64,000 nt of DNA from Porphyromonas sp. (GTDB lineage: Bacteria; Bacteroidota; Bacteroidia; Bacteroidales; Porphyromonadaceae): contig JALFBN010000003.1 in NCBI GenBank assembly GCA_022772085.1, forward strand, positions 124,001 to 188,000, written 5' to 3'. The translations under genes and the position numbers were made by a program. This document shows positions 1 through 64,000 of this stretch, piece after piece. Under the pieces are notes generated by a model. It was not told the origin of the DNA, did no database searches, and saw only the letters and a list, made by a program, of their open reading frames with translations. Position 1 is the first letter of the stretch. Each line of letters begins with the position of its first letter.

Positions 1-698
1 GGGTACTCAACGGCACTAAGATCTTTATTACGAATGCAGAGTACGCTCACGTATATATCATTTTCGCTATGACCGATAAGAGTCAAGGTAATCATGGTAT
101 TTCTGCATTTATCGTGGAAAAGGATATGCCAGGCTTTAGCATTGGTAAGAAAGAGCTTAAGTTGGGTATTCGTGGTTCTGCAACTTGTGAGCTCATCATG
201 GAAAACTGCATCGTTCCCAAAGAAAATCTTTTGGGTAAGATCGGTGGTGGTTTCAAAATTGCCATGAAAACACTTGACGGTGGTCGTATCGGTATCGCCT
301 CTCAAGCTGTTGGTATAGCTCGTGGGGCTATGGACGAAACAGTGAAGTACACCAAGGAGCGTAAGCAATTTGGTCGTAGCATTGCCAAATTCCAAAATAC
401 ACAATTCCAACTTGCTGACCTACAAACAAGGATTGATTGTGCACAGCTTCTTATCCGCCGTGCCTCTTGGCTAAAGGATGCTCAGCTCCCCTACTCTGTG
501 GCAGCTGCAGAAGCTAAACTATTCTGTGCAGAAACAGCAATGGAAATGACAACCAAAGCGGTTCAATTCCATGGTGGTTACGGATATACTCGTGAGTACC
601 CCGTTGAACGCATGATGCGCGATGCCAAGATTACCGAGATTTACGAAGGAACCAGCGAAGTGCAACGTATGGTTATTTCTGCAAACCTATTAAAATAA
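1..698 (+). CDS. bcd: Acyl-CoA dehydrogenase (butyryl-CoA dehydrogenase type), 5' partial
   Basis: The reading frame is open from base 3, so the 69..698 ORF is only the tail of a gene cut by the window edge; 231 C-terminal residues are visible. The enzyme family is FAD-dependent and oxidises or forms the alpha-beta double bond of acyl-CoA, passing electrons through ETF. The start reads [14 protein letters not shown], the typical beta-domain segment. The C-terminal half carries [36 protein letters not shown] and [11 protein letters not shown], whose first Glu after IY aligns with the catalytic base of short-chain enzymes. It is 15 nt upstream of etfB, followed by etfA, crt and hbd, so butyryl-CoA is the likely product or substrate. 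Arg and Gly codons are mostly CGT and GGT, suggesting high expression. Confidence 0.93.
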
Positions 699-713
699 GA
701 AGGAGGACTATAG

Positions 714-1502
714 ATGTTGAAAATAGTTGTTTGTATCAAGCAAGTTCCCGATACAACTGAAATCAAGCTCGACCCTGTGAAGGGAACGCTCATCCGTGAT
801 GGGGTACCTAGTATTATGAACCCCGATGATAAGGGAGCGTTGGAGCAAGCTCTTCTCTTCAAGGATAAGTTCGGAGCGGAGGTAACATGTATCACCATGG
901 GTCCTCCTCAAGCAAAAGATATCATCCGCGAAGCATTCGCAATGGGTGTAGATAAGGGTTATCTCGTAACAGACCGACGTTTTGGTGGTGCTGATACACT
1001 CGCTACCAGTTACACGATCTCCCAAGCTCTTCGTTCATTGGATTATGACATTATTCTTGCAGGTCGTCAAGCTATTGACGGAGACACTGCACAAGTAGGT
1101 CCTCAGATTGCAGAGCAACTAGATCTCCCCCAAATCACTTACGTTGAGAATGTTGAATTTGATGGCAAAGACCTTTTGACTGTTCGCCGTAATGTGGAAG
1201 AAGGTCACGAAGTATTGGAAGTAAAACTTCCCTGTATGCTCACGTTCTTGGCTTCTGCTTATGAACCTCGCTACATGAATGTTCGTGGAGTTATGGAGGC
1301 GTTCGACAAGGAAATCGTTGAACTAAATGCCGATAGCTTCCCCGTTGATCCTGAACGTCTAGGACTCAAAGGATCTCCGACGAGCGTGAAGAAATCATTC
1401 ACAAAGGGTGCCAAAGCTATGGGTACGCTCCACGATGAGATTACACCCGAAGAAGCTGCTGATATTATTATCGAAAAACTCAAAGAGAAATTCATTATCT
1501 AA
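714..1502 (+). CDS. etfB: Electron transfer flavoprotein, beta subunit
   Basis: A 262-residue ETF beta subunit, which pairs with EtfA to move electrons between NADH, ferredoxin or quinone-linked partners and the acyl-CoA dehydrogenase. The family start IVVCIKQVPDT, the NPDDKGALEQAL segment and the AGRQAIDGDTAQVGPQ nucleotide-binding signature are all present. The ATG at 714 has an unusually good Shine-Dalgarno (AGGAGG at 701-706), rare in Bacteroidetes. The stop overlaps the etfA start (TAATG), so the two subunits are probably translationally coupled. Whether this ETF is bifurcating cannot be decided from the sequence by eye. Confidence 0.95.
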   Translation: MLKIVVCIKQVPDTTEIKLDPVKGTLIRDGVPSIMNPDDKGALEQALLFKDKFGAEVTCITMGPPQAKDIIREAFAMGVDKGYLVTDRRFGGADTLATSYTISQALRSLDYDIILAGRQAIDGDTAQVGPQIAEQLDLPQITYVENVEFDGKDLLTVRRNVEEGHEVLEVKLPCMLTFLASAYEPRYMNVRGVMEAFDKEIVELNADSFPVDPERLGLKGSPTSVKKSFTKGAKAMGTLHDEITPEEAADIIIEKLKEKFII

Positions 1503-2524
1503 TGCATACTATGGACAAAGAACAATATAAAGGAATACAAGTCTTTGCGGAACAACGCGAAGGGGTGGTTCAAAACGTTGCATTCGAGCTTATCGGTAAA
1601 GCTAGAGAATTAGCAGATTCTATTGGAGAAAAGGTAACTGCAGTACTTCTTGGTAAAGGTGTCGAAGGCCTCTGCCCAGAACTCATTGCGGCCGGAGCTG
1701 ATCGGGTGCTTCTCGTAGAGCATGATCTCCTTAAGGACTATGTAACGGAGCAATACGCTCAAGCAATTACACATATCCTCAATACCTACAAACCCGAGAT
1801 CTTCCTCCTTGGAGCTACGACTATTGGTCGCGATTTAGGTCCTCGCCTTTCGGCTCGTATGCATACCGGTCTTACAGCAGACTGTACCTCCCTTGAGATC
1901 AATGAAGATCGTAACTTGTTAATGACTCGTCCTGCATTCGGTGGTAACCTCATGGCTACTATTATTTGTAAGGAACATCGTCCCCAAATGTCTACGGTAC
2001 GTCCTGGAGTAATGCGTCGTAAGGCGAGTGATATGACTCGCACGGGCGAAATCGAAAAGATAGAAGTACCTTTTGATGAAAGCAAGTGTCGTGTTCGTCT
2101 CATTCGCAAAGAACGTGAGACAAAGAACCTTGTTGATATTACAGAAGCTCACGTACTTGTGTCTGGTGGTCGTGGCGTTGGTACCAATGATGGCTTTGAT
2201 AAACTCAGTGCATTGGCTCGTACTTTGGGTGCAGAAGTATCGTCTTCTCGTGCTATGGTGGACGCTGGTGTCATGTCTCATGATCGTCAAGTTGGTCAAA
2301 CGGGGAAGACTGTCCGTCCTGACCTCTACCTCGCTCTCGGTATTTCTGGGGCAATCCAACACCTTGCAGGTATGGAAGAGTCGGAATATATCATTGCAAT
2401 CAATAAGGATAAATTTGCTCCCATTTTCCAAGTTGCTGACTTGGGTCTTGTTGGAGATCTACACAAGATTGTTCCCATTCTTAACGAAAAGCTCAAAGCA
2501 GAACTTGCAAAAACTGGACGTTAA
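1502..2524 (+). CDS. etfA: Electron transfer flavoprotein, alpha subunit
   Basis: A 340-residue ETF alpha subunit. The C-terminal FAD-binding half is clear: LVSGGRGVGTNDGF, the SSSRAMVDAGVM stretch, HDRQVGQTGKTVRPDLYLALGISGAIQHLAGM and the final NKDKFAPIFQVADLGLVGDL. It forms the heterodimer with EtfB. The chosen ATG overlaps the etfB stop by one base; a second ATG three codons later (1511) is an equally possible start. It lies between etfB and crt in the same transcription unit, with codon use like a highly expressed gene. Confidence 0.95.
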   Translation: MHTMDKEQYKGIQVFAEQREGVVQNVAFELIGKARELADSIGEKVTAVLLGKGVEGLCPELIAAGADRVLLVEHDLLKDYVTEQYAQAITHILNTYKPEIFLLGATTIGRDLGPRLSARMHTGLTADCTSLEINEDRNLLMTRPAFGGNLMATIICKEHRPQMSTVRPGVMRRKASDMTRTGEIEKIEVPFDESKCRVRLIRKERETKNLVDITEAHVLVSGGRGVGTNDGFDKLSALARTLGAEVSSSRAMVDAGVMSHDRQVGQTGKTVRPDLYLALGISGAIQHLAGMEESEYIIAINKDKFAPIFQVADLGLVGDLHKIVPILNEKLKAELAKTGR

Positions 2525-2547
2525 TCCATTAGCATAAAGGTTTTGCC

Positions 2548-3324
2548 ATGAGTACTTCGTACACAACGGTTCGACTTGATTGTGAAGAAGGTATCGCTTT
2601 AATCACAATATCCAGACCCGAAAGTTTGAACGCACTTTCTCGTCAGGTGCTCGTAGAACTAGAGCAAGTGCTGCACGAAGTTTCCCAAGATTCTGATATT
2701 CGCGTCCTTCTCCTCACGGGAGAAGGGCGTTCTTTTGTTGCAGGGGCAGATATTGCCGAGATGAAGTCTCTGTCTCCTAATGAAGCAAAAGACTTTGGTA
2801 CCTTGGGAAGCCATGTATTCCGAAAAATCGAACAGATGCCCATGCCCGTAATAGCTGTCATTAATGGCTTTTGTTTGGGCGGTGGCTGTGAGATGGCTCT
2901 TAGTGCTGATATAAGGATAGCATCTTCCAAAGCGAAGTTTGGACAACCAGAAGTTGGGTTGGGTATCACCCCTGGATTTAGTGGTACTCAACGCCTTCCT
3001 AGAACGATTGGCGTAGGAAAAGCCAAGGAATTAATCTATACGGGTCGCATAATAAAGGCAGAAGAGGCACTTGCCATCGGGTTGGTTAATACGGTAGTTT
3101 CTCCAGAAGAACTGATGGCTACAGCTCAAGCTCTTGCAAAAGAAATTGCTCAACAATCTCCCAACGCCGTACGTTTATCAAAAGAGGCAATCAATAGAGG
3201 ATTACAGTCAGATATAGACACTGGGATTGCGGCAGAAAGCACGTTATTTGGTCTCTGTTTTGCCCATTCTGAGCAAACGGAGGGGATGAGTGCATTCCTA
3301 GAGAAGCGTACTCCTCGCTTTTAG
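2548..3324 (+). CDS. crt: Enoyl-CoA hydratase / crotonase
   Basis: A 258-residue crotonase-fold enzyme, of the usual length, that interconverts crotonyl-CoA and 3-hydroxybutyryl-CoA. The oxyanion-hole motifs are FVAGADIAEM and CLGGGCEMALSADIRIA; the two expected catalytic glutamates are in GGCEMA and GQPEVGLGITPG. It starts 23 nt after etfA and precedes hbd, matching the order hydration then dehydrogenation in the butyryl-CoA pathway. The gene symbol rests on context, because related hydratases act on other acyl-CoAs. Confidence 0.92.
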   Translation: MSTSYTTVRLDCEEGIALITISRPESLNALSRQVLVELEQVLHEVSQDSDIRVLLLTGEGRSFVAGADIAEMKSLSPNEAKDFGTLGSHVFRKIEQMPMPVIAVINGFCLGGGCEMALSADIRIASSKAKFGQPEVGLGITPGFSGTQRLPRTIGVGKAKELIYTGRIIKAEEALAIGLVNTVVSPEELMATAQALAKEIAQQSPNAVRLSKEAINRGLQSDIDTGIAAESTLFGLCFAHSEQTEGMSAFLEKRTPRF

Positions 3325-3383
3325 AGTGATTCATTTTTGATAAAACTTCCCATTTCAATAGATACAATATAGATATAGTTAAG

Positions 3384-4229
3384 ATGAAAATAGCAGTTAT
3401 CGGTAATGGTACCATGGGTGCGGGTATTGTACAATGTGCAGCTCAACACGAAATGGATATCATCATGAAAGGTCGTAGTAAGGAATCTCTTGATAAGGCG
3501 ATGCTCAAGCTAAAGAAGAACTTTGCTCGTCTTGTAGAAAAAGGCAAGATTACCGAAGAACAATCTTTGCAATACTATACACACATACATGCTACTCAAG
3601 ATTTTGCGGATATAGCTGATGCAGACATCGTTATTGAGGCATTGTCTGAGGATATGGAGGTCAAGAAATCAACGCTTCGTAACTTGGACGGCATTATCAA
3701 GCCTGAAGCGATTTTTGCCACCAATACCTCTTCATTAAGCATTACGGAGCTAGCTTCCGTAACCAATCGAGCAGAAAAGGTAATCGGCATGCACTTTTTC
3801 AATCCAGTTCCACAGATGAAGCTTGTTGAAGTTATCAGTGGACAGTGTACAAGTACGGAGGTGTTGGATACCATCCTCTCTCTTTGTCAGCAGTTGGAAA
3901 AGACGGCGGTACGAGTTAGTGAAGCACCTGGATTCGTGGTTAATCGGATTCTAATTCCTATGATTAACGAAGCGATCGGTGAGCTTGCAGATGGTGTAGC
4001 AACCGCAGAAGAGATTGATGCCGCCATGAAATTAGGAGCCAACCACCCTATGGGTCCTCTAGAACTTGGAGACTTCATTGGCCTAGATGTTTGTCTTGCC
4101 ATCATGGAAGTACTTCACCGGGAATATGGGGATGACAAATATCGTCCCCATCCCTTGTTGCGTAAGAAGGTTCGAGCAGGACAGTTGGGACGCAAAACGG
4201 GATATGGTATTTATGACTACTCCAAGTAA
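3384..4229 (+). CDS. hbd: 3-hydroxybutyryl-CoA dehydrogenase
   Basis: A 281-residue NAD(P)-dependent dehydrogenase interconverting acetoacetyl-CoA and 3-hydroxybutyryl-CoA. The N-terminal Rossmann fold opens with [15 protein letters not shown]. The catalytic region reads [16 protein letters not shown] and the C-terminal dimerisation domain begins at [10 protein letters not shown], with [12 protein letters not shown]. It is the last gene of the cluster, 59 nt after crt and followed by a strong terminator. No thiolase or terminal butyryl-CoA:acetate CoA-transferase / butyrate kinase gene is in the window; these must lie elsewhere or upstream of base 1. Confidence 0.94.
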
Positions 4230-4278
4230 ATCTCCCTTTTTATGCGCTAAATAAACACAATCATACGAAAATACAAGT

Positions 4279-4327
4279 AAGGTTCGAGATACGGAGATAT
4301 CCGTACTCGGACCTTATTTTTTTATTG
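4279..4327 (+). terminator. Rho-independent terminator after hbd
   Basis: AAGGTTCGAGATACGG pairs with CCGTACTCGGACCTT around an AGATAT loop with one mismatch and one bulge, followed by TTATTTTTTTATT. It closes the bcd-etf-crt-hbd unit and marks the boundary to the prophage remnant. Confidence 0.85.
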
Positions 4328-4340
4328 TATCGTTGACGCA

Positions 4341-4478
4341 GTGAATATAATTGCGGATAAAGACCGCATCCGAGCCCTTTTCGAGTGGACTCGTGACATG
4401 ATAAGAGTACCCACCGGGTGCTTGATCCCCCTGTGGATCAAGGCTCGGGCGAAGGCAGGGCTATTGATGCATTTCTAG
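4341..4478 (+). pseudogene. Short open fragment, probable phage remnant
   Basis: From a GTG at 4341 the frame stays open for 45 codons to TAG at 4476-4478, reading NIIADKDRIRALFEWTRDMI and ending KAGLLMHF. It is too short for the ORF track. It has no start signal of its own and begins directly behind the hbd terminator. I do not recognise the family; its place beside phage-type frames suggests a decayed piece of the same prophage. Confidence 0.3.
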
Positions 4479-4639
4479 AGTAGGCTGCGGGCAAGTCCGA
4501 GTTATTCCGATACAACCCGGGCAAGGAGCAACGTATATTCTCCGACCGTCACCCCTACTACAGCAAGCGTGGTATCCGACATTGCGCCATTGCCACCGAC
4601 AAACTCGCTGCCAACCTTGACAACAACGAGGAGTGCGAG

Positions 4640-5092
4640 GTGCTACGCAACCTCATAAAAAACCAAATCATCAAAGAGACCGAAAAAACGATCCTTGACT
4701 GGGCAAAAAAGGAGCAAGGTCTGCATGATGCATCAACCACGCAAACTGGTAAAATCATCATGTCTAAAAAGGTCGCAGAGAGGTTTTTACCTCATGCAAA
4801 AACAAAGAAAGAGAAAGCTATGCTCGTCCATATCATAGGGCATAACGAAAAACTTACATTCATACGCGAAGATACCCTTGGGGAAAAGAAAGATATGGAC
4901 AACCCAAAGGATGTAAAGAATATCGAGCGAAAGAAGAAGAGAGGAGTAGTAAGTTACACCGTATATTCCTTTGAAAACGAGCAGGGAAAATGGAAAATTG
5001 GATTTGAGAAAACAAACTTCAGAGGGAATTTACACGAAGCCCCATACTATATCTTTTCTATGACAAGCACAAAAAAGAAGAGAACTAAATAA
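4640..5092 (+). CDS. Phage-derived protein, probable remnant of a Mu F-like minor head protein
   Basis: The 150-residue frame can start only at GTG 4640, but it is open upstream to a TAG at 4481-4483, and that upstream part (FRYNPGKEQRIFSDRHPYY, then KRGIRHCAIATDKLAANLD) reads as coding, so this is probably the 3' end of a longer, broken gene. The C-terminal ~90 residues, with HIIGHNEKLTF and HEAPYYIFSM, resemble the small BECR-type nuclease-like tails that phage head proteins often carry; this is by feel, not by search. No functional start or promoter is seen. The virion morphogenesis fragment follows 90 nt later. Confidence 0.5.
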   Translation: MLRNLIKNQIIKETEKTILDWAKKEQGLHDASTTQTGKIIMSKKVAERFLPHAKTKKEKAMLVHIIGHNEKLTFIREDTLGEKKDMDNPKDVKNIERKKKRGVVSYTVYSFENEQGKWKIGFEKTNFRGNLHEAPYYIFSMTSTKKKRTK

Positions 5093-5130
5093 TCGCAAGT
5101 CCGTGGTTTAGAAACTCCCACGGGGCGATT
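5091..5130. other. Nested inverted repeat (RNA hairpin)
   Basis: AATCGC-aagt-CCGTGG-tttagaaact-CCCACGG-gg-CGATT forms an outer 6 bp and an inner 6 bp stem, with GTTT/AAAC able to extend it towards the loop. It begins at the stop codon of the phage-like ORF. There is no U-tract on either side, so it is not a standard terminator; it could be a processing or regulatory hairpin of the former phage transcript. Confidence 0.5.
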
Positions 5131-5182
5131 AGATAGCTCTCTTCCATCACAAAGGTAGCAACAAAATTAGAATAAACAAGCG

Positions 5183-5455
5183 ATGGAACTAGACAAAGCA
5201 AAAATAGAGGCGGCACTGGCAAGGGGACTTGCCCTCCTGATGGAGCAGGAGACTGCCCATGCCTTTCGCACCAAGCAGTGGGGCGGTAGGGCTTGGAAGC
5301 CCTCCAATCTATCGGCCAACCTCCTAATCAAAAGCTCCATGCTCCGTAACAGCATCCACCATACGGCCGTGGGTAACCAAGTCGAGGTTAGCAGTCCCTT
5401 ACCCTATACCAATATCCACAACTGTTATAAGACACATGCAAAGCATACTCATTGA
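5183..5455 (+). CDS. Truncated phage virion morphogenesis protein (Mu gpG-like)
   Basis: The 90-residue product has the layout of phage virion morphogenesis proteins: a charged N-terminus, then WGGRAWKPSN, LLIKSSMLRNSI and VEVSSPLPYTNIHN. Family members continue after this last motif with a glycine-rich end; here the frame changes to CYKTHAKHTH and stops, so the gene is about half the usual length. It follows the head-protein-like fragment as in Mu-type phages. Probably non-functional. Confidence 0.6.
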   Translation: MELDKAKIEAALARGLALLMEQETAHAFRTKQWGGRAWKPSNLSANLLIKSSMLRNSIHHTAVGNQVEVSSPLPYTNIHNCYKTHAKHTH

Positions 5456-5597
5456 GTCTTTGCCATCTCTGCGCTCAATCTCCTCAGCAAGAGAGGCAAA
5501 GACGTTGATTAGCTGATGCTGTGAGAAGAGGACACTCCGATCCTCGTCTGGAACTTCTAACTAATCTGATGCTTCTCAATCCAATCCTTGTTTTTCA
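5415..5597 (-). pseudogene. Frame-broken minus-strand coding remnant
   Basis: On the minus strand an ATG at 5597 opens MKNKDWIEKHQIS and then a stop. After a shift of frame the sequence reads EVPDEDRSVLFSQHQLINVF and LAEEIERRDGKDSM, a stretch with normal protein character. The two parts are probably one small gene broken by a frameshift, overlapping the end of the truncated morphogenesis gene. I do not recognise the family. Confidence 0.3.
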
Positions 5598-5963
5598 TAT
5601 TGCAACTCTCCAACAAGCTCTATTGCATTGACTTTAGATATTGACACGATGGAATCAGCAAATCCAAGTGGATTGTTTTTATTATTCGTATATCATTATT
5701 TACAAAATATTCAACTAATACATGATAGGTCATGCCCACACAAGGCAGTAGTTGCTATTGTTGGCTAAAGTAGGGTCTGCACAAATCAAACGAAAAGAAA
5801 GTTATTGCATAAGAAAAAGAGACAATCATTTGTTTTTCTCAATATATAGCACTATTTTTGCTGCAGATCGCACGATTTAAGCGAATAGTTGTATATGGGA
5901 GCAATGGGTAGGAACCAATTGCCTGCTACCACGTGAGTACAAACTTAATCAGATTATTGATTA
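5598..5963. other. Intergenic stretch without a recognisable gene
   Basis: AT-rich DNA between the prophage remnant and the LRR gene. No frame with protein character was seen on either strand. It holds a short inverted repeat (GGTAGG...CCTGCTACC near 5908-5932) of unknown role. Confidence 0.4.
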
Positions 5964-5996
5964 TTTGTAACAAAAACTGAAGTAATATTACATTTT
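5964..5996 (+). promoter_or_regulatory. Possible Bacteroidetes promoter of the LRR gene
   Basis: TTTG at 5964-5967 and TACATTTT at 5989-5996 (one mismatch to TAnnTTTG) are 21 nt apart, giving a transcript start near 6002, about 24 nt before the ATG. Confidence 0.35.
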
Positions 5997-6025
5997 AAGA
6001 TAGAAGTATAACTAAAAGAAACGAC

Positions 6026-7183
6026 ATGAATCAAAAATCTCTCTTACTCTCCGGCCTAGTAGCATTGCTACTCATGCAGTTTTTCTCTCTAAAGGCACAG
6101 ACTCAGTACACCACGGATCAGCCTTACATGGAAATTGTTTCTTCGGAAAATACAGGTAAATGGCAGTTAAACCTTATCATCCCTTCAAAGGATAAGAAAA
6201 CAGCATGGATCGACCTTAATGACAATGGGAAATATGATCAAGGAGAGGAAAAAGTCCCTGCTTATGGGCAACTCTTTAAACCCAACCGCTCCTCCTACAA
6301 ATTGCGTATATATGGTAAGTTCACTCTCTTCTATTGCTCTCTGAATAACCTAACCTCGGTGGATGTATCACACAACGAAAGCCTAGAACAATTATCTTGT
6401 GATCAGAATAACCTTACAGCCTTGGATATATCTCAAAATCCAAATCTAAAAAAACTCTATTGTAATACGAACAAGATAGAAGGGACGCTCGACTGTACCC
6501 ATTCTCCACAATTGGAAGAGCTCTATTGCTTTGACAACAAGTTTAGGGATATCCGGCTCTCAGGACTAGCTAAACTGAAAGAGCTTTGGTGCAACCGTTG
6601 TCAATTAGAAACTTTAGATTTAACAGATTGCAAGGCCCTTACCCAGTTGATCTGCTTTACAAATGAGATAAAGACGATAACTCTATCCTCTGCTCCCAAT
6701 TTGCAAAAAGTGCACTGCCACGACAATAGAATGAGCCGAGAAGCTATGGAACAGATGATGCAAGCATTACCTACACACGATCAAATTTCGGGAGAAGCCT
6801 TTGTCATAGACAGCGAAGCTCCTTCAGAAGAAAATCATTGCACAGATGTAGCAGTACAAGCCCTCTCTGCTAAAAATTGGAAAGTATACGACTTCAAAGC
6901 CGGAGCCAATGGAGGATATAATCCCTATGCCGGAGAAAGTACACAGACAACAGAGCTATTTGCTATAGGATCGATACGCTGTACTCCTTTGGCTACTACG
7001 TGGCGGGTACAATTGCCAACTCGTCTGGTAGGACAAATAATTCGCATCATCGATCTTAATGGAACTCTGCATATGCAGCAACCAGCCCTAGGAGAATACA
7101 CAGAATTAGATCGTTCGGGCTTGGCGATCGGGTTCTATCTACTTTGTGTCGGAGATCAAGTAATTAAGATCACCAACCCATAA
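6026..7183 (+). CDS. Secreted leucine-rich-repeat protein with T9SS-type C-terminal domain
   Basis: A 385-residue protein. Residues 1-24 form a signal peptide ending at SLKAQ. Residues 61-75 (WIDLNDNGKYDQGEE) form a DxNxNG-type loop, possibly calcium-binding. About residues 95-240 hold six or more short LRRs of the type L..LyCxxNxLtsLDlSxN, with a cysteine at a fixed place in each repeat, as in internalin-J-like proteins of Porphyromonas. The last ~75 residues (VGQIIRIIDLNGTLHMQ, then GFYLLCVGDQVIKITNP) match the beta-sandwich pattern of T9SS type A sorting domains. It is probably exported and attached to the cell surface or released. It stands alone between the prophage remnant and a bidirectional terminator. 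The binding partner is unknown. Confidence 0.75.
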   Translation: MNQKSLLLSGLVALLLMQFFSLKAQTQYTTDQPYMEIVSSENTGKWQLNLIIPSKDKKTAWIDLNDNGKYDQGEEKVPAYGQLFKPNRSSYKLRIYGKFTLFYCSLNNLTSVDVSHNESLEQLSCDQNNLTALDISQNPNLKKLYCNTNKIEGTLDCTHSPQLEELYCFDNKFRDIRLSGLAKLKELWCNRCQLETLDLTDCKALTQLICFTNEIKTITLSSAPNLQKVHCHDNRMSREAMEQMMQALPTHDQISGEAFVIDSEAPSEENHCTDVAVQALSAKNWKVYDFKAGANGGYNPYAGESTQTTELFAIGSIRCTPLATTWRVQLPTRLVGQIIRIIDLNGTLHMQQPALGEYTELDRSGLAIGFYLLCVGDQVIKITNP

Positions 7184-7222
7184 GAATCTATTTTTGGAGC
7201 AAATCCAAGAAATGGACCCACG

Positions 7223-7264
7223 AAAAAAGTGTTGCCTATTTGTAGATGGGCAACACTTTTTTTT
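7223..7264. terminator. Bidirectional terminator between the LRR gene and nadA
   Basis: AAAAAAGTGTTGCC and GGCAACACTTTTTTTT form a 14 bp stem with A- and T-tracts on either side. It lies between convergent genes and can serve both. Confidence 0.9.
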
Positions 7265-7286
7265 GAGGAATACGACAAGAATTGGA

Positions 7287-8222
7287 CTATTTGATGGCGA
7301 GCATTCGCTGAATGGGGAGCAAGGCTCGCTTCCGAATTTCTGGATCAACTGTTACCACATACTTGTTATCTCGCAGTGCATCCCTGAGGTCGGTAAGCGT
7401 GGTTAGCTTCATGTACTCACAGAAATGCTCGGTCGTTATGGGGATAAACTCCAAATTGGGATACTGATAAACCAATTCGGTAATCGCCTCCTTTTCCGTC
7501 GCCACAACAAATTGTTTTTTATCGCTCTGTGCAGGATGTTTCAAAATCCCCGAAGTAGAACCAACAAAACAACGCGGATGTTGCAAGATCTCCGGCTCTT
7601 TGCACGCCACGGATTCAGGATGAATAAGTACATCGGCATTGGGATAGCGTTGCAAATATTCCCGGATTAAATCTCCCGTAATATGGCTATGAACATAGCA
7701 CTCACCCTGCCAAAGATCCATCTTTCGTCCTGTTTTAAGACTGATGTATTCTCCGAGGTTTTTATCAGGACCGAAGAGTATGGGCACATCCGGAGGTAAT
7801 GTCTCAATTACTTTCAGAGCATTGGCACTAGTGACACAGTAATCTGTTTCAGCCTTTACCGCAGCCGAAGTATTCACGTAACTAACAACAAGTCCGTTGG
7901 GATGGTATTTACGCCAAGTGGCGAGTCCGGCGGCGGTTACACTTTCTGCAAGGGTACATCCCGCATTCTCCACGGGTATCAATACGGTCTTATCAGGCGA
8001 AATAATTGATGCCGTCTCTGCCATAAAATGAACACCGCAGAATACAATGACTTTGGCCTTAGTCGTGGCAGCAAGTTGCGACAATGCCAATGAATCTCCA
8101 AGAATATCAGCTACGGCTTGAACCTCTGGACGGGCATAGTAATGGGCCAAAATAATGGCATCTCGTTCCTTCTTTAGGATTGCAATCTCTTCGTTAAGTG
8201 CCTTAAAATCTCCGTTCTTCAT
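7287..8222 (-). CDS. nadA: Quinolinate synthase
   Basis: A 311-residue [4Fe-4S] enzyme condensing iminoaspartate with dihydroxyacetone phosphate to quinolinate. Recognisable are ILAHYYARPEVQAVAD, FCGVHFMAETASIISP (first cluster Cys), FVGSTSGILKHPAQS and HFCEYMKLTTL (third cluster Cys). The middle cysteine normally sits in HPEC; here the text is HPESVACKEPE, so the ligand is probably the Cys three residues later. It is the last gene of a nadB-nadC-nadA unit, 50 nt after nadC, ending at a shared terminator. Confidence 0.95.
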   Translation of the reverse strand: MKNGDFKALNEEIAILKKERDAIILAHYYARPEVQAVADILGDSLALSQLAATTKAKVIVFCGVHFMAETASIISPDKTVLIPVENAGCTLAESVTAAGLATWRKYHPNGLVVSYVNTSAAVKAETDYCVTSANALKVIETLPPDVPILFGPDKNLGEYISLKTGRKMDLWQGECYVHSHITGDLIREYLQRYPNADVLIHPESVACKEPEILQHPRCFVGSTSGILKHPAQSDKKQFVVATEKEAITELVYQYPNLEFIPITTEHFCEYMKLTTLTDLRDALRDNKYVVTVDPEIRKRALLPIQRMLAIK

Positions 8223-8272
8223 CTTTCTCTTTATTCCTTTCTCTCTCTAATCCTCTAAAGGGCTAGAGATCG

Positions 8273-9118
8273 TTATTTCACAAAATTCATACTGATATCA
8301 AGGGCTTTGACCGAATGCGTCAAGGCACCAACGCTGATATAATCAACTCCGAGAGCTGCCACTTCGGCGATGCGCTCCAGGCTCATATTACCGGATGCTT
8401 CTGTCGAACAGCGATGATTGATACGTACAATGGCTTCTCGCATGGCAACATTATCCATATTATCCAACATGATGATATCCGCACCTGCTCGCACAGCCTC
8501 ATCAACCTCCTCCAGGGTGGTTGTTTCAACCTCTACCTTAATGGATAGAGGGAGTTGGGAACGCACCATGCGTACAGCCTCCGTTATACAACCAACAGCT
8601 TTGATATGATTGTCTTTGAGCATAACCATATCGTACAGCCCCATACGGTGATTATGCCCTCCGCCATGGCGCACTGCCATCTTATCCAAGAGACGAAGTC
8701 CGGGAGCCGTTTTACGGGTATCTAAAATGTGTGTGTGAGTCCCCTTGCAAGCCTCGACATACCGACGAGTTTCAGTGGCAATCCCTGACATACGTTGCAT
8801 TATATTGAGCAGAAGACGCTCTGCCGTGAGAAGTGTTGAGTAAGAGGCTGTAATCGCAATGATTTGATCTCCTTTTTGGACGAAGTCTCCATCATGAGCG
8901 AAGTACTGGATATGGTTAGGACCTCGTTTATCCAACACTCTTTGTACTATCTCAATACCAGAAACGACACCAGATGCTTTAGCCGTCAATATGGCTGTTG
9001 CTTCTGTAACTTCAGGAAAGATAGACTCGGTCGTTATATCCCCTTGAGCAATATCTTCCTCAAAAGCGAAGTCTATAAGGCGATCTATCTTGGATAATTC
9101 TTCTTGTGTTAAATTCAT
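8273..9118 (-). CDS. nadC: Nicotinate-nucleotide pyrophosphorylase (quinolinate phosphoribosyltransferase)
   Basis: A 281-residue enzyme of normal length that converts quinolinate and PRPP to nicotinate mononucleotide. The substrate-binding core DTRKTAPGLRLLDKMAVRHG followed by GGHNHRMGLYDMVMLKDNHI is intact, as are KVEVETTTLEE and ADIIMLDNMD from the barrel and the final GVDYISVGALTHS. It lies 27 nt after nadB and 50 nt before nadA, so the three consecutive steps from aspartate to NaMN are co-transcribed. Confidence 0.96.
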   Translation of the reverse strand: MNLTQEELSKIDRLIDFAFEEDIAQGDITTESIFPEVTEATAILTAKASGVVSGIEIVQRVLDKRGPNHIQYFAHDGDFVQKGDQIIAITASYSTLLTAERLLLNIMQRMSGIATETRRYVEACKGTHTHILDTRKTAPGLRLLDKMAVRHGGGHNHRMGLYDMVMLKDNHIKAVGCITEAVRMVRSQLPLSIKVEVETTTLEEVDEAVRAGADIIMLDNMDNVAMREAIVRINHRCSTEASGNMSLERIAEVAALGVDYISVGALTHSVKALDISMNFVK

Positions 9119-9145
9119 ATGCTATTTAGGTTCTATTCATCTCGA

Positions 9146-10723
9146 TTAAATAAACTCCTGTTTGATCTCTTCTTGCGTAATGGTGGTATGATAAGTCTGC
9201 TCGGGGGGAAGCGTATCGGGATAATCGCTCCGATAGTGTCCTCCTCTACTCTCTCGGCGATTTAGTGCCGCAACGACCATCTGTTGCGCCAAGTAGAGAC
9301 GTCGATCTATGACGGATGCAAAGAGGTAGAGAGAACGCTCTTGATTGAGTTGAGATCTCAATGCGGAGATCGCTCCTAAAGCGGTATTTAAAGACCTCTC
9401 CGTACGAACAATGCCCACATGTTTCATCAAGATTATTCCCAATTGATCCATGTAGTCCCGTCCTTGCTCTTGAAGCCAATTTTGCTCCTGTTCTATGGGT
9501 GCAAGGAGCGCGGGCATTACGTTACACTCTTTCAAGGGCTCTCCTATCGGATTCTGTCGAATATGGTCAGCGATACGTCTGCCAAAAACAAGGCATTCTA
9601 TCAAGGAATTAGAGGCTAGTCGATTTGCCCCCATGACACCCGTAGAGGCCACCTCTCCAACCGCATAAAGCCGGTGAATAGAGGTTGCTCCATGCAAATC
9701 TGTCGCTACACCGCCTACCGTATAATGTGCGGCAGGTGCAACAGGAATCTCTTGTGTCAGATCCAATCCAGTTGCAGCACAGTGGTGAGCAATCGTCGGA
9801 AAGCGTTGTTCGATATATTTTGCGTCTAAATGTCGGAGCGATAGCGTGACGTAACCAGCTCCTTCCCGCTCCATTTGGTAAAAGATCTCTCGGGCAACCG
9901 TATCTCGAGGAGCTAGCTCAGCCAAAGGATGTTTATCCAACATGAATCGCTCACCTCGCTGATTATACAAATAGGCACCCTCTCCCCGTACAGCCTCACT
10001 GATAAGGAATGAAGATGCTCCCGGAATATAAAGAGCGGTGGGATGGAATTGAACAAATTCTAAATCCTTAAGCTCCGCACCTGCTACCAGCGCCATAGCC
10101 AAACCATCACCTAGCGAGGTGGGGGGATTGGTCGTTGGCTGGTATAGTGCAGCAGCTCCTCCAGTGGCCAAAATCGTAGCTTGAGCCGTAAAACTTTCGA
10201 TCCGGGTATTTTCCTTATCAAGGGTGTGAACTCCATAACAAACACCGTCCTCCACCATTAACTCCAGCGCAAAGTGGCAATCAAATATCTCAATGGACGA
10301 AGACGAACGCACCAAACCTGTCATAAAGGAAGTTACCATACGCCCCGTTGCATCTCCACCTGCATGCAAAATGCGCCTGTGGTGATGCCCTCCCTCCAAT
10401 CCTAATGCGAGGTGTCCATTCTCAGTATCAAAATGCATCCCTAGAGTGATAATCTCTTCGATGCGTAGGGGAGCCTCTTGAGTTAATATTTGTACAGCTT
10501 CCTCTCGACACAAGCCACGTCCGGCTATAATTGTATCTTCAAAATGACTCTTAGGCGTATCATCGGCTTCAATAACTGCAGCCATTCCTCCTTGCGCGAA
10601 GTAAGAATTACTCTCCTCTAATGTAGCACAAGCAATGAGAGCCACACGCCCATATTTCGATAAGAGGTAGGACGTGTATAATCCGGCTAATCCTCCTCCT
10701 ATGACAATGTAGTCAAACTGCAT
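9146..10723 (-). CDS. nadB: L-aspartate oxidase
   Basis: A 525-residue flavoprotein that oxidises aspartate to iminoaspartate, the unstable substrate of NadA. The dinucleotide fold opens DYIVIGGGLAGLYTSYLL, followed by SYFAQGGMAAVI, the LEGGHHHRRILHAGGDATG active-site region, and RDTVAREIF. The helical C-terminal domain carries VGIVRTERSLNTAL. It is first in nadBCA. In anaerobes the electron acceptor is usually fumarate rather than oxygen (family knowledge). A TACCTTTGC promoter lies about 40 nt upstream. Confidence 0.96.
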   Translation of the reverse strand: MQFDYIVIGGGLAGLYTSYLLSKYGRVALIACATLEESNSYFAQGGMAAVIEADDTPKSHFEDTIIAGRGLCREEAVQILTQEAPLRIEEIITLGMHFDTENGHLALGLEGGHHHRRILHAGGDATGRMVTSFMTGLVRSSSSIEIFDCHFALELMVEDGVCYGVHTLDKENTRIESFTAQATILATGGAAALYQPTTNPPTSLGDGLAMALVAGAELKDLEFVQFHPTALYIPGASSFLISEAVRGEGAYLYNQRGERFMLDKHPLAELAPRDTVAREIFYQMEREGAGYVTLSLRHLDAKYIEQRFPTIAHHCAATGLDLTQEIPVAPAAHYTVGGVATDLHGATSIHRLYAVGEVASTGVMGANRLASNSLIECLVFGRRIADHIRQNPIGEPLKECNVMPALLAPIEQEQNWLQEQGRDYMDQLGIILMKHVGIVRTERSLNTALGAISALRSQLNQERSLYLFASVIDRRLYLAQQMVVAALNRRESRGGHYRSDYPDTLPPEQTYHTTITQEEIKQEFI

Positions 10724-10760
10724 TTTGGATTGTTCTTTGTTATAATCTGTATTTTATAGA

Positions 10761-10769
10761 GCAAAGGTA
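10761..10769 (-). promoter_or_regulatory. -7 element of the nadBCA promoter
   Basis: On the minus strand TACCTTTGC matches the Bacteroidetes TAnnTTTGC element and would start RNA about 32 nt before the nadB ATG. The upstream -33 box is not clear. Confidence 0.55.
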
Positions 10770-10839
10770 AACGATTTGATTCAGAAAACCGCATCCCAAC
10801 ACCCTCAAGGGGTAGTGTCATGATCGGCACAAACTTGAT

Positions 10840-10880
10840 AAATAAAGAAAGGCATGCAATACGACGATTACATGCCTTTC
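10840..10880 (-). terminator. Terminator of the nitroreductase gene
   Basis: GAAAGGCATG and CATGCCTTTC form a perfect 10 bp stem with a 14 nt loop; on the minus strand it is followed by TTTATTTATC. A smaller hairpin (TTACCATgcttaATGGTAA) lies between it and the stop codon. Confidence 0.75.
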
Positions 10881-10992
10881 CCTTAGAGAATCGCGGGGAA
10901 TTGTCGGGGAGTAATTCTCAATTCATTGCCCGAAAAGTGGTTTTACCATGCTTAATGGTAATTAGTATATCCCACTCCCTAAAGAACCAGAT

Positions 10993-11604
10993 TTATTTGA
11001 TCAATAAAGTGGTATCCAAGGGTAGTTTTTCCTTTTCACCCGGCTGAGACAAGGGCTTACCGAACGGCATTTGTCCCACTAATGACCAAGATGCAGGCAA
11101 TCCTAATTCTTGCTTGATATCTTCGTCTATGATACCATTGTAGTGCTGGAGGCTTACACCAAAACCCATCCCACATAATCCGAGCCACACCGCAAATTGA
11201 TGACTGCCTTGGGTCTGCTCTGCCCATTTAGGAAAATTAGGAGCATACAAGGGAAATTGCTCTTGTAATTTTTGAGTTATAGCTGTGTCATCGAAAAACA
11301 GAATCGTAGCCACACCGGCACGAAAAGCTCCTTGGATTTTGTCTCGTGTAGATTTATTATAGGCTTCTTCACTCATCATACCTTTGAGAGCATCTTCTAT
11401 CATTTGCCAATGACGCAAGTGGCTTTCACCCTGCAACAGCACCATCCGAACGGGTTGTGAGTTAAATGCTGATGGTACATTGTGCAGCACCTTTGCGAGA
11501 AAGGATTCAACCTCAGACTGTGGAGCCACCCATTCCGGAGCCAACGCATAATGGCTATGGCGTCCTGCCAGCATTTTTTCGAGTATTTCTGTATTTGCAT
11601 CCAT
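10993..11604 (-). CDS. Nitroreductase family protein (HBN1-like)
   Basis: A 203-residue FMN-dependent nitroreductase-fold protein. The N-terminal RHSHYAL and the VPSAFNSQPVRMVLL segment are the usual FMN-binding motifs, and the middle has FRAGVATILFFDD followed by the HQFAVWLGLCGMGFGVSLQHYN helix. The end WSLVGQMPFGKP is typical of the HBN1/YdgI-like branch, whose natural substrate is poorly known; a role in disposal of reactive or unsaturated compounds is only family-level inference. It is monocistronic, with its own terminator. Confidence 0.85.
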   Translation of the reverse strand: MDANTEILEKMLAGRHSHYALAPEWVAPQSEVESFLAKVLHNVPSAFNSQPVRMVLLQGESHLRHWQMIEDALKGMMSEEAYNKSTRDKIQGAFRAGVATILFFDDTAITQKLQEQFPLYAPNFPKWAEQTQGSHQFAVWLGLCGMGFGVSLQHYNGIIDEDIKQELGLPASWSLVGQMPFGKPLSQPGEKEKLPLDTTLLIK

Positions 11605-12243
11605 ATGTATTCTCTCTTTCTTTTTACCAGTATATTGCCTGATTTATCTATATCAAAGTTCAGTATCATAACAGATCAGAATGGTACAAGTTCACGATGT
11701 AAATCCTTTGTGACAAAAACAGATACACTGCCCACTCTGTACCTCAGGTGTGTTAAATTAGGTCTCATTATGAGATCCTTGCAATACTGCAATGACTCAC
11801 AATAGTAATACAAGCTAAGATGCCCCCGACAGACTCAGAGATTAATAATAGATACAACAAAGGCAGACTACAAACAGATACTCGCATCTGCCCGTTATTT
11901 TACTAAAAATGGAGAGGACGTCGAGATCTTGCCAAATTTACATTCCCCCCGTAACCGACAAGATGCGCAGGTACTTTTAGGCCATATTTTACAAAACCAA
12001 AGATCCGATTTACAAAGCTATTGCACTCACAAAAAAATGCAAACCATCCCCCCCTCACACGTCTCCCCCCTAGAAAATCGTGCGCTAGAGTTTTTTTATT
12101 CTTAGGTAAAACGCTAAAACTTCTTGGGTGAAAACAAAAAAAGTTTTGGGCAAGAAATTTTCTGCTCCTTACCAACAACTCAAATTTAGCTTCACATCCT
12201 CTCTTGCCCTCACGCATAAAAGCGATTCTCCCTACACATAGAG
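11605..12243. other. Long intergenic region without a convincing gene
   Basis: About 640 nt upstream of rpsF. It contains C-tracts (CCCCCC near 11946, CCCCCCTC near 12050 and 12067) and A/T-tracts. The 120-aa minus-strand ORF in it (11903..12265) has low-complexity, arginine/phenylalanine-rich character and overlaps the rpsF promoter, so I treat it as chance. A small palindrome GGTCTCATtATGAGATCC sits near 11760. Confidence 0.4.
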
Positions 12244-12275
12244 ATTGTGGTTCCAAATATTTCAATTAACTTTGC
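12244..12275 (+). promoter_or_regulatory. Promoter of the rpsF-rpsR-rplI operon
   Basis: ATTG at 12244-12247 and TAACTTTGC at 12267-12275 are 19 nt apart, an excellent match to the Bacteroidetes -33/-7 consensus. It predicts RNA starting near 12281 and rules out the upstream ORF-track start of rpsF. Confidence 0.7.
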
Positions 12276-12316
12276 GGGCGTTATGTGAATGTAAATCATT
12301 AAATAAGAACGTTAGT

Positions 12317-12661
12317 ATGAACAGTTACGAAACCGTTTTCATCCTTACTCCCGTTTTATCTGATCAACAGATGAAGGAAACGGTACAAAAGTTCGTCGAT
12401 CTCCTCAAGGAACAAGGTTCGGAGATTGTGAACGAAGAGAACTGGGGGCTCAAGATGCTTGCGTACCCCATTGACAAGAAGACTACAGGCTTCTATCAAT
12501 TCATTGAGTTTAACGCCGATCCCTCGGTTATCAAGAAACTCGAAGTAAACTTCCGTCGCGATGAGCGCATCTTGCGCTTCCTTACGATCCGTCAGGATAA
12601 ATTCGCACGTGAATATGCAGAAAAGCGTAGAAATCTTAAGTCGAACAAGTCAGCAAACTAA
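12317..12661 (+). CDS. rpsF: 30S ribosomal protein bS6
   Basis: A 114-residue bS6 starting at [16 protein letters not shown]; the ORF track adds 24 upstream codons that lie across the promoter, so the ATG at 12317 is chosen. The fold is recognisable from [20 protein letters not shown] and [16 protein letters not shown]. bS6 binds bS18 on the platform of the small subunit; in Bacteroidetes these two together with bS21 have been described as shielding the anti-Shine-Dalgarno end of 16S rRNA. First gene of rpsF-rpsR-rplI, with CGT-rich, highly expressed codon use. Confidence 0.97.
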
Positions 12662-12666
12662 AGACC

Positions 12667-12939
12667 ATGTACAGTAAGAATAAAGGAGATATTCGCTATC
12701 TCACCCCCATGTCGGTGGATTCTAATAAGAAGAAGTATTGTCGCTTCAAGAAGAGTGGTATTAAGTACATTGATTACAAGGATCCCGAGTTTCTCAAGAA
12801 ATTCCTTAACGAGCAGGGTCGAATCCTTCCTCGTCGTATTACAGGGACTTCATTGAAATTCCAACGTCGTATTGCGCGTGCTGTAAAACGCGCGCGTCAT
12901 TTGGCTCTTTTGCCCTTCGTTACTGACTTGATGAAATAA
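12667..12939 (+). CDS. rpsR: 30S ribosomal protein bS18
   Basis: A 90-residue bS18, partner of bS6. The signature [20 protein letters not shown] and [20 protein letters not shown] are complete. Only one cysteine is present, so this is the zinc-free form. It begins 5 nt after the rpsF stop and precedes rplI by 21 nt, giving the standard S6-S18-L9 operon. Confidence 0.98.
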
Positions 12940-12960
12940 AAAAGAGAGGAGACAGATTAT

Positions 12961-13503
12961 ATGCAAGTTATATTGAAGGAAGATGTCCTTAACCTGGGTT
13001 ACAAGGACGATATCGTAACGGTACGTGACGGATATGGTCGCAACTATCTAATTCCTAGAGGGATGGCTATTGTAGCTAGCGAATCTGCTAAGAAGGTTCT
13101 TGCAGAAAGCCTGCGTCAGCGTCAGCATAAGCTCGCAGCTATCAAGAAGGCTGCCGAAGATCTCGCAGCAAAGCTCGATGGTGTGACCCTCTCTATCAAA
13201 GCCAAAACTTCCAAGTTCGGTGTTATTTTTGGTAGCGTGACAAACATTCAATTGTCCGAAGCTCTTGCAGCAAAAGGGTTTGAGATCGATCGTAAGAGTA
13301 TCTACCTCAAAAATCCCGTGAAGGAAGTTGGCAACTACGAGTGTCAGCTACGTCTCCACAAGGAAGTACAAGTAAATATTCCTTTTGAAGTCCTCTCTGA
13401 AAACTATCAAGAGTTGGAGGTTAAGAAGGAAGAGGTACCTGCAGAGACTCCCGTTATTGAAGAGGTTGTAGAAGTGGTAGTAGAAGAAACTACCGAAGTA
13501 TAA
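12961..13503 (+). CDS. rplI: 50S ribosomal protein bL9 with acidic tail
   Basis: A 180-residue bL9. The N-terminal domain MQVILKEDVLNLGYKDDI and GYGRNYLIPRGMA is canonical, followed by the long connecting helix and the C-terminal RNA-binding domain ending around residue 150. The last ~30 residues (KKEEVPAETPVIEEVVEVV...) are a Glu/Val-rich extension beyond the usual ~148 residues. It has an upstream AGGAG-like sequence and closes the operon before a strong terminator. Confidence 0.97.
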   Translation: MQVILKEDVLNLGYKDDIVTVRDGYGRNYLIPRGMAIVASESAKKVLAESLRQRQHKLAAIKKAAEDLAAKLDGVTLSIKAKTSKFGVIFGSVTNIQLSEALAAKGFEIDRKSIYLKNPVKEVGNYECQLRLHKEVQVNIPFEVLSENYQELEVKKEEVPAETPVIEEVVEVVVEETTEV

Positions 13504-13653
13504 GTTGATTATAAGGAGATAAAGACACTTCTCTATGAAAAGAAGAGGATACAATCCTCTACTTCAAAGAGGATCTGCATTACGTTATTTTGAGAGAACT
13601 AGATTTGTTGCTCTCAGGATAGTTTCTCCTCTCCCTTATAATCCGTAATATTT

Positions 13654-13697
13654 GATCTCCGGCTCCTACCGCTTAGTGGAGCTGGAGATCTTTTTTT
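13654..13697 (+). terminator. Terminator of rpsF-rpsR-rplI
   Basis: GATCTCCGGCTCC pairs with GGAGCTGGAGATC (one mismatch), followed by TTTTTTT. A smaller hairpin AGAGGATacaATCCTCT lies upstream near 13545-13561. Confidence 0.9.
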
Positions 13698-13778
13698 CGA
13701 GAGGACTTTTCGGAAAGCAATCTCCTATCCTCCAACGAGAGTACTATTGAATTTGTCGTAAGCTGTCTATTAGAATCT

Positions 13779-15449
13779 ATGATTGATTGGATAAAAGAAG
13801 TTTTTTGGACTCCATCGGATATACAAACACTGATTGCAATTTGTCTCGTGTGCGCTATCGGTTTGATCCTTGCCAAGATCAAAATGGGCAAGATATCTCT
13901 GGGAATTACTTTTGTATTTTTCGTTGGGATCATTGCCGCCCATTTTGGATTGAGAGTTGATCCAAAGATGCTAACCTTTGCACAGAACTTTGGGCTAGTG
14001 CTTTTCATCTATGCCTTGGGAGTGCAAGTAGGGCCTTCTTTTTTTCCTTCACTCAAAAAGGGCGGTATTACGGACAATCTTCTCTCTGTCTCTCTCATTG
14101 TCATTACCCTTTTCCTATGCCTCGGTATATACCTTATCACAGGAATCCCTATTACAGAAATAATCGGGATCATGTCAGGAGCTGTAACGAACACCCCAGT
14201 ACTGGCTGCTGCACAAAGTACCTTAGCAGGGATTGATGCTGGTTCTGTCACCGAGCAATCTAATATGGCCTTGGCCTGCGCTGTTGCCTACCCATTGGGG
14301 GTTGTTGGCATGATCCTCGGTATGGTCATCTTGGGCATGATACAAAAAAAAGGGGCAGAGTCGGCTCCATCTGCCATACAACACTCCACCCTCATCAATG
14401 AATTTATTGCCGATAATCCCATCATTTTTGGACGAACAATCGCTGATATTACTCATGATGTAGAAGCAAAATTCGTAATATCCAGATTGTGGCATAACGG
14501 TTCCGTGGTGCTCCCCACCTCTCAGACAACCATCGAAAAAGGAGATCATCTACTCATCGCGTCGCACAAAGAGGATATTCGCACCCTTGAGGTCCTATTT
14601 GGAGCCAAGGAGACAAAAGACTGGAATAGAGATGATATTGATTGGAATGCTGTGGACAAACAGCTGGTATCTAAGCGTCTCATTGTCACCAAATCCAATC
14701 TAAATGGAGAAAAATTGGGTAATCTAAGACTCCGTAATCTGTATGGAATAAATATAACCCGTATCGATCGTTCGGGTGTGGAACTACTAGCTTCACCCAA
14801 TTTACGACTTCAAATTGGAGACCGCTTGGTCGTTGTCGGAGAGGCTAATGCGATAGCTCATGCCAAAGATACGATCGGAGACGAAATCGGATTGCTCGAT
14901 GCCCCCAACTTAATTAGTTTGTTTGTAGGCTTAGTACTGGGTTGTATCGTAGGACTCATTCCGATTTTCATTCCTGGGATCTCGATGCCTATCAAATTAG
15001 GATTGGCAGGAGGACCTATCGTAATAGGGATACTCATGGGAGCCTTTGGACCTAGATTCCGTCTTACAACCTATATTACCAATAGTGCAAGTTTGCTGCT
15101 GCGCCAGCTCGGTATCGTGATATACCTTGGTTGTTTGGGTTTGGCGAGTGGCAGTAATTTCTTTGAAACCATCATCAACGGAAATGGTTGGCAGTGGATT
15201 CTTTTAGGAGCTCTCATTACGATATTGCCTGTTCTGATTGTCGGATGGCTGGCTATGAAACTGGCTCATCGCTCCTATGGCGCCACTTGTGGTATGCTCT
15301 GTGGCAGCATGGCCAACCCAATGGCTTTGGACTATCTCACGGGCAAAGTCAAAGACGATAGCCACAATGTCAGTTATGCAACGGTCTACCCTCTTTCAAT
15401 GTTCTTACGGATCATAACAGCACAGATACTCTTGCTCCTGATCGTATAA
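13779..15449 (+). CDS. AspT/YidE-like transporter with two RCK-C (TrkA-C) domains
   Basis: A 556-residue membrane protein with the layout of the aspartate:alanine exchanger family: about five N-terminal helices, two cytoplasmic TrkA-C-like domains (about residues 205-290 and 290-375; EKGDHLLIASHKEDI and IGDRLVVVGEANAI are their ends), then about five or six C-terminal helices. The duplicated family motif is seen as GAVTNTPVLAAAQ in the first half and GATCGMLCGSMANPMALDYL in the second. Aspartate/alanine exchange is characterised in only a few members, so the substrate is open. It follows the rplI terminator and appears monocistronic. Confidence 0.85.
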   Translation: MIDWIKEVFWTPSDIQTLIAICLVCAIGLILAKIKMGKISLGITFVFFVGIIAAHFGLRVDPKMLTFAQNFGLVLFIYALGVQVGPSFFPSLKKGGITDNLLSVSLIVITLFLCLGIYLITGIPITEIIGIMSGAVTNTPVLAAAQSTLAGIDAGSVTEQSNMALACAVAYPLGVVGMILGMVILGMIQKKGAESAPSAIQHSTLINEFIADNPIIFGRTIADITHDVEAKFVISRLWHNGSVVLPTSQTTIEKGDHLLIASHKEDIRTLEVLFGAKETKDWNRDDIDWNAVDKQLVSKRLIVTKSNLNGEKLGNLRLRNLYGINITRIDRSGVELLASPNLRLQIGDRLVVVGEANAIAHAKDTIGDEIGLLDAPNLISLFVGLVLGCIVGLIPIFIPGISMPIKLGLAGGPIVIGILMGAFGPRFRLTTYITNSASLLLRQLGIVIYLGCLGLASGSNFFETIINGNGWQWILLGALITILPVLIVGWLAMKLAHRSYGATCGMLCGSMANPMALDYLTGKVKDDSHNVSYATVYPLSMFLRIITAQILLLLIV

Positions 15450-15629
15450 CTCAAGTCCGATTTTATTGTCCGAGAATCCTGAAATAAAATTTCATTATGA
15501 TATGCCTCTACTCTCCATTCTACCAGGATATCTTGCGGAGGGACAAAGAATCCAAAATAACAAACATGAGTGGGTGCCCAAAATCCATAAGCTCTGCGGC
15601 AATAGAATGCCTATGTGGCTATATATTCG

Positions 15630-15637
15630 TACTTTTG
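15630..15637 (+). promoter_or_regulatory. -7 element of the dapB promoter
   Basis: TACTTTTG matches TAnnTTTG and would start RNA near 15643, 64 nt before dapB. The leader contains a small hairpin (GAAGAGttcgCTCTTC). The rest of the 257-nt gap after the transporter has no convincing gene. Confidence 0.5.
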
Positions 15638-15706
15638 GGGAACATTGAGAGAAGAGTTCGCTCTTCAGCAGGCAAAAATCAATTGTATTAAACGACAAAA
15701 CAAAAT

Positions 15707-16435
15707 ATGAATATAGTCCTAGTCGGATATGGTCGAATGGGCAAAGCCATTGAAAAAGAGGCTTTGCTTCGAGGGCATAACATACTTGAAACATTCGATA
15801 CTTCAGATGATCTTTCTGCTAATAAGGATAAAGTAGCTCAAGCAGATGTTTGTATTGAGTTTAGCACCCCCCAATCGGCCTACAAAAACTGCCTATTTTG
15901 TTTGGAACTAGGAGTTCCTGTAGTCTCGGGGACCACGGGATGGGGCGATGGAGTACGTGAGCTCCAGGAGAGAATCCAACAGCAGAAAAAGGGCACATTC
16001 TTTTATGCGAGTAATTTCAGTTTGGGTATGAACATCCTCTTTGAATTGAATCGAAAGCTAGCCAAAATCATGCAAAAAGCCCCTGAGTACAGTGTTTCTA
16101 TTGAAGAGACACACCATACACGGAAAATTGATGCTCCTAGTGGCACAGCCATCACACTCGCAGAATCAATCATACAAGTAACACCTGATCTCAATGGCTG
16201 GACGCTTGCCCCTCAAGAAGAGTCTCATGCCATCCCCATACAATCACACAGAGAAGGAGACATACCTGGTATCCATTCTATAAAATGGCACTCCTCAGTC
16301 GATGAACTGACACTCACTCACGAAGCCTTCGGGAGAGAGGGATTTGCCCTCGGAGCCGTGCTGGCAGCGGAATATACGCTTGATCATGAGGGCTCCCTTA
16401 CGATGCAACAGATGCTCGGTTTTTCGGATAACTAA
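15707..16435 (+). CDS. dapB: 4-hydroxy-tetrahydrodipicolinate reductase
   Basis: A 242-residue enzyme of lysine/meso-diaminopimelate synthesis. The nucleotide fold opens IVLVGYGRMGKAIE; VVSGTTGW and FYASNFSLGMNI follow, and the active-site segment EETHHTRKIDAPSGTAITLAE contains the expected His-His and Lys. It is slightly short compared with E. coli DapB (273), typical for Bacteroidetes. It precedes lepB by 13 nt and is probably first gene of dapB-lepB-S26-wbqC. Confidence 0.96.
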   Translation: MNIVLVGYGRMGKAIEKEALLRGHNILETFDTSDDLSANKDKVAQADVCIEFSTPQSAYKNCLFCLELGVPVVSGTTGWGDGVRELQERIQQQKKGTFFYASNFSLGMNILFELNRKLAKIMQKAPEYSVSIEETHHTRKIDAPSGTAITLAESIIQVTPDLNGWTLAPQEESHAIPIQSHREGDIPGIHSIKWHSSVDELTLTHEAFGREGFALGAVLAAEYTLDHEGSLTMQQMLGFSDN

Positions 16436-16448
16436 ATCTAGATTCTAT

Positions 16449-17864
16449 ATGCAACTCAACAATACTCAACTAAAGAATTTTCTCACGGTACGTCATATTA
16501 TTGGTCTTATCGTCTGTATCCTGTTTACCATTTTTGCAGGATGGGCAGGATGGCTTTGGCTGCTATTTCTCCCTCTACTTATAGACTATTATTTTTTCCA
16601 TAAGATAAAATGGGATTGGTATCGCTCAATCAAAAATAATCTGTTGCGCAACATATGCTCTTGGGTTAGTGATATCATTTTTTGTGTTCTAGGGGTTACA
16701 TTGCTTAATATCTACTTTTTCCAAAACTTTGCCATCCCCTCCTCTTCCCTCGAAAAGACACTACTCGTAGGCGATTATCTCTATGTGGATAAGTTGAGCT
16801 ACGGTCCTCGAATGCCCTATACGCCTCTTGCCATTCCCCTCATTCACAATACATTCCTAGGTAAAAAGAGCTACAGCGAGACTCCAACACTCAAGTATCG
16901 CAGATTACCAGGAAGAGGTAATGTGGAGCGGGGAGACCTTGTTGTATTCAACTTCCCTGCGGGAGATACGGTGGCAACTAAAGTACCCAATCCCGACTAT
17001 TACACCTTGGTAGCTTTATACGGTAGAGACGAGGTTTGGAACAATACGGACACTTTCGGAGAAGTCGTATACCGCCCCGTAGACCGAAGAGACCACTATG
17101 TAAAACGTTGTGTGGGTATGCCCGGAGAAACCCTCCAGATACGCCAAAATGATCTGTACATCAACGGTAAGAAACAGGAGCGTCCAGAATATATGCAGCT
17201 CAACTATTACATACAAACTCTATCTGGCGGGTTGTCAAAGCAAGACCTAGAATCCCTAGGAATCAGCAAAGACGATCGAGATCGAGGATATATATCCTTA
17301 TCTCCTGAAACCTCCAATACCCTTACTTCCTTGGGCTTTGACCTATCACTTAATGGAGGGAACAATACATTCTACCACTTCCCCCTCACCGATGAGATGT
17401 ATCAACGCCTTAAGTCAGACTCTCGCGTAGCAAAAATCGTTGTAGAACCCGATAGCGAAGGCTTTACCTACCCCGTAGGAATGCAAAATTCGTGGACTCG
17501 AGACAACTATGGACCAATACTGATCCCCCAAAAAGGCTTAACTATTACGCTTTCTGCAAGCAACCTTCCTCTATACGATCGCTGCATCAAGGCTTATGAA
17601 GGTCACACACTAGAACAGACCTCCCAAGGAGAGATCCTTATTGATGGTACTGCTACAACCACCTATACTTTTGAGATGGATTACTATTTCATGATGGGAG
17701 ACAATCGACACAATTCTGCCGATAGTCGTTACTGGGGATTCGTCCCCGAAGATCACGTTGTGGGTAAACCGGTGTTCCTTTGGCTCTCTTTGGATAAGGA
17801 TAAAGGGTTCTTCTCCGGCAAGATCCGCTGGAAACGTATGTTCCACAAAGTATCAAATTGGTAA
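16449..17864 (+). CDS. lepB: Signal peptidase I
   Basis: A 471-residue S26 peptidase that removes signal peptides at the outer face of the inner membrane. The ORF track begins at 16344 inside dapB; the ATG at 16449 (MQLNNTQLKN) is the sensible start. Three hydrophobic segments occupy residues 15-95. Catalytic Ser is S100 in IPSSSLEKTL, the general-base Lys is K219 in HYVKRCVGMPGETL, and box E is GDNRHNSADSRYWGFVPEDHVVG. About 190 residues separate the Lys region from box E, a large insertion common in Bacteroidetes. A divergent catalytically empty paralogue follows 38 nt downstream. Confidence 0.95.
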   Translation: MQLNNTQLKNFLTVRHIIGLIVCILFTIFAGWAGWLWLLFLPLLIDYYFFHKIKWDWYRSIKNNLLRNICSWVSDIIFCVLGVTLLNIYFFQNFAIPSSSLEKTLLVGDYLYVDKLSYGPRMPYTPLAIPLIHNTFLGKKSYSETPTLKYRRLPGRGNVERGDLVVFNFPAGDTVATKVPNPDYYTLVALYGRDEVWNNTDTFGEVVYRPVDRRDHYVKRCVGMPGETLQIRQNDLYINGKKQERPEYMQLNYYIQTLSGGLSKQDLESLGISKDDRDRGYISLSPETSNTLTSLGFDLSLNGGNNTFYHFPLTDEMYQRLKSDSRVAKIVVEPDSEGFTYPVGMQNSWTRDNYGPILIPQKGLTITLSASNLPLYDRCIKAYEGHTLEQTSQGEILIDGTATTTYTFEMDYYFMMGDNRHNSADSRYWGFVPEDHVVGKPVFLWLSLDKDKGFFSGKIRWKRMFHKVSNW

Positions 17865-17902
17865 GTCGATCCTCCTGAAAGGAGGGTATAGAACTCAATG
17901 TC

Positions 17903-18457
17903 ATGAAAGCAACTTGCGAAAAAGAGAAACGAAAGGCTACGTGGACCTACTATGCTATTCCTCTCTTTTTTGCCCTGTTAGTGGTGTGCGTACGCCTATT
18001 CGTAGGCTTCCTGTATCACGCTCCACAAGACCCTAGACTAGGTCATCATGCCGGAAGGTATATTTTCATGTCTCGCTTAGGCACTCCATTACGTGGTCAA
18101 TTCGTATTGGCTTCTCTATACAATAAAGAAACACAGAAAGAAGTAAAACTCCAACCACTATTTGCTGTAGGAATTCCTGGAGATACTATTGAGATCTATA
18201 AAGGAGACTGTTGGATAAATGGGAAACCGTGGTACACTCCTGACTCACTGAGAGATCGGTCTCAAATACATTGGGTAGATGTCCCGATTCAACAGGCATC
18301 ATCACCAACAGCACTCCCCATACAAACGAGTTGTTACCGCCTTGTACTACGCCCCGGGGAGTATTGGCTGCTCTCCTACTCCAAAGAGCTCGGATTGGAT
18401 TCAAGACATTGTGGACCAATTCATCGCAAAGGTATTAAAGGAATTGCACGACCATGA
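17903..18457 (+). CDS. S26-family signal peptidase homologue lacking catalytic residues
   Basis: A 184-residue protein with one N-terminal membrane helix (about residues 15-38) and a periplasmic domain aligned by eye with signal peptidase I: GRYIFMSR matches GDYLYVDK, FAVGIPGDTIEIYKG matches the Lys-box region, and LDSRHCGPI matches box E. The nucleophilic Ser position is Asp (D43 in APQDPRLG) and the Lys-Arg pair before VGxPGD is Leu-Phe. Both residues of the catalytic dyad are therefore missing. It lies between lepB and the wbqC-like gene, overlapping the latter by 4 nt, so it is translated as part of the operon. It may be a binding or regulatory partner of LepB; this is inference. Confidence 0.75.
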   Translation: MKATCEKEKRKATWTYYAIPLFFALLVVCVRLFVGFLYHAPQDPRLGHHAGRYIFMSRLGTPLRGQFVLASLYNKETQKEVKLQPLFAVGIPGDTIEIYKGDCWINGKPWYTPDSLRDRSQIHWVDVPIQQASSPTALPIQTSCYRLVLRPGEYWLLSYSKELGLDSRHCGPIHRKGIKGIARP

Positions 18458-19080
18458 TTTTATCGACAGCTTATGCTCCCCCCATCCAGTACTTTGCCAA
18501 ATTAGCCATGGGAGGCGTACATCTTGAGTCTCACGAACACTATATCAAACAAACCTACCGAAATAGATGTCATATTCTTGCTAGTGATGGCGTAAAAGAA
18601 TTGATCATCCCTGTGGAAAAAGGAGCATCGGAGCAATGTCCCATTCGAGAGGTTCGCATATCTGACCACAATAGCTGGCGATCAAGACACTGGCAGGCTC
18701 TCAAAAGTTGTTACGGCATGTCAGCATTCTACGATTACTATGCACCTGATATTGAATTCATATACAGAAAAAAGCAAACCTTCCTATACGATTTCAATAG
18801 AGAACTCATTGAAACCATAGCCTCTCTCATGCACTTACCGATATGTATTAAAGAGACAAGTAGCTATAATAAGGAACTTCCCGAAGATTTTCGGCTTGCA
18901 ATACACCCTAAAAAGCCCCTAGAAGACCCGTATTTTCGAGCTAAAACTTCCTACTATCAAGTGTTTGGCTATCCCAATAGGGGGGACTTTTACCCCAATC
19001 TTAGTATCTACGACCTTCTATTTAACGAGGGACCGTTATCTCCTACTTTACTTCGAAAGTCGATTATCCTCCCCCACTAA
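18454..19080 (+). CDS. WbqC-like family protein
   Basis: A 208-residue member of the WbqC-like family. Characteristic parts are PIQYFAKLAMGGVHLESHEHYIKQTYRNRCHIL, the LIIPVEKG segment, ISDHNSWRSRHWQALKSCYG and FYDYYAPDIEFIY. Some family members sit in polysaccharide clusters, but the biochemical role is not settled. Its ATG overlaps the preceding S26 homologue by 4 nt (ATGA), indicating coupling. It converges on dnaA with only 31 nt between and no visible terminator. Confidence 0.85.
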   Translation: MILSTAYAPPIQYFAKLAMGGVHLESHEHYIKQTYRNRCHILASDGVKELIIPVEKGASEQCPIREVRISDHNSWRSRHWQALKSCYGMSAFYDYYAPDIEFIYRKKQTFLYDFNRELIETIASLMHLPICIKETSSYNKELPEDFRLAIHPKKPLEDPYFRAKTSYYQVFGYPNRGDFYPNLSIYDLLFNEGPLSPTLLRKSIILPH

Positions 19081-19111
19081 TCATCTAACTGAAGGCATTC
19101 GGCAATAGATT

Positions 19112-20530
19112 CTAGCAGTGCAATCGTGTCTCAATTTTAGAGATAGTAGAGGCAAAATCTAGATCTATGCTCATAGCATCTCTTGTCGAGTTGCAAGCAT
19201 GGATCACGGTGGCATGACTACGCCCTCCGAGATAGCTTCCGATGCTCGATAGCGATTCTTTAGTGTACTTATTAGCCAGAAACATAATTACGTGCCTCGC
19301 CGTAACAATGTTCTGACGACGGCTCTTTCCTTTGACAAGATGTGCAGGTATGTGAAAGGACTCACACACGATACGTTGGATATTCTCAAGCGTGATCTCT
19401 CTATCCTCTAGACGAATAGTCCGTGATAGAATTTCTCGGCTAAATGGCAGATCAATGGTACGTCCCGATACCGCAGCATTGTAAACCAAACTTGTAAGAA
19501 CACCATCCAATTCACGCACACTATTTGAGGCATTTCGGACAATAAAGTCGCTAACCTCTTCTGGTAATAACAAACCACCTTGGTTGGCCAGTTTATTGAG
19601 AATCTCACGACGGAGACTCAGGTCGGGACGACTAATTTGTGCAGTCAAGGACCCTGCCATACGGGAGATAAGTCGCTCACTCAAACCTCGCAAGTCGCTA
19701 ACAGGGCAATCCGAAGTCAAGACAATCTGCTTTCCAAGCGAATAGAGATGGTTGAATATATCAAAGAATGCCTGCTGCGAGCGCTCCTTGCCCGAAAGTA
19801 CTTGCATATCATCCAACAGAAGTACATCGACCTGCTGATAATACTTAATGAAGTCTGGTACCTTTTTGTTCTTACTCGCAGCAGTAAATTGCTGAATAAA
19901 CTGAGAAGTCGTAATGTAGAGAACGCGCAAATTGGGGAATCGAGCTACAATATCCCCACCCATAGCATTGATCAAGTGGGTTTTTCCTACCCCTGGAGGT
20001 CCGTATACAAAGTAGGGATTCATCATGCTATCCCCAGGATTTTTGCAGATCTGACGAGCCAAAGATAGGGCTACTTGATTGGACTCTCCTCGAATGAAAG
20101 AATCAAATGTGAAAGGTGTTAGTAGGTGCGTATCCCACTTGCTATTTTCTGAAGCTGTATTGCCATCGTTATGAGGAATTGTGATCCCCTGAGGAATACC
20201 AGCCGATGTCGTGGATAGAGGTACTTCTGACTGCGAAGCGACGAGATACCCATCTGATTCGCTTTTAGAGCTGGCATCAACGAGAGCAAGGTATTGTAAA
20301 CGTGCAGAATCTCCCAAAATAACTTGAAGCGTTTCCCGTAATTCCTTTTGGAAATGCTGCTCCAAATACTCACAAAAGAACATGGTAGGAACGCGAATAA
20401 GCAATGTATTGTCATCAATCAACTGAACGGGAGTAATCGGTTTAATCCATATATTGAATGAATCTTCCGACACTCGTTTCCTCAATTCATTGAGACATTG
20501 CTGCCATATGCTATTTACGTCCATTGCCAT
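19112..20530 (-). CDS. dnaA: Chromosomal replication initiator protein DnaA
   Basis: A 472-residue DnaA with all four domains: domain I (SIWQQCLNELRKRVSEDSFNIW), a variable linker (about 85-130), the AAA+ domain III with Walker A GPPGVGKTHLINA and Walker B VDVLLLDDMQ, and the DNA-binding domain IV ending with the ATARH-like VTARHVIMFLANKY and GGRSHATVIHACN. The start may be the first ATG or the one two codons later. The upstream region (20531-21091) is unusually long and AT-rich. dnaN and gyrB are not neighbours here. Confidence 0.97.
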   Translation of the reverse strand: MAMDVNSIWQQCLNELRKRVSEDSFNIWIKPITPVQLIDDNTLLIRVPTMFFCEYLEQHFQKELRETLQVILGDSARLQYLALVDASSKSESDGYLVASQSEVPLSTTSAGIPQGITIPHNDGNTASENSKWDTHLLTPFTFDSFIRGESNQVALSLARQICKNPGDSMMNPYFVYGPPGVGKTHLINAMGGDIVARFPNLRVLYITTSQFIQQFTAASKNKKVPDFIKYYQQVDVLLLDDMQVLSGKERSQQAFFDIFNHLYSLGKQIVLTSDCPVSDLRGLSERLISRMAGSLTAQISRPDLSLRREILNKLANQGGLLLPEEVSDFIVRNASNSVRELDGVLTSLVYNAAVSGRTIDLPFSREILSRTIRLEDREITLENIQRIVCESFHIPAHLVKGKSRRQNIVTARHVIMFLANKYTKESLSSIGSYLGGRSHATVIHACNSTRDAMSIDLDFASTISKIETRLHC

Positions 20531-21091
20531 ATTTACTTGCTACTTGCGGGAAGGTTATTTGTCATCTTCTTCATCTACACAACCTCTCTCTTTAGAGGGC
20601 TTCTCCCCCGAGGAGGGAGATCGGGACCCGATCACCGCTCTAGGATTACCTAGCTACCGTAACTCTGAAACCCACCTCCCCCTTCTTCTGTTTAAGGGGA
20701 ATAAGTTTTTATTTGATGCCCTGAAAAATTTTTTCTGGCGCCCTACATTTCGAAAACCACAGCGCTCCATTTTTTGGAGTTTTGCCCTTCAAATGCAATG
20801 CAAAACTAGTGCTTCTTTTTGGTATATACAAATCCCTTTTTTTCAGAAATAGGCTAAAGGTTCCGCTAACTACCCAAAGAATCAATAGCTTACAAGAGTA
20901 GTTATAACCAAGGAAGACACAAATATATAAATCACTGAATTACAATATAATAAATTGATTCCAGCTCGTGTAAATATGAGTTATCAACAATTAAGAACAA
21001 GCCTTAACCTGCCTATTTATCGGGTTTTAGGTGTGTAACAAGCAGACTTGTAACCAATCATCAATAATCGGACAAAGTCCGCTATAGAGAT
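20531..21091. other. AT-rich region upstream of dnaA, possible replication origin
   Basis: 560 nt without a convincing gene (the 132-aa ORF 20454..20852 is mostly the dnaA antisense and low-complexity text). It contains an AT-rich block at about 20914-20965 and TTATCAACA at 20981-20989, one mismatch from the DnaA box TTATCCACA. Only one good box is visible, and the gene orientations on the two sides (plus to the left, minus to the right) point towards dnaA, which is not typical of an origin. Confidence 0.3.
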
Positions 21092-21757
21092 CTAAGATAG
21101 CTTAGTTGCTCGGAGTACCTCTCGCTTGCCTTTGGGTCCACCAAGACGTTCCACACCATAGCCCACTGCTGTCAGTGCTCGACGCACTTCTCCCTTAGCA
21201 CAATAAGTTGTTAAAATACCCTTCGGATTCTGTTTTTCATACAGTTGAACAAATATATCAGCTCTCCACAACTCGGGCTGTACATTGGGAGAAAAGGCAT
21301 CGTAATAAACAATATCGATCCCTTCCGGCACATCGGCCCGTGTAAAATCTTCATGATGCTTGTGTATGGAAAAATAAGAATCGAGCAGATGAGAACAATT
21401 CCACCCCAAATGATGCAACGTTTGGAGGCATTCCGAATTGGGGACTTCGTACTTTAGGAATGGAATTTCATCGGCAAGGGGATATAACTCGTAGGTGTGA
21501 TACATGACTTTTACACCATACTGAAGGGCATACTTCCAGGTCAGCAGGGCATTAAGCCCCGTACCAAAACCCATCTCCAAAATATGAACAGTTTGATTCG
21601 ATGAGGGGCTATTCCGCACAATCCATTCCTCAAATCCCAATCCAATGTATATATGCAAACTCTCTTGCAGGGCACCATACTCCGAATGATAGGTCTCCCC
21701 TGTACGGAGATCTTTGAGGGTGCAAGAGCCATCTCCAGTGGGTAATATCAATCTCAC
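21092..21757 (-). CDS. mnmD: tRNA 5-methylaminomethyl-2-thiouridine methyltransferase (MnmD)
   Basis: A 221-residue SAM-dependent enzyme, the stand-alone form of the methyltransferase half of E. coli MnmC, finishing mnm5s2U34 in certain tRNAs. SAM binding is in HILEMGFGTGLNALLT; IVYYDAFSPNVQPELW and TYCAKGEVRRALTAVGY with GGPKGKREVLRA are family signatures. It works after MnmE/MnmG; mnmE is also in the window, at 61.6 kb. It overlaps the upstream lipoprotein gene by 4 nt. Confidence 0.9.
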   Translation of the reverse strand: MRLILPTGDGSCTLKDLRTGETYHSEYGALQESLHIYIGLGFEEWIVRNSPSSNQTVHILEMGFGTGLNALLTWKYALQYGVKVMYHTYELYPLADEIPFLKYEVPNSECLQTLHHLGWNCSHLLDSYFSIHKHHEDFTRADVPEGIDIVYYDAFSPNVQPELWRADIFVQLYEKQNPKGILTTYCAKGEVRRALTAVGYGVERLGGPKGKREVLRATKLS

Positions 21758-23229
21758 GGAACGATCTCCTCTCTTTTTTGTTTAGAGGGCTCATAAGCTC
21801 CTATCGTGGGTTTTTGAGGTCTTGTTTGCCCAAGAATATCGGTAGTGATGTCTGTTTTGGTTGCTTGCTTCACCCAAGGTGCATCCGCCCAAGGCTGGAA
21901 GAGGTATATAAAATCCATCTTATTATTTTTTCGATCCAGCCCAACTCGTACGTATGTCTTATCTGCTGGTTCCTTGACCTCCAAGCAATTGGTATAGATC
22001 CCTTTGCTATTTTCTGCAATAGCAGTCCGCAAACAGCAATAGATAAAGGATGTTCTCTGTACCATTTTCTCATCTAATTCGATCTCTCCTCCCATGGGAT
22101 CCTTTCCCGCGATACGCACAACACTACGCGCTCCATCCACCAATGTATTTTTGACAATGAGGGAGGATTGTCCCACCTCTTCACCCTCAGCAATCGTATA
22201 TTTCAGGGTCATCCCCTCTCGCTTATCCCAAGCGTAATAATTCACGATCGTACAATGCAGGAGGCTGGTTGCTCCACCTGATATATCTAATGTAGTAGAG
22301 AGAGAATTAGACAATTCACAGTTAATCCAACACGAACGAACCTGATTCAATGAGAGCACACGACCCTTCATATTTGTGATAATAGTCCCCATTGCCACTA
22401 TTTTATCTTTTAAATCTAATGGACTTTGACCAAAGCATAATACACCATCTCGACCATTGCGGATCGTAGTATAGGCTAATTCATTTCCTTGAGAACTTGA
22501 AGCAAAACGAATGTAATCCCATTGACCTGGAACCTGTCGGTAATTAACAGAGGGTATCAGATAGTCTCTGCGTATACCCTCTATAAGCACCCTATTATCA
22601 GGCACTCCCTTTGAAAGTAGTGTACCATAGATACTGACATGCGCTCTATCACCCAAAAGCAAATGCGCCCCCGGAGCCAAGGTTAACGTAGCCCCCTCAC
22701 GCACTACCAAACTATCTCGGATGTATAAAGGGCGCTGAGCCATCAGTTCATAGTCCTGATCAATAATAAGAACATCCTCTTGATCAATATTATAACACCA
22801 GGCCTCAATGCGCAGAACTTGTGATCGGTTGCGAAAATGAAATAAAATGGAGTCCGTAAGCAACTGAGGAGAATCCTTCAAGTGCTGTTGAAATGTAGCC
22901 TCTACGAAAATATGAATACTATCACCGGCAGGAATGATAATGTTCTCAAAAGTTTGACCCGAACGACCGTCTACATTGATATGGAACCCTTTTTCTACCC
23001 CATGCAATAGATGGATCTTCTGAATGTTCAAAGCATCTTTGGTTCGATTATAAACCAGCACCGTACGAGTTGACGAGGGTCGTTCAGAGTATAATGTATC
23101 CATATGTAACGTATCTCTGGAAAAGGTCAATTGACCATCTGCATCCAACGGCTCACGATCATGACAACCGCAAAGAAGACTCAATATCAGTACGATTAAA
23201 CTAGAGGCTATAAAAAGAAAGTGTCTCAT
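21754..23229 (-). CDS. Lipoprotein with right-handed beta-helix domain
   Basis: A 491-residue protein with a lipoprotein signal (IVLILSLLCGC, lipid on Cys 22), so it is anchored in a membrane facing periplasm or surface. Residues 25-150 look like a beta-sandwich domain (RPSSTRTVLVYNRTKDALNI). Residues 160-430 have the repeated short strand pattern of parallel beta-helices (IRDSLVVREGATLTLAPGAH). The C-terminal IGAYEPSK resembles ends of choice-of-anchor beta-helix proteins. Function unknown; polysaccharide binding or degradation is possible but no catalytic motif was seen. It lies between xseA and mnmD in a minus-strand operon. Confidence 0.75.
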   Translation of the reverse strand: MRHFLFIASSLIVLILSLLCGCHDREPLDADGQLTFSRDTLHMDTLYSERPSSTRTVLVYNRTKDALNIQKIHLLHGVEKGFHINVDGRSGQTFENIIIPAGDSIHIFVEATFQQHLKDSPQLLTDSILFHFRNRSQVLRIEAWCYNIDQEDVLIIDQDYELMAQRPLYIRDSLVVREGATLTLAPGAHLLLGDRAHVSIYGTLLSKGVPDNRVLIEGIRRDYLIPSVNYRQVPGQWDYIRFASSSQGNELAYTTIRNGRDGVLCFGQSPLDLKDKIVAMGTIITNMKGRVLSLNQVRSCWINCELSNSLSTTLDISGGATSLLHCTIVNYYAWDKREGMTLKYTIAEGEEVGQSSLIVKNTLVDGARSVVRIAGKDPMGGEIELDEKMVQRTSFIYCCLRTAIAENSKGIYTNCLEVKEPADKTYVRVGLDRKNNKMDFIYLFQPWADAPWVKQATKTDITTDILGQTRPQKPTIGAYEPSKQKREEIVP

Positions 23230-23249
23230 AATGTAGCGAGTGAGGTGGG

Positions 23250-24647
23250 TTAGGTTTCGGGATTCTCTTTCTCTGGCGATAGGGTCTGAACTCGAACTCC
23301 TGCAAAACCTTGATGCAGGAGGATTTCTAGCTGTTCACCCTCCTCTATTTGGTGAGTTGATGTTATACTCATTCCATTTTTTCGGACAATAGCATAACCG
23401 CGTTTAAGTGTTTGATTGGGACTTAGAAGCTGTACAATGCGAGACAATCCTTCTAGTTTTTCTCGATTTTTTCCCATTTGGATGGGAAGTGATCGTCTCA
23501 AACGTCGTTCACATCGGAGCAAATCCTCTAGGCAGGAAGTAAGATTCTTTTTCGGTATCGACTCCAAGACGTAGCTACAATGCTCTAGGAATCTGTTCTC
23601 TTGGATAATCTGCATCATACAGGAGCGCTGAAGCTGGGCTTGTAACTGGAAAAGTCTGATGGATTCTCTTTGAGTAAAATCCTTGACTACTATGGGAAGA
23701 TCCCGAATGTAACGCTGGATTTGATGTAGATGGTAATCCTTCATTGACACAACTGCTCGCTGCAACCGCTCCGAAAGGAGCTTCAAAGCAGCCCACTCAT
23801 TCTCCCGACTATGCAATAGAAAGTCAGCAACAGCAGTTGGCGTTTTAAGCGAACAGTGCGCAACCATATCAACAACACTAATATCTCGCTCGTGTCCAAT
23901 CCCTACTATAACTGGTATGGGGAATCGGGCTATTGTGGCACAGAGCTGGTAGCTATCAAAGGCCATCAAATCAATCTCAGCACCTCCACCTCGTATAATG
24001 ACCACGCAATCGTAGGGGATACCACTCTGCTCTATTTGGCAAAGTGCCGAAGAAATGGATGTTGTAACACGTTCTCCCTGCATAAGAGCAGGATAGAGTT
24101 GTAAAAGAAATGGCCAATGAGATTGCTCTGCCAAGAGGTGATTTTGAAAATCTCCCCAGCCAGCAGCAGAAGCCGAAGACACTACAGCGATATGTCTGAG
24201 TGGTCGCCCTAGGATCTGCTTCTTCTGAAGATCCAACAAATTCTCCCGCAAGAGACGATTGATTGTCTCCTTACGTCTTCGAGCCATATCCCCTAGAGTA
24301 AACGAGGGATCAATATCGTATACATCAAGTGAGAGCCCAAAGTTTTCATGAAAACGGACTCCAACGAGCAACTGTACTTGGATACCATTGGAAAAACGCT
24401 GCCCCGTAGCTATTTCAAATCGAGATAAGATTGGGGCCACGGTATCTCGCCAAATCACAGCTCTAGAGCGAGCGATAACCTGCCCATGCTCCTCTCCTTT
24501 CTCCAATAATTCGAAATAGAAATGACCGCCTTTAAGACTCGGCTTTATGCCACTTGTCTCTGCAGTAACCCAAAAACGCCCTGAAAAGTTCTGTTCAAAA
24601 GCTCTGCGAATACTACTATTGAGTTCATGAAGAGAATATATCTTCAT
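23250..24647 (-). CDS. xseA: Exodeoxyribonuclease VII large subunit
   Basis: A 465-residue XseA. The N-terminal OB fold (SIRRAFEQNFSGRFWVTAE, then GHFYFELLEK) is followed by the catalytic region with VVSSASAAGWGDFQNHL, CVVIIRGGGAEIDLMAFD and GIGHERDISVVDMVAH, then a long coiled-coil (about 280-400) and a C-terminal strand domain (LKRGYAIVRKNG). The small subunit gene xseB, often adjacent, is not here. It lies 20 nt upstream of the lipoprotein gene. Confidence 0.95.
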   Translation of the reverse strand: MKIYSLHELNSSIRRAFEQNFSGRFWVTAETSGIKPSLKGGHFYFELLEKGEEHGQVIARSRAVIWRDTVAPILSRFEIATGQRFSNGIQVQLLVGVRFHENFGLSLDVYDIDPSFTLGDMARRRKETINRLLRENLLDLQKKQILGRPLRHIAVVSSASAAGWGDFQNHLLAEQSHWPFLLQLYPALMQGERVTTSISSALCQIEQSGIPYDCVVIIRGGGAEIDLMAFDSYQLCATIARFPIPVIVGIGHERDISVVDMVAHCSLKTPTAVADFLLHSRENEWAALKLLSERLQRAVVSMKDYHLHQIQRYIRDLPIVVKDFTQRESIRLFQLQAQLQRSCMMQIIQENRFLEHCSYVLESIPKKNLTSCLEDLLRCERRLRRSLPIQMGKNREKLEGLSRIVQLLSPNQTLKRGYAIVRKNGMSITSTHQIEEGEQLEILLHQGFAGVRVQTLSPEKENPET

Positions 24648-24680
24648 AAATGGCTCTCCCCGGGACGAAGCTAAGAGAGG

Positions 24681-25175
24681 TTACTCCGCGCTATAAATTG
24701 TATAAGATTCTGCGGTGTCTTCTTCGGGAATAGGCATATTGCGTACAAATCCTTCTGCAAGAGAAATCAATGTTTCCGTGGACGAAACTCCCGTTATAGA
24801 CTGAATCCGATCACTAAGGATATGCATCAAATGCGAATTATCTACGGCATACAACTTGATAAGCATAGAGTAAGGACCCGTTGTGTAGTGACACTCTACC
24901 ACTTCAGGAATAGCCTGAATCTGGGGCAATACTTCACGATACAAAGCAGCACGCTCTAAGCGAACTCCAATGTAGGTACAGGTCGTGTAACCCAAATCTT
25001 TAGGATTAACTCGATAGCCAGATCCCGTGATCACGCCTCTCTCCACCATACGTTGTACATGCTGATGAATCGCAGCTCGAGACACACCGCATCGCTCCGC
25101 AACATCTCTAAATGGGATACGAGCATTATCTGATATAATCGCCAATATCTTTCGATCAAGTTTGTCAATCTTCAT
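24681..25175 (-). CDS. Lrp/AsnC family transcriptional regulator
   Basis: A 164-residue regulator: N-terminal winged helix (LDRKILAIISDNARIPFRDVAERCGVSRAAIHQHVQRM), a linker, and the RAM ligand-binding domain (TCTYIGVRLERAALYREVLPQI, then VVECHYTTGPYSMLIKL). The target and ligand cannot be told; amino acids are usual in the family. The C-terminal tail of about 12 residues is acidic. It lies 45 nt after ruvB and 33 nt before xseA, so it may be part of the ruvB-lrp-xseA unit. Confidence 0.9.
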   Translation of the reverse strand: MKIDKLDRKILAIISDNARIPFRDVAERCGVSRAAIHQHVQRMVERGVITGSGYRVNPKDLGYTTCTYIGVRLERAALYREVLPQIQAIPEVVECHYTTGPYSMLIKLYAVDNSHLMHILSDRIQSITGVSSTETLISLAEGFVRNMPIPEEDTAESYTIYSAE

Positions 25176-25220
25176 ATGTATCTTTCCACTTTAATGTTTC
25201 TATTTGATTCCTGTAATTTC

Positions 25221-26267
25221 CTAAAAGGTATCATCATTTCCGAATAAAGAGGGTCTCTGAGAAGACATTATAGTACGTCCCAAATGCTCATAGGCTCTAG
25301 AAGTAGCCTCCCGTCCTCTGGGAGTCCGTTTTAAAAATCCCTCTTTGATCAAAAAAGGCTCATAAACCTCTTCCACAGTACCGACATCCTCACTCATAGC
25401 TGTTGCTATGGTGGAAACCCCCACAGGGCCTCCTCCAAATTTATCGATGATGGTTGTGAGTAATTTATGGTCAATATTATCTAATCCACAACCATCTATA
25501 TTAAGAGCTTCTAGAGCAAATATAGCGATAGAGCGGTCAATAGATCCGGAACCTTTGACCTGAGCAAAGTCCCGCACTCGACGCAGTAGTGCATTTGCGA
25601 TACGGGGAGTACCTCGACTTCTTCGGGCGATCTCCACAGCAGCCGACCGACTACATTCAATACCTAATATACCCGAAGATCTCAAAACGATCTCTGCTAC
25701 TGTATCTACATCATAGTATTCAAGATGTAGGTTGATGCCGAATCGAGCCCTAAGTGGAGCGGTCAACAATCCACTACGCGTTGTTGCCCCTACAAGTGTA
25801 AAGGGATTCAGATCAATCTGAATAGATCTCGCACTTGGCCCTTTGTCGATCATTATATCAATACGATAGTCCTCCATAGCTGAGTAAAGATACTCCTCCA
25901 CTATGGGACTCAATCGGTGAATCTCATCAATAAAGAGAACATCTCGAGGCTCTAATGAAGTTAATAGACCAGCAAGATCGCCAGGCTTCTCAAGTACGGG
26001 ACCCGAGGTAATTTTAATACCAACGCCCAACTCTGCCGCAATGATATTAGAAAGAGTTGTTTTCCCCAAACCGGGAGGCCCATGCAATAACACATGATCC
26101 AAACTATCCCCTCGCATGGAGGCAGCCTGCACAAATACTGAGAGGTTCTCTACAACCTTATCCTGCCCTCTAAAAGAAGAGAAACTAATAGGTCGCAAAG
26201 CCTCCTCGATTTGCTCATCTGGTCTAGGACGTTTATCCTCTTCTCTTATATTGAACACATCTTCCAT
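25221..26267 (-). CDS. ruvB: Holliday junction branch migration helicase RuvB
   Basis: A 348-residue AAA+ motor working with RuvA/RuvC on Holliday junctions. The ORF track begins 24 codons upstream (MQPFECF...), but family proteins start near the conserved [22 protein letters not shown], so ATG 26267 is chosen. Walker A is [14 protein letters not shown], Walker [14 protein letters not shown], sensor 1 [11 protein letters not shown], and the C-terminal winged helix ends with [21 protein letters not shown] box 9 nt before the ATG would give a nearly leaderless mRNA. Confidence 0.96.
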
Positions 26268-26275
26268 ACGCACGA

Positions 26276-26283
26276 CAAAGTTA
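26276..26283 (-). promoter_or_regulatory. Possible -7 element directly before ruvB
   Basis: TAACTTTG on the minus strand, 9 nt from the chosen ruvB ATG. If used, RNA would begin only about 3 nt before the start codon. It could also be a chance match. Confidence 0.35.
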
Positions 26284-26403
26284 CGAATTTTGCACTCATT
26301 CCTAACATATTGGCAAGAAAAGCACTCAAATGGCTGCAATCCTATACCATAAGATGACTTCGGAGTGATTCAAAAAGGGAGGATAAGAGGAAAGAGGTGT
26401 TTT

Positions 26404-28266
26404 TTAGGTTACAGCAAAAAGTTTCATCTGACATAGAGCACAATCAAACTCTAAACGAATTCTATTTTTTCCATGTATCAAATAAAGTGGTTCTTGGTAA
26501 GGAAAACTTTTAGCCTGCCTACTTCGGGAGCAATAACCGATATAACGACGAATGCAATGTCGACAAGTCATTAGAGGTACAAAATCCTGAGGTGCAAGCT
26601 CGTAGGTTGGCAGCAACTCATTAGCCCCCCACGAACGATATACTTTCTCTGCAAAAAAATTGGCAATATTGGCCTCCGAGGAAAGAGATTCTCTCCCCCT
26701 TGGCAACTGGACAGAATCATAGGAGGGTCGATAGGATGGCTTAGGGATATTTCTCAAACGAAGGGCTCTATTCAAAGCCTCTAGACCCTGTTTTTTAATG
26801 GATCCCAGTATGGATAAGGGTACAAATAGCCCATTAGATTCAACCTTGACTTTTGATGTCGCAAAACCGGATCCGCCTAATTTGGAAAGTGTCGATACGA
26901 TACGCTCCACAGCGACTTCCCCATGAGCAGGTTCTAGAACTGATGCCAAAGAGACTTTGACCTCTAGAGGACGACGATCTTGCTTTATTGAGAGGGTCAG
27001 TATCACCCCCCAAGGCAAAGCCTTCAGTGCCATTGTAATAGGAAGTGTGCGGATCGAACTATTTGGACGATTGATCTCTCGTTCAAATTGAATAGAGTAA
27101 TTACGATACAACTTCATTCCAACTCTCATTTCTTTGGGATTATCAACCGTAAACGTATTTTCTCTGAGCACCGTATTCACACGAGTTCCCAGCATTGTAC
27201 CCTCAATCGTATAGAATGCCAATCCATCTCCGTTAGCAAGCAATGGGGTTGGCTTAACCTGAATTTCTTTGCCTTTTACAGCTGTAATCACCCCTAGATA
27301 TTCCCCTTCACTTTTCGGACTTTCGGGACGAATAAAAGCCTCCTTACAAGGGCCCTTACTGATCTGAAATGTCGTAAATCCTCGAGAGAAACTTTTCTCC
27401 AAATGAGGTTCAAAACTCAAATTAACCTCCCCACAAGAAGCTCTTCTATAGCTTCCAGGATTAGTATTTATAAAATCATCCAAAAGACGATGATAATAAG
27501 CTGTAACGTTTCGTACATAGGAGGCACTTTTCAGACGCCCCTCAATCTTAAAACTAACAGCCCCTGCACCAATCAATTGGGACAAGATGGACGAGCGGTT
27601 AAGGTCTTTGAGCGAAAGCAAATGTTGCTCCTTTAGGATCTCTACCCCCGAAGCATCTACGAGTGTATAGGGTAAGCGACAGTGCTGAGCACATGCTCCT
27701 CGATTAGCACTTCTTGAAGAGAATTTTTGCGAGAGATAGCAACGCCCACTATAACTCACACAGAGAGCTCCGTGGACAAAGGTCTCCAAACGAACCTGAG
27801 GAACACCTCGGTGTATCTCTTTCGTCTCTTCAACAGACAATTCGCGAGCCAAAACGACCTGCTCAAAGCCCAACGAAGCAAGATGCTTTACCTGTTCAAT
27901 AGAGGCATTGTGACACTGCGTACTAGCATGTAATGCAATAGGTGGAAGGTCTAGAGCAAGAAGCCCCATATCCTGCACAATCAGTGCATCTACTCCCATA
28001 AGATACAGACGCCGAATCAATAGTTCGGCTTCGCGTAATTCATGATCGTATAGAATAGTATTGAGAGCTACATAAACTCTCGCTCCATAAGTATGAGCGG
28101 CAACAACTAAGATCTCAATATCCGCCAAAGAGACTCCTGCCGAAGCTCGTGCTCCAAACTTAGGAGCCCCGACATAAATAGCGTCGGCCCCCGCAGATAG
28201 AGCCACCAAACCACACTCCAAATTACCTGCAGGTGCAAGTAGTTCCAACGGTGTGTCAAGGGGCAT
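26404..28266 (-). CDS. U32 family peptidase-like protein (RlhA-like)
   Basis: A 620-residue U32 protein, related to the E. coli RNA hydroxylase RlhA (YdcP) and to UbiU. The N-terminal domain is clear: LELLAPAGNLECGLVALSAG, ADAIYVGAPKFGARA, YVALNTILYDHEL, LHASTQCHN and the cysteine motif SGRCYLSQK...NRGACAQHCRLPY that in relatives binds an iron-sulfur cluster. A middle domain (about 320-520) of the DUF3656 type follows, and the end has CRHCIRRYIGYC and CALC, another possible metal site. Despite the family name, RNA modification is more likely than proteolysis. It is 14 nt downstream of upp. Confidence 0.88.
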   Translation of the reverse strand: MPLDTPLELLAPAGNLECGLVALSAGADAIYVGAPKFGARASAGVSLADIEILVVAAHTYGARVYVALNTILYDHELREAELLIRRLYLMGVDALIVQDMGLLALDLPPIALHASTQCHNASIEQVKHLASLGFEQVVLARELSVEETKEIHRGVPQVRLETFVHGALCVSYSGRCYLSQKFSSRSANRGACAQHCRLPYTLVDASGVEILKEQHLLSLKDLNRSSILSQLIGAGAVSFKIEGRLKSASYVRNVTAYYHRLLDDFINTNPGSYRRASCGEVNLSFEPHLEKSFSRGFTTFQISKGPCKEAFIRPESPKSEGEYLGVITAVKGKEIQVKPTPLLANGDGLAFYTIEGTMLGTRVNTVLRENTFTVDNPKEMRVGMKLYRNYSIQFEREINRPNSSIRTLPITMALKALPWGVILTLSIKQDRRPLEVKVSLASVLEPAHGEVAVERIVSTLSKLGGSGFATSKVKVESNGLFVPLSILGSIKKQGLEALNRALRLRNIPKPSYRPSYDSVQLPRGRESLSSEANIANFFAEKVYRSWGANELLPTYELAPQDFVPLMTCRHCIRRYIGYCSRSRQAKSFPYQEPLYLIHGKNRIRLEFDCALCQMKLFAVT

Positions 28267-28280
28267 TTTCTTGAGATCTC

Positions 28281-28940
28281 TTAAAGTTTTTCTCCGTAAG
28301 CTAAGTCGCCAGCGTCTCCTAGGCCCGGTACAATATAGGAGTGATCATTAAGCTCAGGGTCAATGGCCGCAACCCAAATCGTAGCATCTGTATCAGGTTC
28401 CATTGCCGATCTCAGATAATCAACAGCTTGCTGACTAGCAATTACGGATACAAAATGGACGTGACGAGGCTTTCCTCTTGACAATAAAGCACGATAGGCG
28501 AGTTCCATACTTCCCCCCGTAGCCAACATCGGATCGGTAAGGATCAATACCTTATCTGTTAGATCAGGACAGGCAATATACTCTACGAAAATATCGAATT
28601 TTAGCTTGTCCTTATACTTGCGATATGCAGATACAAATGCATTTTCCGCATGGTCAAAGTAATTCAAAAAGCCAGCATGAAAAGGCAACCCTGCACGCAG
28701 TATCGTTCCAATAACAACTGGATCCTGCAGACGATAGTTTTGAGCTATTGCCAAGGGGGTTTGCACTTCCTCCTTTTCGTAACGAAGACATTGGCTTACC
28801 TCATAGGCTAAAAGTTCTCCAATACGCTCTATATTACGACGAAAGCGCATGCTATCCTTTTGGACGTTAACGTCTCGAAGTTCTGCCATATAATCGCTCA
28901 TCAGCGAAGGACGATCGGAAAAATTGATTACTTCTACCAT
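28281..28940 (-). CDS. upp: Uracil phosphoribosyltransferase
   Basis: A 219-residue enzyme converting uracil and PRPP to UMP. The ORF track uses an upstream TTG; the ATG at 28940 (MVEVINFSDRPSL) fits the family length. Signatures are GTILRAGLPFHAGFL, the PRPP loop VLILTDPMLATGGSMELA, and the uracil-binding end YIVPGLGDAGDLAYG. It is the first gene of upp-U32 and divergent from porT; a TACTTTTG promoter element is 34 nt upstream. Confidence 0.95.
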   Translation of the reverse strand: MVEVINFSDRPSLMSDYMAELRDVNVQKDSMRFRRNIERIGELLAYEVSQCLRYEKEEVQTPLAIAQNYRLQDPVVIGTILRAGLPFHAGFLNYFDHAENAFVSAYRKYKDKLKFDIFVEYIACPDLTDKVLILTDPMLATGGSMELAYRALLSRGKPRHVHFVSVIASQQAVDYLRSAMEPDTDATIWVAAIDPELNDHSYIVPGLGDAGDLAYGEKL

Positions 28941-28973
28941 AATAATTCTGCTATTCAACTAATATCCGATGAA

Positions 28974-28981
28974 CAAAAGTA
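28974..28981 (-). promoter_or_regulatory. -7 element of the upp promoter
   Basis: TACTTTTG on the minus strand matches TAnnTTTG, predicting a leader of about 28 nt before the upp ATG. Confidence 0.5.
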
Positions 28982-29014
28982 CAATAAAAAACCTACTCTG
29001 CACGTTATCTGAGC

Positions 29015-29761
29015 GTGATAGGAACGGAACGATACACGAAAACTTGGGCAAAGCTCCTTGTAAGTTTTGCTTGCTTCATAATGGGGACGACCATTGCGTT
29101 TTCCCAAAAGCAAGTTGTCCAGCGCAGACCTTACGCCGATTACAGACAGTTCCACCTCGGATTTCACGTAGGAGTACACACTCAAGATCTTGCTATCATC
29201 AACTCAGGATCACAACGCGTTTTACCGGATCAATCCCTAGGAGATCCCATTTATAGCGAGATATCAAGTTACTCCCCGGGGTTCTCCGTTGGCATTATTG
29301 CAGATTATACCCTCAAACTTAATTGGGAACTTCGCTTTATACCTACCCTACATCTAGCGGAACGCTCCTTTGCCTTTTCCAATGGGAAAGAGCAGATCGA
29401 AAGCCTATCGTCTCGTTCCAATCTCATTGAGCTTCCCCTACTCATCAAATACTCTTCCGAGAGATTGAACAATATAAGACCCTATATGCTCTTTGGTGGA
29501 TATACCGCTCTTCAAATCGGTCAAAAAAAGGGAGATGCTATCCATTTCAAGCCCTTGGAATATGGCTTAAAAGTTGGAGTCGGATGTGATATTTACCTCT
29601 CGTTTTTCAAACTGAGTCCAGAAATTTCGTTTTCGTACGGATTGGGAGATGTCATACAACATCAACGACCTGATATCTCAGAGGATTCGAGAATTCACTA
29701 CACCCAATCCATCCAGAAAGCCTTCCCTCGTATGTTCATGTTGACCTTTCACTTCGAATAA
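29015..29761 (+). CDS. porT: Type IX secretion system protein PorT-like
   Basis: A 248-residue outer-membrane beta-barrel protein, about the length of PorT, required for gingipain secretion in P. gingivalis. A signal peptide (KLLVSFACFIMGTTIAFSQ) follows a GTG start; no better ATG keeps it. Alternating hydrophobic strands run through the protein, ending with PRMFMLTFHFE, a typical barrel C-terminus with aromatic last strand. The QFHLGFHVGVHTQDLAI segment matches PorT/PorG-type barrels by recall. It fits with the two proteins in this window that carry T9SS tails. It stands alone, divergent from upp and convergent with queG with a 2-nt gap. Confidence 0.8.
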   Translation: MIGTERYTKTWAKLLVSFACFIMGTTIAFSQKQVVQRRPYADYRQFHLGFHVGVHTQDLAIINSGSQRVLPDQSLGDPIYSEISSYSPGFSVGIIADYTLKLNWELRFIPTLHLAERSFAFSNGKEQIESLSSRSNLIELPLLIKYSSERLNNIRPYMLFGGYTALQIGQKKGDAIHFKPLEYGLKVGVGCDIYLSFFKLSPEISFSYGLGDVIQHQRPDISEDSRIHYTQSIQKAFPRMFMLTFHFE

Positions 29762-29763
29762 AA

Positions 29764-30714
29764 TCAAGTAGTCTCCCCCTCTCTCTTTTGAAGCAAAGAG
29801 TCTATATTGCGTCTAAACCCCTGATATCCGACTCGTTGTACAGCCGACTTCGCAAATAGATTATCAAACTCTAAAGGGTCTAAATGCTGCCACTCGGAAA
29901 GACTCTTCCGCAATAAATCGGACTTTGGCATCAAACGCTCTTCTTGGTGAGGATAGGCAAATTTATTGTGGGGACAAACCTTTTGGCACGTGTCACATCC
30001 ATAGACCCGGTCTCCTAACTGTGCGACAACCTTTTCTTCCAGTCCCCCATGATATTCAATAGTCTGATAGCTCAAACATCGTGTAGGGTTGAGCCCTCCA
30101 TCGGGACTAATTGCTTGAGCCGGACACTGCTCTACACATTGCATGCAATGACCACAAGGCGATCCCAATGCAGGAGGGTCTGCCGGCAATTCTAATGTGG
30201 TAACGATCTCTCCCAAGAAGCAAAAGGAGCCAAACCGAGGCACAATTAACAACCCATTCCGACCAATCCGTCCAACTCCTGATTGTACGGCCCAGTAACG
30301 TTCCATCAATGGAGCGGAATCCACAAAAACACGAGAAGAAAAAGACTCTTCGGTATGCTGTTTCAAGAGGTCAAGCAATATGTACAACTTATCCTTAACC
30401 ACTTTATGATAATCATCACCATAGGCATAATAGGCGATTTGAGGAGCATCAGATCGTTGCTTTTGCTTCGGATAGTAATTGAATGCCCCAACGATAATAC
30501 TACGAGCTCCCGCTACCAACAAGTCCGGATTAAAGCGAACTTCCAAATTCCGCTCTAAATAACCCATATCCCCCACTCCAAAGTTTTCAAGAGTGGATAG
30601 GTATTTATCTTGAACTTCTTGAGGGATAGGATGAACGGAGGCAATGCCCAAAGCAATAAAGCCCAATTCCTTTGCTTTAGATTTTAATTCAGTAACAACC
30701 TCTCTCGAAAGCAC
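29764..30714 (-). CDS. queG: Epoxyqueuosine reductase
   Basis: A 316-residue iron-sulfur and cobalamin enzyme doing the last step of queuosine synthesis in tRNA. The two [4Fe-4S] motifs are CGHCMQCVEQCPAQAI and YGCDTCQKVCPHNKF; RYWAVQSGVGRIGRNGLLI and GSFCFLGEIVTTLEL are family hallmarks. QueA, which makes its precursor, is encoded at 60.1 kb in the same window. It follows the HU/SPOR gene by 25 nt. Confidence 0.95.
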   Translation of the reverse strand: MLSREVVTELKSKAKELGFIALGIASVHPIPQEVQDKYLSTLENFGVGDMGYLERNLEVRFNPDLLVAGARSIIVGAFNYYPKQKQRSDAPQIAYYAYGDDYHKVVKDKLYILLDLLKQHTEESFSSRVFVDSAPLMERYWAVQSGVGRIGRNGLLIVPRFGSFCFLGEIVTTLELPADPPALGSPCGHCMQCVEQCPAQAISPDGGLNPTRCLSYQTIEYHGGLEEKVVAQLGDRVYGCDTCQKVCPHNKFAYPHQEERLMPKSDLLRKSLSEWQHLDPLEFDNLFAKSAVQRVGYQGFRRNIDSLLQKREGETT

Positions 30715-30739
30715 GACCGATCACTCGAGCTTGAGGTGA

Positions 30740-31783
30740 TTAGGGTTGGTTATTGTAGTGTAACAACCAGGCCTGGGCATACTCATCAGACTCTGCTTGT
30801 AATGCCAAAAGATACTTCTCAGCATCTCGTTTCTCTACAAAACGCTTAGCATAGATCAGGCGATTCCGTCCTTTTTTTACCGATCCCATCGTTGCTGAAA
30901 ACGAACTTGTTCGGTGAGACTGTAAGTATTCATTGATCTTGGCTTCACTACGAAAAGAGCCAATCACGACATAGTAAGAACCCAAAGCCTCTACACTCTG
31001 AGCCTCAATGGACTCAACTTGATCAGAAGAAATGGATTCCGTAGGCAAGCTGTCTTGCAGAGCTCCTCTTGTCTCAATCTCTTCAGTTTCCAACGTTGAG
31101 ATTCTTTGATTCTCAGAGGGAACAAATCCTGCACTAAAATAATCCCGTATAGGGGTGCTTGTTATGGGAAGAAGACAAATAAGTACAATTGCAGCAGCTG
31201 CCATCCACCCCATTAGAGGTCGATAGATCCGTACATGCAGGTATCGAGCATCTTGAGCATCGGTTGGTTGTTCACGATGAGAAGAAGCAATTCCTTGCAA
31301 TTCGGTAGGCTTTTCTACCGTATCGGTATTCAAGGCTGAAAGGGCCCATGCTCCCCGACAAGGTAATGCATAAGAAGTAAGTCCATAAGCCTCTCCATAT
31401 CCGAGAGGAAGTTGACTTTGCTCAGGCAAAAAATCCATCTTACCATTACGATCAATATGCAAGCGACCCAAATGACCCACAGAGACGCTACCCAAGCGGA
31501 TCATATCACGTCGCAATTCCTCAACATCGGCATCAACTAAATTGCGTGCTCTACGAATACTAATACGGTAGCTCTTGGAGTAGATATCGTCCAATAGTCC
31601 GTCTCTCTCCCGAAGCTCTCCATTAAAATGGAAACGCTCCTCCATTGGATATACGCGATGCTCGTCACTGGCATAATGTGCAGGCACATACTCCTTAATA
31701 ACTGCACCCAAGGAAGGAACAATCACACAATCATGCAAAGCCAGCAATTTATCTAAGTGAGTAATCAATCGATACATCTGCAA
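30740..31783 (-). CDS. HU-CCDC81 and SPOR domain protein
   Basis: A 347-residue protein typical of Bacteroidetes. Residues 1-130 hold two HU-CCDC81-like units (LDKLLALHDCVIVPSLGAVI, then SVSVGHLGRLHIDRNGKM). A membrane helix at about 195-215 (MGWMAAAAIVLICLLPI) separates this cytoplasmic part from a periplasmic stretch and a C-terminal SPOR domain (YYVVIGSFRSEAKINEYLQS to the end). SPOR domains bind denuded peptidoglycan at division sites, so a septal role is likely; the HU-like part may bind nucleic acid or protein. A TACCTTTG promoter is upstream. Confidence 0.85.
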   Translation of the reverse strand: MQMYRLITHLDKLLALHDCVIVPSLGAVIKEYVPAHYASDEHRVYPMEERFHFNGELRERDGLLDDIYSKSYRISIRRARNLVDADVEELRRDMIRLGSVSVGHLGRLHIDRNGKMDFLPEQSQLPLGYGEAYGLTSYALPCRGAWALSALNTDTVEKPTELQGIASSHREQPTDAQDARYLHVRIYRPLMGWMAAAAIVLICLLPITSTPIRDYFSAGFVPSENQRISTLETEEIETRGALQDSLPTESISSDQVESIEAQSVEALGSYYVVIGSFRSEAKINEYLQSHRTSSFSATMGSVKKGRNRLIYAKRFVEKRDAEKYLLALQAESDEYAQAWLLHYNNQP

Positions 31784-31830
31784 TAATTATCCAAAAGGAG
31801 AGGTTATCTTCCATCCCCCAGCGGGTTCTA

Positions 31831-31838
31831 CAAAGGTA
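31831..31838 (-). promoter_or_regulatory. -7 element of the HU/SPOR gene promoter
   Basis: TACCTTTG on the minus strand, predicting a leader of about 42 nt. The -33 box is not clear. Confidence 0.5.
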
Positions 31839-31865
31839 ATTGATTATTACGATATACTCTGTTAC

Positions 31866-33929
31866 CTAATTATTAAAATCAAAATTAATCCCCAAACGCA
31901 GGGTCATGGGGTTAATAGGATAATGAGCTAAAGACCAACGCCTTGAGGGAGAGATTAGCAATTCTCCTGCATTGTACAACATCACAAAAAATCGCACTCG
32001 TTGCAATTTCATATTGGCAAATAGATTGATCATAGGAAAATTCCCCACTTTCACCTCTGTTTGATTTACAAATTGCTGTATCGCAGGTTCGTAATAGGGA
32101 GCATGGTAAGCAGTGTGCCAAAAGCAATCAATTCCCAACTGCGTACGCATCACTCGTGCGGTATAGAAATCAAGATAGATCGATCCGTAAGCAGACAGGC
32201 TTGGGAGGGGCAACACCTCTTGATTGCTAGAGAATTGGTATGACAACTCCGATTGCCATCCCAAAATACCCCAACGATACTGATGTTTGAGACGAGCCTC
32301 CAAAACCTCTATAGGAGCAGCATACTGTTGTATCTGGCGTGAAGTATCGAAATAGAGTGTATTACCCAATGTAGCCGAGTGAGCCGAGATACTCGTTCCC
32401 CACTTGGGAGCAGAGAGATGCCCCCCAATAACCAACTGCTTCGTAAAGCCAAGATCTTTGTCCCACCACACATAAGTTCCATGGTGATGGCGCCACAGGT
32501 AGGGAACTTTGAGTAAATGAAAACGAGCATCAGCCCCTATACCAACAGGGACTTCCCACAAATGGAATAACGAAGAGAGATTACCCGAGAGACGCATAGA
32601 GCCAAGATCTGTACCCAAAACGGCGATTTCTCCACCAGCATCAAAGTTTAGCCCCACACCACTATGACGCTCTACTCGACCACCTACATAGGTAGCCATC
32701 TCTTTGGTTTGCAATCCTTTTTGCTCTGAATCGGGTATGTAAAACGAGCGGTTTTCCATACGAGCGTATGCCGTAAGCCCCATTTTGACCCAAGGGCGAA
32801 AGCCCTCTCGTAGCGAAAGCGAAACCGTATTAGAAAATTGAACCATTCGAGTAGAGTCCAACGGATGTACCGAGAGCTGATCTTCTCCCGTTTTGGGATT
32901 ATGCCACCAGTGCTCATGCTCCTCCCCATAAATAGAGGCAAGAGAGCCTGCGCGCTCGGCGATAAATAAACGAACTCCTCGATCATACGCGAAGCGGTGT
33001 CCAATGCTCCCCACGGGGATAAATAGTACCGTGTCACGCTCTGCCCGTTCTCCATTAGGTAAAGTGCTCCCTGATCGGAAATCCCGTGTGGTTCCCAAAT
33101 TGTACCGATGCCCCAGCATAACATGTCCAACCCACATAGAATTACCAACTCCCGAGGCATACTTTACAGGGATCTCCACCGAACTGATATTCGTTCGTCC
33201 TGATCCATAATTTTCAGGAGAATCAATATATCCGTCTTTAGATACTCCTCCATTCTCATTCTGTTTGATATAGTTGTTTCCTGCCGAAAGAAACAATTCG
33301 TACCGAGGGAGCAAGAGACTTCCGAATAGCCTATAACTAACCCCACTCGAATTATTACCAATATATTGCCCTCTAGAATAGGTGTAATTGAAATCGCCTC
33401 CAAAGTTAATCGCTCGCCCATTGTTGATGGCAAGAGTCATGTCCAGCTCCTCTTCTCGCTGATCGGCAGTGCCATTACGCTGGTACAAAAGGCTCGCATA
33501 AGGAGACTTGGTATCGTAGAATAAAAGCTTATCTGCACGGTATAAAATACCCTCATACACTGATCCGTAACTAAATGGAGCTTGATCAGCAGGTCTATCA
33601 AAGAAAGTTTTGAAATGCCTAGGACTGATCAAATTACCTGTATACCCCACCGCAAGTCCCTGTCCTTCTACCATCCTACGGCGGTAATAGTCAAGAGCCA
33701 TCGTATCCAATTCACACTGATTAGGAGCCCCCGTATAGGGGTGTAGATGAAATGTTCGAAGCGTATTCCCTCGATTGATTAGCTCTATATCACCATACTC
33801 TTTAGCTGGACCGATCTTGTAGTCAATCTGAGCATGAAGCCTCAAAGAGTTCCCAACAAACAAGATCGAACAGAGCAAAAGAGTATTCCGAAAAAGACGA
33901 TCCATCGAAGAAAGAAACGAATAGGTCAT
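31866..33929 (-). CDS. Putative porin (outer-membrane beta-barrel)
   Basis: A 687-residue outer-membrane protein of the Bacteroidetes putative porin type. A signal peptide (LLLCSILFVGNSLRLHAQ) precedes the mature start IDYKIGPAKEYG; an internal ATG (33905, MDRLFRN) is an alternative start. The mature part is made of alternating-polarity strands with Gly/Tyr/Arg-rich turns (LAINNGRAINFGGDFNYTYS, YRLFGSLLLPRYELFLSAG) and ends with MTLRLGINFDFNN, a barrel-type C-terminus. Substrate unknown. It is 5 nt after the Rieske-like gene and probably last in the trmD-pyrE-SRPBCC-Rieske-porin unit. Confidence 0.8.
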   Translation of the reverse strand: MTYSFLSSMDRLFRNTLLLCSILFVGNSLRLHAQIDYKIGPAKEYGDIELINRGNTLRTFHLHPYTGAPNQCELDTMALDYYRRRMVEGQGLAVGYTGNLISPRHFKTFFDRPADQAPFSYGSVYEGILYRADKLLFYDTKSPYASLLYQRNGTADQREEELDMTLAINNGRAINFGGDFNYTYSRGQYIGNNSSGVSYRLFGSLLLPRYELFLSAGNNYIKQNENGGVSKDGYIDSPENYGSGRTNISSVEIPVKYASGVGNSMWVGHVMLGHRYNLGTTRDFRSGSTLPNGERAERDTVLFIPVGSIGHRFAYDRGVRLFIAERAGSLASIYGEEHEHWWHNPKTGEDQLSVHPLDSTRMVQFSNTVSLSLREGFRPWVKMGLTAYARMENRSFYIPDSEQKGLQTKEMATYVGGRVERHSGVGLNFDAGGEIAVLGTDLGSMRLSGNLSSLFHLWEVPVGIGADARFHLLKVPYLWRHHHGTYVWWDKDLGFTKQLVIGGHLSAPKWGTSISAHSATLGNTLYFDTSRQIQQYAAPIEVLEARLKHQYRWGILGWQSELSYQFSSNQEVLPLPSLSAYGSIYLDFYTARVMRTQLGIDCFWHTAYHAPYYEPAIQQFVNQTEVKVGNFPMINLFANMKLQRVRFFVMLYNAGELLISPSRRWSLAHYPINPMTLRLGINFDFNN

Positions 33930-33934
33930 AGCGA

Positions 33935-34417
33935 TTAATAGCGATTATGGATAAGAAGCCCCCGGGCAGACCGAGTTACCATATAGTTCTTCAAAGGAGA
34001 TTGGGCAGGTCCGGTCGTGGGGACACCTCCGCCATAGAAGATACTATATGTACTATGGCACTGCGGACACTCAGCCTCCAACTTGTCATTGACTTTTAAT
34101 AAGACATCAGACTGTGCCTCATGAGGACAAGCCAAATCATAGGCATAATACTCATCGGCATCTAGTATTCCATGAACTATAAGTAACCCTCCAAATCCGA
34201 TGGCACTACGTTCAGTAGTTCGTTCGGTAATCCGCAAACAGCCTGCCACTTCACGCAGTGGAGCCGCCTGTGATGAGGTGAAGTCTAATTCATAATAAAC
34301 CGGAGCATCAGGCACGGTCGAACGCACCTCCACACCACACGAAGTGCCAAGAAAAGCCATTGCCACCCCAAAGGCACACACAACGAGAGACCTCTTGGGA
34401 TGTAACAGACTATACAT
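33935..34417 (-). CDS. Rieske-like lipoprotein with altered second ligand motif
   Basis: A 160-residue protein with an N-terminal signal ending LGTSC (Cys 27), probably a lipoprotein. C97-P-H99, 17 residues, then C117-PQ-C120-H121 reproduces the spacing of a Rieske [2Fe-2S] site (CxH...CxxH), except that the second histidine place is Cys and a His follows it. The flanking FYGGGVPTTGPAQSPLKNYMV is the Rieske proline-loop-like end. It may bind a cluster with 3 Cys + 1 His, zinc, or nothing. It overlaps the SRPBCC gene by 8 nt. No partner oxidoreductase is adjacent. Confidence 0.65.
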   Translation of the reverse strand: MYSLLHPKRSLVVCAFGVAMAFLGTSCGVEVRSTVPDAPVYYELDFTSSQAAPLREVAGCLRITERTTERSAIGFGGLLIVHGILDADEYYAYDLACPHEAQSDVLLKVNDKLEAECPQCHSTYSIFYGGGVPTTGPAQSPLKNYMVTRSARGLLIHNRY

Positions 34418-34829
34418 AATTCAACCTTGACAAAAGATCTACGACCTTATCAAGCCCCTCTCGAATGGGTTTATCAACCATCATTTGAGCAAAAAACGGG
34501 ACATCTGCCGTCAAATGAGCGGAGAGAGAAGTCTTTGTTCCTCCCTCTTCGTTACCGAGTCTCAGTTGCATGGCAAGGGCCGTCACAAGTGCAGTCTTTC
34601 CCTCCATTTGGATCAGTGAGTGAGGGGTACGTTGTACGATCTCGAGAGAGACCTCTCCCACCATCGAAGCGTTTAAGGTACAGCGATCCGAAGAGAGCTC
34701 CTTCACCTCAATCCCCTTACTCTTGGCTATGGGAAGAAGTGGGCGCACATTCTCTAAATCGGACAGTTTTGCGAAAACGGCATCGTTCGGAGCATCTATC
34801 TGAACGGTTCTACTTTTAAAATCAGCCAT
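34410..34829 (-). CDS. SRPBCC (START-like) family protein
   Basis: A 139-residue protein with the START/Bet v1-like layout: an N-terminal strand (SRTVQIDAPNDAVFAKLSDLENV), a central sheet and a long C-terminal helix (KPIREGLDKVVDLLSRLNYV). Such proteins bind hydrophobic ligands or act as small chaperones; nothing here tells which. It sits 10 nt after pyrE and overlaps the Rieske-like gene. Confidence 0.8.
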   Translation of the reverse strand: MADFKSRTVQIDAPNDAVFAKLSDLENVRPLLPIAKSKGIEVKELSSDRCTLNASMVGEVSLEIVQRTPHSLIQMEGKTALVTALAMQLRLGNEEGGTKTSLSAHLTADVPFFAQMMVDKPIREGLDKVVDLLSRLNYV

Positions 34830-34839
34830 AAATCAGTTT

Positions 34840-35475
34840 TTATTGACGCCAACGGGCAGGATCTTTACGCCACTCAGCCAAAACGGGCAACATGTCGGCA
34901 GCAACATAACCAATTCGCTGAGCCTCCTTTAGGACTGCATCATAATGACTTAATGTATGCATCGGTACACCGGCAGAAGCAAACAGTTCCTCCGCAACGG
35001 CAAATCCGTGTGTGTACACGGCATAGAGACCTAGTACTTCAGCACCCGCTACACGAAGAGCCTCCACTGCTTTTAGGCTGCTCCCTCCCGTAGAGATCAG
35101 ATCTTCTACAACCAATACTTTGCTATCACCGGGTAAATAGCCCTCAATAAGATTTTGCATCCCATGATCTTTAGCTTGAGAACGCACATAGATAAAAGGC
35201 AGATTTAGGGCATCTGCAACCAATGCTCCCCATGAGATCGCTCCCGTAGCCACTCCGGCGATCACCTGAGTCTCTGGATACAAATCAGCAATAGCCTTTG
35301 CCATAGCCATCTTGATATAATTGCGAGCGTGGGGATAGGATAAAGTACGACGATTGTCGCAGTATATAGGACTCTTCCACCCAGAAGCCCAAGTAAAAGG
35401 TTCCTCGGGACGTAACTTAACGGCTTCGACCTCCAAGAGGTAACGTGCAACCGTCTTTTCTGTTCTTTGTGACAT
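34840..35475 (-). CDS. pyrE: Orotate phosphoribosyltransferase
   Basis: A 211-residue PRPP-dependent enzyme producing OMP in pyrimidine synthesis. FTWASGWKSPIYCDNR is the substrate-binding start; GVATGAISWGALVADAL, the YVRSQAKDHG loop and the PRPP motif VLVVEDLISTGGSSLKAVE are complete. It lies 27 nt after trmD and 10 nt before the SRPBCC gene. Confidence 0.96.
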   Translation of the reverse strand: MSQRTEKTVARYLLEVEAVKLRPEEPFTWASGWKSPIYCDNRRTLSYPHARNYIKMAMAKAIADLYPETQVIAGVATGAISWGALVADALNLPFIYVRSQAKDHGMQNLIEGYLPGDSKVLVVEDLISTGGSSLKAVEALRVAGAEVLGLYAVYTHGFAVAEELFASAGVPMHTLSHYDAVLKEAQRIGYVAADMLPVLAEWRKDPARWRQ

Positions 35476-35502
35476 ATCAAAAACTCCTTTTTATGTTGCT
35501 TT

Positions 35503-36192
35503 TTACTTTTGATTTACCTTCTCAAAGAGATCGGGACGACGCTCTCGGGTTCGCTCCAGAGCTTGCTCCTCTTTCCATGCCTGGATTTTCGCTTCATGCC
35601 CACTGAGCAGAATATCGGGAACTTTCCATCCCCTGAAATCAGCTGGACGTGTGTAGATCGGGGGAGCAAGCAGTCCATCCTGAAATGTATCACTCAAAGC
35701 ACTCTCCACATCTCCCAATACCCCGGGAAGAAGGCGCACGATAGCATCGACCATCAATGCAGCAGGTAGTTCCCCACCCGTTAGGACAAAATCTCCAACG
35801 GAAATCTCCTTCGTGATAAAATGATCTCGAATACGCTGATCAATACCTTTGTAATGCCCACAGAGGATTAAGAGATTTTCTTTAAGACTGAGGTCATTGG
35901 CCATCCCTTGATCAAAGGTATCTCCATCGGGAGAGGTGTAGATAACTTCGTCATACACACGCTCAACCTGCAAACTCTCAATGGCTCGAACAATCGGTTC
36001 GATTTTCAGTACCATCCCGGCCTCTCCCCCAAAGGGATAATCGTCCACCCGGCGCCATTTATCTGTTGAGTAATCTCGCAAATTATGCAGAATGACCTCA
36101 GCAGCTCCCTCCCGTTGCGCGCGCCCCAAGATCGAATGAGAAATAAAGGGTTCGATCATTTCGGGAAATACGGTTATTATATCTATGTGCAT
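35503..36192 (-). CDS. trmD: tRNA (guanine37-N1)-methyltransferase
   Basis: A 229-residue SPOUT methyltransferase making m1G37, which prevents frameshifting. The knot motifs are [15 protein letters not shown] and [21 protein letters not shown]; the start [16 protein letters not shown] and the C-terminal domain ([22 protein letters not shown]) are standard. It is not in the rpsP-rimM-rplS context common elsewhere, but leads trmD-pyrE. A TACTTTTG promoter lies about 22 nt upstream. Confidence 0.96.
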
Positions 36193-36213
36193 TGTATTCT
36201 TTTCTAGTCCCTA

Positions 36214-36221
36214 CAAAAGTA
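36214..36221 (-). promoter_or_regulatory. -7 element of the trmD promoter
   Basis: TACTTTTG on the minus strand, giving a leader of about 16 nt before trmD. Confidence 0.5.
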
Positions 36222-36341
36222 CAAAGAGCTACTCAATAAGAGACAAGCCCACTCACTTTATGGTGTATCAGTTGCACAAATAGACTTCTCTCGGAATGAC
36301 GAAAGGTCCTCCTAAGGAACGACAAACGGCCTCGTTCTGCT

Positions 36342-36381
36342 GCAAAAAAAGACCCTCTAAAGAAAGATTCCTCTAGAGGGT
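36342..36381 (-). terminator. Terminator after nadE
   Basis: On the minus strand ACCCTCTA...TAGAGGGT forms an 8 bp stem followed by CTTTTTTT. It ends the minus-strand unit that includes nadE. Confidence 0.8.
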
Positions 36382-36414
36382 TTATTCTTTTAATTCTGGT
36401 CTTCACAAAAGACT

Positions 36415-38358
36415 CTACTCTTCGGGTAACTGCTCGATCTCACGGATCCACATAGAACTTACGGCATCGCTCGGCATCCGCCACTCTCCTCTAGGAGATA
36501 GGCTCACAGCACCCACCTTGGGACCATCCGGCATGCAGTTTCGTTTGTATTGTTGACTGAAAAAACGTTTGAAAAATAAAAGCATATAACGCTTTATGAT
36601 TGAGGGTGAATAGATCCCATCGAATGCCACTCTTGCCAAATAAAAGATCTTGCTGGGTTGATTCTTTTTGAACAGGAAGTGGTAGATAAAGAAGTCATGC
36701 AATTCATAAGGACCAATGAGATCTTGTGTCTTCTGCTGAGGTTGATCGCCATTACGCCCGGGGATTAACTCGGGGCTTATTGGTGTGTCAATAACATCGA
36801 GGAGCGTTTCGGACAATACTCTGTCCCCCTTAGTGCACTCCCGTGCATACCAACCAATAATCAAAGCAACAGATGTTTTGGCCACGGTTGCATTCACCGA
36901 ATACATAGACATATGGTCTCCATTGTAGGTACACCACCCAAGTGCAATCTCCGAAAGGTCTCCCGTACCGATCACAGGAGCATTGTAACGATTGGCAATA
37001 TCCATGAGTATTTGCGTTCGCTCCCTCGCCTGTACATTTTCGTATGTTGTATCTTGAATTTGAGGATCATGGCCAATAGCACTAAAATGTTGCATACAAG
37101 CCTCTGTAATATCGATCTCCTGCAAAGAGGCATTAAGTTGCTTAATCATTCGATTCGCATTGGCCAACGTACGATCGGACGTACCGAAACCGGGCATCGT
37201 TACCCCTATTATATTGCAATGAGGTAAGCCTAAAATATCGAAGGCTCGAGCTGTAACAAGAAGTGCCAGCGTTGAATCCAATCCGCCGGATATCCCCAAG
37301 ACGGCATGACTTGCCTTCATATGTCTGAGACGTTGTACCAATCCGCATACTTGTATTTGGAACATTTCCTCACAACGCTCGTCGGGATCTATTCCATCGG
37401 GCATGAAAGGATTGCGCTCGATGGGGCGATCTACCGGAGCAGACTCCTCCTCGCTCCGTAGCGCAAAGGGGATCTCTGTCAATTCCTCTTGGGTAAAGTG
37501 CGAAACGGCAGATTTAAAACTGCTATTCAATAGTCGCTCCGTTTGGACATGAGAGACGTCAATATCGCTGACAATCATGCGTTCGCAATACTCAAATCGC
37601 TTCATTTCCTTCACGATCTTGCCGATCTCGGAGATAAAGGCTTTACCTGTATAAACCAGATCTGTAGAGCTTTCTCCATAACCACAAGACACATACACAT
37701 AGCCACACAATCCCTGAGAAGATAATCCACTGATGATTGAGCGGAGATAGTTGTGCTTACCTGCATTTTCGTTGCTCGCAGACAAATTGAAGATGATGTG
37801 CGCCCCATAGAGACTTAAACGTGTACCAGGGGTATAGGGAGTCCACATATCTTCACAGATTTCTATACCAATGCCAACCCGCCCCGAGCGGAACAGAATA
37901 TTACGTCCGATAGGTACAATATGCTCACCAATCTCCACAGTCTTATATTGAAGTACATCGCTGGGAGAGAACCAACGCTTCTCTTGAAACTCTCGATAGT
38001 TAGGCAAATATGTCTTGGGAATGGCACCTAAAATACGTCCTTGTTGCAATACAACAGCACTATTAAATAGCTTCTCTTCGACACGAATGGGCATACCCAC
38101 AATAACAAGGGCACGTGTATCGGCCGTATCTTTGACTAATTGACAAAGTGCTGCATTGGCTTCATCTAGAAGGAATGGTTGCAAAAAGAGATCGCCACAC
38201 GTGTATCCGGTTATAGATAATTCGGGAAATGTAACTATTTCTACACCTTGAGAATCAGCTTGATGTACCATCTCGCTAATCCGTTCTACATTATAGTAGC
38301 AATCAGCCACTCGCACATAGGGCACAGCAGCAGCTACCTTAACATATCCATGTTTCAT
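36415..38358 (-). CDS. nadE: Glutamine-dependent NAD+ synthetase
   Basis: A 647-residue two-domain enzyme. Residues 1-280 form the nitrilase-like glutaminase (FPELSITGYTCGDL, PKTYLPNYREFQEKRWF and IGIEICEDMWTPYTPG supply Glu, Lys and Cys of the triad). Residues 330-640 form the synthetase with the PP-loop LGISGGLDSTLALLV and GTGDLSEIALGWCTYNGDHM. It amidates nicotinate adenine dinucleotide, the final step of the pathway begun by nadBCA at 7-10 kb. Confidence 0.96.
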   Translation of the reverse strand: MKHGYVKVAAAVPYVRVADCYYNVERISEMVHQADSQGVEIVTFPELSITGYTCGDLFLQPFLLDEANAALCQLVKDTADTRALVIVGMPIRVEEKLFNSAVVLQQGRILGAIPKTYLPNYREFQEKRWFSPSDVLQYKTVEIGEHIVPIGRNILFRSGRVGIGIEICEDMWTPYTPGTRLSLYGAHIIFNLSASNENAGKHNYLRSIISGLSSQGLCGYVYVSCGYGESSTDLVYTGKAFISEIGKIVKEMKRFEYCERMIVSDIDVSHVQTERLLNSSFKSAVSHFTQEELTEIPFALRSEEESAPVDRPIERNPFMPDGIDPDERCEEMFQIQVCGLVQRLRHMKASHAVLGISGGLDSTLALLVTARAFDILGLPHCNIIGVTMPGFGTSDRTLANANRMIKQLNASLQEIDITEACMQHFSAIGHDPQIQDTTYENVQARERTQILMDIANRYNAPVIGTGDLSEIALGWCTYNGDHMSMYSVNATVAKTSVALIIGWYARECTKGDRVLSETLLDVIDTPISPELIPGRNGDQPQQKTQDLIGPYELHDFFIYHFLFKKNQPSKIFYLARVAFDGIYSPSIIKRYMLLFFKRFFSQQYKRNCMPDGPKVGAVSLSPRGEWRMPSDAVSSMWIREIEQLPEE

Positions 38359-38383
38359 CTATACTTATATTTTTAAGATGTTA

Positions 38384-39445
38384 TTATTTCGTATATAAAC
38401 CCGTTTGACGATACGCCAAGACCTGCTTATTGATATAGGTGATAGCCGCCTCTATAAGAGTATCTTTTCCCTGACTAATATCGTTTGGATCGAGATCTAC
38501 CTTGTAATGAGGAGCAATGCCATGCTCTACATGCTGATCGTTGGCATCCGTCATCACTGATGCAGAGTAACGCACAGCCCATCCGTTTGGGAGTTCACTA
38601 CTACGAGGTAAACCGCCACCTCCTCCCGTTGTATCGCCCATAAGCGTCACAAAAGGTAAGTGCTTTACATTCATAGAAAAATCGTTTGCGGCACTAAAAA
38701 CACCTCGATTCGTAAGCACAACAACAGGTCTGAGCCATTTGATCCCCACCTTCAGCGTATCCAAGTAGACGGGAACGGGTTCGGAGAAATCACGATGCCC
38801 CGGCCCCGTTTTGTGGCGCATGTAGCCCGTTAAAACACGCTTATCGGTAAAGTGAGAGGCCAATAGAGTCGAATAAGATACATACCCACCTCCATTGTTC
38901 CTAATATCTATGATAAGCCCTTTACATTTAGATAGGCGTGCAAAAGCCGAAGAGATACCGGACTCAGACAGTGTACTGGAGAAGCTGTTATACATCAAGT
39001 ATCCAATACTATCTTTTGTGTGTTCGGCATAACTAACCGGAGCATAATAGAGTCCTCCTGCGATGCGATAAGAGTCTCCTAAGTAGCGACGACGCACCTT
39101 GTCATCCAACTGAGAAGGATAATCTTGATACCATCGAGAGTAACGGCTCACATCAAAAGGTGATGTCAAATTAACGTGTCCGTCCTTGAGTTCTGAGAGC
39201 AACATCTCCATAACATCAAATAGAGAATCCTGTCCCATATCGTTACCAATCAATGGTAAATACTTCTGATACATATCTTCCCAAGTCGAGTCTTTAGGGA
39301 GTTTTTCGTCAAAGTAACAATATCCCTTATCCAAGACCTCCCACAGAGCACGGTAATTCGTTGCAGGTGAGGGGGAGTAATTTCCCTTTGTTGTACAACT
39401 CAAGACAAGCAGAAGCAGTACTATTGTAATCCCAAAACGATTCAT
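38384..39445 (-). CDS. S41 family peptidase, lipoprotein
   Basis: A 353-residue tail-specific-protease-like protein with a lipoprotein signal (IVLLLLVLSC, Cys 17). The tricorn-like N-terminal part (YRALWEVLDKGYCYFDEKL) is followed by the S41 core: GLIIDIRNNGGGYVSYS, PVVVLTNRGVFSAANDF with the likely nucleophilic Ser, and MGDTTGGGGGLPRS. A separate PDZ domain is not obvious. Substrate unknown. It is 25 nt upstream of nadE and 32 nt after the DUF3316 gene. Confidence 0.88.
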   Translation of the reverse strand: MNRFGITIVLLLLVLSCTTKGNYSPSPATNYRALWEVLDKGYCYFDEKLPKDSTWEDMYQKYLPLIGNDMGQDSLFDVMEMLLSELKDGHVNLTSPFDVSRYSRWYQDYPSQLDDKVRRRYLGDSYRIAGGLYYAPVSYAEHTKDSIGYLMYNSFSSTLSESGISSAFARLSKCKGLIIDIRNNGGGYVSYSTLLASHFTDKRVLTGYMRHKTGPGHRDFSEPVPVYLDTLKVGIKWLRPVVVLTNRGVFSAANDFSMNVKHLPFVTLMGDTTGGGGGLPRSSELPNGWAVRYSASVMTDANDQHVEHGIAPHYKVDLDPNDISQGKDTLIEAAITYINKQVLAYRQTGLYTK

Positions 39446-39477
39446 ACAGGTGTAGTTTTATGTGACACTACGAAAAA

Positions 39478-40353
39478 CTAAATCCCAAACAAAGCAGACT
39501 GATGGAGCCCGGACGTTGTTGCCCTCCGCCCCAGGAGGTAAAGAGATTCAAAGCTGAATCCAATGAGCCCCACATGTTGCGTATGTTGCCATACGAGCCC
39601 GTTCAAAAACAATCGATCATATTGCAATCGATAGCCCAACTGGAGCGTACAAACATTCCAAAGGGGGATATCAATGCGCGCTTGTGTGGTACTATAACTC
39701 GCATTGTGCGGAGCAGTGAAAGCAAGAGATTTCAACGCTCCACCTGCGAGGAACTGCTGTTCATAATAGCTCTGTCCATAACCGATGCTGCTGGAGAGAC
39801 CAAGCAATCCGTAAGAGGTCCAAACTCGAATACTTACAGGCCATGTTTCGCTTGGAATTCGATAGGCTAAGAGTACTGTGGCCGTAAGGTCTCCTTTGGC
39901 ATCCAAAGTAGCGGGATTATTCCCATTTCGCGAGTGCAAGCGTCCCCCTCCTCCGATGCGTATGCCGGGTCCCGCGAGCAGATTCAAACCACGGGGAAGT
40001 TGCCAACGATACATCGCTTGGGGATGAAACTCGCCTCTGTAATAGGTCATACCTGCATTGCCCGCAGGATTCAAAGTAAAAGCATAGTCAAAAGTACCAT
40101 CTAACATCAGCATCCACGCGGAGGGTACTCTTCCCACAGGAACTTCGGAGTGCGCAGAAATAGAATAAGATTTCCCCCCATAAGGTAAGGGAGAGAGATA
40201 TTGATCTTGGTTATACATTCCTCCCATGCCAACCGTGACAGCAGTATAAGTCGATCGGGGGAGGATCTCCTCTTCGGAGCTTTGAACTTGTGCCATAGAT
40301 ACCCGTGGCAAAGCAATTAAAAGTCCTACAGAAATGAAATACTTCAGTTTCAT
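39478..40353 (-). CDS. DUF3316 family protein, probable outer-membrane barrel
   Basis: About 291 residues from ATG 40353 (MKLKYFISVGLLIALP); the ORF track uses a GTG ten codons earlier that overlaps the parC stop, which is also possible. A signal peptide ends at VSMAQ. The mature protein has barrel-like strands with Gly/Tyr turns (YRWQLPRGLNLLAGPGIRIG, CTLQLGYRLQYDRLFLNG), matching my memory of DUF3316 proteins. Function unknown. Confidence 0.65.
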   Translation of the reverse strand: MKLKYFISVGLLIALPRVSMAQVQSSEEEILPRSTYTAVTVGMGGMYNQDQYLSPLPYGGKSYSISAHSEVPVGRVPSAWMLMLDGTFDYAFTLNPAGNAGMTYYRGEFHPQAMYRWQLPRGLNLLAGPGIRIGGGGRLHSRNGNNPATLDAKGDLTATVLLAYRIPSETWPVSIRVWTSYGLLGLSSSIGYGQSYYEQQFLAGGALKSLAFTAPHNASYSTTQARIDIPLWNVCTLQLGYRLQYDRLFLNGLVWQHTQHVGLIGFSFESLYLLGRRATTSGLHQSALFGI

Positions 40354-40379
40354 AAGCAACGTACTTTTTATGACATTAC

Positions 40380-43055
40380 TCACTCCAAATCTTGTTCCCT
40401 AAAAAGTTTAGAACCGGAGGCCTTCACTTCTAAACTTTCAGCCCTCGAGTTTTCCAACTCCAGGTCTTCGTCTAAGGAGAGCTCCTCCTCAGAGTTGGGC
40501 GAAATATCCTCAACTCGTAGGATTTCTCGTGTTGATAAGCGTTTTCCCTTTGCTCGTACACTCTTCACAGCAATGAAGTTTGCAGCATCAATCTCCTCGG
40601 GAATGCGTCCCTCATCGCGACCTCCGAAAATCAAGGAGAATCGTGCTTGAGTTGCGTCACTATAAGCAATGAGTTTATTGCCTTCACCTTGGATCAGAAT
40701 GGGTTTCTTGGAATCCTCCAATTGACAGCGCTTGAGATAATGGTACCCTTGTTCCTCATCAAAATAGATCACTGTCCAGATTTTGTTTGCATCAAACTTT
40801 TCAATCCGAGTCGTTCCCTCCATGAAGTAATTCGATTCTCCAAAATCGGTTGTATAGACGTTACCATCTTTTGCAAATACAAGTAGACGATCATCGGCCT
40901 CAAATTCGCCAATAAACTCTCCCTGTCCATTGTAATTAATCCTCATAACATCACGGTCAAACCACACCTTGCGCCCTCCAAGAGTGGATCCCCCTCGGTA
41001 CTTGAGCGTGATACGTTGTACCTCGGCTTTGGTGACCAATTTGCCTTTGGCACTACGACCTCGTATGGGGATTTCACTAAAGCTTTTCTCAAAAACGAGA
41101 ACACGCATACGCGGTTGTGGTTTCAGAGAAATACGCACAGTTTCAGCCTCTCCATTCGGATTTACAGAGAGATAGGTAATGCGAGACCCCTCTTCCTCAT
41201 CTATGAGATTGTAATCTTTGTCCCTGCTGATCCCCGTAATACTGCATCGCTTGATCAACCAAGGTCCCTTTTTTCCTTGACGATAGATAATGTTGTATAT
41301 CGTACGATTATCGTTGCGTCGGAATCGATTGATGTAAAGAACTTCACCCTTACCAATGAACTTCTTATCCTCTATCTTAGTAATACGGTAAGTACCATTT
41401 CGAAAGATGACAATCATTTCATCGAGCAAAGAGCACTCAGCGATGAACTCGGCATTCTTCAGTCCCGTACCTGCAAATCCACCTTCTCTATCGAAGTACA
41501 ATTTTTCAGTGGCCTCAATGACTTTAGTTGCTTCTATCGTGCCAAAACGGGTCAGTGTAGTCTTCCTACTCCACTCAGCCCCAAACTCTTTAAGTAAATG
41601 CTCGTAGTAATCGATGGTATACTGTGTACTATTGGACAGGTTCTTTTTGATGCGCTCCGCCTCCTTAGTCAATTGTGCGATCAATTCTTCGTGCTTCTCT
41701 ATATTGAATCGCAGGATACGAGCCATCTTGATCTCCAACAGATGCTTTAGGTCTGCGTCTGTTATGGGACGAATAAATACAATCCTCTCAAGGGCTTCAA
41801 TCCTATTTCGGATGTGTTGCAAAGCCTCAAGTTCGTTCTTAGCCTCTTCAAAAGTCTTATCCTTATAGATGCGATTTTCAATAAAAATTCGCTCCAAAGT
41901 AGCCGTTATGAGGGTATTCTGTACCTCTTCCAGGCGGTATTGCAGCTGAGCGATAAGGTGCTCCTTTGTTTTATCTGCACTGTAGCGGAGCAAGTCCGAT
42001 ACGCCTAAAAAAACCGGAGTACCATCCTTAATAACACAAGCATTAGGAGAAAGCCCGATCTCGCAATCGGTAAAGGCGTAAAGCCCGTCAATCGTCTTAT
42101 CTGAAGAGACCCCGGCAGGCAGTTGAATCCGAATATCCGCAGTAGCGGCGGTCATGTCATCAATGTGCTTGATCTTGATCTTTCCCTTTTCATTTGCCTT
42201 CAGGATTGATTCAATAAGTGTCGAGGTCGTCTTGCCAAAAGGCAACTCTGTAATACTCAATACACGATCCTCCAACTTCTCGATCTTAGCACGGCACTTC
42301 AAAGCCCCCCCTCGATGTCCATCGTTATAACGATCTATATCGAGCAGTCCCCCTGTCGGAAAGTCGGGATATAACTCGAATTCTTCGCCTTTGAGATAGG
42401 CAATAGCAGATTCCAACAATTCCTTAGGATTATGAGGATAAATACGCGAGGACAGACCAACAGCAATCCCCTCTGCTCCCTGGGCCAATAGTAGAGGGAA
42501 GCGTACAGGAAGGGCTATGGGCTCCTCTGCAGTACCATCATAGGTTCGCTTCCATTCCGTCAGTTTATTGTCGAAAAGGATCTCCAAGGCAAGAGGAGAC
42601 AGCTTTGCCTCAATATATCGACCTGCAGCCGCATCATCACCCGTAAGTATATTCCCCCAGTTACCTTGTGTATCTATGAGGAACCCCTTTTGCCCCAATT
42701 GTACTAATGCATCGTTAATGGAAGCATCTCCATGGGGATGGTATGCCATGGTCTGCCCCACAATCTTAGCGACTTTATGCAGATGCCCATTTTCAAAATG
42801 CTGCATGGCGTATAAAATACGGCGTTGTACGGGCTTCAATCCATCTTCTATATGAGGAACGGCTCGCTCTAAAATTACGTAAGAGGCATAGTCCAAGAAC
42901 CAAGTACGATACATCTGAGGAAGCGAATGCAAGCGCTCCTCCAGCAAACGTGAAGAGGGATTGAAATTATCCTCTTCAGAACTTCGAAGATCAGCTTTCC
43001 CCTCTGTATCCTTCAAATATGGGTTGTGATCGGGAGTTTCTAATGGGTCACTCAT
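40380..43055 (-). CDS. parC: DNA topoisomerase IV subunit A
   Basis: An 891-residue type IIA topoisomerase A subunit. The winged-helix/tower start reads LERAVPHIEDGLKPVQRRIL, AYHPHGDASINDALVQLGQ and NWGNILTGDDAAAGRYIEAKLSP with catalytic Y147. The GyrA-box strength of the C-terminal beta-pinwheel is low (RGRSAKGKLVTKAEV instead of the gyrase Q-R-R-G-G-K-G), and the length and start match Bacteroidetes ParC rather than GyrA. parE is not adjacent. The tail after residue 830 is acidic. Confidence 0.88.
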   Translation of the reverse strand: MSDPLETPDHNPYLKDTEGKADLRSSEEDNFNPSSRLLEERLHSLPQMYRTWFLDYASYVILERAVPHIEDGLKPVQRRILYAMQHFENGHLHKVAKIVGQTMAYHPHGDASINDALVQLGQKGFLIDTQGNWGNILTGDDAAAGRYIEAKLSPLALEILFDNKLTEWKRTYDGTAEEPIALPVRFPLLLAQGAEGIAVGLSSRIYPHNPKELLESAIAYLKGEEFELYPDFPTGGLLDIDRYNDGHRGGALKCRAKIEKLEDRVLSITELPFGKTTSTLIESILKANEKGKIKIKHIDDMTAATADIRIQLPAGVSSDKTIDGLYAFTDCEIGLSPNACVIKDGTPVFLGVSDLLRYSADKTKEHLIAQLQYRLEEVQNTLITATLERIFIENRIYKDKTFEEAKNELEALQHIRNRIEALERIVFIRPITDADLKHLLEIKMARILRFNIEKHEELIAQLTKEAERIKKNLSNSTQYTIDYYEHLLKEFGAEWSRKTTLTRFGTIEATKVIEATEKLYFDREGGFAGTGLKNAEFIAECSLLDEMIVIFRNGTYRITKIEDKKFIGKGEVLYINRFRRNDNRTIYNIIYRQGKKGPWLIKRCSITGISRDKDYNLIDEEEGSRITYLSVNPNGEAETVRISLKPQPRMRVLVFEKSFSEIPIRGRSAKGKLVTKAEVQRITLKYRGGSTLGGRKVWFDRDVMRINYNGQGEFIGEFEADDRLLVFAKDGNVYTTDFGESNYFMEGTTRIEKFDANKIWTVIYFDEEQGYHYLKRCQLEDSKKPILIQGEGNKLIAYSDATQARFSLIFGGRDEGRIPEEIDAANFIAVKSVRAKGKRLSTREILRVEDISPNSEEELSLDEDLELENSRAESLEVKASGSKLFREQDLE

Positions 43056-43083
43056 TTATTTAGACCTAAAATAGTTTTACTTG

Positions 43084-43092
43084 GCAAAGATA
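43084..43092 (-). promoter_or_regulatory. -7 element of the parC promoter
   Basis: TATCTTTGC on the minus strand matches TAnnTTTGC fully, in the 47-nt gap before parC; predicted leader about 22 nt. Confidence 0.55.
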
Positions 43093-43102
43093 TAGCTAAA
43101 AA

Positions 43103-43933
43103 TTACTCCGATTGCTGTGTTCGTAGAGAATGAATCAAAAGACGTTCTTGGTCTTGACGAGAGGTGGCTCCATGCAGTATAACCCGCTCCCAAGTCCCAT
43201 AATTGGGATTTGGTATTACAATAAATTTTCTGCCAAACTCGGTTCGGAATTTCAGAAGAGCCTCCTCCCGGTCCTTGCTGTTTAGTGAATCAAAGAGGTG
43301 ATCAAAGTCTCCCAAATTATCCCCTAAGAGTAGCAGGACATTGTAATTATTCATAATTTCCGTCCTCCGATCGCTTTTGTCAGAAGAGTCTTTTCTTAGA
43401 AGAAGATGATCGTCGTCCACACTTGGGAATCCGAATCTGTGAAGATTCTCTATGGTTCCCTCTCGATTGACCTCATCCCGATTGGAGACGTAGAAGATCT
43501 CGACCCCTCGATCTTGAGCGAAGCAAAAGAAATCCAAAGCACCCATTAGGGTATCAGCTGCTGCCAATTCACACCATTCATTCCACGATTGAGACGAAAA
43601 GTCTTTTCCTCTCAATGCCAAATGAACTGCGTTGGGCGTATTGTCCAATATGGTCTCATCAATATCGGTAATAATGGCCCACGGCTTGGCTCCATTCTTT
43701 ACAGCTCCCGAAGTTGCCTGTTCCACGCGCTCTCTCGCAATATTGTAAGCTTGCTGACAGAGAGCTTTGTACTCCGCAGATTGTTGGATCCATGCCGAGG
43801 TGTACAACTTTCCTCCTATCAAGGCAGACCCTGAAGTCGTGTGGGTATCGCCCACAATACGCGTTGTAACGATACAACTACTAATGAAAATAGATACTAG
43901 AAGTACGAAGAAAATCCTATTCAATTTGCTCAT
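43103..43933 (-). CDS. e(P4)-like acid phosphatase / 5'-nucleotidase lipoprotein
   Basis: About 276 residues from ATG 43933; the track start overlaps radA and is unlikely. The signal peptide ends in IFISSC, so the product is a lipoprotein. HAD-superfamily motifs are IITDIDETILDNTP (nucleophile DxDET), FYVSNRDE and LLLGDNLGDFDHLFD. Such outer-membrane phosphatases release phosphate or nucleosides from nucleotides, including NMN and NAD in Haemophilus; a link to NAD salvage here is only inference. It is 13 nt after radA. Confidence 0.9.
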   Translation of the reverse strand: MSKLNRIFFVLLVSIFISSCIVTTRIVGDTHTTSGSALIGGKLYTSAWIQQSAEYKALCQQAYNIARERVEQATSGAVKNGAKPWAIITDIDETILDNTPNAVHLALRGKDFSSQSWNEWCELAAADTLMGALDFFCFAQDRGVEIFYVSNRDEVNREGTIENLHRFGFPSVDDDHLLLRKDSSDKSDRRTEIMNNYNVLLLLGDNLGDFDHLFDSLNSKDREEALLKFRTEFGRKFIVIPNPNYGTWERVILHGATSRQDQERLLIHSLRTQQSE

Positions 43934-43946
43934 AATAAACTCTCTA

Positions 43947-45335
43947 TTATTGACCGGAAAACAGAATGCGAAAGGCTTCTTCAACGCCACTACAAGGGTG
44001 AACCCGAATCCCGTTTTTCCTCATTTGCATAACACCCGGCATATTACTTTTGGGAATTACAATATCTCGAAATCCGATGCGCTCAGCTTCAGCAATACGT
44101 TGCTCAATACGTTGAATCGCTCGGATTTCGCCCGACAATCCCACCTCCCCTGCGATACAAAATGCGGAGGGAATGGCTCTATCCAAGCCCGAAGACAAGA
44201 CGGCAGCAAGTACGGCTAAGTCCACAGCAGGATCGTTGATATGAATGCCTCCGGCAATATTCAGAAAAACATCTTGTTTGATCAATTTGAATCCGGCACG
44301 TTTTTCGAGTACTGCAAGTAACATATTGAGACGCCTGAGATCAAATCCGGTGGCACTTCTTTGAGGATTAGCATAGATGGCACTGCTCACCAAGGCTTGG
44401 GTCTCTATCAGTAGCGGCCTCACCCCCTCCATAGCAACGGCTACGGCTCTGCCACTCAAGCCCTCCATGTTTTTAGAGGTGAGGTGCTCTGAGGGATTCT
44501 CGACCCCCAAAAGCCCCGAACTTCGCATTTCGTAAATACCGAGTTCACTAGTACTGCCAAAGCGGTTTTTACTCGCTCGTAATATGCGATATAGAAAGTG
44601 TTTGTCTCCCTCGAACTGGAGGACCGTATCTACCGTGTGCTCCAATACTTTAGGTCCTGCGATAGACCCCTCTTTGGTAATGTGCCCGATCACAATGACA
44701 GAGACGCCTTGTGTTTTGGCATATTGCAACAAGATATTAGCACTCTCTCGGATTTGCGAAGGAGAGCCCGGGCTACTCTCCGAAAGGGATGTCGCAACGG
44801 TCTGAATGGAATCAATCACCAGCAAATCAGGTTTTACCTGCTGAGCCGTCTCCAAAATAGCCTCTATGGAGGTGGAACAATAGATAAGACACTCACTATC
44901 TTTTCCTCCCAACCGCTCCGCTCTCATCTTAAGTTGTTGCTCACTCTCCTCACCCGAGACATAGAGAGTGCGCAATGTGCTAAGACGAATAACCGTTTGC
45001 AGTATCAGCGTTGATTTGCCAATCCCGGGTTCTCCTCCCAAAAGTGTAAAGGAACCGCGAACCAAACCTCCACCTAATACGCGATTGAATTCGCCATCTT
45101 TTAGATCCCAACGAGCTTCCCCCTTGGCCTCTATTTGAGAAAGGGGTAAGGGCTTTTGCCCTACTCGCCCCCCTGCAATGCGATCAACAACAAGATTTCC
45201 TTTGGAGGACGTTGAGGTAATTTGAATCTCCTTTACAGTATTCCACTGCCTGCAATTCGTACACTGTCCCTGCCATTTAGAATAGACAGCCCCACACTCT
45301 GCACACACAAAAGAGGTCTTCTCACGCATGGACAT
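43947..45335 (-). CDS. radA: DNA repair protein RadA
   Basis: A 462-residue RecA-related branch-migration protein. The zinc finger is FVCAECGAVYSKWQGQCTNC, Walker A LGGEPGIGKSTLILQ, the RadA-specific KNRFG motif is in SKNRFGSTSELG, and the C-terminal Lon-like domain carries VSSAIYANPQRSATGFD and AGEVGLSGEIRAIQR. Start and length are normal. It follows the amidinotransferase gene by 12 nt. Confidence 0.96.
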   Translation of the reverse strand: MSMREKTSFVCAECGAVYSKWQGQCTNCRQWNTVKEIQITSTSSKGNLVVDRIAGGRVGQKPLPLSQIEAKGEARWDLKDGEFNRVLGGGLVRGSFTLLGGEPGIGKSTLILQTVIRLSTLRTLYVSGEESEQQLKMRAERLGGKDSECLIYCSTSIEAILETAQQVKPDLLVIDSIQTVATSLSESSPGSPSQIRESANILLQYAKTQGVSVIVIGHITKEGSIAGPKVLEHTVDTVLQFEGDKHFLYRILRASKNRFGSTSELGIYEMRSSGLLGVENPSEHLTSKNMEGLSGRAVAVAMEGVRPLLIETQALVSSAIYANPQRSATGFDLRRLNMLLAVLEKRAGFKLIKQDVFLNIAGGIHINDPAVDLAVLAAVLSSGLDRAIPSAFCIAGEVGLSGEIRAIQRIEQRIAEAERIGFRDIVIPKSNMPGVMQMRKNGIRVHPCSGVEEAFRILFSGQ

Positions 45336-45347
45336 CCATCATGCAAA

Positions 45348-46274
45348 TTAGGCACGTACAATCGGACAAGTCGAACAGCGAAGCAATCCTCCCTCCTTAG
45401 ATATTTCGTAGTAGGGAACAGTCTCCACTGTCATACCCCATTCATTGACTAAGTGGTGATTCAAACGAGTAAAGCGCTCTTCTGAGATAATCACATCTGG
45501 TGCGAGAGAAAATAGGTTAGTTGAGAGGTGCATGGCCTCCTCCTGGGTCACAGCGAATAGATTTTCCTTTCCAAAAATCTCCTCTATCAGTCTAAAGTCT
45601 TCTTCACGAGCGAATCCAGCGGGATAGACGACAGCTTTCCCCTCCCCGACGGGTTGAAATGTACAATCCAAATGTAGGATAGACCGATAGGGGTCGGTAT
45701 CATGCTTCTTGAGAGGGAGTGGTACAATCTTTTTGTTTGGGAACTGGCGTGTAAAGAAATCGATCCCCGCACGATTGGTTCGCGCCGTTTTGTAAAGATC
45801 AAATTCTCCATCTTGGCACGTTCCTATGAATAGATAGTCATTATACAACATTACATCCCCTCCCTCTGCATGGATATCTTGGGGCATCTTGACTAGATGA
45901 TTGGGGTCTATACGATCAAAAATGGGCGAAAAAGCCTCCACTTCCCGCATACGATCTTCGATCATATTGGCAACAAAGAGGCGATCGTCTATGGTAAAGG
46001 CAACATCTCGTGCAAAGATCTGATTATAATCTTGGATCAGCCTTGGACGAAGTACCTCTACATTGTAACGCTGTAATATCTCAAGTAGAGCTGTCATTTC
46101 TACCTTTATGTCCTTTTCTTGAGGATAGACTCCACACTTCAAACTATGATAACTTGTTGCATCATAAGCTTCATCTAGCGATGGTGCTGCTCCAAGAGAA
46201 TCAGGCAAACCCAGCACTACTGTATGCAAAACGTTGGTCTCATTCGTTGCATGTGGAGTAAGTAAATCCTTCAT
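45348..46274 (-). CDS. Amidinotransferase/dimethylarginine dimethylaminohydrolase-like protein
   Basis: A 308-residue pentein-fold enzyme of the guanidino-modifying superfamily. Recognisable are FARDVAFTIDDRLFVANM, DIHAEGGDVMLYNDYLFIG (acidic substrate contacts), HLDCTFQPVG with the catalytic His and the C-terminal GGLLRCSTCPIVR with the nucleophilic Cys. Whether it acts on arginine, methylarginine or another guanidine cannot be told; the family also includes arginine deiminases. It precedes radA by 12 nt. Confidence 0.85.
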   Translation of the reverse strand: MKDLLTPHATNETNVLHTVVLGLPDSLGAAPSLDEAYDATSYHSLKCGVYPQEKDIKVEMTALLEILQRYNVEVLRPRLIQDYNQIFARDVAFTIDDRLFVANMIEDRMREVEAFSPIFDRIDPNHLVKMPQDIHAEGGDVMLYNDYLFIGTCQDGEFDLYKTARTNRAGIDFFTRQFPNKKIVPLPLKKHDTDPYRSILHLDCTFQPVGEGKAVVYPAGFAREEDFRLIEEIFGKENLFAVTQEEAMHLSTNLFSLAPDVIISEERFTRLNHHLVNEWGMTVETVPYYEISKEGGLLRCSTCPIVRA

Positions 46275-46301
46275 ATATGCGTATATGTTTTAATAAGTCT
46301 A

Positions 46302-46363
46302 TTGATAAATAAAATTCCGCTTAGTCCTGATAAATCAACAGTTTATACTAGGGATTAAGCGGA
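46302..46363 (-). terminator. Terminator of the T9SS-tail gene
   Basis: TCCGCTTAgTCC and GGaTTAAGCGGA-type arms pair over 11-12 bp (one mismatch); on the minus strand ATTTTATTTATC follows. It separates the small gene from the amidinotransferase-radA unit. Confidence 0.7.
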
Positions 46364-46398
46364 TCTATCGGGCGTATTCGTCCTCCTTAAAATACAGA

Positions 46399-46779
46399 TT
46401 ACAATTTAATCTTAAACGTTTTTCGGTGTCCCTCCCGGCTCACGACCTCCACGAGCAGTACCCCCGAAGGCAATTGATCACGACCAATCCGTAAAAGGGT
46501 TTCGCCCTGGGGAGTTATCCGAGACCATACGCGTCCGGTAATGTCGTAGACCATTACGGTCTGTATATAGCCTGCAGGTAATTCAATTACAAGATCCGAA
46601 GCGGTGCTAAAAACGCGCACAGAAGCCAATTCATCATCTATCGCCTCCACAACTAGGGGAGTCGACTCTCCCAGAATGGGCTCTTTTCCTTCGGCAGCAT
46701 GCATCATTGTACAAGAAGATATTGCGACAACAATCCCAACAATAGCACGATGGAAGAGAGAGATACGTTTTCTACTCAT
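46399..46779 (-). CDS. Small secreted protein consisting mainly of a T9SS type A sorting domain
   Basis: 126 residues from ATG 46779; the track start 46812 lies at the predicted transcription start. Residues 1-29 form a signal peptide (HRAIVGIVVAISSCTMMHAAEG). Only about 22 residues separate it from a complete T9SS-type C-terminal domain: VRVFSTASDLVIELPAG, VMVYDITGRV, LRIGRDQLPSGVLLVEVV and the final GHRKTFKIKL. There is no room for a cargo domain. It has its own promoter and terminator. Confidence 0.8.
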   Translation of the reverse strand: MSRKRISLFHRAIVGIVVAISSCTMMHAAEGKEPILGESTPLVVEAIDDELASVRVFSTASDLVIELPAGYIQTVMVYDITGRVWSRITPQGETLLRIGRDQLPSGVLLVEVVSREGHRKTFKIKL

Positions 46780-46818
46780 AATACACTTTAATGGGCTTTC
46801 TTGTTCTACCATTCCCTT

Positions 46819-46827
46819 GCAAATGTA
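46819..46827 (-). promoter_or_regulatory. -7 element of the T9SS-tail gene
   Basis: TACATTTGC on the minus strand, full match to TAnnTTTGC, predicted leader about 33 nt. Confidence 0.55.
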
Positions 46828-46902
46828 CGATTTTCTTTGTAGAAAGAAAAGAATCCTTCTCTACATCGGGGGTAAACAAGGGAATGTACGATGGGGATTC
46901 AC

Positions 46903-46911
46903 TACCTTTGC
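46903..46911 (+). promoter_or_regulatory. -7 element of the prfB promoter
   Basis: TACCTTTGC on the plus strand, full match, about 27 nt before the prfB ATG. Together with the minus element at 46819 it forms a divergent promoter pair. Confidence 0.6.
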
Positions 46912-46937
46912 GTCCGAAACAAAATGATGAATTTATT

Positions 46938-48054
46938 ATGATTACAATAGACCAACTGAACAATCTGTTGGAGCGCAAGGAAGCGCTGAGGGGGTATCTT
47001 TGACGTCGATAACAGACGTATCCAACTTGAAGAAGAAGAACTAATCACGCAGGCTCCGGACTTTTGGGAAGACAATAAAAGAGCCGAAGCTCAGATGCGT
47101 AAGGTCAAGGAGATCCGCCGTTGGATCGAAGCTTTTGAAGCCGTAGAATCTGCCGTAGAGGAGGTAAAGTTGAGTTTTGACTTTTACAAAGAGGGCGTGG
47201 CAGAAGAGGAGGAGGTAGACCAAACCTATCAGGCAGCGCTCACCCTGATCGAAGATGTAGAACTCCGCAATATGCTCCGTCGGGAGGAGGACAGACTCGG
47301 TGCCGTGCTCAAGGTAAATGCAGGAGCCGGTGGGACCGAAAGTCAAGACTGGGCCTCCATGTTGGTGCGGCTCTATCAACGTTGGGGCGAAAACCACGGC
47401 TATAAGGTCACCATTACCAACTGGCAAGATGGAGACGAGGCCGGGATCAAGACCGTAACCATGCAGATCGAAGGCGACTTGGCATACGGATTCCTCAAAA
47501 GCGAGAATGGGGTGCATCGCCTGGTGCGCGTATCGCCCTATAACGCTCAGGGGAAGCGGATGACTTCGTTCGCATCGGTCTTTGTCGTACCTCTGGTCGA
47601 TGACAGTATTGAGATCGCCGTAAATCCGGCCAATTTGTCTTGGGATACATTCCGCTCCAGTGGGGCAGGTGGACAAAATGTAAACAAGGTGGAGACGGGC
47701 GTCCGACTGCACTATCAGTTCAAAGATCCGGACACGGGAGAGGAGCGTGAGATCGTAATCGAAAATACCGAAAGCCGATCACAGCTGGACAATCGTGAGA
47801 ATGCCCTACGACTACTTCGCTCACAACTCTACGACATCGAGCTCGAGAAGAGGCGTGCAGCCCAAGCCGAAGTAGAGGCCGGAAAGAAAAAGATCGAATG
47901 GGGTTCGCAGATCCGAAGTTATGTGTTTGACGATAGACGGGTCAAGGATCACAGAACCAACTTCCAAACCTCCAATGTCAATGCCGTAATGGATGGCGAC
48001 ATCGATGATTTCATCAAAGCCTACCTTATGGAGTTTGGCGGAGAGTCGAAATGA
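46938..48054 (+). CDS. prfB: Peptide chain release factor 2 (programmed +1 frameshift)
   Basis: RF2 ends translation at UGA and UAA. The ORF track splits it: the first 21 codons (ATG 46938, MITIDQLNNLLERKEAL) end at an in-frame TGA (47001-47003), and the rest runs from 47002 in the +1 frame, 371 residues in total. The joint is AGGGGGTATCTTTGAC, the same as the classical E. coli site: internal Shine-Dalgarno, slippery CTT and TGA-C. GGQ is in SGAGGQNVNKVETG. The stop-codon reading motif is SPY instead of SPF. The gene is GC-richer than its surroundings. Confidence 0.96.
46991..47004 (+). promoter_or_regulatory. RF2 autoregulatory frameshift site
   Basis: AGGGGG-TAT-CTT-TGA-C. When RF2 is scarce the ribosome pauses at TGA, the Shine-Dalgarno-like AGGGGG pulls it and CTT slips +1 so that GAC is read next. 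The downstream sequence continues in frame with RF2 (DVDNRRIQLEEEEL), confirming it is not a sequencing error. Confidence 0.93.
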
Positions 48055-48143
48055 TATACGTGGACTGAAGGGCTTCTTCGCATTCAACAGGAGTGCGAAG
48101 GGTTCCCCCTCATCCTCTTTTCCAACCCCACCATCCCATCATT

Positions 48144-49949
48144 ATGATTGTTTGCATAGCAGAGAAACCATCCGTTGCTCGAGAGATTGCGCGCATACTC
48201 GGTGCCAACCATCCCCAAGCGGGCTTCATTGAAGGCAATGGCTATTGCATTACGTGGACTTTGGGGCATCTCTGTACCCTCAAGGAGCCGAATGATTATC
48301 AAACACTATGGAAGAGATGGAGCCTCGGGGATCTCCCTCTGATCCCTTCCCGCTTCGGGATCAAACTCATTGATAACGAGGACTACAAACGGCAATTCCA
48401 GGTCATCCGACAGCTGGTGGAGAAGGCCGAATTGGTCATAAATTGCGGGGATGCGGGGCAAGAAGGTGAATTGATCCAGCAATGGGTGCTTACCAAAGCC
48501 CTTTGCAAATGTCCCATACAGCGTTTATGGGTCTCCAGCCTTACGGACGAAGCAATCAAGGAGGGCTTTGCAAAGCTCCGATCCAATGAGGAGATGAAGA
48601 GCCTATACGAAGCCGGGCTCGCGAGGGCCATCGGCGATTGGCTTCTCGGAATCAACGGTACCCGTCTCTACACGATGCGTTTTCCGCAACCGGGACGAAT
48701 TTTATCCGTCGGGCGTGTACAAACACCGACCCTGGCACTCATCGTCGAGCGAGGGAGACAAATCGAGCACTTCGTGCCCACAACCACCTTTGAGCTCCAA
48801 ACTCGCTATCGAGAGACTCTTTTTCGCCAAACAGATGAGGGCTTTGCCACGAAAAAGCAAGCGGAAGAGATCATCGAGCAGATCGCCTCCTCTCCCCTCT
48901 CCATCACCAAAGTGACCAAGCAACAAGCCAAAGAGCTCCCCCCTAGGCTGTTCGATCTGACAAGTTTGCAGGTAGAGTCCAATAAGCGCTTCGGGATGAG
49001 TGCCGAGGTCACCCTGCAAACGATCCAATCGCTCTACGAAAAAAAGCTTACAACCTATCCTCGTGTAGATACAACTTACCTGTCCGAAGACTTATATCCC
49101 AAAATCCCCACAATCCTGAAGGGACTGCGCGCGTACGAACGATTTACGGCCGCTTTGCTGTCCACCGGCAAACCGCTGAAGAAGAGTAAGAAAGTCTTCG
49201 ACAATAAGAAGGTTACGGATCACCATGCGATCATTCCCACGGGAGTGAATCCCCCATCGGGACTATCCCTGAACGAAACCCGCATTTACGATCTCGTCAC
49301 CCTGCGCTTCATTGCAGCATTCTACCCTGATGCCAAGATGGCGAATACTACGATTTTAGCTAAAATTGAGGAGTATGAGTTTAAGGCCACGGGGCGCGAA
49401 GTTTTGGAAGCAGGATGGAGGGCCGTTCTCTTTCCACCCAAAGAAAAAACAGATACAAGCAACGAGCCCAAAGAGGAGGGCGAGGAGCCCGAAAGCAGAG
49501 ATCGCCTTCTTCCCGACTTCGTGGAGGGAGAGTGTGGAGCGCATGCCCCCTCGATCAAGGAGCGCACTACCGAACCACCCAAGTACTACACCGAAGCCAC
49601 CCTGCTCCGTGCCATGGAAACGGCGGGAAAGAATGTCGAAGACGAGACCCTCCGAGAAGCCCTCAAGCAGAATGGAATCGGACGCCCATCGACGCGTGCC
49701 GCCATCATCGAAACGCTATTTAAGAGAGGGTATATACGACGGGAGAAGTCATCGCTGCGCGCGACGGAAACGGGTATTCAGCTCATTGATACCATACAAG
49801 ATCCCCTTCTCAAGAGTGCCGAACTTACAGGTCGTTGGGAGTACAAACTCCGACAAATAGAACGGGGGGAATATGCCGCCGCGGATTTCTTGCAGGAGCT
49901 CAAGCAACAAGTAACCGAACTCGTTCAAAGCGTTCGCCGTTACTCCTAG
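48144..49949 (+). CDS. topB: DNA topoisomerase III
   Basis: A 601-residue type IA topoisomerase. The start is ATG 48144 (MIVCIAEKPSVAREIARIL, the Toprim start), not the track's 48093. The Toprim Glu/Asp are in EKPS and NCGDAGQEGELI; the catalytic tyrosine is in KKLTTYPRVDTTYLSEDLYP; DHHAIIPTG and NGIGRPSTRAAIIETLFKRGYI are standard. It ends soon after the last core helices (ELTGRWEYKLRQIERGEY), shorter than the ~650-700 of relatives, so the C-terminal extension is absent. It follows prfB by 89 nt and shares its high GC. Confidence 0.93.
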   Translation: MIVCIAEKPSVAREIARILGANHPQAGFIEGNGYCITWTLGHLCTLKEPNDYQTLWKRWSLGDLPLIPSRFGIKLIDNEDYKRQFQVIRQLVEKAELVINCGDAGQEGELIQQWVLTKALCKCPIQRLWVSSLTDEAIKEGFAKLRSNEEMKSLYEAGLARAIGDWLLGINGTRLYTMRFPQPGRILSVGRVQTPTLALIVERGRQIEHFVPTTTFELQTRYRETLFRQTDEGFATKKQAEEIIEQIASSPLSITKVTKQQAKELPPRLFDLTSLQVESNKRFGMSAEVTLQTIQSLYEKKLTTYPRVDTTYLSEDLYPKIPTILKGLRAYERFTAALLSTGKPLKKSKKVFDNKKVTDHHAIIPTGVNPPSGLSLNETRIYDLVTLRFIAAFYPDAKMANTTILAKIEEYEFKATGREVLEAGWRAVLFPPKEKTDTSNEPKEEGEEPESRDRLLPDFVEGECGAHAPSIKERTTEPPKYYTEATLLRAMETAGKNVEDETLREALKQNGIGRPSTRAAIIETLFKRGYIRREKSSLRATETGIQLIDTIQDPLLKSAELTGRWEYKLRQIERGEYAAADFLQELKQQVTELVQSVRRYS

Positions 49950-50122
49950 ATGCTTTACTCTCCGCCCCCACTACTTCGCACGAAATCCTTCCCACGGATC
50001 CGTAGCCGAATGGATCGTATTTATGCATTCGTTATATACTCGTACCCTGAATTTGAGACAGGATTGAAGACACAATAAATAACTGCTACGCGGAGAAATG
50101 GTAAAACAAGCAGCGAACAGTC
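49950..50122. other. Gap between convergent topB and acyl-CoA synthetase genes
   Basis: 173 nt; no gene and no convincing terminator hairpin seen. Confidence 0.4.
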
Positions 50123-51958
50123 TTACTCCTTATACATCGCCTCAATTTGCTCTTGATAGTGTTGGTAGATTACCTTACGGCGCAACTTGAGTGAGGGGGT
50201 GATCTCATTTCGCTCCATGCTAAATGGTTCGGCAATGAGAGTAATACGTTTGATCTTTTCGAATGCAGCAAGTCCGGCCTGTAGTTCTTCAATTTGAGCC
50301 ATTGCTATTTGGATCACTGTGGGGATAAGGGCAATCTGATGGAAGTTCATGGGATCTCCAATGATACACCCTCGCTCTTTAGCCATAGAAATCATGAGCC
50401 CCCAATTGGGATAAATCAGTGCAGAAACGAACTTATACCCATCCGCTACCACGGCGACTTGCTCAAAAAGCCGATGAGCCGTGAGTAGATTTTCGATCTG
50501 TTGGGGAGCAATATATTTCCCATTAGCTGTTTTGTACAGATCTTTCAGACGTTCCGTAAAGAATAGCGTACGCCCCTCCAGTCGCCCGGCATCTCCCGTA
50601 CGGAACCATCCATCCTCTGTAAAAGCCTCAGCATTGGCTTGGTCATTGTAGTAGTATCCGGGAGTAATGGTTTCTCCTCGTAGTTGGATCTCCTGGGTAT
50701 CGGGAGCTATACGCACCTCGACTCCCTCAAAGACCTCTCCGATAGAGGATAGCTCAAACCCTCGCATGGGATAAGCAGAAACAGTAGCACAACTTTCCGA
50801 CAAACCATAACCGATAATAATAGGAATATCCACCGCATTGAGGAACTCATTAATCGGCTCACTCAGCAATGACCCCGCCGTGGGGAAGAAACGTCCGTTT
50901 TGCAATCCCGTGGCGCGCTTTAGCAGATAGTAGACCGTATGCTTATAAATCCAGTGCTCCACACTAAGGAGCACCGGGGGTGTCTTATATTTATTCCAAT
51001 AATCGAGTTTGTAACGCCGCCCCACCTTGATCGCTCGCCTAAAGAGGCTGGCAATCGGGGCTAGTGACTCGTCAATATGAGCCATCACCCCTTGGTACAC
51101 TTTTTCCCAATAACGAGGTACATTGCACATCAGCGTTGGCTTGATCTGAGGCATAAGCTCTTGTATGCGCTTCGGATTGGTGACAATAGCGACACGAACT
51201 CCTAAAGACCAACAAACGTAGACCCACGCCTTCTCGAATATGTGGCTTAATGGTAAGAAGTTCACCGAAGTATCCGTAGGTCCAATGCTCGGATAAACTT
51301 CGTGGTGGCGTTTTACCTGCTCCACAAAAGCCTGATGCAATACTTGCACCCCCTTGGGTTCGCCTGTCGTGCCACTCGTATAGATCAGTACAGCAAGGTC
51401 TTCCCGTCGAGCTTCACTCATACGAATCTTCACCTTCGTTTCACTAGGCATAGAATCTCCAATGCGAATAAATTCGTCATAATAGATCGAAGTATTATCG
51501 TCGAATTGCCGTACCACAGCACGATCGTATATGATAATGCGTTCGATCTGTCCACGTTCTCGCTGTACTTGATATGCATTATTGTATTGGTATTGCTCCC
51601 CCACAAATATGACTTTGATTCCGGCACTGCATACTATGAAATGTACTTGATCAGGCGAACAGGTCGAGTAGAAAGGCACTGATACGCCTCGCAAAGCAAA
51701 AATACCCAATTCCGTATAGAGGTATTCACTCTTATTGGGACTGTAAATTCCAATGCAATCACCCGGCTCAAGCCCTAGCTGTGCAAGTCCCTTAGCCGCC
51801 TGCATACAGTTTTGAGCAACGGCTTCTCCGGTAAGCCATTCCCACGTTTGCGTTTTGGGATTTAGCTGTTTAAGGATGCGATGACTGCGAAAAGTGGTCT
51901 CCAACCTTCCAATTATTTGGGAAAGATGTGAGAGATGTAGATCTTGTGATTCCATCAT
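50123..51958 (-). CDS. Long-chain acyl-CoA synthetase (AMP-binding)
   Basis: A 611-residue ANL-superfamily enzyme activating fatty acids with ATP and CoA. The P-loop is LAVLIYTSGTTGEPKGVQVLHQ; NFLPLSHIFEKAWVYVC, IIIGYGLSESCATVSAYP, GWFRTGDAGRLEGRTLFFTERLKDLYKTANGKYIAPQ and the C-terminal SLKLRRKVIYQHYQEQIEAMY are typical of the FadD15/ACSL-like branch. Start is either of two consecutive ATGs. Monocistronic with a TACTTTTGC promoter upstream. Confidence 0.93.
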   Translation of the reverse strand: MMESQDLHLSHLSQIIGRLETTFRSHRILKQLNPKTQTWEWLTGEAVAQNCMQAAKGLAQLGLEPGDCIGIYSPNKSEYLYTELGIFALRGVSVPFYSTCSPDQVHFIVCSAGIKVIFVGEQYQYNNAYQVQRERGQIERIIIYDRAVVRQFDDNTSIYYDEFIRIGDSMPSETKVKIRMSEARREDLAVLIYTSGTTGEPKGVQVLHQAFVEQVKRHHEVYPSIGPTDTSVNFLPLSHIFEKAWVYVCWSLGVRVAIVTNPKRIQELMPQIKPTLMCNVPRYWEKVYQGVMAHIDESLAPIASLFRRAIKVGRRYKLDYWNKYKTPPVLLSVEHWIYKHTVYYLLKRATGLQNGRFFPTAGSLLSEPINEFLNAVDIPIIIGYGLSESCATVSAYPMRGFELSSIGEVFEGVEVRIAPDTQEIQLRGETITPGYYYNDQANAEAFTEDGWFRTGDAGRLEGRTLFFTERLKDLYKTANGKYIAPQQIENLLTAHRLFEQVAVVADGYKFVSALIYPNWGLMISMAKERGCIIGDPMNFHQIALIPTVIQIAMAQIEELQAGLAAFEKIKRITLIAEPFSMERNEITPSLKLRRKVIYQHYQEQIEAMYKE

Positions 51959-52008
51959 TTCTTCTTTTTTGGGGATCTATTTAGAGCTTATACTTAGTGG
52001 CTCTCAGC

Positions 52009-52017
52009 GCAAAAGTA
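52009..52017 (-). promoter_or_regulatory. -7 element of the acyl-CoA synthetase gene
   Basis: TACTTTTGC on the minus strand, full match to TAnnTTTGC, leader about 44 nt. Confidence 0.55.
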
Positions 52018-52432
52018 CCTATTTTAGGGGAGATCTCCTCCTTTCAGACCTCAAGTCCATCCCCACCTCTTCGGGAATTAAGCTATACTAAGGCAATACC
52101 CTGCTCCGCAAGCTTAATACAAAGTAGTGCCGTGAAACACAAAAAAGTCCGCCCTTCACTTTTTTTGCTCTTGGGCTCGACTTCTTCGTTTCACAGGCAA
52201 AAATAAAAATGAATCTACCTTGCAATTTTTAGATCAATAACTATCCTCCTCTACTGAGCCAGGTTGCCCACAAGGATAAGAGTCTTTTAAAGACACTTTG
52301 TCGTTGGCATAGTATTTGTATGAGGGTTTTGTAGCGCTGTGATCTATCGGATCAAAAGCGAAAAAAATGCTAGGGATCGTGCCTCCTCTCTATGCAAATA
52401 GAGAAGATCCACCCCACTGATATATAAGAGGA
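52018..52432. other. Leader region of the clpC-like gene
   Basis: About 415 nt with no gene. It contains GTGAAAC...GTTTCAC arms about 50 nt apart (52130-52195), and the near-palindrome GTCTTTTAAAGAC near 52284. No full TAnnTTTG match on the plus strand was found. No fragment of a Clp N-domain is visible in any frame. Confidence 0.4.
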
Positions 52433-54592
52433 ATGATGAACAATAACAACAATAAAGGCTACGCTTGGCAAAAGCCACTGGCATCCGAAGAAAAGGATTT
52501 TATGGTGCTTGATGGACTCAGTCAAGAGGACTTCCAAGATAAGGAACCCGGCATAAACGGCTCGGGCAACTCCAACAAACAGGAGGATAAAAACCTCAAG
52601 ACGCTCAATTCGTTTGGGATCAACCTGACCCAAAAGGCCGCTAATGGAGAACTCGATCCTATGATCGGTCGAGACAAAGAGGTAGAGCGATTGATCCAAA
52701 TCTTATGTCGTCTGAAAAAAAACAATCCTGTACTCATCGGAGAGCCCGGTGTAGGTAAAAGTGCCATCGTAGAGGGTCTTGCTCAACGAATCCACGAAAA
52801 AAAAACACCCAAGATCCTACACGACAAAAGTATTTATGCCCTTGATACCGCCCTATTGGTATCGGGAACAAAGTATCGCGGGCAGTTCGAAGAGCGCCTA
52901 ACCTCCCTCATGAAAGAACTAAAAAGCCATCCCAACATCATCCTGTTTATTGATGAGATCCACAGTATCATAGGGACAGGCTCTGCTGAAGGATCTATGG
53001 ATATGGCGAACATCCTAAAGCCTGCTCTATCTCGAGGGGAGATCCGTTGCATCGGAGCAACTACCCTATCAGAGTACAGCAAAAGTATTGAAAAGGATGG
53101 GGCATTAGAACGTCGTTTCCAAAAGATCATCGTAAACCCGACAACACCCGAGGAGACTCTAGAAATCCTCAAACAGACCAAAAGAGTCTACGAAAAATAT
53201 CATGGCGTACACTACACAGACGATGCCATTCAATCCATTGTAGACTTAACCGAACGCTACATCTCAGATCGCTTCTTCCCCGACAAAGCCATTGACGTAA
53301 TGGACGAGGCCGGAGCTAAAATGAATGCACTGGGCAAAGAAGCATCCAAAGCCCTCATGGAGTTGGAAAGCATCTTGCAACTTTATAGCAGAAGGCGCAT
53401 GGAGGCGGTTAAGGAATCCAACTACGAGTTGGCAGCCTCTTGGAGAGAAAAGGAGCGGGAGGTCGCACAGCAAATCAATGAGCTTACCGAAAAGGAGGGG
53501 CAAGAAAACAAAAACTTGGCCATCACGGTAGATCATATCGCAGAAGTTGTCGCGCTTATGACAGGGGTCCCCGCAGAACGTATTGCAAAAGCAGAAACGG
53601 AGCGACTCCGATCTCTCAAAGAAAAACTTAATCACATTGTTATTGGTCAAGAAGAGGCTATTGATAAGGTTGTTCGTGCCATTCAGCGAAACCGCCTCGG
53701 ACTACGAAACGAAAAACGCCCCATCGGGAGTTTCCTCTTCCTCGGGTCTACGGGTATCGGTAAAACCTTTTTGGCCAAAAAGCTCGCCGAACAACTATTT
53801 GGAGACGAAGAGGCTCTGATCCGTGTGGATATGAGCGAGTACTCTGAAAAGTTCACCGCTTCACGCTTGGTAGGAGCCCCTCCGGGATATGTAGGATACG
53901 AAGAAGGTGGTCAATTGACCGAAAAAGTACGGCGCAAACCCTACTCCGTTGTACTTTTAGACGAGATCGAAAAAGCCCATCCTGAAATATTCAATATGCT
54001 ACTGCAAATGCTTGACGATGGCGTTTTGACCGATAGTTTGGGACGCAAAGTAGACTTCAAAAATACCGTGATTATTATGACCGGTAACGTAGGAAGTCGT
54101 CGAGTTACAGAGTTCCGATCGGCCTTGGGATTCCGTGCGGAATCAGAGCAGTCTCTAGAAGAGACCGATTCGTACACGCAAGGAGTCATAGACAAGGAAC
54201 TCAAACGTACCTTCAGTCCTGAGTTCCTCAACCGTTTGGATGCAGTTATCCACTTTTCTCACCTCAGCGAAGAGGCTCTGCTCCAAATCGTGAAAAATGA
54301 ACTTCAAGTTATCCAAAAACGAGTAGAACGAGAGGGATACCGCTTTGAACTTACCCTCGAAGCACAATCATGGTTGGCGAAGAAAGGCTTTGATCCGCTC
54401 TACGGTGTGCGCCCGCTCAAGCGACTTTTACAAACAGAGATAGAAGATCGTTTTACCGATCTGATCCTAGAGGGTAGCCTCCGGTCGGGTGATATTGTAT
54501 TATTCGACCTTGAGGAGGAGCACCTCACAACGGAGATCCAATCTCAAGAGAGCCAGCCTTGCGAACTAGCACTTCAGGAATCTGAAGGATAA
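52433..54592 (+). CDS. ClpC-type AAA+ unfoldase without N-terminal Clp domain
   Basis: 719 residues versus about 810-850 for usual ClpC. Residues 1-55 are a low-complexity Asn/Gly/Glu-rich stretch; the double Clp-N repeat that recruits adaptors is missing. AAA1 starts near 75 (DPMIGRDKEVERLIQIL) with Walker A GEPGVGKS (103-110). The short ClpC middle coiled-coil (UVR-like, ESNYELAASWREKEREVAQQI) follows, then AAA2 with GSTGIGKTFLAKKLAEQLFG. An LGF tripeptide near residue 565 (RSALGFRAESE) fits the ClpP-docking loop, so it probably still feeds ClpP. Followed by htpG 50 nt downstream, suggesting a stress-response pair. Confidence 0.88.
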   Translation: MMNNNNNKGYAWQKPLASEEKDFMVLDGLSQEDFQDKEPGINGSGNSNKQEDKNLKTLNSFGINLTQKAANGELDPMIGRDKEVERLIQILCRLKKNNPVLIGEPGVGKSAIVEGLAQRIHEKKTPKILHDKSIYALDTALLVSGTKYRGQFEERLTSLMKELKSHPNIILFIDEIHSIIGTGSAEGSMDMANILKPALSRGEIRCIGATTLSEYSKSIEKDGALERRFQKIIVNPTTPEETLEILKQTKRVYEKYHGVHYTDDAIQSIVDLTERYISDRFFPDKAIDVMDEAGAKMNALGKEASKALMELESILQLYSRRRMEAVKESNYELAASWREKEREVAQQINELTEKEGQENKNLAITVDHIAEVVALMTGVPAERIAKAETERLRSLKEKLNHIVIGQEEAIDKVVRAIQRNRLGLRNEKRPIGSFLFLGSTGIGKTFLAKKLAEQLFGDEEALIRVDMSEYSEKFTASRLVGAPPGYVGYEEGGQLTEKVRRKPYSVVLLDEIEKAHPEIFNMLLQMLDDGVLTDSLGRKVDFKNTVIIMTGNVGSRRVTEFRSALGFRAESEQSLEETDSYTQGVIDKELKRTFSPEFLNRLDAVIHFSHLSEEALLQIVKNELQVIQKRVEREGYRFELTLEAQSWLAKKGFDPLYGVRPLKRLLQTEIEDRFTDLILEGSLRSGDIVLFDLEEEHLTTEIQSQESQPCELALQESEG

Positions 54593-54642
54593 ATCAAAAG
54601 AAAGAACATCCATAGTACACGACTAATTGATATAATTCTATA

Positions 54643-56712
54643 ATGGCACAAACTGGAAAAATTGGGGTAACAAGCGAAAATATATTCCCCATCATTAAGA
54701 AGTTTCTCTATAGCGAACATGATATTTTCCTTAGAGAATTGGTATCTAATGCCGTAGATGCCACTAGCAAACTCAAAACCATTGCACGCAACGATAGCTC
54801 TGTAGGAGATCTGGGTGAGCTATCTGTTCGTATTGATTTGAACAAAGAGGCAAAAACGATCTCGATTACAGACCAAGGAATCGGGATGACTGAAGAAGAG
54901 ATCAATCGCTACATCAACCAAATCGCATTCAGTGGCGCTGAAGAGTTCCTTAAGAAATACGAAGGAAATGATACTACCATCATAGGGCACTTTGGACTCG
55001 GATTCTACTCCGCTTTTATGGTTGCTCACACAGTAGAAATTGATACTCTTTCTTACCAAGCAGGGGCGACGGCCGTTCATTGGTCTTGCGATGGCTCTCC
55101 CGAATACACCCTAACCCCATCCTCCCGCACCGAAAGGGGGACAACTATCACCCTACACGTGGATGAAGAAAGTCTCGATTTCCTCGAAAAAGAAAAACTC
55201 GGAGCTCTTCTTGATAAATACTGCCGATTCCTCCCGATCCCCATTATATTTGGCAAAAAAGAGGAGTGGAAAGATGGCAAGATGGTACCTACAGATGAGG
55301 ATAATCAAATCAACGAAACAAATCCTCTTTGGATACGTACTCCCAACGATCTTAAGGAAGAAGATTATAAGGAGTTCTATAAAACGCTTTACCCTATTTC
55401 CGACGACCCTCTATTTTGGATCCATCTCAATGTAGATTATCCATTTACACTCAAAGGCATCCTCTACTTCCCCAACATAAAGCCTAATGTAGAACTCCAG
55501 AAAAATAGAATCAAACTTTTCTGCAATCAGGTCTTTGTCACAGATCATGTAGAGGATATTGTTCCCGAATGGCTTACTCTATTAGAAGGGGTTATAGACT
55601 CGCCTGATATTCCTTTGAACGTAAGCCGATCTTATTTGCAGAACGATGCTAATGCACAGAAAATTGCACGACACATCAGCAAAAAGGTATCAGACAAACT
55701 CGCTGAACTCTTCCAAAGTGATCGCAAAGCCTACGAAGAGAAATGGAACTCCATCGGTCTCTTTGTACACTATGGAATGCTCACGGACGAAAAGGCTTAC
55801 GAACGCCTGTTGCCTTCAATGCTATTCCGTGATAGTGAAAACAGACACTTTACGATGGAGGAGTACCGCTCACTTATCGAAAGTGAACAGACGGACAAAG
55901 ACGGGAATCTATGCATACTCTACGCAACCGATACTAACGAACAGTTTCTCCCATTACGTACAGCTACCGGTAGAGGCTATAACGTCTTGATCATGGATGG
56001 ACCTCTTGCGCTTCCCTTCATGAATATGTTGGAGCAAAAGAATGAGAAAATACATTTTGCTCGTGTGGATAGCGATACTTTAGATCGCCTCATCCCTCGC
56101 CAAGAAACGAAAGAGGAAGATATAGATCCAAAGAAAGAAAAACTCCTCAACAAACTATTTTCTGCAGTAGCTCCTCGGGAAGAGGGAAGAACTTACCACG
56201 TGCAAGTGGTTGCTAAAGCAGAAGAAAATCAGTCGGGGTCTCCGGCCGAATTGATTCAGGGAGAATGGATGCGACGCATGAAGGATATGAGCAAATTCCA
56301 ACAAGGAATGGGCTTCTATGGCTCTCTACCTGATAGCTACAACCTTGTGGTGAATGCCTCTCACCCAACAATTCAACATATCTTGGAACAGATTGATCAG
56401 ACTGACAGCGAACATCTTCTTTCAATACAAACCACTTTGGAGCAATTGGAGGCTGAGAGGGCAGAAGTGGTCAAGGAAATTGGAGATAAGCCCGAAGACG
56501 AAGTAAGCCAAGAAGTAAAAGATCGTAGAAGTGAGCTTACCAAAAAGATTGATAGCAATAAAGAGTTGTTTGAAAATTTGATAGAATCAATTGCCAAAGG
56601 CAATGTGCGATTGATGCAACTTTGGGATCTAGCATTGCTCAGTAGAGGCTTGCTCATCGGAGAGCGACTCCACGAATTTATGAATCGTATGTACTCTAGT
56701 ATGCAAGAGTAA
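54643..56712 (+). CDS. htpG: Hsp90 chaperone HtpG
   Basis: A 689-residue Hsp90. N-terminal GHKL ATPase: LYSEHDIFLRELVSNAVDATSK, ITDQGIGMTEEEI and GHFGLGFYSAFMVA. The middle domain has DPLFWIHLNVDYPFTLKGILYFP and LNVSRSYLQND with the catalytic-loop Arg, and the C-terminal domain ends with LLIGERLHEFMNRMYSSMQE, without the eukaryotic MEEVD. Slightly longer than E. coli HtpG (624). Downstream of the clpC-like gene and before a terminator. Confidence 0.97.
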   Translation: MAQTGKIGVTSENIFPIIKKFLYSEHDIFLRELVSNAVDATSKLKTIARNDSSVGDLGELSVRIDLNKEAKTISITDQGIGMTEEEINRYINQIAFSGAEEFLKKYEGNDTTIIGHFGLGFYSAFMVAHTVEIDTLSYQAGATAVHWSCDGSPEYTLTPSSRTERGTTITLHVDEESLDFLEKEKLGALLDKYCRFLPIPIIFGKKEEWKDGKMVPTDEDNQINETNPLWIRTPNDLKEEDYKEFYKTLYPISDDPLFWIHLNVDYPFTLKGILYFPNIKPNVELQKNRIKLFCNQVFVTDHVEDIVPEWLTLLEGVIDSPDIPLNVSRSYLQNDANAQKIARHISKKVSDKLAELFQSDRKAYEEKWNSIGLFVHYGMLTDEKAYERLLPSMLFRDSENRHFTMEEYRSLIESEQTDKDGNLCILYATDTNEQFLPLRTATGRGYNVLIMDGPLALPFMNMLEQKNEKIHFARVDSDTLDRLIPRQETKEEDIDPKKEKLLNKLFSAVAPREEGRTYHVQVVAKAEENQSGSPAELIQGEWMRRMKDMSKFQQGMGFYGSLPDSYNLVVNASHPTIQHILEQIDQTDSEHLLSIQTTLEQLEAERAEVVKEIGDKPEDEVSQEVKDRRSELTKKIDSNKELFENLIESIAKGNVRLMQLWDLALLSRGLLIGERLHEFMNRMYSSMQE

Positions 56713-56737
56713 GCAAATATACCTTTAATGACCCACT

Positions 56738-56778
56738 AGGGGCGGCCTGCACTTCAGCGCAATAGGCTGCCCCTTTTC
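56738..56778 (+). terminator. Terminator after htpG
   Basis: AGGGGCgGCCT pairs with AGGCtGCCCCT around a 15-nt loop, followed by TTTT. Confidence 0.75.
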
Positions 56779-57069
56779 GTATGCCTCCCCTACTTTTTAG
56801 GATTTAGATTCAAAAGAAGATGGACTCTCTTTTTTGATTTGCAGATTCTATAAGAGGGAATGCGGTAAACAACACTTTTGCGCTATTACCTATCACACTC
56901 CCTCTTCGCAAGACTACATTAGACACTCACTCCATACTTGAATCGGCAACCTACCGGAATACTATAATACTCAGCTATTGCGAAACATATATACTGCGTC
57001 CTAAAAGGAATTGGAACCCTTTACTGGAAGATACTAAAGATGTAAAAGCCTCATCTCGCAAAAAGGAAC
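56779..57069. other. Intergenic stretch, nothing recognised
   Basis: About 290 nt between the htpG terminator and the ftsX promoter; no frame with protein character and no strong hairpin was seen. Confidence 0.4.
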
Positions 57070-57077
57070 TAACTTTG
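57070..57077 (+). promoter_or_regulatory. -7 element of the ftsX-mnmE unit
   Basis: TAACTTTG on the plus strand predicts RNA near 57083, about 100 nt before ftsX. The small ORF 57092..57316 in the leader runs into ftsX in another frame and is not supported. Confidence 0.45.
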
Positions 57078-57185
57078 TAGCGAGGAATGGTATGCTCATA
57101 CAATGGATAGGGTATCTCTATTTCTCAGGATTAAGAAAACGGAGATTAGTAGTAAAACAAGGAACGTATTATCCTTCGAAAATAT

Positions 57186-58061
57186 ATGTCAAAATCAAAA
57201 CGAAAAAAGTACTCTTTACACACACGCTTCATTGCCATTATCAGTATCGCTTTACCCCTCTTCATCCTAGGTTGGGTGGGCATTGTGGAATCAATCCAAA
57301 AAGGAATGGAACGTGAAATGCGTGAGGGGCTGACCTTTACCATAAACCTAGACAAAGAAATGATCGGAGATAAAGCCCAAAAGCTTTGTGCCCATTTATC
57401 TCAAAATCCATATGTCAAAGAAGCTCACTACATCTCTCCCGAAGAAGCGGCAAAAGAGTTAGAGGCGGAATTGGGAGAGAATCCGGAACTCGTTTTGGGC
57501 TACAATCCGCTACTCCCCTCCATAAAACTACACCTTAAGGCCGAGTATACGCATCCCGATAGCCTCCCCTTAATAGACAAATATATAGCCTCAATTGAGG
57601 GGGTGGATCAACTCTCGTATCGCTCTGACATGTTCAGTATCGTAGATAAGCGCATGGATCGTGTTTCTTATGTTTTGCTGCTCCTAACTGCCCTACTCCT
57701 GCTGATGGCAATCATACAGATAAACAACACGACGCACCTCATGATCTACACGAAACGTTTCCTAATTCGCTCAATGACCCTTATTGGAGCACGTTTCAGT
57801 CTCATTTGTCGCCCATTCTTATTGTATAGTTTGATCAATGGTCTTTGGGGAGGATGTATCGCTATCCTTCTGCTGCTAGGCTCTCTGTGGGGTGCCAACC
57901 ACTATATGGATCAAACTCTTATGCACTACGTTTCTCCTATACATAGTGCAGTTGTTGCAATTATACTACCCCTACTCGGTATGGTTTTGTCCCTGATCAC
58001 AGCACTTTTTGCGACACGTCGTTATATCAAAATGGACGGCAGTAGGATCGTTTTAAGCTAA
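57186..58061 (+). CDS. ftsX: Cell division protein FtsX
   Basis: A 291-residue membrane partner of FtsE that links the divisome to peptidoglycan hydrolases. One N-terminal helix (IAIISIALPLFILGWVGI), a periplasmic loop of about 130 residues (YVKEAHYISPEEAAKELEAEL), and three C-terminal helices (YVLLLLTALLLLMAIIQINNT, LYSLINGLWGGCIAILLLLG, ILPLLGMVLSLITALFATRRYI) give the expected topology. ftsE is not adjacent. First gene of a tightly packed plus-strand run ending with mnmE. Confidence 0.92.
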   Translation: MSKSKRKKYSLHTRFIAIISIALPLFILGWVGIVESIQKGMEREMREGLTFTINLDKEMIGDKAQKLCAHLSQNPYVKEAHYISPEEAAKELEAELGENPELVLGYNPLLPSIKLHLKAEYTHPDSLPLIDKYIASIEGVDQLSYRSDMFSIVDKRMDRVSYVLLLLTALLLLMAIIQINNTTHLMIYTKRFLIRSMTLIGARFSLICRPFLLYSLINGLWGGCIAILLLLGSLWGANHYMDQTLMHYVSPIHSAVVAIILPLLGMVLSLITALFATRRYIKMDGSRIVLS

Positions 58062-58123
58062 ATCCTCAAGCCCTAACTCCAGTATTTATCACTATTGATT
58101 CACTTAGAATAGATAGAATCCAT

Positions 58124-58366
58124 ATGTCTTTTAGTAGAAAGAATTACATCTTGATACTTGTGTCTATCGCATTTATCATCCTTGGTTTCGTTTTAATGAT
58201 GGGCGGAACTCCTATTGACGGTGTTAAATTCAATCCTGAGGTTTTCTCCACTCGTCGGGTTGTTGTAGCACCGGCTGTGTGTCTTATCGGTTTTTTCTTA
58301 ATGATCTATGCTATTATGGCACCCGGCAAGAGTAAAGAACTTAAAAACGAAGATCCAGCAAAGTGA
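58124..58366 (+). CDS. DUF3098 family membrane protein
   Basis: An 80-residue protein with two membrane helices (ILILVSIAFIILGFVLMMGG and VVVAPAVCLIGFFLMIYAIM) and a conserved loop FNPEVFSTRRVVVAP. It is of the DUF3098 type, found in Bacteroidetes between ftsX and uppP; this position suggests a role at the cell envelope, but none is known. Its stop overlaps the uppP start (GTGA). Confidence 0.88.
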   Translation: MSFSRKNYILILVSIAFIILGFVLMMGGTPIDGVKFNPEVFSTRRVVVAPAVCLIGFFLMIYAIMAPGKSKELKNEDPAK

Positions 58367-59208
58367 GCATCTTAGAGACTATTATACTAGCTATTGTAGA
58401 GGGGCTTACCGAGTTTCTCCCTATATCTTCTACGGGACATATGATACTTGCCCAAGGAGTGATGGGAATGCAGAGTTCGGATTACAGCAAGGCCTTTACA
58501 GTCATGATACAACTTGGTGCGATCCTTTCGGTTGTTGTACTGTATTGGCGTCGCTTTTTTATACCAGGGTTACAGCAAGATGGCAGAGACCATAGCCATG
58601 CCCCACAACGTTGGAAGGAGTTTTTCCTATTCTACTTAAAATTGGTTGTTGGATGCATCCCAGCCGGCATTTTAGGGCTTTTGTTCGAGAAGCAAATCGA
58701 TGCTCTTTTGGATAGCGTTTTGGTAGTAGCGATCATGTTGCTTCTCGGAGGGATTCTCATGGTGTTCGTTGACCGTCTTTTTAGTGAGTCCCGATCTTCC
58801 AAAATCTCGTTTCAGAACGCTTTTTTCGTTGGACTATTCCAATGCATTGCCATGATTCCCGGGGTCTCTCGTTCGATGGCCACTATCGTAGGCGGACAGC
58901 AACAAGGTCTAAGTCGTAAAACGGCAGCCGAATTTTCGTTTTTCCTTGCCATCCCCACCATGCTGGGGGCAACACTCCTAAAAGCATACAAACTCTTCAA
59001 AGAATTTGGGATTTCCATTTTTGTGGACAATTGGAAAAGCCTACTAGTCGGCAATGTGATCGCCTTTGTTGTTGCCCTCCTAGCCATTCAATTCTTCATC
59101 GGATTTTTGACCCGTTATGGCTTCAAATACTTTGGATATTACCGCATCATTGTGGGAGCAGTAATACTTCTACTCTTGGCATTCGGTGTTGAACTATCCA
59201 TCGCATAA
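58363..59208 (+). CDS. uppP: Undecaprenyl-diphosphatase
   Basis: A 281-residue membrane phosphatase recycling the undecaprenyl lipid carrier for cell-wall synthesis. GTG start overlaps the DUF3098 stop by 4 nt. Motifs: AIVEGLTEFLPISSTGHMIL and FVGLFQCIAMIPGVSRSMATIVGG, the two active-site regions (with Glu, Ser and Arg), plus eight or so helices. Also known as BacA; extra copies give bacitracin resistance in other species. Confidence 0.96.
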   Translation: MSILETIILAIVEGLTEFLPISSTGHMILAQGVMGMQSSDYSKAFTVMIQLGAILSVVVLYWRRFFIPGLQQDGRDHSHAPQRWKEFFLFYLKLVVGCIPAGILGLLFEKQIDALLDSVLVVAIMLLLGGILMVFVDRLFSESRSSKISFQNAFFVGLFQCIAMIPGVSRSMATIVGGQQQGLSRKTAAEFSFFLAIPTMLGATLLKAYKLFKEFGISIFVDNWKSLLVGNVIAFVVALLAIQFFIGFLTRYGFKYFGYYRIIVGAVILLLLAFGVELSIA

Positions 59209-59232
59209 AGGGATTCTTATTCTCGGTAATAG

Positions 59233-60039
59233 ATGAATAAAATAATAGTACATACCCATACAGAGGGTTGTGTTCCCCAAGAACCCTTGACCTTGCGATC
59301 GGGCTGCATCATTGCTGTGGATAAACCACTGGATTGGACCTCTTTTGATGTGGTTAATAGGTTTCGGATCATGGTTAAAAAGGCCATTGGATTACGGAAG
59401 ATAAAGGTAGGTCATACGGGAACGCTTGATCCCAAAGCCACAGGACTTTTATTGCTCTGTACAGGGCGAGCAACCAAACAGATTGAACAGCTGATGTTGG
59501 ACTCTAAAGAGTATGTTGCCACAATTAAATTAGGTGCTACCACCCCATCGTACGACTCTGAGCATGAGGAAAATGCACACTTTACATACGAACATATAAC
59601 ACGTTTGATGGTCGAAGAGGCTTTAAGCGGATTCTTAGGAACAACATTACAAGTTCCTCCCCTATTTTCTGCCGTATCGGTTGGTGGGAAACGTGCCTAC
59701 GATCTCGCAAGACGTGGTAAGGAGTGTAATCTACAAGGTAAGCCCATTACGATAAACGAGCTAGAGATCTTGGACTTTGCCCTACCCTATATCCAAGTAA
59801 GAATCAACTGTGGGAAAGGTACCTATATCCGCTCTTTGGCTCGTGATTTGGGAGAAAAGCTGGGATCCGGAGCTTACCTTACAGCTCTGCGTCGCACACG
59901 ATTAGGAAACGTCCGTGTAGAACAAAGTTTTTCGCTCGAAGATCTCCCTACTTTTTTGTCTCATGCGGAACTGGAGGAAGAGGGCTTTGATCCAATCATT
60001 CCCCTGGAGCCTAGCGACAATACGACAAACTCTCTCTAA
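59233..60039 (+). CDS. truB: tRNA pseudouridine55 synthase
   Basis: A 268-residue enzyme making pseudouridine 55 in the T-loop. IIAVDKPLDWTSFDVVNRFR opens the fold and KVGHTGTLDPKATGLLLLCTG holds the catalytic Asp. VPPLFSAVSVGGKRAYDLARRG and NCGKGTYIRSLARDLGEKLG are standard. It has about 25 extra residues at the N-terminus (VHTHTEGCVPQEPLTLRSG) compared with the family. Downstream of uppP by 24 nt. Confidence 0.96.
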   Translation: MNKIIVHTHTEGCVPQEPLTLRSGCIIAVDKPLDWTSFDVVNRFRIMVKKAIGLRKIKVGHTGTLDPKATGLLLLCTGRATKQIEQLMLDSKEYVATIKLGATTPSYDSEHEENAHFTYEHITRLMVEEALSGFLGTTLQVPPLFSAVSVGGKRAYDLARRGKECNLQGKPITINELEILDFALPYIQVRINCGKGTYIRSLARDLGEKLGSGAYLTALRRTRLGNVRVEQSFSLEDLPTFLSHAELEEEGFDPIIPLEPSDNTTNSL

Positions 60040-60091
60040 GAGGATCTCCAATCCCCACCTATTTTTTTATAACAATTAGATTAACATAGTA

Positions 60092-61141
60092 ATGAAGCTC
60101 TCAGAATTTCAATTTGAGTTACCGGAAGAATTAATTGCCACCCACCCTGCGGAACATCGTGATGAATCTCGTCTGATGATATTGCATCGCAAAGATGGCT
60201 CCATCGAACATGGGATCTTCAAAGATATTCTCAAGTATTTCGGTAAGGGAGATACATTTGTGTTTAACAATACCAAGGTAATCCCTGCGAGACTTTACGG
60301 AAAAAAAGAAAAGACAAACGCCAAAATCGAGGTATTTTTGCTCCGAGAACTCAATGCTCAGATCAAACTTTGGGATGTACTTGTAGACCCGGCTCGTAAG
60401 ATCCGTATCGGGAATAAACTCTTCTTTGGACCAGATGACGGTCTGATGGCAGAGGTCATAGACAATACAATTAATGGAGGTCGTACCCTACGCTTCCTCT
60501 ATGATGGCAACCACGAAGAGTTCAAATCATTTTTATATGCATTGGGAGAAGCTCCACTACCCAAGTACATGAATAGAGAGGCTACGGAAGAAGACTTGGA
60601 ACGTTTCCAAACGATTTATGCCTCCGAAGAAGGGGCTGTGATTGCTCCAGCTGCCGGACTTCACTTTAGTAGAGAACTCCTTAAACGCCTTGAGATTGCC
60701 GATTGTCGCTTAGCCTATCTAACACTTCATAATGGTTTAGGGAACTTTGAAAATCAAGATATAGAGGATCTCTCCAAACACAAAAAGAACAACGAACAGA
60801 TGTTCATCGGAGCGGAGTGTTGCAATATCACCCACAAAGCAAAAGACGAGGGCAAACACATAGTAGCCGTGGGGACTTCTGTACTTCGTGCACTAGAGAC
60901 TGCCGTAAGTACCGATGGCTATATCAAAGAATTTGAGGGCTGGACGAATAAATACATCTATCCTCCCTACCCTATTGAATTTGTGACTTCGCTCATTACC
61001 AATTTCCATATGCCCCAATCACTTCTTCTGATGAATGCGGCAGCTCTCGCCGGCTATCAGCATATCATGAAAGCCTACGAAGTGGCCATTGAGGAGAAAT
61101 ACCGCTTTGGTGCTTATGGGGATGCCATGCTGATCATCTAA
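60092..61141 (+). CDS. queA: S-adenosylmethionine:tRNA ribosyltransferase-isomerase
   Basis: A 349-residue enzyme that moves ribose from SAM onto preQ1 in tRNA, giving epoxyqueuosine, then reduced by QueG (29.8 kb here). Motifs: FELPEELIATHPAEHRDESRLM, FVFNNTKVIPARLYG, EGAVIAPAAGLHFS and GTSVLRALETAVS, and FVTSLITNFHMPQSLLLMN. Normal length. 52 nt after truB and 6 nt before folK. Confidence 0.96.
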   Translation: MKLSEFQFELPEELIATHPAEHRDESRLMILHRKDGSIEHGIFKDILKYFGKGDTFVFNNTKVIPARLYGKKEKTNAKIEVFLLRELNAQIKLWDVLVDPARKIRIGNKLFFGPDDGLMAEVIDNTINGGRTLRFLYDGNHEEFKSFLYALGEAPLPKYMNREATEEDLERFQTIYASEEGAVIAPAAGLHFSRELLKRLEIADCRLAYLTLHNGLGNFENQDIEDLSKHKKNNEQMFIGAECCNITHKAKDEGKHIVAVGTSVLRALETAVSTDGYIKEFEGWTNKYIYPPYPIEFVTSLITNFHMPQSLLLMNAAALAGYQHIMKAYEVAIEEKYRFGAYGDAMLII

Positions 61142-61147
61142 CTCTTA

Positions 61148-61660
61148 ATGAATTTCATGGGAGATACGGATCCAAGAGTATTCCTATCGCTAGGTAGTAA
61201 TCTAGGGGATAGATGGCATTTGATATCTTCAGCCATTGACGCTCTGGCACAGCAGGTAGGTTCTATTGTTTCCATTGCCCCATACATAGAAACTCAACCT
61301 TGGGGATTCTCTTCAGAGTACCTATTCCTCAATACAGCCATTGAGATAAAAACCGACCTATCCCCTATGGAGTTGCTGAAGCAGACACAATCCATTGAGC
61401 ATATGTTGGGGAGGAAATACAAACATAAGGTGGGTGAAGCCTATCAAGATAGACCCATTGACATTGATATATTGCTGTACGGCGAAGAGATTGTTGACGA
61501 AAGCAATGAACTACAAGTGCCTCATCCGCTACTGCACAAACGAGATTTCGTACTCAATCCATTGTCTGCAATCGCTCCAAATGTAGTCCACCCGACGTCA
61601 CATCAGCGAATAGATTCCTTACTAACAGTTATCACAAATGAGTATAACCCACCTTACTGA
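61148..61660 (+). CDS. folK: 2-amino-4-hydroxy-6-hydroxymethyldihydropteridine pyrophosphokinase
   Basis: A 170-residue folate-synthesis enzyme transferring pyrophosphate to hydroxymethyldihydropterin. FLSLGSNLGDRWHLISSAIDAL, YIETQPWGF, FLNTAIEIKTDLSPMELL and the catalytic DRPIDIDILLYG with VPHPLLHKRDFVLNPLSAIAP are complete. Start may also be the ATG three codons later. It overlaps mnmE by 23 nt. Confidence 0.95.
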   Translation: MNFMGDTDPRVFLSLGSNLGDRWHLISSAIDALAQQVGSIVSIAPYIETQPWGFSSEYLFLNTAIEIKTDLSPMELLKQTQSIEHMLGRKYKHKVGEAYQDRPIDIDILLYGEEIVDESNELQVPHPLLHKRDFVLNPLSAIAPNVVHPTSHQRIDSLLTVITNEYNPPY

Positions 61661-63047
61661 TAATGCAACTATTTGTGCCCTTGCCTCTGGACGAGGGGGA
61701 GGGATTGCACTCATTCGGGTATCTGGGAGTGAGACTCTTCGGATTGTTTCGCACTTTTTTACGACCAAAGATGTCGAGTGGCGACCGAGACATGCCTACT
61801 ATGGTTTGTGGAAAATCCACGGAACGATCATTGACGAAGTCGTTGTTACCTACTATCGAATGCCTCACTCCTATACCGGAGAAGATCTCGTGGAGGTCTC
61901 GTGTCATGCCTCGCCATACATTATACGAACTATCATAGAGGGACTTATTAGAGAAGGTTGTCGCCCTGCCGACCCTGGAGAATATACATTGCGGAGCTAT
62001 CTTAATGGCAAAAAAGATCTCACGGAAGCAGAAGCCGTTGCAGATATTATTGTAGCAGAGAGTGCCGTCCAACATCGTATTGCTCTACAACAAATACAAG
62101 GAAGACTTCGCACAGAACTAGAGGGATTGCACAGTGCTCTCCTCAAATTTGCGTCTCTCATGGAGTTGGAATTGGACTTCAGTGAGGAAGATGTCGAGTT
62201 TGCCAACAGGGAGCAATTGCACACCTTAGCCGTCTCAATCGGTCAGCGTATTGACCAACTTATTGCTAGTTTTAATCAGGGAAAAAGTTTGCATGATGGT
62301 ATTCCCATCGCGATTATAGGTGAACCGAATACAGGTAAGAGTACGCTACTCAACGCTTTGTTACAAGAGGAGCGAGCCATTGTAAGTGATATTGCGGGCA
62401 CAACTCGAGATACTATTGAAGAACGTTTGATTATCGAGGGGGTCCTTTTTAGGATCATTGACACAGCAGGACTAAGAGAGACAAGCGATCCCATCGAACG
62501 TATTGGTATTGATCGCACCTATCAAAAGGCAGAGAAAGCCACAATTATTTTGGTACTTCTCGATGCCGTAAAAGTCTTACAAAGAGGGATAGATTCGCTT
62601 CTTGCACAGCTAGAACCCATAAAATCAGAGTCGAAGCAACAGATTATCTTGATCAATAAGATGGATCTGATCCCTGATAGCAAGGATCAAGAGCAGGCCC
62701 TTTCTTTGGTCACTTCTCATTTCCCTGAAAATTGCATCATACCATTATCGGCCAAAGAGGGACTTGGCATAAAGTCCCTTCAGGAGGCGATGCTCACTAC
62801 AAGTGGTGCATTACAAATCGGAGAAGAGGATATCTTTATCACGAACGAACGCCACCTAAAAGCACTTCAAGAGGCAAGAGAATACTTACTTCGGGTCCTT
62901 GACGCATTGGATACAGGGGTTTCTGCGGATCTAATTGTTCATGATCTACGATTTGTACTGAATGCTCTCGGTGAAATTACAGGAGACACCATCTCTGGAG
63001 AAGATATCCTTCACTCCATTTTTACTCACTTTTGCATCGGCAAGTAG
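61638..63047 (+). CDS. mnmE: tRNA uridine-5-carboxymethylaminomethyl modification GTPase
   Basis: A 469-residue MnmE (TrmE) that with MnmG makes cmnm5U34; MnmD (21 kb) acts later on the same base. N-terminal folate-binding domain (TICALASGRGGGIALIRVSG), helical domain, inserted G domain with AIIGEPNTGKSTLLNAL, DIAGTTRDTIEE, DTAGLRETSDPIERIGI and NKMDLI, and the C-terminal FCIGK with the catalytic Cys. The start lies inside folK. The gene ends before a terminator and then mobile-element DNA. Confidence 0.96.
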   Translation: MSITHLTDNATICALASGRGGGIALIRVSGSETLRIVSHFFTTKDVEWRPRHAYYGLWKIHGTIIDEVVVTYYRMPHSYTGEDLVEVSCHASPYIIRTIIEGLIREGCRPADPGEYTLRSYLNGKKDLTEAEAVADIIVAESAVQHRIALQQIQGRLRTELEGLHSALLKFASLMELELDFSEEDVEFANREQLHTLAVSIGQRIDQLIASFNQGKSLHDGIPIAIIGEPNTGKSTLLNALLQEERAIVSDIAGTTRDTIEERLIIEGVLFRIIDTAGLRETSDPIERIGIDRTYQKAEKATIILVLLDAVKVLQRGIDSLLAQLEPIKSESKQQIILINKMDLIPDSKDQEQALSLVTSHFPENCIIPLSAKEGLGIKSLQEAMLTTSGALQIGEEDIFITNERHLKALQEAREYLLRVLDALDTGVSADLIVHDLRFVLNALGEITGDTISGEDILHSIFTHFCIGK

Positions 63048-63088
63048 TCGCTGATTACCAACGATAACGAAGCATCACCAAATATCAC

Positions 63089-63118
63089 AAAGGCACTCAT
63101 TATGAGTGCCTTTCCTTT
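63089..63118 (+). terminator. Terminator after mnmE
   Basis: AAAGGCACTCAT and ATGAGTGCCTTT form a perfect 12 bp stem with a single-base loop, followed by CCTTTTGCCTTTT. Confidence 0.85.
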
Positions 63119-63233
63119 TGCCTTTTCTGTTCGTTAGGCATCGTTCGACGCTGTTCTTTCGCACATTTCTGTACCTCATTTGTACCGCAGGCTCCTCACC
63201 CGCCCGACAGCCCCTCGCGTATATACCGAGATG

Positions 63234-63283
63234 CCGGACAAAGTTGACAATGGCTGACAATAATTGACGATAGTAGACAAATA
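63234..63283 (+). repeat. Five helically phased GACA repeats before the HTH gene
   Basis: GACA/GACG cores begin at 63237, 63246, 63256, 63266 and 63276, i.e. 9-10 bp apart. The four later units read TTGACAATGG, CTGACAATAA, TTGACGATAG and TAGACAAATA. They end 20 nt before the HTH gene start, so they may be operator or iteron-like sites bound on one face of the helix. Confidence 0.65.
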
Positions 63284-63303
63284 ATGGCGAAATGATAAGT
63301 GAT

Positions 63304-64000
63304 ATGGCAGGAAGCAAAATACCCATCAAGAAAATATGCGAGTATTGTAATTCAGAGTTTTACGCTCACAAGGGAAGTACAAGATATTGTTCGCACACTT
63401 GCAATAGTAGAGCCTATAAACAAATGAAGCGAGAGGCGAAAACACGTACTATTGAAACAGCAGAACAAGAGAAAAAAGTCAAGGATATTATATCTCGTCC
63501 TTACCTCAAAATCTCAGAAGCTGGAAGGTTGCTCGGAGTCGCTCGACAGACTATATATGAGCACATTTATGCTGGTCGCCTCAGAGCCTCCAAGATAACA
63601 AGCCGTCTTTCTGTTGTCAGGCGTGAAGACATTGAGCTGATGTTAGCGGAGCGGCCTTATGAGAAGCGACAACCAAGAGATACAATCGTAATCACTGATC
63701 TATATACGACAGACGAGGTCTGCGAGACCTACACTATTGCTCGTTCTACACTCTTTGCGATAGCCAAACGTGAGCATATTCCTCGCACTCATAACCGAGG
63801 TAAGACCTATTGGAGTAAACGACACATTGATGCCTACTTTGCGAAGAAAGCCCCCGATGCTTCGATTACAGAATGGTGTACAGCCGAAGATATATCGTCT
63901 CGCTTTGGCATGACTACTACAGCGGTCTACAACTTCGTCTTTGACCACAATATTCCCAAGAAGAAGGTCAAAGGGAAAAGTTATTACTCTACACAGCACG
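63304..64000 (+). CDS. Zinc-finger and multi-HTH DNA-binding protein, 3' partial
   Basis: Open from ATG 63304 (MAGSKIPIKKICEYCNSEFY) to the window edge, 232 codons without a stop, therefore absent from the ORF track. A zinc-finger-like N-terminus has C12-x2-C15 and C29-x3-C33 (RYCSHTCNSRAYK). Three excisionase/MerR-like helix-turn-helix units follow: about 67-113 (YLKISEAGRLLGVARQTIYE), 133-178 (YTTDEVCETYTIARSTLFAI) and 190-232 (WCTAEDISSRFGMTTTAVYN). Proteins of this kind sit next to tyrosine integrases on Bacteroidetes conjugative or mobilisable elements. Function in excision or regulation is inferred. Confidence 0.75.
   Translation, partial: MAGSKIPIKKICEYCNSEFYAHKGSTRYCSHTCNSRAYKQMKREAKTRTIETAEQEKKVKDIISRPYLKISEAGRLLGVARQTIYEHIYAGRLRASKITSRLSVVRREDIELMLAERPYEKRQPRDTIVITDLYTTDEVCETYTIARSTLFAIAKREHIPRTHNRGKTYWSKRHIDAYFAKKAPDASITEWCTAEDISSRFGMTTTAVYNFVFDHNIPKKKVKGKSYYSTQH

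Follow-up and report, generated by a model that had tools for sequence, protein, structure and literature searches.

The window, a stretch of 64,000 nucleotides from a Porphyromonas genome of 2.06 Mb, carries on its minus strand a short gene that starts with ATG at 46779, stops with TAA at 46399-46401 and encodes 126 residues. Translation from an alternative ATG in the same frame, at 46812, would yield 137 aa, but the start at 46779 is favoured because the P. endodontalis orthologue begins at the same position (MSK/MSR). The gene lies between the divergent prfB and an ADI-family gene, which is followed by a RadA-like gene. The features of the locus are as follows.

46820..46827, minus strand: -7 promoter box, TACATTTG, kept in all five orthologues
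46399..46779, minus strand: protein consisting of a C-terminal domain (CTD) only, 126 aa (open reading frame and four orthologues of 118-131 aa)
46693..46779, minus strand: signal peptide, residues 1 to ~29 with an approximate cleavage site (hydropathy in all five orthologues)
46618..46692, minus strand: unconserved linker of ~25 residues, about residues 30-54 (low pLDDT, pN/pS)
46402..46617, minus strand: CTD, residues 55-126, a seven-stranded Ig-like beta-sandwich (AlphaFold, Foldseek, hhalign, pN/pS 0.15)
46531..46545, minus strand: DITGR, residues 79-83, invariant and exactly between strands 3 and 4 (alignment, AlphaFold)
46402..46413, minus strand: C-terminal KIKL, residues 123-126, with K123 and L126 invariant (alignment)
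46303..46363, minus strand: hairpin resembling a terminator (46316-46363), with an AT-rich tail; in the window its fold did not stand out from shuffled sequence
45348..46274, minus strand: ADI-family (PF02274) protein, 308 aa, the conserved downstream neighbour
43947..45335, minus strand: RadA-like protein, 462 aa, the conserved next gene

The open reading frame and the hydrophobic, Sec-like N-terminus found by hydropathy in all five orthologues agree with the initial annotation, which had described a 126-residue protein with a signal peptide. A lipobox-like ISSC stands at residues 20-23 of the window protein, within its signal peptide (window 46714-46722), but is not conserved in the orthologues; given this motif, the protein could be a lipoprotein in its own species only.

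A Bacteroidota-type -7 box (TAnnTTTG) was found 31-57 nt upstream of the start in all five orthologues, in support of the proposal that the gene has its own promoter. Such a box occurred in 4-11% of shuffled sequences per orthologue, with a product of 7e-7 when relatedness is ignored. The companion proposal of an own terminator held only in part. The window has a hairpin and an AT-rich tail, and clear terminators with hairpin and T-tract lie downstream of the gene in P. gingivicanis and P. circumdentaria, but the intergenic fold in the window was not significant against shuffles (z -0.95) and the hairpin was absent from the consensus scan. The gaps between the CTD gene and the ADI gene (63-184 nt) contain hairpins, and cotranscription of the two genes is therefore not assumed.

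The prfB gene (window 46938-48054, plus strand) has an in-frame TGA after CTT (cttTGAc near 46999-47004), with AGGGGG before it, which we take to be the classical programmed +1 frameshift of release factor 2.

A PorU sortase (967 bits) is encoded in the genome, as are about 30 CTD proteins besides the window protein. The genome gave 32 TIGR04183 matches, among which the window protein was the shortest frame, and the carrier genomes had 19-44 CTD matches each. No genomic link between T9SS genes and the window gene was found. Across the genus the TIGR04183 counts were split, with 13-45 matches in some Porphyromonas genomes and 1-5 in others, which suggests that T9SS cargo has been nearly lost in part of the genus.

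Fold and family of the CTD

For the structure prediction, an alignment of the five orthologues was supplied to AlphaFold. Exactly seven strands were predicted in residues 55-125, with a pLDDT of ~95, and the N-terminal part was disordered before residue ~50, with no folded domain ahead of residue ~53. The top PDB matches by Foldseek were T9SS CTDs, namely, 8gl8 and 8gl6 (E 2-3e-4) in the SprA-PorV translocon of F. johnsoniae; the RgpB CTD 7pq4 was also matched (E 1e-3), and small Ig-like Bacteroides proteins (DUF3244) ranked high as well. When the orthologue profile was compared with the PDB by sequence, the RemA CTD was the sole match (E 8e-4), and hhalign of the same profile against 19 CTDs from the own genome gave a probability of 95% (E 3.5e-8). 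The CTDs of RemA and RemZ bound to SprA-PorV (8gl6, 8gl8) are the closest solved folds. The DITG loop is common to RemA and the window protein, and the strand 6 tyrosine is absent from both, but the RemA and RemZ CTDs are the tails of large adhesins, unlike the window protein. RemZ, the top Foldseek match, was rejected as a precedent for a CTD-only protein because, as a homologue of RemA, itself a large adhesin, it matches in fold only.

The domain had been called a complete type A CTD. The seven-strand fold and the matches to T9SS CTDs uphold its identity as a CTD, but "complete type A" is too strong, since the window protein did not pass the cut-off of TIGR04183 (type A; 19.7 bits versus 23), PF18962 (12.8 versus 27) or the type C model NF033708 (20.4 versus 40). 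For the other orthologues, TIGR04183 scores of 22.2, 25.1 and 27.8 were obtained, so that two of the five orthologues pass 23 bits, and the KA00251 orthologue had no TIGR04183 match below E 0.01. Weak similarity to the type C sorting domain (NF033708, ChiA) was detected in all five orthologues, at 18.5-30.8 bits, with none reaching 40 bits.

The window CTD has the fold, strand order, glycine-containing loop between strands 3 and 4 (DITGR) and last-strand lysine (K123) of type A CTDs (TIGR04183, PF18962), and like them it stands at the C-terminal end of a Sec-exported protein. Type A CTDs normally end a passenger, however, whereas the window copy scores below the cut-offs and lacks both the PNP start and the strand 6 tyrosine. 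The G-x-Y at strand 6 was missing from all five orthologues, and the tyrosine was present in 27 of the 27 other CTDs read from the own genome. Its absence need not abolish handling by the T9SS, as RemA also lacks it. A T-x-S-[DE] motif is conserved in the orthologues where the PNP start normally stands. The loss of PNP was dropped as a distinguishing feature because a good part of the genome's other CTDs also lack it. By the curated models, the window protein is an outlying CTD, marginal as type A.

Orthologues, ancestry and selection

Relatives of the same size (118-131 aa) were found in four other genomes of the genus, those of P. endodontalis, P. gingivicanis, P. circumdentaria and "Bacteroidales bacterium KA00251", making five carriers with the own genome. 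A single-sequence search of the genome contigs gave no relatives, but they were found with an alignment as the query. The remaining 21 genus genomes, a few of which are incomplete assemblies, had no match. A longer version of the orthologue was not found in the 26 genus genomes, where the long matches were the tails of unrelated large proteins. Outside Porphyromonas no orthologue was found either, and the profile matched only the tails of longer proteins (frames of at least 282 aa). Short CTD frames from six non-Porphyromonas genomes were among the matches listed; the four that were read had no signal peptide, indicating that they are fragments or contig-end pieces.

In all carriers the gene is followed at a short distance by the ADI gene and radA, all on one strand. 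A tree of the ADI proteins placed the five carriers together in a single group (support 94/89), indicating that one gain followed by vertical inheritance is sufficient to explain the distribution. The longer orthologues with a cargo domain that the initial annotation had named as refuting its view did not turn up among the 26 genomes, and the five species carry the gene at equal length in the same place. The initial description of a secretion tail without cargo stands, and judged from these sequences the window gene has not been truncated. Its closest paralogue in the own genome was the CTD tail of a 963-aa repeat protein (L069:303-3191, G000:C2; 33% identity, E 1e-4), from which the CTD-only gene may derive.

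When P. gingivicanis was compared with P. circumdentaria, pN/pS of the CTD codons was 0.15 (95% bootstrap, 0.08-0.24), and 81% of the residues were identical. For the signal peptide and linker of the same pair, pN/pS was 0.97 (0.64-1.55) with 35% identity, and for the linker alone it was 1.05 with 24% identity. The contrast comes mainly from this one usable pair, the other pairs being mostly saturated at synonymous sites; pN of the CTD was nevertheless below that of the N-terminal part in 10 of 10 species pairs, in two of them only slightly. The DITGR loop and the C-terminal lysine strand were among the most conserved parts, and the signal peptide and linker look unconstrained. This contrast indicates that the conserved product is the CTD and not the peptide before it.

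Proposed export and possible function

In P. gingivalis, export requires the loop between strands 3 and 4 (FDMNGRR in RgpB, including G699) and the lysine-bearing strand at the C-terminus (motif C-t.) (PMC11285876). The DITGR of the window protein at residues 79-83 is the counterpart of the former and K123 in the last strand that of the latter, and both are invariant. Cryo-EM structures show CTDs held by SprA and the loops of PorV, with a near-invariant lysine in contact with PorV (PMC10994853). The conserved counterparts of the loop and lysine point to export by Sec and recognition by the T9SS. The signal peptide would direct the protein through the Sec system to the periplasm, where the CTD would fold and its loop and lysine-bearing last strand may then be recognized by the Sov(SprA)-PorV translocon. 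The protein would thus reach the surface with essentially no passenger. PorU usually cuts 67-88 residues from the end, and a cut at this site would leave roughly 9-30 residues of unconserved peptide in front. The product that matters would then be the folded CTD itself, as the selection contrast suggests. Its most likely, though speculative, mode of action would be to occupy PorV or the PorQUVZ attachment complex or to report on T9SS activity, the latter being a role proposed for PorA (PMC7712824).

In favor of a T9SS substrate are the seven-strand fold nearest to translocon-bound CTDs, the profile match to the CTDs of RemA and the own genome, the invariance of both P. gingivalis export elements, the difference in selection between the CTD and the N-terminal part, the presence of PorU and about 30 other CTD proteins in the genome, the 19-44 CTD matches in every carrier, and the confinement of the short orthologues to one locus and one clade. 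Against it are the scores below the cut-off for every CTD family, the missing strand 6 tyrosine and the lack of a genomic link to T9SS genes; by analogy, the studied small CTD proteins Fjoh_0547 and PorA, which reach the outside without the translocon (PMC7712824), also argue against it. It is probable that the window protein is handled by the T9SS and that selection acts on the CTD as the product. The complete reading, a dedicated CTD-only T9SS substrate that acts on the T9SS, is tentative, with a probability of about 0.38. Its strongest form takes up the regulator or competitor role of the initial annotation: in an oral Porphyromonas clade, a free CTD would be dedicated to regulating or competing with the clade's own T9SS, for instance through occupancy of PorV or of the PorU attachment complex, or through signalling of T9SS activity. 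Such a role is possible but doubtful. The suggestion that the protein is a shuttle subunit was not supported, since the known shuttles of the T9SS belong to the PorV and PorP/SprF kinds, which are outer-membrane barrels and not CTDs.

The alternative that survives best is that the CTD fold has been repurposed, giving a small periplasmic or surface Ig-like protein that has no T9SS role, is perhaps not exported by the T9SS and keeps its fold for another partner. The scores under the CTD cut-offs, the systematic loss of the tyrosine, a conserved motif of its own (T-x-S-[DE]) instead of the PNP start and the high rank of the DUF3244 proteins in Foldseek would all fit such a protein. However, its most conserved segments coincide with the two T9SS export segments (PMC11285876), and RemA, a true substrate, is likewise without the tyrosine. 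On balance, repurposing is unlikely.

Another possibility is that the protein bypasses the Sov translocon on its way to the surface or medium and acts there on the PorXY-SigP pathway, as a small sensor or as a ligand. In size and layout it resembles Fjoh_0547 of Flavobacterium johnsoniae (112 aa), likewise too small for a passenger domain, which according to the passage of PMC7712824 that cites it is secreted even in sprA and porV mutants, unlike the route proposed here. PorA (PGN_0123) of P. gingivalis, a small CTD protein from a Porphyromonas, as is the window protein, is found on the surface of T9SS mutants and was shown to act upstream of PorXY-SigP (PMC7712824). PorA (246 aa) has a FimH-like domain before its CTD, whereas the window protein has no folded domain before residue ~53. 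A Sov-independent route is rather unlikely. Fjoh_0547 was the only case found in the literature on cargo-less or orphan CTD proteins, and its existence means that such proteins have a precedent.

It is improbable that the protein is a minimal carrier from which PorU removes the CTD and joins the short linker peptide to A-LPS as the cargo; the layout fits PorU chemistry and the genome has PorU, but no part of the protein is less conserved than the linker (pN/pS 1.05 and 24% identity in the closest pair). Very improbable, and rejected here although initially considered, is the reading of the gene as a decaying remnant, left when a longer cargo gene was stripped of its passenger domain: the nearest paralogue, being the tail of the 963-aa protein, makes an ancient descent from a cargo tail plausible and indeed likely, but the gene is intact at one locus in five species with a conserved promoter box, no longer orthologue was seen in the 26 genomes, and the purifying selection on the CTD (pN/pS 0.15) is not that of a remnant.

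Two further families of small CTD proteins were observed in the genus. One, of about 145 aa, occurs in three other Porphyromonas genomes (L081:1663-2106, L082:1810-2253 and L083:1632-2087) and consists of a signal peptide, a "TLSFVYDASGNR" stub resembling a YD repeat, an acidic linker and a strong CTD; its genes lie just upstream of a larger secreted protein. The other is a 172-aa frame (MKKNKLLLLFGLLL...) in two carrier genomes (L094 and L095), with ~90 residues before the CTD.

Overall, the cargo-less tail of the initial annotation is real and not a remnant, and a T9SS role for it is plausible, while "complete type A" went too far and the shuttle found no support. The present analysis adds a CTD-only state that is conserved in a clade, with its own sequence signature and selection contrast. 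CTDs are usually seen as disposable address tags that are removed by PorU. In this case, the tag has been retained without cargo across several species, with selection guarding the tag and not the stretch that precedes it. The question of whether free CTDs have a job of their own thus becomes directly testable, and the window protein may serve as a natural minimal T9SS substrate for studies of binding and transport.
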